A stretch of DNA of 21,161 bases from positions 1 through 21,161 of IMG/VR virus record IMGVR_UViG_3300020472_000201; one strand, written 5' to 3'. A program made the position numbers and the translations under genes. Origin of the DNA: a virus. The notes beneath the pieces were generated by a model, which made no database searches, was not told the DNA's origin, and saw only the letters and a program-made list of their open reading frames with translations. This document shows, piece after piece, positions 1 to 21,161 of the stretch (positions are counted from its first letter, which is position 1; every line of letters begins with the position of its first letter).

Positions 1-34
1 CCCTTGGTCTCAGACAAAAACAATCGTTAGGGAG

Positions 35-3000
35 GTGGGAGACGGTACCGTTACGGAGGAAGTGGTTGAGCCCATCAAGGCGGCAGACTTACTTAGTAGT
101 CACCTGTACGTCCGCAGGGCCTTCCTCGATAAGCAAAAGCGGTACAACGAAAAGAAGCTTAAGTCTGAGATGCAGGAAGCAATTCTCGGAGTTATGTGGA
201 AGCTCAGCGCAAGCCCGCGAGAACGAGAAATTATAACCGACCTTGTCGAGTCGATGGGGGATGGGACAACGCTAGAAGATCTAGGGACTACTCTTGTTTA
301 CAAGATTAGGAAGCACCTAGACAGAGCTCTTGTTTACGTTCCAGAAAACGTAACTGATCCGGGTGACCTAGAAAGATTAAAAAAGAGAATTGCAGCCGAG
401 GTCGACCCTAAAAAGAAAGCCAAGCTGAAGAAGAAGCGAAAGAAAGTAAAGAAGGCTCTTAAGCTTGAAGACGAGCTCAAGGAAGCAACGAAGCAGGTCC
501 GAGAGTTGTTGGGCGAAGACCCCTTCAACAAGATGGCTGGGATGACTTTAGGCCATGCCGTAAGGAGCGCTGGAGAAAAGGCTCAGGTCATTAGTTCCAT
601 TATGGAGCAGGTACTCGGAGTGGCTGACGAAAACGCTTACCGCGCCGCTAGGCGGTCACTCAAAGAACTCCAAGGCTTTATGACAGACGCCAATAAAAAG
701 GTCTCTGACGAAAAGTGGATGGAGTCAATCGACAAGCTTGACGCATTTGAAGCCAGAGAGGTGGCTGCTGCGGCTCGTAAGGACGCTTACAAAAGCGACC
801 CTAGGTATCAAAACCTTTCTGAAAACGGAAAGGTTGCAGTCGAAGGGGTAAGGAATTTCTTCAGCAACTTTAGGGACCTGTTGATTGCTGAAAATAAATT
901 GTCTCGGGCCAAGACCCTTGAGCAGTTTATGTTTGAAATGGACGTTGCTGGCTACATCCCTCATATGGTTAGAAACAGCACTAACGTTGCTAGGGTAAAG
1001 GCTCGAGTTGCCCGGAAGTACCACGTTTCTCTAGACCAGATTTCTGATGTCATTAACTCGGTTTCGGGTCGAACCATTACGGGGAGTGTAAAAAAGATTA
1101 ATCAAGAGAGACGTCGCGGCGTTGCCGAGATGATCTACAGAGAAACGGTCACGAAAGAAACCGGCAAGCCCCCAGCCAAAAGACTTTCTGACCAGGCTCT
1201 TGACGAAAAGGTTGCTGAGTACGGGCTAGGCGATCTTAAGTTTTTTGAAACCGATGCCTATAACGTAATGCAGGGGTACTCAAACAACGTCACTAAGGGG
1301 ATATCAAACAAGCGTTACTTAGAAAACATCCAGTCTATGTTTCCTCAGTCAGAGAAGTTCGCTGCTATGGCCGCTAGGAACCGACTGCAGGCAGACATGG
1401 AAGCTTCAGCCGAAGGTTTCCGTAGGGTGAACGGCGTTACGCATATTAGAGCTTTAATGGCTGACGAACCGTGGAAAGGCTTTCGCACTTACAGCGACGA
1501 GGTGAAGACCATCCTAATGCAAGAAGGTCTTAATCCCGTCACCAGAGCAAAAAAGCTTAACTCGTTTTTTAAAAAACAAGGAGTCGACCTTACTAACGCA
1601 GAGAACGCAAAGAAAGTAGAGGTCATGGCGAGTGACTTGTACTTGCCAAACTCTTTTGCCGACATGTTTGAGATGTCTGCTGAGAAGCCTGCTGAGTGGC
1701 TTCGTGCGGAGAAGGGTGTTGGTGGGTACGTTCTTGGGTCCTGGGACGCAGTAACAAACTACTTCAAGTCAATAACAACTGTCTTAGCCCCGGCATTCCA
1801 CGGGCGAAACTACCTGTCGAACGTGGTCACAAACTTAATGACCCACGGCACGGCTGCCGTTAGCCCCAAGAACCAAATTGACTCTATCTTTCTAATGAGG
1901 GCAGACCCGGACAAGGTCTACGTGCTCAGGGGGTCTAGTCCTGATGGCCAAGAGTTTTCTGTTAAGAAAACGGTTAGGGAGTGGCGCGATGAGATGCGAG
2001 AGAACGGCATCATTATTGATGACCTAGACCTCTCTGATGCCATGCAAACAGGCCGGACGCCCCGACATCTAAGGACAAGTTTTACCGACCCACTAACCGG
2101 GAAGTTCCGAGCCCCTGCTTACACAGCGATGGCGGGGTCAGCTTTGGGTGGCGCTTACGGCTACGCAACGGGCAATGAAGAAGACCGAGTGCGGCGCGCT
2201 ATGGCTGGCGTGATGTTCGGCGGGATTGCTGGGGTTAGCACTGGCGGGGCAATGGACTTGTTTTTGCGCGAGCCCGTTGGGGCCGCTCTTGAAGCGATTA
2301 AGAAGGGCGACCAGCCGTGGATCTGGAGTAGCCCAGATAGCTGGAAGAACGTAAAGCCAGCATTCTCTGCGGGCTTTGACGCTTGGATTGATCTAATTGG
2401 AGGCACCAATAAGCAAAGCTTTGCAAAGGCACTCTTCACCACAGAAACCGCAAAGGCTTCGCTCGGACTTGGAGCTGCTGGCTTTGCTGGTGGAGCTTAT
2501 ATTGGAGGCACCGACGAAGGCGGCAGGCTTGAAGCGGGAGTAAGGGCAGGGGTCCTTGCGGCCCTCTTTGGCGGGAGCAGTAAAGCGTTTCTAGATGGTG
2601 CCTTTATTTTATCCGGAGGGATTGGAAGGAAAATTGAAGAGCAGGCTAAGATCGTTAACTACCTAGCGGGTCGCCGCAAAGGTATGAGCGCCTCTGGCGC
2701 AGCAGACATTGTTCAAAAGACTTTGTTTGACTACGACGACCTTAGTACGTTTGAGCGGTACGTCTTGAGGAGGGTGTTTCCCTTCTATACCTGGAGCTCA
2801 AAGAACGCCACAGAGCTTCAGCCCTGGCTTCTCCAGAACAGACCCCTTGCTTACGCGGCTCTAACTAGGGTTGTTGATGCTCTTGATACTGGCTTTGAGC
2901 GTGACGAAGATAAGCGCCTTCTGGACGAACATCTTCGCTATCGGGTTATATTCTCTTCTGGTGCTGGCCGGGTCATTGCTGGTTTTGGGCTACCCCAAGA

Positions 3001-3679
3001 AGACCTGATGCAGATGTTTAAGGGCGCAAAGGGTGGCGTTTTGCCAACTGGCCTTGCGTCTTACTCGCATCCCGCTCTTCAATTAGTTTACAAATTCTTG
3101 TCTGGCAAAGACCCGTTCTACAACACGGACCTAAAGAGAATTACCTCTGCTCGAGATGTGCGCTACTTGCCGCAGTTCTTTAAGGATTACCTGGGCTATC
3201 ACGAGAAAACTATTTCTGTGAAGGTTCGCGGAGAGCTCAAGGAGTACACTAGTTACCAGGTTGGTCGTTACTACGACGAAGACACAGGCGAGCCAGTGCA
3301 GCTTGCTGAGGTGGCGGCTAAGAGGCTTGCTCTTTTAAAGTCTGTAGGAGCTGGTCGGCTTGTTGCTGAGTTAACGAAGATCCTCACTCCAACCTTTATG
3401 TCTGGAGTTCACGGCAGCGAAGAGGGCGCTGAGGCTACTGGCGCTGAAAGACTATTCGCGGTCTTGTCTGGTCTAAAACCTTACGGAACAGACATTAGGG
3501 AGGGCGGTCTTTCCGAGGAAAGAATGTACCGAGCTTTTGAAAAAGCGCTTGATGAAGCTATTGAGGCAAGAGGCGAGGGCGGTAAATTCCAGTTCATTCG
3601 GAAAAAACTGCCGCAAGACAAAGACTCTCTTGATTACCTTCAAGACCTAGGCCTTATCCAATACGATCCAGAGCAGTAA
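35..3679 (+). CDS. Very large phage virion-associated protein (possible internal/ejection protein)
   Basis: About 1214 aa. Residues 120-160 are a lysine-rich charged helix. A GYIPHMVRN motif lies at 306-314 and a FHGRNYLSNVVTN motif at 588-600. The segment at about 894-923 (LFDYDDLSTFERY, then RRVFPFYTW) resembles what I recall from huge phage 'large polyvalent' and internal virion proteins. Two glycine-rich hydrophobic stretches, at about 698-740 and 806-850, look alike and could be membrane-active hairpins. Catalytic motifs were not recognised. It is the first of a run of late virion genes, so a structural or DNA-ejection role is inferred. The start is uncertain: GTG at 35 sits on a GGGAGG sequence, but the frame is open to the left edge of the window, so the gene may begin outside it. 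A second GTG lies at 62. I am fairly sure it is a virion protein and unsure of its exact role. Confidence 0.75.
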   Translation: MGDGTVTEEVVEPIKAADLLSSHLYVRRAFLDKQKRYNEKKLKSEMQEAILGVMWKLSASPREREIITDLVESMGDGTTLEDLGTTLVYKIRKHLDRALVYVPENVTDPGDLERLKKRIAAEVDPKKKAKLKKKRKKVKKALKLEDELKEATKQVRELLGEDPFNKMAGMTLGHAVRSAGEKAQVISSIMEQVLGVADENAYRAARRSLKELQGFMTDANKKVSDEKWMESIDKLDAFEAREVAAAARKDAYKSDPRYQNLSENGKVAVEGVRNFFSNFRDLLIAENKLSRAKTLEQFMFEMDVAGYIPHMVRNSTNVARVKARVARKYHVSLDQISDVINSVSGRTITGSVKKINQERRRGVAEMIYRETVTKETGKPPAKRLSDQALDEKVAEYGLGDLKFFETDAYNVMQGYSNNVTKGISNKRYLENIQSMFPQSEKFAAMAARNRLQADMEASAEGFRRVNGVTHIRALMADEPWKGFRTYSDEVKTILMQEGLNPVTRAKKLNSFFKKQGVDLTNAENAKKVEVMASDLYLPNSFADMFEMSAEKPAEWLRAEKGVGGYVLGSWDAVTNYFKSITTVLAPAFHGRNYLSNVVTNLMTHGTAAVSPKNQIDSIFLMRADPDKVYVLRGSSPDGQEFSVKKTVREWRDEMRENGIIIDDLDLSDAMQTGRTPRHLRTSFTDPLTGKFRAPAYTAMAGSALGGAYGYATGNEEDRVRRAMAGVMFGGIAGVSTGGAMDLFLREPVGAALEAIKKGDQPWIWSSPDSWKNVKPAFSAGFDAWIDLIGGTNKQSFAKALFTTETAKASLGLGAAGFAGGAYIGGTDEGGRLEAGVRAGVLAALFGGSSKAFLDGAFILSGGIGRKIEEQAKIVNYLAGRRKGMSASGAADIVQKTLFDYDDLSTFERYVLRRVFPFYTWSSKNATELQPWLLQNRPLAYAALTRVVDALDTGFERDEDKRLLDEHLRYRVIFSSGAGRVIAGFGLPQEDLMQMFKGAKGGVLPTGLASYSHPALQLVYKFLSGKDPFYNTDLKRITSARDVRYLPQFFKDYLGYHEKTISVKVRGELKEYTSYQVGRYYDEDTGEPVQLAEVAAKRLALLKSVGAGRLVAELTKILTPTFMSGVHGSEEGAEATGAERLFAVLSGLKPYGTDIREGGLSEERMYRAFEKALDEAIEARGEGGKFQFIRKKLPQDKDSLDYLQDLGLIQYDPEQ

Positions 3680-3684
3680 AAACA

Positions 3685-3990
3685 ATGCCTAGCAACAAAC
3701 GATTCCAACGAAAAGCTCCGCACGACCCAGAGAACAGAAACGTTCGGGTCTCAGATGTCCCCAGAAGGATTAAAGTTTCCGTTGACGGAGACATCCAAGC
3801 AAAAGATCCTGATGGAAATTCAGCTACTTTGACGGTCTCAAGGCTTGCCAGTGATGGTTTGCTTACCTCAGACCAAACATCTCAGGACTTGATGAAGCAA
3901 GTACTGTATGAATTGAAACATATCCGATTGCATCTTGAGGTGCTTTCAGGGGAAGATCTCAGAGGAGACGTTGACTATGCAGATCAATGA
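3685..3990 (+). CDS. Small hypothetical phage protein (101 aa)
   Basis: It begins 5 nt after the stop of the giant virion protein and overlaps the next gene by 14 nt, so it belongs to the same late operon. The N-terminal half is basic and polar (MPSNKRFQRKAPHDPENR). The C-terminal half contains a probable amphipathic helix (QDLMKQVLYELKHIRLHLEV). This resembles the short phage proteins with a C-terminal coiled coil that often sit between head and tail genes. No signal peptide or membrane segment is visible. The family was not recognised; a small virion or adaptor role is inferred only from position. Confidence 0.7.
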   Translation: MPSNKRFQRKAPHDPENRNVRVSDVPRRIKVSVDGDIQAKDPDGNSATLTVSRLASDGLLTSDQTSQDLMKQVLYELKHIRLHLEVLSGEDLRGDVDYADQ

Positions 3991-4549
3991 TGGAACAGGA
4001 CGCGGGTACGTTGCCCAGGTGACTTCAGCAAGTCGCTTGGCTACTGATTCTGTCGCTAATAAAGCGTCAGCTCAGGCCTCTCGAGCCGGCAACGCCTACG
4101 TAATCTCGACTAGCGGAACGCTTGCTCCCAACGCTACCGGCGGGACAATGATCTTCCTCCGAAACGACAGCCAGACTGAGTCTGTGCTTATCGATGAAGT
4201 CATGATTGGCTGCGACAACACGAAGCTAGTCATCAAAGAGTACCTTGGCATGGCCGTAGCAACCCTTGCTGACAAGACGGACACAAAGGCTCACGCGCTG
4301 AACAGCGGGTTTGACTCTAATGGCCTGATCACAGCGTGTTACTGGGATGGCAGCAACAACGGCATCGGCGGACTTAGCGACGGCACCGTGATTGGCGCAA
4401 TGACTGTTAGTACCGGGACTATCGTGCTGTCTCGAGGTGGCGACCTTGTTGTGGGCCCAGGCTCAAACTATGCGATCTTCCTCGACAACAACTCTGGCGG
4501 CACTCTTAACGCTGCTATCACGGTGAAGTTCTTTACCGAAACAATCTAA
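3977..4549 (+). CDS. Probable beta-rich virion protein (190 aa)
   Basis: The ATG at 3977 was preferred to an upstream in-frame start at 3935 because an AGAGGAGAC ribosome site lies at 3961-3969, and because the protein then begins MQINDGTGRGYVAQV, a natural N-terminus. The start overlaps the upstream gene by 14 nt. The protein is rich in Ser, Thr, Gly, Asn and Ala with alternating beta-strand patterns (GTMIFLRNDSQTESVLIDEV) and has no membrane segment. A pattern of 'A-Y-x-I-S-T ... L-R-N-D-S-x-x-x-x-x-L-I' recalls unnamed phage head or tail decoration proteins. Its late-operon position fits a virion component. The precise role is unknown. Confidence 0.75.
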   Translation: MQINDGTGRGYVAQVTSASRLATDSVANKASAQASRAGNAYVISTSGTLAPNATGGTMIFLRNDSQTESVLIDEVMIGCDNTKLVIKEYLGMAVATLADKTDTKAHALNSGFDSNGLITACYWDGSNNGIGGLSDGTVIGAMTVSTGTIVLSRGGDLVVGPGSNYAIFLDNNSGGTLNAAITVKFFTETI

Positions 4550-4557
4550 ACAAACAT

Positions 4558-4575
4558 GCCCCTAACGAGCGGGGC
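4558..4575 (+). other. Short GC hairpin between two virion genes
   Basis: GCCCC at 4558-4562 can pair with GGGGC at 4571-4575 around an 8-nt loop, in the 46-nt gap between two late genes. No U-run follows, so it is a weak terminator at best. It could instead be an RNA-processing or stability hairpin that sets the relative output of the flanking genes. Confidence 0.3.
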
Positions 4576-4595
4576 TGAAAGCCAGGAGACTCGTA

Positions 4596-5009
4596 ATGGC
4601 CATCACAATCCCCGCGTACCAGCCAACTACCGGCATTCTTGTAACCACTGCAAGCAGCGGCAACGAGACCGCCGCTGGTGTGCAGATGCAGCACACTTCG
4701 ACGGCAAACAACTTTATTAACGCCGGAGCTTTAGTCGGAGCCTCTCTCAAGCACACGACAAACGCAGGAGCAACCGAGAAGGTTATCGTCCGGTTTTACC
4801 GTGCCGCAGATAAGACAGACTTAATCGTTGAGACTGAGGTCTCTTTCAACGGGGCTAACGACCTAGCTTACATTCAGCCAGACCTGCCCATCCCATTTTT
4901 CTCAGGACTCTGGGCCACAACCTCGTCGGCTGCTGGCGATGGCGGCACTGGCGCAGTAGAGTCAGTTAACATTAAGCCTGATGTTATGGCGATTGCCGGC
5001 AATGGCTGA
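4596..5009 (+). CDS. Probable virion protein, beta-sandwich-like (137 aa)
   Basis: The ATG at 4596 is preceded by CAGGAG at about 4583-4588. The protein is acidic and neutral, rich in Ala, Thr, Asn and Gly, with predicted alternating strands (KVIVRFYRAADKTDLIVETEV). It has no Cys-pair motif, signal peptide or membrane segment. Its stop TGA shares a base with the ATG of the next gene (TGATG at 5007-5011), which indicates translational coupling to the paired tail-type genes downstream. A small decoration or tail-associated protein is the best guess from composition and position. The family was not recognised. Confidence 0.7.
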   Translation: MAITIPAYQPTTGILVTTASSGNETAAGVQMQHTSTANNFINAGALVGASLKHTTNAGATEKVIVRFYRAADKTDLIVETEVSFNGANDLAYIQPDLPIPFFSGLWATTSSAAGDGGTGAVESVNIKPDVMAIAGNG

Positions 5010-5893
5010 TGGGACTCACTACGGTAACAAGGACGTGGCCTCCCGCTAAGGGGGCGGGCGACTCGATAGACCCCGCCTGGCACGAAGAGTACTTCGTAGA
5101 CTTCACTACGCAGTCAAGTGCTGCTCTTTCGCACAACGACACGCCTGAGATTGGTGGCGTAAGCTGGCTTGTCGAAGAAGACGATAGCGGCGACACCGAA
5201 GGCGACATGGGGGCTATTGAGTGGGTTAGTGGTGAGGGATTAAAGATTACTCCCAAAGGCACAGGCGGCGAGGCAGACACAAACATACATAGCGCGATTA
5301 ACGCTCCATGCTTTTCGGTAGCGCTAGATGACTGCATCCCAAACCTGACAAACCATGACGTCCTTTGCATACAGGTTTTTACTGCTGAGCCTGTGACTCC
5401 TGCGGCCAACCACGACGGCTACGGGATAGTTGTTTACGACCCAGCGTCTGACTTAAGTTCAGTTCGGAAGTGGATTTGCTACCGCAATTTTATTACAGGC
5501 TCTAACAGGGTATGGCGGGTGTCTGGGCTAGACAATCGGGGCCGAGAGCAAAACGACTCTGGTGGGCTCGGCACCGTCCCTAGGTCGTTTGAGATTGTTT
5601 TGTACACGACTGGGAATGGTGCGGTGTGCGCTCACTCTACAAGCACCTCAGTTTCCGCTACTCCCCTGAGCACGATAGCCACGGACAGGGCCTACGTTAC
5701 AGGCGAGTTACCAAGTGGCTTTGGCAGCTTCGACGGCACCTTCTCGACCTCGTCCCCAACGTTTCATATCGACAAATCAGACATGCGCCTGGGCCTAACC
5801 TCGTACAAGGTTGGCAGCGGCACTTCGTTTTTTAACTACTTTCAGAAGGTTCGTATCCTTCGACTTGCTGGCCGAGCTGGAGGCGCAGATTGA
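5009..5893 (+). CDS. Tail-type protein, paralog A of a tandem pair (294 aa)
   Basis: It starts with ATG in a TGATG overlap with the preceding gene. The N-terminus MGLTTVTRTWPP is nearly identical to that of the next gene, and both proteins end in a similar 'F-x-K-V/L-R-I/V-L' strand. The two therefore look like tandem duplicates of about 293-294 aa. The body is rich in Ser, Thr, Gly and Asp with many short strands, and it resembles a lectin-like beta-sandwich carrying few Cys. This is typical of phage tail, fibre or receptor-binding proteins. No catalytic motif is visible. A surface-binding role is inferred from composition, pairing and the late-gene context, not from a recognised family. Confidence 0.72.
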   Translation: MGLTTVTRTWPPAKGAGDSIDPAWHEEYFVDFTTQSSAALSHNDTPEIGGVSWLVEEDDSGDTEGDMGAIEWVSGEGLKITPKGTGGEADTNIHSAINAPCFSVALDDCIPNLTNHDVLCIQVFTAEPVTPAANHDGYGIVVYDPASDLSSVRKWICYRNFITGSNRVWRVSGLDNRGREQNDSGGLGTVPRSFEIVLYTTGNGAVCAHSTSTSVSATPLSTIATDRAYVTGELPSGFGSFDGTFSTSSPTFHIDKSDMRLGLTSYKVGSGTSFFNYFQKVRILRLAGRAGGAD

Positions 5894-6774
5894 TGGGCGT
5901 AACAATTACCACTAGGACGTGGCCACCGGGACCAGTAGTAGCTGACACATCAACGTGGACTGTGGCTAAGGAGTGGGATTGGGCGGCAGAGAGTTCCCAC
6001 ACTTTTTCTGACAACACTGCTCAAAGCTTTCAGAGCGTTGCGTTTACACCAAGGAACGTAGGGGACTCAAGCTCATTTGCCGTTGACGACAGCGGGCTAA
6101 AGATTGCTGCCACCGGAAGCCAAGCGGGGGGACAGTGGTACAGCACGATTCAAACGGGGCCAGCCTTGATGGCTCCAATCTCATCCATCGTTGATAGCTT
6201 CAGCCTGAAGGACACAATCTGCGTTCAAGCCTTAGTAGATACTACGGTCGTAAGCACTGGAGGCACGCTTTCTCAGCAGTACCCTGACGTTGCCCTCTTG
6301 CTTGGAGACGGTGGCTACGGCGCGTCTGGCGGGGGAAACTGGGTCAAGATTTCAGCTTATCGGCAGCTAAGCACATCAGACCACATCGTTTACGCTCGGT
6401 ACGGAGGCGGGGCTGCTACTGGAGCCGGGAACAACACAGCATCTTTTACGATTGCCGGGGGTTTCCCTACGTTCCTAGAGCTTGTCTTTTACCCTGGAAC
6501 AGGCTGGTCTAGCGCGGCGTCTAGGGACAGCGACTTCCAAGACCCATTGTCCGTTACTTCCGGCAGGTATTACAGCAACATGCAGACAACGCTCCCCAAA
6601 GACATTGGCGCTGGCAGCGTGAATACTGCCCCTGGTGCCAGTCCTAACTTCACCCTAAGGCCAGCCAACCTAAATCTAGGTCTCTCCTTTACGCTTACTC
6701 AAACTGGAAGTGACGCTAGCTCTAACGCGAATGCAGTTTTTAAGAAGCTGCGAGTCCTGAAGAGGAACTACTAA
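5893..6774 (+). CDS. Tail-type protein, paralog B of a tandem pair (293 aa)
   Basis: The frame is open from a TTG at 5890, but the ATG at 5893 lies in a TGATG overlap exactly like that of paralog A and gives the matching N-terminus MGVTITTRTWPP, so it is preferred. The internal layout mirrors paralog A: an early aromatic 'W-x-x-E' region, a 'DSGLKI' strand matching 'GEGLKI' in A, a central glycine-rich 'GDGGYGASGGGNWVKIS' strand, and a C-terminal 'FKKLRVL' strand. The middle regions have diverged strongly while the ends are conserved, as expected for surface proteins under changing selection. Probable tail or fibre component; receptor specificity is unknown. Confidence 0.72.
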   Translation: MGVTITTRTWPPGPVVADTSTWTVAKEWDWAAESSHTFSDNTAQSFQSVAFTPRNVGDSSSFAVDDSGLKIAATGSQAGGQWYSTIQTGPALMAPISSIVDSFSLKDTICVQALVDTTVVSTGGTLSQQYPDVALLLGDGGYGASGGGNWVKISAYRQLSTSDHIVYARYGGGAATGAGNNTASFTIAGGFPTFLELVFYPGTGWSSAASRDSDFQDPLSVTSGRYYSNMQTTLPKDIGAGSVNTAPGASPNFTLRPANLNLGLSFTLTQTGSDASSNANAVFKKLRVLKRNY

Positions 6775-6775
6775 A

Positions 6776-6967
6776 ATGTGGGGCGATAGACCGTGGATTG
6801 CCGATTCGATTGTGTTTGCCGCAGCAGACTACGACGGTGAGATCCTAACCACTGAAGTCTCTATCCCTGAAGATGTTGTTTACATTGCATTTAGGGATGA
6901 CAACGAAGCTCTAGTTGCTAGATACATTGCAAACGAAGACGGCACCGCCACGAAGGTTGAGGAGTGA
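6776..6967 (+). CDS. Small acidic phage protein (63 aa)
   Basis: The ATG overlaps the end of the upstream TAA context (TAAAATG), and the stop lies 1 nt before the next start. The protein is acidic with alternating hydrophobic strands (EVSIPEDVVYIAFRDDNEALVARYI). No membrane segment or motif was recognised. It sits between the tail-type pair and the lysis-like genes, and its compact acidic fold suggests a small chaperone-like or virion accessory role. That is only a guess. Confidence 0.65.
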   Translation: MWGDRPWIADSIVFAAADYDGEILTTEVSIPEDVVYIAFRDDNEALVARYIANEDGTATKVEE

Positions 6968-6968
6968 C

Positions 6969-7241
6969 ATGACTAAGGACCAGATTATCCACGCGCTGAC
7001 GCTTCTCATCCCTACGTTGATTGCGGTGGGCGGCTTAATATCCGTCCAGGAGAGCACGGCGGCTGACGTAGTCGCTCTTGAGGAGGCGGTGTCGATCCAC
7101 TCGAGCTTGCCTTCTCACCCGGTTGGGGCCAGTCAAATGGACTCTATGCGTGAAGAGCAGCGGCTGATGCAGTCCGACCTCGTGACGGTTCGCGAGAACG
7201 TCGCAGCTATCTGTGCTGCAACCGGAGCTCGGTGCAAGTAA
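6969..7241 (+). CDS. Single-pass membrane protein of the lysis-like cluster (90 aa; spanin or holin candidate)
   Basis: The ATG at 6969 follows TTGAGGAG at about 6957-6964 and is preferred to an upstream in-frame codon at 6915, which would place the start inside the previous gene. Residues about 5-25 (IIHALTLLIPTLIAVGGLI) form one hydrophobic segment. The remainder is a polar, helix-prone tail (MREEQRLMQSDLVTVREN) with two cysteines near the end. An N-terminal anchor followed by a soluble helix is the layout of inner-membrane spanins, and also of some holins. The stop TAA overlaps the ATG of the next gene. Spanin is slightly preferred because a better holin candidate lies at 7920. Confidence 0.65.
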   Translation: MTKDQIIHALTLLIPTLIAVGGLISVQESTAADVVALEEAVSIHSSLPSHPVGASQMDSMREEQRLMQSDLVTVRENVAAICAATGARCK

Positions 7242-7825
7242 TGCTTCACCCTATCCTTAGCCGCGTCGAGGCCATCGGAGGGAAGGTCTTTACCCAGGGG
7301 GACTGGAACCTCAACTTGGTTGGAATCCGGAACCCTGCCGGCACGCCCAACAAGTTTGATGACGAAATGCACGTGATCTACAAGGAGGGGGAGCAGTGGG
7401 TAGACCGATGGTGGCCTATCACCACAGACCCTGGCACCTATTGGCTTGAGCACCCCATGAATAAACTGGGGACTGCTGCTGTGGTAGCTGACCGGCAGTA
7501 CAAGGGGGTTTGGGCGCTAGGTAAGCACAAGGGCAAGTACGAAGCGCTTGTTCAAGTCAAGCCTATCTCAGTGCATCGTGACAACGACCTTAATTCCAAG
7601 GTTGAGTACAGCCAGGACAACATCCAAGACGGATTGTTTGGGATCAACTGTCACCGCAGTAGTGCATCAGAATTTGGGTCTGTAAATGTGGATAAGTGGA
7701 GCGCCGGCTGCCAGGTTTTTTCTAATCCTCATGACTGGAATCGCTTTATGTTGGTTTGCAACACTCAAGCTCAAAAGCGCGGTTGGAAAACGTTTACCTA
7801 CACGCTTCTTAACGGAGGCTGGTAG
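7241..7825 (+). CDS. Putative cell-wall-active enzyme with L,D-transpeptidase-like motif (194 aa)
   Basis: Near the C-terminus the sequence reads G-I-N-C-H-R-S followed, 12 residues later, by WSAGCQVF. A histidine followed by a Ser-x-Gly-Cys cluster is the arrangement of the YkuD/L,D-transpeptidase active site (H...S-x-G-C). His138 and Cys157, counted from the ATG, are the candidate catalytic pair. The rest has aromatic-rich strands and no signal peptide. It lies among small membrane proteins, which fits an endolysin-like or peptidoglycan-editing role. Start choice: TAATG overlap at 7239-7243. A GTG at 7232 would add 3 residues and is better spaced from GGAG at 7224-7227, so it remains possible. 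The activity is inferred from the motif alone. Confidence 0.6.
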   Translation: MLHPILSRVEAIGGKVFTQGDWNLNLVGIRNPAGTPNKFDDEMHVIYKEGEQWVDRWWPITTDPGTYWLEHPMNKLGTAAVVADRQYKGVWALGKHKGKYEALVQVKPISVHRDNDLNSKVEYSQDNIQDGLFGINCHRSSASEFGSVNVDKWSAGCQVFSNPHDWNRFMLVCNTQAQKRGWKTFTYTLLNGGW

Positions 7826-7911
7826 TGCGAAGCGAGCATCTAGTGGATTGGTTCGCGGTGGGTGGTATCCTTCTCGTGATTTCAATTTTAGCAAGCACTC
7901 GTCTTTGTTAA
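7825..7911 (+). CDS. Hidden 28-aa transmembrane micro-protein
   Basis: A GTG at 7825 overlaps the TAG of the preceding gene (TAGTG) and has GGAGG at 7814-7818 about 6 nt upstream. It opens a 28-residue frame ending at TAA 7909-7911. The product has a polar N-terminus with two charges (RSEHLVDW), a hydrophobic stretch (FAVGGILLVISILAS) long enough to cross a membrane, and a basic TRLC end. Its TAA overlaps the AAGGA ribosome site of the holin-like gene. The ribosome site, the overlap and the lysis-like setting all support a real gene, perhaps an antiholin or small lysis regulator. It is too short to assign by family. Confidence 0.5.
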   Translation: MRSEHLVDWFAVGGILLVISILASTRLC

Positions 7912-7919
7912 GGAACATG

Positions 7920-8153
7920 ATGGAAAAGTTCGTATCTCGTAAGCTAATCCTCACTATTTTCGTGGTAGTGATCGTTACTGGTTCTGACATGCTGGGGCTT
8001 GACCTAAGTGACGAGAGTCTCTCTTCACTCACTACGATGGTCTTGTCTTTCGTCGGAGCTCAGGGCCTAGTTGACGTCAGCAAGGTCATTAAGTCTGGCC
8101 GCAAGGTTGCAGACGCTCTTGATGAAGTGAAGGAGGTTGCTGAAGATGAGTAA
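7920..8153 (+). CDS. Holin-like membrane protein (77 aa)
   Basis: Two adjacent ATGs (7917 and 7920) follow AAGGA at 7910-7914. The second has the better spacing and gives MEKFVSRKLILTIF. Residues about 8-25 are strongly hydrophobic (LILTIFVVVIVTG). A second, weaker segment at about 36-53 (LTTMVLSFVGAQGLVDV) follows, then a charged tail rich in Lys, Glu and Asp (KVADALDEVKEVAEDE). Short length, two membrane segments and a charged C-terminus are typical of holins, which open the inner membrane at the time of lysis. It lies next to the putative wall enzyme. It overlaps the next gene by 8 nt. Confidence 0.65.
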   Translation: MEKFVSRKLILTIFVVVIVTGSDMLGLDLSDESLSSLTTMVLSFVGAQGLVDVSKVIKSGRKVADALDEVKEVAEDE

Positions 8154-8562
8154 GCAAGCGAGACGTATGGAGAAGAAGAAGGACGCCGCCGCCTTCCTCG
8201 AGACACACTCTGGTCCAGTTATGGGAATGCTGGCTCAGGTTGTGGAGGATATGGCTGAAGAGTGTGAAGGTCTCCGACAGTTCGATGCCGATTTTCAGAT
8301 GGCAATCGAGCTAGGCCACCGACTCGATAAAGCCGTTGACCTGCCTGACCCCGTACTTGAAGGGTTAGATAATGTGATTGCTACGTTTGTGGCCTTAATA
8401 GCCATCGGCGTGTACAGGGCGGCGTGTCGGGCTGAGAAGCTGCGCGGGGCGAAGCTCGACAGGCTGACTAGGCGTCTTGAGGAGCGCGGCCCTCGCATGG
8501 CTGCAGCTCGTCGCGTCCACCTTGAGCGCCGTATTAAGCGGCTCAAGTCTGTAAGCAAGTGA
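8146..8562 (+). CDS. Helical hypothetical protein with basic C-terminus (138 aa)
   Basis: The ATG at 8146 is preceded by AGGAGG at 8131-8136. An upstream in-frame TTG at 8137 has no proper ribosome site. The first 15 residues are basic. The middle is helical and acidic, with one hydrophobic stretch at about 81-95 (NVIATFVALIAIGVYRAA). The last 45 residues form a strongly basic helix rich in Arg and Lys (LDRLTRRLEERG, then RRVHLERRIKRLK). The basic tail could bind nucleic acid or acidic membrane lipids. The family was not recognised. The gene closes this transcription block: a hairpin candidate follows its stop. Confidence 0.65.
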   Translation: MSKQARRMEKKKDAAAFLETHSGPVMGMLAQVVEDMAEECEGLRQFDADFQMAIELGHRLDKAVDLPDPVLEGLDNVIATFVALIAIGVYRAACRAEKLRGAKLDRLTRRLEERGPRMAAARRVHLERRIKRLKSVSK

Positions 8563-8575
8563 GTTCATTCTGGAA

Positions 8576-8605
8576 AGCCCTACTTAATGGGCTTGACCTT
8601 TTTAC
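8576..8605 (+). terminator. Candidate intrinsic terminator after the lysis-like cluster
   Basis: AGCCC (8576-8580) pairs with GGGCT (8589-8593) around an 8-nt loop and is followed by TGACC and a run of five T (8599-8603). The stem is only 5 bp, so termination may be partial. Confidence 0.45.
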
Positions 8606-8613
8606 CTATCGCA

Positions 8614-8648
8614 AACCTAGGTAAGGTTGGTTAACCTTTCCGAGGAGG
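8614..8648 (+). promoter_or_regulatory. Two mutually exclusive hairpins ahead of the 43-aa gene's ribosome site
   Basis: AGGTT at 8624-8628 can pair either with AACCT upstream (8614-8618) or, as AAGGTT at 8623-8628, with AACCTT downstream (8633-8638, loop GGTT). The two folds cannot coexist. The downstream hairpin ends 4 nt before AGGAGG at 8643-8648, so it could mask the ribosome site of the gene starting at 8653. Regulatory use is inferred. Confidence 0.3.
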
Positions 8649-8652
8649 CCTT

Positions 8653-8784
8653 GTGTACACGTATAAAAAGAACACGCCATCTTCAGCCTACGGCAAGAAG
8701 AAGACAACCAAGAAGAACATGAGCCAGGCAGGCGCTAAGAAAAAGAAGCGCAAGTCTGGGAGTGACCGGAAGAAGGTTCGGTAA
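8653..8784 (+). CDS. Hidden 43-aa lysine-rich basic protein
   Basis: A GTG at 8653 lies 4 nt after a strong AGGAGG (8643-8648). The frame ends at TAA 8782-8784, which overlaps the ATG of the next gene (TAATG). The product is almost entirely polar: MYTYKKNTPSSAYGKKK, then repeated Lys clusters (TTKKN, AKKKKRKSG, DRKKVR). About 40 percent of residues are Lys or Arg. Such a peptide could bind or condense DNA or bind a polyanion. The ribosome site and stop/start overlap support a real gene although it is short. No family was recognised. Confidence 0.6.
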   Translation: MYTYKKNTPSSAYGKKKTTKKNMSQAGAKKKKRKSGSDRKKVR

Positions 8785-9161
8785 TGGCAACTGCAAGTAC
8801 AGCAAAGCAGGGAGCGGCCATTGGTCTGTCTTTGTTCACGGTAACGGAGACTTCAACGACTCCAACGGCAGTGAGCATAGCTGCCAGCAACGGCTCTTTG
8901 ATTATGATTGAGATCGACAACACTGCGAACAGCGTTGCGTCTTACCTTAATCTTTACGACGTTGCAGGCGGGGGGTCCGTAACTGTCGGCACGACTGACG
9001 AGAGCTTTGTGTTCATGGCTCCGGCTTCCTCTCGCATTACTTATGCCTGCCCTGAGGGGGCCGCTTACGCGAACGGATTGTTCGCTGCAGTTGTCTCTTC
9101 CCCTGGCTCAGCAAACGGGCCGAGCTCTACGGTCAACGCATTCATTCTTGTAGGAGCCTAG
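8784..9161 (+). CDS. Small virion-type protein, paralog 1 of a tandem pair (125 aa)
   Basis: It starts in a TAATG overlap with the 43-aa gene. A conserved pattern of 'E-I-D-N-T-A-N ... L-Y-D-V ... G-T-T-D ... A-S-S-R ... A-N-G-L' is shared with the next gene as 'D-L-D-N-A-A-N ... V-Y-D-N ... G-T-T-D ... A-S-T-R ... T-N-G-L'. The two are thus tandem paralogs. The composition is Ser/Thr/Gly/Ala-rich beta-strand, with no membrane segment. Small repeated beta-sandwich proteins of this type are common as phage head decoration or tail-associated proteins; which of these it is cannot be told. Confidence 0.72.
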   Translation: MATASTAKQGAAIGLSLFTVTETSTTPTAVSIAASNGSLIMIEIDNTANSVASYLNLYDVAGGGSVTVGTTDESFVFMAPASSRITYACPEGAAYANGLFAAVVSSPGSANGPSSTVNAFILVGA

Positions 9162-9164
9162 GCT

Positions 9165-9536
9165 ATGGCAATTTCCGTAAAAAGCTCTGGCGTAAGCAGC
9201 CCTTTCTCTGTCCGAGGGGTAGAAATTACTGACCTCGAGAACACGGGCCTTAGCGACTTCCTTAGTGCTTCGACTACGATCTACACGTTAGATCTAGACA
9301 ACGCAGCCAACGGCGCGCTTACCTTCTTCAAGGTGTACGACAACGCCTCACCAACTTACGGCACCACAGACCCTGTTGTGATGATTCAAGTTGCGGCTAG
9401 CACGCGACAAGTTTGGTCTATCGCTCAGGGCCTAAGCCTAACAAACGGCCTTTCGATGATGGCTTGCACCGTTGATGGTGCGGCCTCAGGAAGCAACCCA
9501 GGCAGCAACTTTAACTGCAGCCTAGTCGTTTCCTAA
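9165..9536 (+). CDS. Small virion-type protein, paralog 2 of a tandem pair (123 aa)
   Basis: It begins 3 nt after the stop of paralog 1 and shares its DN-x-A-N, GTTD and NGL motifs, but has diverged elsewhere, consistent with old duplication. It has a two-part layout: an N-terminal region with 'V-S-S-P-F-S-V-R-G-V-E-I-T-D-L' and the shared strand core. It is the last gene of the rightward late region. Its TAA (9534-9536) shares bases with the stop of the convergent gene (CTAA), so the two transcription units meet with no gap. A decoration or tail role is inferred from the paralog. Confidence 0.72.
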   Translation: MAISVKSSGVSSPFSVRGVEITDLENTGLSDFLSASTTIYTLDLDNAANGALTFFKVYDNASPTYGTTDPVVMIQVAASTRQVWSIAQGLSLTNGLSMMACTVDGAASGSNPGSNFNCSLVVS

Positions 9537-9748
9537 ACAACCCCGGCCCCATGCCCCCTGATGGGGGACAGTGCTTGAGATAGTTCTTCTGCGGCGTGCT
9601 CTCGCGTGTCGAGCTCCTCGTAGACAATCTCTCGACCGATGACTGCATCCTTGGGGTCGGCCATTAGCCTGTCCCATGCGGACTCAAGGGCGTCGTCTAC
9701 GTCTTCTCCGAAGCCAACTACGGGTAAGTGAAACCTAAACATTTTCAT
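9533..9748 (-). CDS. Small hypothetical protein (71 aa)
   Basis: It starts at the ATG at 9748 in an ATGA overlap with the upstream gene; a second ATG two codons later is also possible. The N-terminal strand-helix unit (FRFHLPVVGFGEDVDDALESAWDRLM) looks like small phage proteins with a short beta strand followed by an acidic helix. The C-terminal 20 residues are low-complexity and overlap a GC hairpin. It is the last gene of the early leftward operon. No function was recognised, and the C-terminal tail may be dispensable. Confidence 0.6.
   Translation of the reverse strand: MKMFRFHLPVVGFGEDVDDALESAWDRLMADPKDAVIGREIVYEELDTREHAAEELSQALSPIRGHGAGVV
9547..9567. terminator. Candidate bidirectional hairpin at the convergence of two operons
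   Basis: CCCCC (9554-9558) pairs with GGGGG (9563-9567) around TGAT. A nested alternative pairs CCCCAT (9547-9552) with ATGGGG (9561-9566). No U-run follows on either strand. It lies inside the end of the leftward 71-aa gene, so it is a roadblock-type or processing hairpin rather than a classic terminator. Confidence 0.35.
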
Positions 9749-9981
9749 GGCTTTAAAGCCCTCCGCTCATTGATTGCTTTGTCGATGTGCTTAAAGCAAC
9801 CCATGCAGCACACTTGATATCGTATCTCAAGAGTGGGTAGTTTCCCGTCCATTCTCGGTATGAGTTGAGCTGGGGCGCAGTACTTGTCGCCTATTGGAGC
9901 GCCGCACAATTCGCAATCTCCCTGAGACAACTTGGTGATTACTTTCGCCGCTGAGCGAATGTGGTGAACTCCTTTAATCAT
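9745..9981 (-). CDS. Small zinc-ribbon-like protein (78 aa)
   Basis: Two Cys pairs, C23-x-x-C26 and C59-x-x-C62, form a zinc-ribbon-like layout (CELCG, then CCMGC). C35 and C58 are extra Cys. The N-terminus is basic (HHIRSAAKVITKL). Overlaps of 4 nt with both neighbours (ATGA) indicate a coupled operon. Zinc ribbons of this size often bind DNA or RNA or mediate protein contacts in phage takeover. The partner is unknown. Confidence 0.6.
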   Translation of the reverse strand: MIKGVHHIRSAAKVITKLSQGDCELCGAPIGDKYCAPAQLIPRMDGKLPTLEIRYQVCCMGCFKHIDKAINERRALKP

Positions 9982-10166
9982 CCTTCGTACTCCCCTCGAG
10001 TAGCCTTTGGCAGGTGAAGGTAGTGGAAATACTGCGGGTCTACTTTAGCCTTAGACAGGTCTGCGATAGCCGCCTCAATTCGTTTGAACTGCTCAGGTGT
10101 TGTCCTTTGAGATCGGACAAGCTTTAAAAGCTTAAGAGCTGAGTCGATGGATATGTGTGTAGTCAT
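9978..10166 (-). CDS. Small helical hypothetical protein (62 aa)
   Basis: The ATG at 10166 follows GGAAGGAAG about 7 nt upstream and is preferred to an in-frame GTG at 10196, which has no ribosome site. The predicted fold is two or three helices (LLKLVRSQRTTPEQFKRIE). Residues 40-62 are less ordered. The gene overlaps the zinc-ribbon gene by 4 nt. It begins about 97 nt after the dpdA stop, and that gap holds only the RuvC-like remnant. No function was recognised. Confidence 0.55.
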   Translation of the reverse strand: MTTHISIDSALKLLKLVRSQRTTPEQFKRIEAAIADLSKAKVDPQYFHYLHLPKATRGEYEG

Positions 10167-10195
10167 TGCTTCCTTCCTAGTATTCGGAGCTCGCA

Positions 10196-10262
10196 CTATG
10201 CGAGTAATCCAGTGTCTTTAGCGTTGTTGTCTAGCTTTGTTTTTAGCCTGAGGTTGGCTCCT
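10196..10262 (-). pseudogene. Remnant of a RuvC-like resolvase C-terminal end
   Basis: Directly after the dpdA stop, in a different frame, the bases encode LKTKLDNNAKDTGLLA followed by TAG. The RuvC-like gene at 11838 ends with RKTKPDDNIADAGLLA at its metal-binding C-terminal motif, and 10 of these 16 positions match. The two DNA copies differ mostly at synonymous third positions, so this is not a recent duplication. There is no usable start codon after the AGGAG at 10258-10262. It is best read as the end of a decayed, related resolvase gene. Chance similarity is less likely but not excluded. Confidence 0.4.
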
Positions 10263-10895
10263 TCAGCCCGCCCCCATGCCTGGGAAAAGATGTCCCTGTC
10301 TCCTCTCGTTGTCGAGCCTTGGAAGATTGCAGGAAAACCGGGTAACGCTTGTCCCGTCGAAGGAGTGTGCCCCGGCGTCCTGGCAAAGGCGTATTCTTTT
10401 TGCCGTGTTGACTCTGGCCACATGGAAGTGGGCCTTTTTTTTCCGAGCTAACTCTCCCCACTCTCGCATGGTCTCGAGCTTCCATTCTGTCGAGCCCCCT
10501 AAAAAAATGCCGACTCTGTCGTTTAGTAGATCGCTAACGTCCGCTGTCTCCATGCCGTCTTGCACTGCAATCAGCGCTGCGCCAAAGGAGAGCACGCGCG
10601 ACAGCCAGGTAAGGCTAAATAGAAGGCTGTCCAGCCCACCCTGAACGATGTCAGGGACTACAATCCAGTCGGCATCGTCGCCAAGCCATCCGAGCATTTT
10701 CAAAAAAGACTCAGAGTCGAAATCTACGCCCTTTTGAAAGCACCCCCACGCTCCGTTATCAAGAGCATAAGCAAGGGGCGGGCGCTGCCCCCCGTATCTA
10801 CTTAACTGGGAGGGCTCGCAAAGCATCCTCCAGCCAGCTCGCCGCATGGCTTCAATGTTTCGCTTGGTTCCGGTCCTGCTTGCGTAAGGCATCAT
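10263..10895 (-). CDS. dpdA: DpdA-like DNA 7-deazaguanine transglycosylase (210 aa)
   Basis: DpdA enzymes are relatives of tRNA-guanine transglycosylase that swap guanine in DNA for a 7-deazaguanine base such as preQ0. Visible motifs match this family: PYASRTGTKRN at the N-terminus, YALDNGAW (Asp46), VVPDIVQGG (Asp82), LIAVQDGM, FLGGSTEWK at 131-139, HVARVNT, and FDGTS (Asp180). The GGS loop and aspartates are the expected base-binding and catalytic elements. The start at 10895 was chosen for its ATGA overlap with the cupin gene; an upstream in-frame ATG would extend into that gene. It sits in one operon with queC, which makes the precursor. Its length suits the short phage DpdA proteins I recall. 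The exact modified base cannot be read from the sequence. Confidence 0.8.
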   Translation of the reverse strand: MMPYASRTGTKRNIEAMRRAGWRMLCEPSQLSRYGGQRPPLAYALDNGAWGCFQKGVDFDSESFLKMLGWLGDDADWIVVPDIVQGGLDSLLFSLTWLSRVLSFGAALIAVQDGMETADVSDLLNDRVGIFLGGSTEWKLETMREWGELARKKKAHFHVARVNTAKRIRLCQDAGAHSFDGTSVTRFSCNLPRLDNERRQGHLFPGMGAG

Positions 10896-11242
10896 GGCAA
10901 CCGCCGGTAAGACCAGCGTTGCCGGTGAGGCCCGCGTAGGCAAAGGGTTAGAGCGCCTTCTTTAAACGTGCGGATTTTGTGAACGCTGTTGAATCGACGG
11001 AACGACACGTCCCCCTTACGCCTAGGCCGCTCGCTCCCCTGGCACTGGCTCTCAGAGTACCCACCACTTAAGACGACTGTTAAAAAACTCCAGGGATGAT
11101 CATGAGCAGCGATGATCATGCGAAACGGAGAGGCGGGGAATCGGTGTACGTAAAGGCCAAACATTCTATTTTCCAAAAGAACTAGGCGCTCCATCGTCGG
11201 AGATTCTGAGGTTTCTTTGGGAAAGATTGGCTTCCAGTTCAC
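10892..11242 (-). CDS. Cupin-like protein between queC and dpdA (116 aa)
   Basis: A GTG start at 11242 overlaps the queC stop (GTGA), and its own stop overlaps the dpdA start, so the gene is translationally coupled on both sides. It contains a small beta-barrel pattern typical of cupins: HDHPWSF at about 47-53, VVLSGGY, a GDVSFRRF strand, a further His (SVHKI), and LCLRGPHRQRW. His47 and His49 with a later His are candidate metal ligands. Small cupins of this pattern are common in phages, usually unannotated. Its fixed place in a base-modification cassette suggests a role in precursor or base processing, but that is inference. Confidence 0.65.
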   Translation of the reverse strand: MNWKPIFPKETSESPTMERLVLLENRMFGLYVHRFPASPFRMIIAAHDHPWSFLTVVLSGGYSESQCQGSERPRRKGDVSFRRFNSVHKIRTFKEGALTLCLRGPHRQRWSYRRLP

Positions 11243-11841
11243 GGCTTTAGCCCCCGCTCCCTAGCTAGGCAGGCTCCGCATTTCTTGCAGGGTTGGTCTC
11301 CTCCTAAATAGCAACTCCATGACATGACCATCAAATTGGTTGCCCCAAGGCTGTGGCCCAGTGCCACAACCTCAGCCTTGGTCTTGTCAATCAGTGGAGT
11401 AAGAATCTTGATCCCAAGTTTTTCCTCGGCCTGCTTAAAAAACTCAGGGCGACAGTCCTCAAAGTCATCCTGGTCGTCTTTGCACGACCCAATGACAAGC
11501 GCATCAGGAAAGGGGTGCATCAAAGCAGCGCCTTCAAGAAACCTCAGGTTGCGGTTGGGGACGACTACGTCTGGCCCGCTCAACTCCCCATCGCCGCCAG
11601 TCAATGACGACTGCCCCATACCGTCAAGGATTGGCATGACCCGGTACCGAACGCCGCAGGACGCGGCAATCCGTCGAGCCGCCTCAAGTTCTTTGACGTG
11701 CCGTTGTCCATAGTGGAATCCCACAGCGTCCACGTAGTCAAAATCTGAGTCGTAAGTAATCCCAATAGGTAGCCTCTGCCTCTTCGCCCACGCCAAGCAA
11801 ACAGCGGAGTCCAACCCACCACTAAGTAAGACCCGTATCAT
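11239..11841 (-). CDS. queC: QueC, 7-cyano-7-deazaguanine (preQ0) synthase (200 aa)
   Basis: QueC converts 7-carboxy-7-deazaguanine to preQ0 with ATP and ammonia. The PP-loop SGGLDS is at residues 7-12. HYGQRH at 43-48, VPNRNL, CRPEF and the C-terminal zinc site SWSCYLGG...PCKKCGAC (Cys177, 185, 188, 191) are all present. The ATG at 11841 was chosen because its ATGA overlap with the RuvC-like gene is exact and the PP-loop then follows at once; the longer frame reads through that gene. Two oddities: an extra acidic segment at about 24-38 (YDSDFDYVD) and His43 where most QueC have Asp (DYGQ). No QueD, QueE or FolE gene lies in the window, so those steps are encoded elsewhere or supplied by the host. 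Confidence 0.88.
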   Translation of the reverse strand: MIRVLLSGGLDSAVCLAWAKRQRLPIGITYDSDFDYVDAVGFHYGQRHVKELEAARRIAASCGVRYRVMPILDGMGQSSLTGGDGELSGPDVVVPNRNLRFLEGAALMHPFPDALVIGSCKDDQDDFEDCRPEFFKQAEEKLGIKILTPLIDKTKAEVVALGHSLGATNLMVMSWSCYLGGDQPCKKCGACLARERGLKP

Positions 11842-12353
11842 CTCTTCTCCCCCAGTACCCGGCGTGCGTACTCTGCGAGCAGCCCGGCGTCTGCAATGTT
11901 GTCGTCTGGTTTTGTTTTTCTGCCTGGAGTCAGGTCGAGGGTTGGTAGCAGCCTTCGGCAGGCAGCAATGCTTCTTGGCTTTGGTTCTCCTCCACCCGGA
12001 CACACCTCAGCCTGCCACCTCTTCGGCTGGATGACGTCGTAACGACACCCAAGCCCCGTCAAGAAGCCGTCTATGCGCCCCCAGTTCTTGCCCATAGTGA
12101 TCGCTGAGCCTGCACCCATCTTTGGAGACGGGCGGGCACCCAGAGCCTCCACAGCAGCGCAGAGGCTGTCTACGGTGCAGCCTTCGTCGTAACAAACACC
12201 CTCTAGCCAAGCGCAGAGAGCAGTCAGGTCGATGTCTTTACCCATGTGCGGGAGCTTGGTGACCCCGGCAAGGGTGCCGTCCCCCCGAAGGAGGACAGCA
12301 GCGCCTTGCTTTCCAGGGTCAATCCCTAGGTAGAGTTTAGAAGGGGATGTCAT
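11838..12353 (-). CDS. RuvC-like Holliday junction resolvase (171 aa)
   Basis: An RNase H-fold resolvase that would cut branched DNA during recombination or packaging. The first strand carries LGIDPGKQGAA with Asp12. Glu69 (AAVEALGA) and the C-terminal KPDDNIADAGLLAEYARR with Asp151 and Asp155 complete a typical acidic metal site. The ATG at 12353 overlaps the end of the SSB-like gene and gives the family-like start MTSPSKLYLGIDPG; a longer frame from 12404 would overlap further. The gene is coupled to queC by ATGA. A related C-terminal fragment lies after dpdA. Confidence 0.78.
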   Translation of the reverse strand: MTSPSKLYLGIDPGKQGAAVLLRGDGTLAGVTKLPHMGKDIDLTALCAWLEGVCYDEGCTVDSLCAAVEALGARPSPKMGAGSAITMGKNWGRIDGFLTGLGCRYDVIQPKRWQAEVCPGGGEPKPRSIAACRRLLPTLDLTPGRKTKPDDNIADAGLLAEYARRVLGEKR

Positions 12354-12840
12354 CGAGGTCTTCCGACTTCGCTGGAGCAGCGGGGGGTGCGGCGGCAAAC
12401 TCATTATCTACAACTTCATTGAAGTAGAAGTTCGGGTAACCCGAAGCGCTTGTCCGCTGACGCATCTTCAAGACCTTGCCGGCTAGCGACGAGACAACCA
12501 CGCCGGCCTTGTTTGCCGCCCTGTTGTAGACATCTTCACCAGCAGGCATGGCCCCCAGCAGCAGCATCAAGTCGTCGGCCAGAATCTGCAGGCCAATCTG
12601 GCTTGCTCGCTGGTACTTCTCGACGTACTTGCCTTTGCAGAGACCGTCGACCACCTCAAGGCCCCACTTGTACCGCTCAGGGTTTGGCTTACCGTCGTCA
12701 TGAGACCAGTAGTCGAACGAGGTGACAGCCACGGTGTACTCACCGTCCTGCAGTTCGTCTCGCTCTCTTCGCCCGTTGCTTGTGTTACTAGCGCCTCGCG
12801 CCTTTGGGGTAATCGTGTTCCACACATCGTTAATACTCAT
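12337..12840 (-). CDS. Single-strand DNA-binding-like protein (167 aa)
   Basis: The protein has a beta-rich core (GEYTVAVTSFDYW ... YKWGLEVVDGLCKGKYVEKY) and a flexible Ala/Pro stretch ending in SEDLDDIPF. That acidic-aromatic tip is the hallmark of SSB-type proteins, used to contact partner enzymes. Its place between a Sak4-like ATPase and a RuvC-like resolvase supports a ssDNA-binding role in recombination and replication. The start at 12840 overlaps the Sak4-like stop (TGATG). The core fold was not matched to a named family with certainty. Confidence 0.72.
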   Translation of the reverse strand: MSINDVWNTITPKARGASNTSNGRRERDELQDGEYTVAVTSFDYWSHDDGKPNPERYKWGLEVVDGLCKGKYVEKYQRASQIGLQILADDLMLLLGAMPAGEDVYNRAANKAGVVVSSLAGKVLKMRQRTSASGYPNFYFNEVVDNEFAAAPPAAPAKSEDLDDIPF

Positions 12841-13580
12841 CAGTCAGTTTCCTCAGCAGTTGCCTCAAAGGAGGCGGTGAAAGCCTTTCGCAAAGTGTCG
12901 AAAGACAGGTCCATAGTTTCTGGCATTGGTTTTCCGAGCTCGCCACGAGAGCCGCATTCAATCTGAAAGTTCCCGTCCTTGTACGGGGCAGTCCTAAGGA
13001 GCCTGTTGCCCTTGTCGTCCATCTCAACTCGGAAGATAAAGTCGACAGCTCCGTGGACAACCTTGCGAGCGCTTCCTGGGAGCGCCGAGGTAAGCAAGAT
13101 CTCTCCGCTCCTCTTTCCTTGGTCGTCAACCTCAACCTCGCGTCTCTCGTGGGACACGAAGATCACGGCCATGCCCAAGGTACGCACGGTAGTAATTGCG
13201 TTAGTCAGCTTTCGTCGGGCTAGCTTGTAGCCTTTGCCGAAGCCGCCGTCTCCGAGGTCCTGCCACCCGTTCTCGGTGCAGACATCGTCAATGAGGAACT
13301 CGTACAAGTTGTCGATGGTGTCGATCACCAGCGTCTTCCACCGATGCTGCCCCTTCTTCTTCTTAAGCTCACCAACAACGTTGCGGAAGTCCGTCCAGTT
13401 GCTGACCTGAATATCTGCCGCCTCCATTGCCGCAGTCCCTGGCTCCGTGGCGAGGAAAAGGGCCTCAGGCCACTGGTTGCAGAAGGTCGTCTTTCCTATC
13501 TTTGGTGGTCCGTAGACCATCCAGAGGTACGACGAGAGCGTCCTTCGTGGCTCGTGTCTATCTGTGGGGATAAGGCTCAT
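12840..13580 (-). CDS. Sak4-like RecA-fold ATPase, single-strand annealing recombinase (246 aa)
   Basis: Walker A GPPKIGKT is at 24-31 and Walker B TLVIDT at 83-88. An 'F-V-S-H-E-R-R-E' strand and a C-terminal EMDDKGNR region follow the AAA_24/Sak4 layout. Such phage proteins act as RecA-like or Rad51-like core-domain recombinases together with an SSB. The start at 13580 overlaps the nuclease stop (ATGA). A neighbouring SSB-like gene and a Cas4-like nuclease support the assignment. Strand-exchange activity itself cannot be read from the sequence. Confidence 0.78.
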   Translation of the reverse strand: MSLIPTDRHEPRRTLSSYLWMVYGPPKIGKTTFCNQWPEALFLATEPGTAAMEAADIQVSNWTDFRNVVGELKKKKGQHRWKTLVIDTIDNLYEFLIDDVCTENGWQDLGDGGFGKGYKLARRKLTNAITTVRTLGMAVIFVSHERREVEVDDQGKRSGEILLTSALPGSARKVVHGAVDFIFRVEMDDKGNRLLRTAPYKDGNFQIECGSRGELGKPMPETMDLSFDTLRKAFTASFEATAEETD

Positions 13581-14464
13581 ACTATTGCTCCTTCACTCAA
13601 CTCTTGATGTGGCCTATCGACCACGTTGTATGCGTCACGGGTAACTGCCCCGCAACACAGGTCCAGAAACTTGCAGCGACCGTAACGGCCAACGCAACTC
13701 TCTGTGTTTCTGATGGCAAAGCCACCGTTCTCTGTCTCAAGGATTCGCCTGTGAAGCTCCCAAGCCTCTTCGCGCCACAACTGCATCTGCTCCTCTGAGC
13801 GAGTCAGCTTTTCGTGGTGGAAGTAGAAGTCAGGGCGGTCTAGGTAGTCTTGCTTGATGCGCTCAATGTACTCATCGGGCGTCTCTTTTTTGCGCTGCTT
13901 ACTGCTAGGCCAACGAGCAATGGCGTAAAACATCTCTCGTATCGGACGACCAGCCATCCTCGATGCCGCCTCGAGGTAGGTAGAAACCTGGAAATCAATG
14001 TCTAGGCGGTCTATGTAGGCAGCGTCAAGGCGAGAAGTAGTCTTGAACTCGTACACGGCGTTGTCGTCTAGCCCGTCAAGCACGCCCGCCAGCCGGTGGC
14101 GACGGGACGGTCGACCTGTCTTTGGGTTAACGAGGGGCAAGTTAAACTCAACCTCGCGGCGAGTCGGCCAGTAACTCCAGCGGGCCAAAGCGCCCTCAAC
14201 GATGGCGTAGGCAACCCCTGCCATCATTCTTAGGTCGTCTACGGCCTGCTGGCCGAAGACCTTGTTTGCCGAAGCCATGATGTACTCGCTCGCAGCCGCA
14301 GGGTCTTGCTTCTCTATGCCGTAATGAACAGCAGAGCCACGGCTCATTGCATTAGTTTTTGGTGCTCTCAGAAGTTCGATGTACTTGTATTTGTGCAGGC
14401 GTGGACATCGTCCAAACGTGACGAGTTCCGATTGGGATAGTCGTCGGGATAGTTTCGGGGTCAT
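13577..14464 (-). CDS. PD-(D/E)XK nuclease, Cas4/RecB-like with Fe-S cysteines (295 aa)
   Basis: The N-terminus reads LSQSELVTFGRCPRLHKY, the usual opening of RecB-like nucleases, with Cys20. SRGSAVHYGIE carries His47. GVLDG (Asp130) and YEFKTTSR (Glu139, Lys141) form the PD-(D/E)XK core, and FQVSTYLEAA is motif QxxxY. Cys257, Cys264 and Cys270, with Cys20, match the four-cysteine iron-sulfur cluster of Cas4-type nucleases. It would resect DNA ends for the adjacent Sak4-like protein. The ATG at 14464 gives the natural N-terminus. The start lies inside the upstream small zinc-ribbon frame. Confidence 0.85.
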   Translation of the reverse strand: MTPKLSRRLSQSELVTFGRCPRLHKYKYIELLRAPKTNAMSRGSAVHYGIEKQDPAAASEYIMASANKVFGQQAVDDLRMMAGVAYAIVEGALARWSYWPTRREVEFNLPLVNPKTGRPSRRHRLAGVLDGLDDNAVYEFKTTSRLDAAYIDRLDIDFQVSTYLEAASRMAGRPIREMFYAIARWPSSKQRKKETPDEYIERIKQDYLDRPDFYFHHEKLTRSEEQMQLWREEAWELHRRILETENGGFAIRNTESCVGRYGRCKFLDLCCGAVTRDAYNVVDRPHQELSEGAIV

Positions 14465-14564
14465 AAGTTGGCTCAGCTCCGCAGTATTCGCAGCTCAGTC
14501 CACCGCAAGGGCGAGCTGAGACCGCTTCGTGGTCACAAAATTCACAGGTTAAAAAGGCCCTCAT
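14352..14564 (-). CDS. Small zinc-ribbon-like protein, first gene of the early leftward operon (70 aa)
   Basis: The ATG at 14564 follows GGAAGGAG at good spacing and is preferred to one at 14606. Cys7-x-x-Cys10 and Cys25-x-x-Cys28, with Cys20, make a zinc-ribbon pattern (TCEFCDHE ... CEYCGAEP). The last third overlaps the nuclease gene by 113 nt in another frame, an unusually long overlap for this window. Either the tail is a non-essential read-on, or both frames are used. It lies directly behind the leftward promoter. Function unknown. Confidence 0.55.
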   Translation of the reverse strand: MRAFLTCEFCDHEAVSARPCGGLSCEYCGAEPTYDPETIPTTIPIGTRHVWTMSTPAQIQVHRTSESTKN

Positions 14565-14597
14565 TGAGTTCTCCTTCCTCTTGAGGGGGCGAGGTGG

Positions 14598-14626
14598 ACA
14601 ATACAAAAGCGTTTTCTTTGCGTCAA
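14598..14626 (-). promoter_or_regulatory. Sigma70-type promoter for the early leftward operon
   Basis: On the - strand TTGACG (complement of 14621-14626), a 17-nt spacer, then TATTGT (complement of 14598-14603) give a near-ideal -35/-10 pair. Transcription would start near 14590, ahead of the zinc-ribbon and nuclease genes. It lies in the 112-nt divergent gap facing the HTH regulator gene, so control by that regulator is plausible. Confidence 0.65.
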
Positions 14627-14676
14627 CCCTTGTCTTACAGATGTATAGCCACTAGGATCCCCGCCAGGAGGTCGTT

Positions 14677-14925
14677 ATGACTACAAAGAGCGTTAGTGGC
14701 ACTGGACTTTTGCGAGAGTGGATATCGAGAGAAGCTATTACAAGAAAGCAGGCGGCGGAAAGACTGCAGACTGTTATCCCAACCTTAGACTCGTGGCTTC
14801 AGGGCGCTCGGCGTCCCAGCCTGACGGCTGCGAGAATTATTGAGGAGGCAACGAAGGGCCTTGTGAAGCCTGATGATTGGTTAACTGACTCGGAGTTGGC
14901 CTCTGTTCGCTCTGCCCGACCTTAG
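14677..14925 (+). CDS. Cro/CI-like helix-turn-helix regulator (82 aa)
   Basis: A strong AGGAGG at 14665-14670 precedes the ATG. Residues about 20-47 (TRKQAAERLQTVIPTLDSW, then LQGARRPS) form a helix-turn-helix of the Cro/CI or XRE type: 'R-K-Q-A-A-E-R-L', a turn, then a recognition helix with 'L-D-S-W-L-Q-G'. The C-terminal third is a short tail (KPDDWLTDSELASVRSARP). The gene faces the early leftward promoter across a 112-nt gap and heads the replication operon, so it may act as an early switch. No dimerisation domain like that of full CI is present. Confidence 0.72.
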   Translation: MTTKSVSGTGLLREWISREAITRKQAAERLQTVIPTLDSWLQGARRPSLTAARIIEEATKGLVKPDDWLTDSELASVRSARP

Positions 14926-14940
14926 TTTCGGGAGGGGGTC

Positions 14941-15831
14941 ATGGCTCGTATCCGCTCTGTAAAGCCAGAGTTCTTTCACCACGAGGGGCTTGCTTCATGC
15001 AGTCCCCACGCCCGCCTCTTGTTCGTTGCCCTGTGGCAGTTAGCAGATAGGTCGGGAAGGCTTCGATGGATCCCAATGCAGGTCCACGCACACGCCTTTC
15101 CTCATGAGCCTGAGCTCGACGTGAAGGCTTTAGCCTCTGAGCTTGAAGGCATTGGTTGCCTTCGGCCATACGTTGTCGGCGGGAAGAACTTTGTAGACGT
15201 TCAAAACTTTACGAAGCATCAGAAAGTACCTAATTCTGAAAGGAAATCTGTGCTTCCGGGTGTGTCCCAAGAAACTTTGACAACTTTTATTCGACAAGGT
15301 GTTTGCGAAAGTGGGCATTGGAAGGATGGAAGTATGGAGACAGTAGAACAGACAGTTGTTGAAGATGTAGATGTTGGTTCTTCTGTCTCTCGTATTTGGA
15401 ATACATATAAAAACTATCACCCTAGATCTCGTCCCTCTCCTCCAGCCAGTTGGAGGTCTATGGTCGAGGAGGCTCTAAGAGATCACAGTACAGACGAGCT
15501 TTGCCTTGTCGTCCGCTGGGCTAAGGAGTCTCGTGACTACTCGTTCCAGCGCTCAAAGAAGCTGGACAAACTCAACAACATACTCGCCTCAACGAAGCTT
15601 CCAGGCAGGATTGAGTCTGCCCTTGAGTGGGCAGGGGTCACAACGTCGCTTGAGTCGTACCTCGAGGCGAACGCTCAGGCTGCGATTAGATACAAGGACG
15701 AGTTCGATGGCTTCGGCAAGCAGATGAAGCCGGGGACATTGATTCACTTTATGCAGGCATACGGGCTACCAGTCCCTTCGCCAGAGATTGAAAGGAAGGT
15801 CATACAATGGTTGAGCAGCAGGAGCGCTTAG
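14941..15831 (+). CDS. Phage replication initiator (DnaA/O-like replisome organiser), 296 aa
   Basis: The N-terminus MARIRSVKPEFFHHEGLAS and the following ARLLFVALWQLADRSGRLRW are the standard opening of phage replication initiator proteins with a winged-helix N-domain. A variable linker at about residues 95-165 lies over an AT-rich DNA stretch. The C-terminal part is helical. The next gene is the helicase, overlapping by 25 nt, so initiator and helicase are co-expressed. The start has GGGAGGGGG 2-12 nt upstream. The protein probably binds an origin, perhaps inside its own gene. Confidence 0.75.
   Translation: MARIRSVKPEFFHHEGLASCSPHARLLFVALWQLADRSGRLRWIPMQVHAHAFPHEPELDVKALASELEGIGCLRPYVVGGKNFVDVQNFTKHQKVPNSERKSVLPGVSQETLTTFIRQGVCESGHWKDGSMETVEQTVVEDVDVGSSVSRIWNTYKNYHPRSRPSPPASWRSMVEEALRDHSTDELCLVVRWAKESRDYSFQRSKKLDKLNNILASTKLPGRIESALEWAGVTTSLESYLEANAQAAIRYKDEFDGFGKQMKPGTLIHFMQAYGLPVPSPEIERKVIQWLSSRSA
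15320..15420 (+). other. Candidate replication origin inside the initiator gene
   Basis: The stretch 15361-15420 is only about 33 percent GC (20 of 60 bases), whereas 15061-15120 in the same gene is about 58 percent. Immediately upstream, 15320-15339 carries a GGAAG-type 8-nt step repeat (GGAAGGAT, GGAAGTAT, GGAG). In lambdoid phages the origin lies in the linker of the initiator gene; placement here is by analogy only. Confidence 0.3.
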
Positions 15832-17126
15832 GTTTCAGCACGTCTTCGTCAGAGAAGGCAATCGTTGGTGCCGTGTTTGTTGGTGGGGAGCGGGTGTTTT
15901 ACGAGGCTGACTCTCTCGGCCTACGTGAGGAGCACTTCTCTCAGCCTGGAAACAGGTTGATGTGGAAGATATTTAAGGAAGGACTGGACCGTGGGGTGGT
16001 CCCTGACATCGCCCTTATCCACGAGGAGAACGAGTCTGACGTCGGCAAGTACGGTGGGTGGGCTTGGCTGAACTCGTTTGTGAACAGTTGCGGGTCCCTC
16101 AGCCACCTTCAGAACTACGTTGAGCGGATTGTCTCAGGGCACAGGCGGGGCCGCATATTGAACGCTGCTCGTGTTGCTTTGCAGGTTGGGTCGGACCCAT
16201 CGAGCAGTGCCTCTGACATCCACTCAGCACTTGAGGAGGCGCTTAAGGAGTCTGCTGAGAGTGTCGGGATGGGCTCAGAGTATGAGACCGCTGAGACTTT
16301 GGTCATGGACTGGGCAGCTCGGCGTCAGGCTGTTCTCGACGGCGAGGCTGAGGATCAAGAGTTGACGTGGAACATCCACGCCCTTGACCGCTTTGTTGCT
16401 GCTGGCCCTGGTCACCTTGTGGTGTTGGGTGGTCGGCCAAAGATGGGGAAGAGTCAACTTGCTCTCTCCCTGATGGCCAACGTCTCAAAGAAGTACGGGC
16501 CGACACTCTTCTGCAGTGCAGAGATGGGCAAGGACGCACTCGCTAGGCGCATCATATCTTCTGATGCAAACATTAAGCAGACGGACCCCGTAGGCTTTGC
16601 TGAGGAGACGGCCAAGGTGTTTCGTGAGTGGGCTGGTGTCCCGATGTTCTTCGACTACCGGGCTCGTTCGTTCCAGAACGTGTGTGCTTCTATTCGTTTT
16701 GCTCACCGGAAGCTTGGGATCAAGGCGGCTGCGGTTGACTACCTGCAGCTACTCGAGATGGACGGTGGCCGGACTGAGGAGGAGGAGATTGGCAGGGCGT
16801 CGAAGGGGTTTAAGAACCTTGCTGAGGACCTAGGCATTCCAATTATTCTTCTCGTCCAGGTGAACCGTCGCTGCGAGGAGCGAGCGGACAAGCGTCCAGT
16901 CATGTCAGATATCCGTGGGTCTGGACGTGTTGAGCAGGACGCTGATGCTGTGGTGTTCGTCTACCGGGAGGCGTACTACAACGAGAGGTTTGCTCGGCCT
17001 AGTCAAGTCGAGCTCCTCGTTAGGGCAAACCGTCACGGCCCTGCTGGCACTGGCATTGCCTTCTGGAGGCCGGGTGGTGGTTGGTTCCGTGACCCGACTC
17101 CTTGGGAGACTCTCGGAACTAAGTAA
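15807..17126 (+). CDS. DnaB-like replicative DNA helicase (439 aa)
   Basis: RecA-fold hexameric helicase. An N-terminal all-helical domain (to about residue 150) precedes a Walker A GGRPKMGKS at 208-216, CSAEM at 236-240, DYLQLLEMDGG (Walker B, 311-321), and RGSGRVEQDAD at 370-380. RANRHGPAGT at 406-415 carries the sensor/arginine-finger region. This order is that of DnaB family helicases. No primase domain is present. The ATG at 15807 has AAGGAAGG about 6-8 nt upstream and lies inside the end of the initiator gene. It should unwind the phage origin loaded by the initiator. Confidence 0.88.
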   Translation: MVEQQERLGFSTSSSEKAIVGAVFVGGERVFYEADSLGLREEHFSQPGNRLMWKIFKEGLDRGVVPDIALIHEENESDVGKYGGWAWLNSFVNSCGSLSHLQNYVERIVSGHRRGRILNAARVALQVGSDPSSSASDIHSALEEALKESAESVGMGSEYETAETLVMDWAARRQAVLDGEAEDQELTWNIHALDRFVAAGPGHLVVLGGRPKMGKSQLALSLMANVSKKYGPTLFCSAEMGKDALARRIISSDANIKQTDPVGFAEETAKVFREWAGVPMFFDYRARSFQNVCASIRFAHRKLGIKAAAVDYLQLLEMDGGRTEEEEIGRASKGFKNLAEDLGIPIILLVQVNRRCEERADKRPVMSDIRGSGRVEQDADAVVFVYREAYYNERFARPSQVELLVRANRHGPAGTGIAFWRPGGGWFRDPTPWETLGTK

Positions 17127-17130
17127 AGCA

Positions 17131-17165
17131 AAAGCCCGGTCAGATTGGGGTTCTGACCGGGCTTT
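17131..17165. terminator. Strong 14-bp hairpin terminator, probably bidirectional
   Basis: AAAGCCCGGTCAGA (17131-17144) pairs perfectly with TCTGACCGGGCTTT (17152-17165) around a 7-nt loop, directly after the helicase stop. The AAA/TTT ends give U-runs in both directions. It separates the rightward replication operon from the leftward operon ending at 17223. Confidence 0.85.
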
Positions 17166-17166
17166 G

Positions 17167-17204
17167 TCCGCAGAGAGTCCTGTGGGGGGGGTTGGATCTG
17201 CGGA
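17167..17204. other. Second inverted repeat with G-run
   Basis: TCCGCAGA (17167-17174) pairs with TCTGCGGA (17197-17204) around a 22-nt loop holding eight consecutive G (17184-17191). It may back up the 17131-17165 terminator. The long loop makes it a weaker structure. Confidence 0.35.
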
Positions 17205-17222
17205 TTTGCTAGCGAGAAAACA

Positions 17223-17543
17223 CTACCCTTCTTTCTCTGCTGGGACAACCCACAACTGGACAGGGGGAATGCCACGGCATGTCCTCGCCCTAGCTACGGC
17301 TTGGTGACTGATGCCCATCTCTTTTGCGATCTTCCGGTCTGACCAAACTCCAAGTTTTGGGTGGTACTCTTCTTTCTTCCTACGCCCTCGCTTTCTCTTG
17401 ACTTGAAATCGGTCAAGCGCCTTTGCTGCGGTACGAGTGGCGATGTTCCACTTAGCGGAGACCGCCTCGATTGAGCCGAGTTCTCGGTAGTCCTTGATAA
17501 ACTCTTCCTTCTCTTCGTCTGAAACAGCCAATGGTCTAGGCAT
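17223..17543 (-). CDS. Phage HTH protein with two helix-turn-helix units (106 aa)
   Basis: A first HTH-like segment lies at about 20-45 (LGSIEAVSAKWNIATRTAAKAL) and a second at about 68-90 (SDRKIAKEMGISHQAVARAR). Between them is a basic linker (KRKRGRRKK). Two HTH units with a basic bridge suggest a small DNA-binding regulator. It overlaps the methyltransferase end by 8 nt and follows a GGAGAAAGC ribosome site. Possibly it controls the methyltransferase operon or late transcription; the target is unknown. Confidence 0.65.
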   Translation of the reverse strand: MPRPLAVSDEEKEEFIKDYRELGSIEAVSAKWNIATRTAAKALDRFQVKRKRGRRKKEEYHPKLGVWSDRKIAKEMGISHQAVARARTCRGIPPVQLWVVPAEKEG

Positions 17544-18747
17544 TGCTTTCTCCTTTGCTCTTCATAATTTGCTCAGCAATACGCTGGGCAACGATTGGTG
17601 TTACTGCGTTACCCACTTGCCGATACCGGCTAGTTTTTGTGCCCACAAATGGGTAGTCGTCTGGGAAATCCATTAACTTCGCGCACTCCTCTACGGTTAG
17701 TCTTCTTCTTCCGGTGGCCAGCCATAGGACGTCAGACGCCCGGTCAATGCCACCCCGCTGTCTTCCTGACTTGGTCTTGCCTGACATGCTCTTACCCCTA
17801 GTCCCCTTAACTTCGGTCGTTGTGACGGTCGGGGCTGGTTGCTTGAGCAACTCTGGGCGAGAGCCCGCAACGACCCAAGGGCCCGCGTTTCCAATGCGGA
17901 CAGCCGGGATAGTGGTGCAGGGCTCGTCGGTTAAGTCTCTGTAGTTTCTCTTTGAGGCGAGCTCAGCCGACTGGGGGTTCCGGCCACCGCCAATGACGCG
18001 GAGCATCTGGTTCCCCTTGCCTCCGATTGTTGGCGCTGGCTCATCAGTTGTCGCTGGGCGCTCCTGGTTGGGGTGGTTGGCAGAGTTCCTGCTCCCGCTC
18101 AACTCGCCCACTAGGTTAAGTGCTTGTCCCACTGTCGCCCACGGCATGACATCTGACGCAAACATGTCGGATGTCTTGCTCGGGTCCCCGTGAGTCGGCT
18201 CGGGCCAGTCGATTGGATGGGGGCCTGCAACGATGAAGACCCTGCGCCTGCGCTGGGGGACACCGAAGTCGGCACTGTCCAGTATCCGCCAGCCTACCCA
18301 GTTAAAGCGTCTCCCTAGATCTCTAAGAATTACTTCATTGAAGTAGGCGTTGGGGCACGAGGGTGAGCCGATGCAGTTCTTCCCTCGCTTACACGCGCCC
18401 TTGTGATTGGTTAAACCAACGACGTTCTCACCAACAAACCAAGTGGGGTTTGTTACTGACACCGCGTTGATTGTGGCGGGCCACATGTTGCGCTCGTCCT
18501 CAGCCCCCTTCCTCTTGCCAGCCGTAGACCACGCCTGACAGGGGAAGGAGGACCACAGGACGTCCGGAGACATGCCGAGGTATAGAGAGATGTCTCTGAC
18601 GTCCCCCTGGAGCGCAGGGAGCCCCGCAGCACGCATCGTAGAGCAGGCATCCTCATCCCACTCCACACAGGCAAGGTGCTCGCACCCCGCAGCCTCGAGT
18701 CCGAGGGCAGCGCCCCCAGCTCCGGCAAATAACTCAAGTACTTTCAT
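17536..18747 (-). CDS. DNA cytosine-5 methyltransferase (403 aa)
   Basis: It transfers methyl from S-adenosylmethionine to C5 of cytosine. Motif I ELFAGAGG is at 5-12, motif IV SSFPCQ with catalytic Cys70, motif VI ENV at 107-109, motif VIII QRRRRVF at 165-171, and the closing QVGNAV at 377-382. The region about 230-345 is the target-recognition part. It carries three similar 'EP-A/C-P/T-T-I/V' blocks, suggesting short repeats. A Cys-rich insertion after motif VI (Cys119, Cys125, Cys131) is unusual. A good GGAAGGAGAGGGAG site precedes the ATG. The recognition sequence cannot be told. No cognate restriction enzyme gene is visible, so it looks like a protective orphan enzyme. Confidence 0.88.
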   Translation of the reverse strand: MKVLELFAGAGGAALGLEAAGCEHLACVEWDEDACSTMRAAGLPALQGDVRDISLYLGMSPDVLWSSFPCQAWSTAGKRKGAEDERNMWPATINAVSVTNPTWFVGENVVGLTNHKGACKRGKNCIGSPSCPNAYFNEVILRDLGRRFNWVGWRILDSADFGVPQRRRRVFIVAGPHPIDWPEPTHGDPSKTSDMFASDVMPWATVGQALNLVGELSGSRNSANHPNQERPATTDEPAPTIGGKGNQMLRVIGGGRNPQSAELASKRNYRDLTDEPCTTIPAVRIGNAGPWVVAGSRPELLKQPAPTVTTTEVKGTRGKSMSGKTKSGRQRGGIDRASDVLWLATGRRRLTVEECAKLMDFPDDYPFVGTKTSRYRQVGNAVTPIVAQRIAEQIMKSKGESNA

Positions 18748-18760
18748 CTCCCTCTCCTTC

Positions 18761-18997
18761 CTAAATCCACTCGACGTGGCCGAAGGGCATCTCGCGGATG
18801 TTCATGGCGGCGAACTCTGCGTAGTCAGAGAACGTCCTCATGTTTCCGCTGTCATCGAGAGGGCCGAAGCGGTCCTGTTTTTCCTCGTACACTTTCTTGA
18901 TTGCGCCACGGGCCTCCTTCTCAGTTCGACCGATAGCGGTTAGCTCGTATCCAAAGACGTTGAGCTGGGCCAAATAAACAGTTCCTTCCTTGTTCAT
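18761..18997 (-). CDS. Small hypothetical early protein (78 aa)
   Basis: The ATG at 18997 has GGGAG with about 6 nt spacing and is preferred to ATGs at 19003 and 19057. The predicted strands and helices read VYLAQLNVFGYELTAIGRT then EKEARGAIKKVYEEKQ. The C-terminus is FGHVEWI. It lies 13 nt ahead of the methyltransferase and shares its operon. No function was recognised; a small host-takeover or inhibitor protein is possible. Confidence 0.6.
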   Translation of the reverse strand: MNKEGTVYLAQLNVFGYELTAIGRTEKEARGAIKKVYEEKQDRFGPLDDSGNMRTFSDYAEFAAMNIREMPFGHVEWI

Positions 18998-19007
18998 CTT
19001 CATCTCC

Positions 19008-19337
19008 CTAGTAGTCAGCCGGGTTGGCTGGGTAGTGGTCGTTGTGAAAGTAGTCAAGCTGGTCTTTCGGGCGGTCCTCGTCCGGCTCGTTGTCTGGCTT
19101 CCGCTTAACAGTGGTGACGTTGTTCTGGGTTTCTATCCAGACATGAGCTCCGCAAGACAACGGCTTGTCTGGCCGGTAGATAACTCGAGCCGCCTCTTTC
19201 CCATCCTGTCCGTAGATGATGGCCTCGTGGGCGTAGTTGTTTGACTTGTAGGTTTTGACGGTCAGGACTGGCTCAACTTTGCCGCTCTTCCTGTTCGCCT
19301 TGATTACGTGCTGGTTTACGTGAACGATTGTCTTCAT
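19008..19337 (-). CDS. Hypothetical early protein with acidic C-terminus (109 aa)
   Basis: AGAGGAG stands 6 nt before the ATG. The N-terminal 80 residues form strands (MKTIVHVNQHVIKAN, then VLTVKTYKSN). The last 30 are acidic and Asp/Pro-rich (KPDNEPDEDRPKDQLDYF), probably flexible. The leader contains the structured RNA at 19363-19516, so expression may be controlled at the RNA level. No family was recognised. Confidence 0.6.
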   Translation of the reverse strand: MKTIVHVNQHVIKANRKSGKVEPVLTVKTYKSNNYAHEAIIYGQDGKEAARVIYRPDKPLSCGAHVWIETQNNVTTVKRKPDNEPDEDRPKDQLDYFHNDHYPANPADY

Positions 19338-19362
19338 CTCAAACTCCTCTGTTGGTTAATGG

Positions 19363-19432
19363 TGCCGGGGTTGACTTCCTTCAGGCAGGAAGCCCGTTCA
19401 CCGCTGGAGTGGTAAACCCCCAGCCCCCGGCA
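19363..19432 (-). ncRNA. Predicted branched RNA structure in the leader of the 109-aa gene
   Basis: An 8-bp closing helix pairs 19363-19370 (TGCCGGGG) with 19425-19432 (CCCCGGCA). Inside it are a hairpin 19375-19380 with 19387-19392 (CTTCCT/AGGAAG) and a hairpin 19403-19407 with 19420-19424 (GCTGG/CCAGC), which stacks directly on the closing helix. This gives a three-way-type junction. It ends about 13 nt before the ribosome site of the 109-aa gene. The - strand is preferred because it is the transcribed strand. No known riboswitch or tRNA was recognised. Confidence 0.45.
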
Positions 19433-19446
19433 GGCATAGCTATTCA

Positions 19447-19516
19447 CAATGGTTGAGATGTCATTCGACTGGCGGTCGGACCATTGCGGAAAGACTTTGA
19501 AAGGATTCCAACCGCC
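19447..19516 (-). ncRNA. Predicted H-type RNA pseudoknot
   Basis: On the - strand, a 9-bp helix pairs 19508-19516 with 19471-19479 (eight Watson-Crick pairs plus one G-U). A 7-bp helix pairs 19480-19486 with 19447-19453. The helices cross, with no nucleotide between them, so they can stack coaxially. Loops are 21 and 17 nt. The G-U pair is a C-A mismatch if read on the + strand, which favours the - strand. The first helix includes the last base of the upstream stop codon. Confidence 0.4.
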
Positions 19517-19932
19517 TAACCCTGAGTATTTTTCTGAAGGGAGTGCAAGATCTGCTGCCTCCCGAACTTAAACAACTTGCCAGTGACGACATCCTCAGCA
19601 ATGAACGGGTACTTCTTGGCTCGGGTCTTAATCCCCGTGAGGCGGTAGGTCCCGTTAAACGTGCTGAACTCTCGACCGTAGTCGTTAGGCTCTAGCCCGA
19701 AGTACGTGGCCAACCTTTTGAACTCGACTTCCATCGGGTCAATTACCGACCCGGCCTCGTCTAGCTGTTGGACAACGAACTTGAAGGCGACCGGGACCTC
19801 ACCCTTGACGGGGTCGTAGGTGCAGGACTTTCGCTTAAGGGTGATGCCGTGCTTCTTAGCCACGGAAGCCAGGGCTTCGCGAGACTCCTCAAGGATTAAC
19901 TCGACGGTCTTCTTGTTAACTGCAGTAATCAT
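19516..19932 (-). CDS. Hypothetical early protein (138 aa)
   Basis: The N-terminal half is helical and mixed (NKKTVELILEESREALASV). The C-terminal half reads YGREFSTFNGTYRLTGIKTR followed by KYPFIAEDVVTGKLFKFGR, which looks like a small beta domain seen in unnamed phage proteins that I can only vaguely recall. ATG with AGGTAAGAGA upstream. Its stop TAG lies in the pseudoknot helix. No catalytic motif was seen. A DNA- or protein-contacting role is only a guess. Confidence 0.55.
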   Translation of the reverse strand: MITAVNKKTVELILEESREALASVAKKHGITLKRKSCTYDPVKGEVPVAFKFVVQQLDEAGSVIDPMEVEFKRLATYFGLEPNDYGREFSTFNGTYRLTGIKTRAKKYPFIAEDVVTGKLFKFGRQQILHSLQKNTQG

Positions 19933-19937
19933 TTCTC

Positions 19938-20168
19938 TTACCTTCCTTGCCCGTTAATGGGCGGTTGATTGGTCTTCCCTGTCTCCCTGACGAGAAAGAC
20001 TCCTCCTTCACACCGAGTCCACCTGTCCGTCAAATCATGAATGCACATGCCATTCCTGAATATTTCTGAAAGGTTTCCTCGCTCATACGACACAACAAAC
20101 CCGGCACCTAGCTTTGCTAAGAGCTCGACTGGCGACATGTTTGTGTGCTTTTCAATTATCTTTCCCAC
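19938..20168 (-). CDS. Hypothetical early protein (76 aa)
   Basis: A GTG at 20168 follows AGGGAG with about 7 nt spacing and directly abuts the stop of the preceding Cys-rich gene. A later ATG at 20138 has no ribosome site. Strands and helices alternate (VELLAKLGAGFVVSYERG) and the C-terminus is polar. There is no membrane segment or recognised motif. Confidence 0.55.
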   Translation of the reverse strand: MGKIIEKHTNMSPVELLAKLGAGFVVSYERGNLSEIFRNGMCIHDLTDRWTRCEGGVFLVRETGKTNQPPINGQGR

Positions 20169-20423
20169 CTAAAAACTCCCTGGTCCGTGTGTGCTTTCGT
20201 GGTATTGCCTTGAGTCTTCTTGCGCGTCGTAGTTGCAGGGAGGGCAGAGTTGCCACTCGGACATCTCCCCCACATCCCCACACCTCTTGCACGTGCAGTC
20301 GCAACCGCAAGCAACGCAGCGTCCACACGCACGGCACCAGGGGGTGTCGTCTCTTTCATAAGACCATCCTTTCTCGTTTGGGGTTATCAATGGGGCTTGC
20401 ATCACCGAAGCCATCGGGGTCAT
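20169..20423 (-). CDS. Cys-rich zinc-binding protein (84 aa)
   Basis: Ten cysteines lie in a CxxCxxCxxCxCxCxCxxC block at 30-48 and a CPPC pair at 60-63. The first 28 residues are poor in Cys and may be a flexible N-terminus. The start at 20423 overlaps the upstream stop (ATGA), which fixes it despite several internal ATGs. Such dense cysteine knots usually bind two or more zinc ions. Function unknown; early-operon position suggests host takeover or regulation. Confidence 0.6.
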   Translation of the reverse strand: MTPMASVMQAPLITPNEKGWSYERDDTPWCRACGRCVACGCDCTCKRCGDVGEMSEWQLCPPCNYDAQEDSRQYHESTHGPGSF

Positions 20424-20704
20424 CCTTCTTTCCCTGAAGAGCCTGGGTTTGGGAAGCGTCGACGGACCAACGCGAACCCACTCAACCCTGCCTCAGAAGC
20501 TGTGCCGCTGATGATTGAGAGCGACTCGTGGATGCGACGAAGCGCAGTCCCGAAGTCGTCACGCTCTCTTTCATCGAAGCCCCTTTGTGTGGTGATCTTC
20601 CACGTAAATGGGGTCAGGGAATCCCAGGACTCAAGCAACTCGGTTTGGATTGTTCTTAAGGCCAACTCGAGGTAGGCCTCTCTCTGTGTCTTATCTGCCA
20701 TCAC
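20420..20704 (-). CDS. Helical hypothetical early protein (94 aa)
   Basis: A long amphipathic helix (TQREAYLELALRTIQTELLE) opens the protein, followed by a strand and a second helix (LRRIHESLSIISG). The C-terminus is basic and Gly/Pro-rich. GGAGGTGTGTG precedes the ATG. It overlaps the Cys-rich gene by 4 nt. No motif was recognised. Confidence 0.58.
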   Translation of the reverse strand: MMADKTQREAYLELALRTIQTELLESWDSLTPFTWKITTQRGFDERERDDFGTALRRIHESLSIISGTASEAGLSGFALVRRRFPNPGSSGKEG

Positions 20705-20714
20705 ACACCTCCTT

Positions 20715-21002
20715 CTATTCGTCCCAGTGCCAGCCCTTGAAGTAGCTGACCTGTATCTCTGAGCAGGTCGAGGCTGGCGAGTAGTCCTCGATAACCTTGA
20801 ACCCGGCTCTGGTTAAAATTCTCTCCATCTCTGCTCGACCCGGAAGACTGCCGGAATTGACGTACACAAAAGACTTATCTCCGTAGGTCTCATCCGAGAC
20901 ATTCTTCGGTTGAGCCCTTTTCCTTAGGTCGTTTGCGGTGAATGGCTTTGAGACAAAGCCATGCTTAAACAGCAGGTCGCCAAGCTTGGTTGTTGATTTC
21001 AT
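20715..21002 (-). CDS. Small hypothetical early protein (95 aa)
   Basis: The ATG at 21002 follows GAAGGGGGAAGAC. An upstream in-frame start near 21158 was rejected because that stretch holds the C-terminus of another gene in a different frame. The protein has two likely domains: a basic N-terminal part (FTANDLRKRAQPKNVSD) and a C-terminal part with EMERILTRAGFKVIEDYSP and a final KGWHWDE. No function was recognised. Confidence 0.55.
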   Translation of the reverse strand: MKSTTKLGDLLFKHGFVSKPFTANDLRKRAQPKNVSDETYGDKSFVYVNSGSLPGRAEMERILTRAGFKVIEDYSPASTCSEIQVSYFKGWHWDE

Positions 21003-21015
21003 GTCTTCCCCCTTC

Positions 21016-21161
21016 CTATGCGACACGCCGGACAAACCCGGTCGTGTCCTTAGTTGCTTTGCCCTTTGCGTAAAGTGCAATCCACGCACCGGGCGGGTCA
21101 TCGAATCGGATGTCGTCTTCGTCGCCGGACACGATGGGGTATCCCAGCCATCGTCCACGGT
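21016..21161 (-). CDS. Partial C-terminal end of a gene cut by the right edge
   Basis: On the - strand, 21159-21016 reads as a 47-codon frame ending in TAG (21018-21016) and open to the window edge. The product ends WLGYPIVSGDEDDI, then DDPPGAWIALYAKGKATKD and TGFVRRVA. Its composition and alternating strands suggest a real gene. Its stop is 14 nt upstream of the next start. The N-terminus is outside the window and no function can be given. Confidence 0.5.
   Translation of the reverse strand, partial: RGRWLGYPIVSGDEDDIRFDDPPGAWIALYAKGKATKDTTGFVRRVA

Follow-up and report, generated by a model that had tools for sequence, protein, structure and literature searches.

Insertion of 7-deazaguanines into phage DNA by DpdA, in phages that carry preQ0 genes, is already known (PMC6884629, PMC8306585). 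Which substrate serves phages whose only such gene is DpdA was a question that Hutinet et al. did not settle, and they observed no correlation for the transporter YhhQ (PMC6884629). The locus described here places QueC, the preQ0 synthase, beside a small DpdA-like gene, and an earlier note on this DNA predicted from the pair that the phage carries a 7-deazaguanine in its genome. Does it, and what enzyme and whose precursor would it use? We propose that the gene set very probably swaps guanine in a nucleic acid for an altered guanine derived from an early, host-made precursor, and that the nucleic acid is most likely the phage's own DNA.

The locus and its surroundings

The window is the entire IMG/VR record IMGVR_UViG_3300020472_000201; because the record is linear and 21,161 bp long, we treat it as a fragment of a virus genome. 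The four genes named in the earlier note were all matched by profiles or fold on the minus strand, where it had placed them, and three recombination/replication genes lie upstream in the same co-directional run (Table 1). Read off the sequence, the junctions are ATGA between RuvC-like and QueC (ATG 11841, TGA 11840-11838), GTGA between QueC and cupin (GTG 11242), and ATGA between cupin and DpdA (ATG 10895). The statement that such overlaps separate every gene therefore holds within the four-gene block but not upstream, where the exonuclease and Sak4-like genes meet at ATGA, Sak4-like and SSB-like overlap by 1 nt, and SSB-like and RuvC-like overlap by 17 nt. The longest open reading frame for the DpdA-like protein begins at TTG 10943 and is too long; we place the start at ATG 10895 because both the gene overlap and the relatives fit it.

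Table 1. Genes of the co-directional run in the window, with the basis of each assignment.
Feature	Coordinates	Strand	Basis or remark
Compact TGT/DpdA-like base-exchange enzyme, 210 aa	10263..10895	-	start ATG 10895; phrog_15826, AF2, Foldseek, hhalign
Small cupin, 116 aa, GTG start	10892..11242	-	phrog_4786, AF2, Foldseek
QueC, 7-cyano-7-deazaguanine (preQ0) synthase, 200 aa	11239..11841	-	start ATG 11841; PF06508
RuvC-like Holliday junction resolvase	11838..12353	-	phrog_1770 E 5.8e-22
SSB-like/DUF669	12337-12840	-	same co-directional run, upstream of RuvC-like
Sak4-like annealing ATPase	12840-13580	-	same co-directional run
PD-(D/E)XK exonuclease	13577-14464	-	same co-directional run

Comparison with the related loci L002 and L003 gave pN 0.13-0.16 and pS ~0.74 for the DpdA-like gene, pN 0.12-0.19 and pS 0.74-0.78 for QueC, and pN 0.26-0.38 and pS 0.71-0.76 for the cupin. 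All three are thus under purifying selection, strong for DpdA and QueC and weaker for the cupin, and are not chance reading frames. The reported absence of QueD, QueE, and FolE from the 21,161-bp window was confirmed and extends to YhhQ; relative to the full preQ0 phage pathway (folE, queD, queE, queC, dpdA), this 21 kb fragment of a virus genome has no folE, queD, or queE. The window likewise contains no tRNA genes.

The RuvC-like gene does not belong to the cassette in which the earlier note had included it. Such a gene occurs in the loci of only 14 relatives, mostly not beside DpdA, and this inconsistent linkage rules it out as a member; it is a gene of the recombination block, probably reflects ordinary recombination/replication context, and is unlikely to take part in the modification chemistry. 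No near relatives of the window's replication half were found among the phage records. The window also encodes a cytosine-5 DNA methyltransferase (17536-18747, minus strand; TIGR00675 1.3e-47), so a second DNA modification in this phage is possible. On the plus strand, a 1,214-aa protein (35-3679) and two tandem, paralogue-like 294-aa proteins (5009-6774) have no PHROG match, and the structural half of the window phage appears to be poorly represented in libraries.

A compact family related to TGT and phage DpdA

Arthrobacter phage Sonali encodes a compact homologue (gp81) as well as a full-size protein (gp87; phrog_887/7068) near queC, queD, queE, and folE. Since one phage has both, the compact and full-size proteins form separate families, and whether the compact one merits the name DpdA had to be checked. 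Positions 9962-13839 of the Sonali locus (L009) hold the two TGT/DpdA-like proteins together with the full preQ0 pathway.

By sequence, the window protein falls outside the described DpdA and DpdA2 families. Its sole PHROG match is phrog_15826 ("unknown function," E 5e-46), and searches of Pfam, NCBIfam, PADLOC, and PDB sequences returned no useful match for the compact enzyme. An iterated CAjan DpdA profile run over the loci recovers only Sonali gp87 and misses the compact family. Isolates with a compact member include Mycobacterium phage StevieRay, Arthrobacter phage Aoka, ReqiPine5, and Erythrobacter phage R6L, and the homologues in isolated phages are labeled either "DpdA-like tRNA-guanine transglycosylase" or hypothetical. 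The BFVD entry A0A0F7L9Z1 from an uncultured marine virus is 499 aa long, with ~207 residues 54% identical to the compact enzyme; because the compact-like region lies within a longer protein, the enzyme may here be naturally fused to a further domain.

The TGT fold, whose absence from a structure prediction the earlier note had named as a refutation, is present in the model. AlphaFold2 returned a confident structure (pLDDT 94.8, pTM 0.91; 93 sequences), and TGT accounts for every one of the 50 best PDB structures matched by Foldseek (E 8e-6 to 5e-5, query TM 0.58-0.65). Matches among viral models include queuine tRNA-ribosyltransferases of Mufasa8 and Sonali and, as a distant fold match, DpdA2 of Vibrio phage nt-1 (R9TGF0, E 2.3e-3). 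A second comparison, with VIA, tied TGT (Z 15.2) with pyruvate kinase (Z 15.3). Because of this tie the fold alone is not decisive, and we therefore relied on Foldseek together with the motifs.

Six motifs are invariant in the compact family: DNGAW (46-50), PD (81-82), VQDG (111-114), FLGGSTEWK (131-139), HVARVN (158-163), and SFDGTS (178-183). In hhalign, all six are collinear with those of 12 phage DpdAs (P 7e-5), and the match to bacterial TGTs (P 0.0035) sets VQDG on VQGG and FLGG on AIGG. In the profile alignment, SFDGTSVTRF of the compact enzyme falls on MFDCVMPTRNAR of bacterial TGT, which places D180 at the position of the TGT catalytic aspartate. The roles ascribed to this and the other residues are those established for TGT or given in PMC6884629. 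D180, H158, D46, D82, Q112, and GG133-134 are invariant or nearly so across the 93 sequences, which share no conserved set of zinc cysteines. H158 is present in 93 of 93 and aligns with His196 of 9g DpdA, a residue typical of DpdA, whereas DpdA2 lacks it (PMC6884629).

Overall, the compact family shares with phage DpdA (9g, CAjan, and Rosebush; preQ0 DNA deoxyribosyltransferase) a TGT-type barrel, the six motifs in the same order, the aligned histidine, an aspartate (D180) that falls on the DSS aspartate, and linkage to preQ0 genes or YhhQ. It differs in size (about 205-216 aa versus about 277-367 aa in most phage DpdAs compared, phi3ST:2 having 240 aa), in PHROG (15826 versus 887/7068), in carrying VQDG rather than HxGE, and in usually having one precursor gene rather than the full set; Sonali carries both kinds. 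Bacterial TGTs provide the best solved-structure matches, and their catalytic aspartate and VQGG/GG pocket motifs align with the compact enzyme, but identity is about 12-17%, and the compact enzyme has neither the zinc cysteines nor the C-terminal region. We conclude that these are predicted TGT-barrel enzymes; the DpdA identity given earlier stands for the fold and catalytic residues but not for family, as the protein belongs to a separate, compact group outside the DpdA and DpdA2 profiles.

QueC retains its catalytic motifs

The window QueC matches PF06508 with E 2.5e-38 and 132 bits (cut-off 22), and its sequence contains the catalytic motifs SGGLDS, YGQRHVKE, VPNRN, FEDC, SCY, and C-x7-C-x2-C-x2-C. 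It passes the motif test for the canonical cluster (SGGxDS, YxQxHxxE, VPxRN, [YF]xDC, zinc cysteines, and the adjacent Tyr), and the residue groups kept are those shown or proposed to matter in Escherichia coli QueC (PMC13329287). Across 42 QueCs (41 from related loci plus that of the window), the P-loop, E51, R97-N98, D129-C130, C177-Y178, C185, C188, and C191 are invariant. All catalytic motifs and the four cysteines are common to canonical Bacillus subtilis QueC (3bl5), with the differences that YPDC and C-x8-C there correspond to FEDC and C-x7-C here; the Y131F substitution in E. coli QueC keeps partial activity (PMC13329287). The best NCBIfam model is TIGR00364 at 127.4 bits, below the equivalog cut-off of 150.3. 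The protein is 200 aa long and has no glutaminase domain, which rules out a Gat-QueC. Judged from its sequence, the window QueC is intact, with every catalytic motif retained.

One precursor gene beside the enzyme

Relatives were drawn from 2.9 million viral contigs; dereplication at 90% identity left 98 viral loci, from phage isolates as well as IMG/VR contigs, and a preQ0-pathway or precursor-transporter gene was counted as linked if it lay <=700 nt from the compact enzyme on the same strand. Such a gene adjoins the enzyme in 45 of the 98 loci, with QueC as partner in 31, QueD in 7, YhhQ in 6, QueE in 4, and FolE in 1; the other 53 have no adjoining precursor gene. Because 42 of the 45 linked loci have exactly one precursor or transporter gene, the pattern suggests that these phages patch the host pathway at one point.

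The linkage recurs well beyond what position would give. Precursor genes are adjacent in 49 of 57 cases versus 27% expected by position (P ~4e-20, to be read as a guide since the loci are related), and for the QueCs found in the loci the figure is 31 of 33 versus the same 27% (P ~1e-15, the loci again being related). QueC is carried by about 330 of 50,697 phage records (~0.65%). When neighbors were clustered without supervision, the leading real same-strand family was QueC, and QueD, QueE, and a transporter of the YhhQ type also recurred; two clusters larger than QueC consisted of antisense reading frames overlapping DpdA and were set aside. On the DpdA tree, adjacency to QueC requires at least 12 gains or losses, and both gene orders occur.

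Host supply of the precursor, raised as a possibility in the earlier note, fits these data. Of 50 longer related records, 13 contain QueC above the cut-off and only 2 of those 13 also contain QueD, and among bacterial genomes with a copy of the compact enzyme, 14 of 14 encode TGT and 13 of 14 a full-length QueC. None of the bacterial-genome copies of the compact enzyme has an adjacent QueC. Pfam bore out the YhhQ assignment in four records, and three of these are phages that infect actinobacteria (Mycobacterium, Rhodococcus, and Arthrobacter), the genera to which the YhhQ-linked copies of known host belong; mycobacteria are without a preQ0 pathway, and Rhodococcus erythropolis has only TGT (Hutinet et al., PMC6884629).

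Some copies of the compact enzyme are followed, 9-253 nt downstream and in place of QueC, by a gene for a PAPS-reductase-like PP-loop ATPase. These include four sphingomonad loci (L153, L154, L156, and L157), phage ReqiPine5 (L012), and Paraburkholderia/Caballeronia loci (L137, L142-L145, L147, and L150). The gene has weak matches to BrxP/DndC models, and its product may either stand in for QueC or have an unrelated function. The Sphingobium genome behind L154 contains a second, sub-threshold TGT match away from the compact enzyme (G051:C37:4279-4875, E 2.9e-5). A separate neighborhood was seen for full-size DpdA, which adjoins a ParB-like nuclease/partition gene in L127, L129, L131, L132, and L134.

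An optional cupin

The cupin matches phrog_4786 (E 2.6e-19), and its model has a cupin fold (AF2 pLDDT 90.5; Foldseek cupins E 8e-8). An HxH...E...H metal-site pattern (H47, H49, E64, and H88) is invariant in nine cupin sequences, and close relatives (>=50% identity) occur only in the order QueC-cupin-DpdA, in five of five loci (the window, L003, L004, L022, and L172). The pair QueC-DpdA is found alone in L002, the nearest relative of the window with 81% DpdA identity, and in L016 and L021; because these near relatives lack it, the cupin is an optional addition, perhaps acting on the base either ahead of its insertion or afterward. It could go further and turn inserted preQ0 or ADG into an undescribed 7-deazaguanine, as an addition to the mechanism proposed below. 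The exclusive position of close cupins and their invariant metal site speak for such a hypermodified base, but the optional nature of the cupin and the occurrence of distant phrog_4786 cupins in phages with no QueC-DpdA cassette make it a doubtful, if conceivable, extension.

Proposed mechanism and alternatives

We propose that the host queuosine pathway (FolE, QueD, and QueE) would supply 7-carboxy-7-deazaguanine (CDG), which the phage QueC would convert via the amide ADG to preQ0, raising or channeling the supply. The compact DpdA would replace guanine in DNA by preQ0, using Asp180 as the covalent nucleophile in the way that TGT acts on tRNA, and the cupin may alter the base or one of its precursors. 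The reactions of QueC and TGT themselves are established. A likely benefit would be protection from host restriction; the DNA modification of phage CAjan reportedly has this effect.

We consider it probable that the cassette places a 7-deazaguanine in phage DNA through this combination of host pathway, phage QueC step, and compact DpdA. A single phage-supplied step joined to the host pathway is most likely, because linked loci mostly have exactly one precursor gene. DNA is the presumed target because of the kinship with DpdA, the recombination/replication context, and the absence of the C-terminal parts of TGT. The predicted 7-deazaguanine is well supported as a reading of the base, through the intact QueC, the TGT fold and residues, and the linkage, while DNA as its location and preQ0 as the specific base we infer. 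Several observations count against this explanation: there is no sequence match to a characterized DpdA or DpdA2, 53 of 98 loci have no precursor neighbor, VIA ties TGT with pyruvate kinase, QueC scores under the NCBIfam equivalog cut-off, and phage Orion, with a lone DpdA of a different subfamily, yielded no modified base (PMC6884629). No published measurement on any member of the compact family was found in the open-access literature.

Alternatively, the compact enzyme may act on RNA, inserting preQ0 fed by QueC into host or phage tRNA, or other RNA, and so tuning translation. TGTs originated as enzymes of tRNA, Foldseek ranks bacterial TGT as the closest fold among PDB structures, and Hutinet et al. 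proposed a boost to tRNA modification for phages that have preQ0 genes but no DpdA (PMC6884629). We regard this as unlikely, since the compact enzyme has neither the C-terminal region nor the zinc site of TGT and retains a histidine at the position of DpdA H196, the cassette sits among DNA recombination genes in a window free of tRNA genes, and a normal TGT is already present in every one of the 14 bacterial genomes in which the compact enzyme occurs.

The gene pair could also be a phage counterpart of Cap9 and Cap10 from type IV CBASS, in which QueC would attach a 7-deazaguanine to protein and the TGT-like partner would bind or remove it, perhaps countering host defense. Cap9 is QueC-like, Cap10 is of the TGT family, and both act on protein (PMC11996544); a QueC plus a TGT-like protein, with no QueD or QueE, is the same pair, and the window QueC weakly matches both Cap9 (9nto) and the PADLOC QueC model (3.2e-13). 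However, it is much nearer to canonical B. subtilis QueC (1e-21) than to Cap9 (0.0018) and has the canonical Cys-Tyr pair where Cap9 has Cys-Glu, and PADLOC scans found no CD-NTase or Qat gene among the flanking genes. Moreover, relatives often pair with QueD, QueE, FolE, or YhhQ instead of QueC, which fits the supply of a free base, and we consider a protein-directed pair quite improbable. Least probable, and only barely credible, is a TIM-barrel enzyme of other function in an incidental preQ0-gene neighborhood: barrels are common, identity to TGT is very low, VIA scores pyruvate kinase as highly, and over half of the loci have no adjoining preQ0 gene, but the six motifs follow the order seen in phage DpdA, the catalytic aspartate of TGT aligns with D180, TGT fills all of the best 50 Foldseek PDB places, and five different genes of one pathway are linked at the positional P given above for related loci.

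Implications

In the open-access literature, we found no description of the compact family as a class, of its one-gene partnership with five precursor genes, or of the cupin variant. It is tempting, although we would give it small odds, to view the compact family as a third class of enzymes that exchange bases in DNA, a minimal module with one host-complementing gene (FolE, QueD, QueE, QueC, or a transporter), in which the cupin of the window clade leads to an undescribed 7-deazaguanine. If these phages do patch the host pathway at one point, the partner gene should foretell whether the precursor is made by the host. A base-exchange enzyme of ~205 aa with no zinc domain would also offer a compact means of introducing 7-deazaguanines into DNA.
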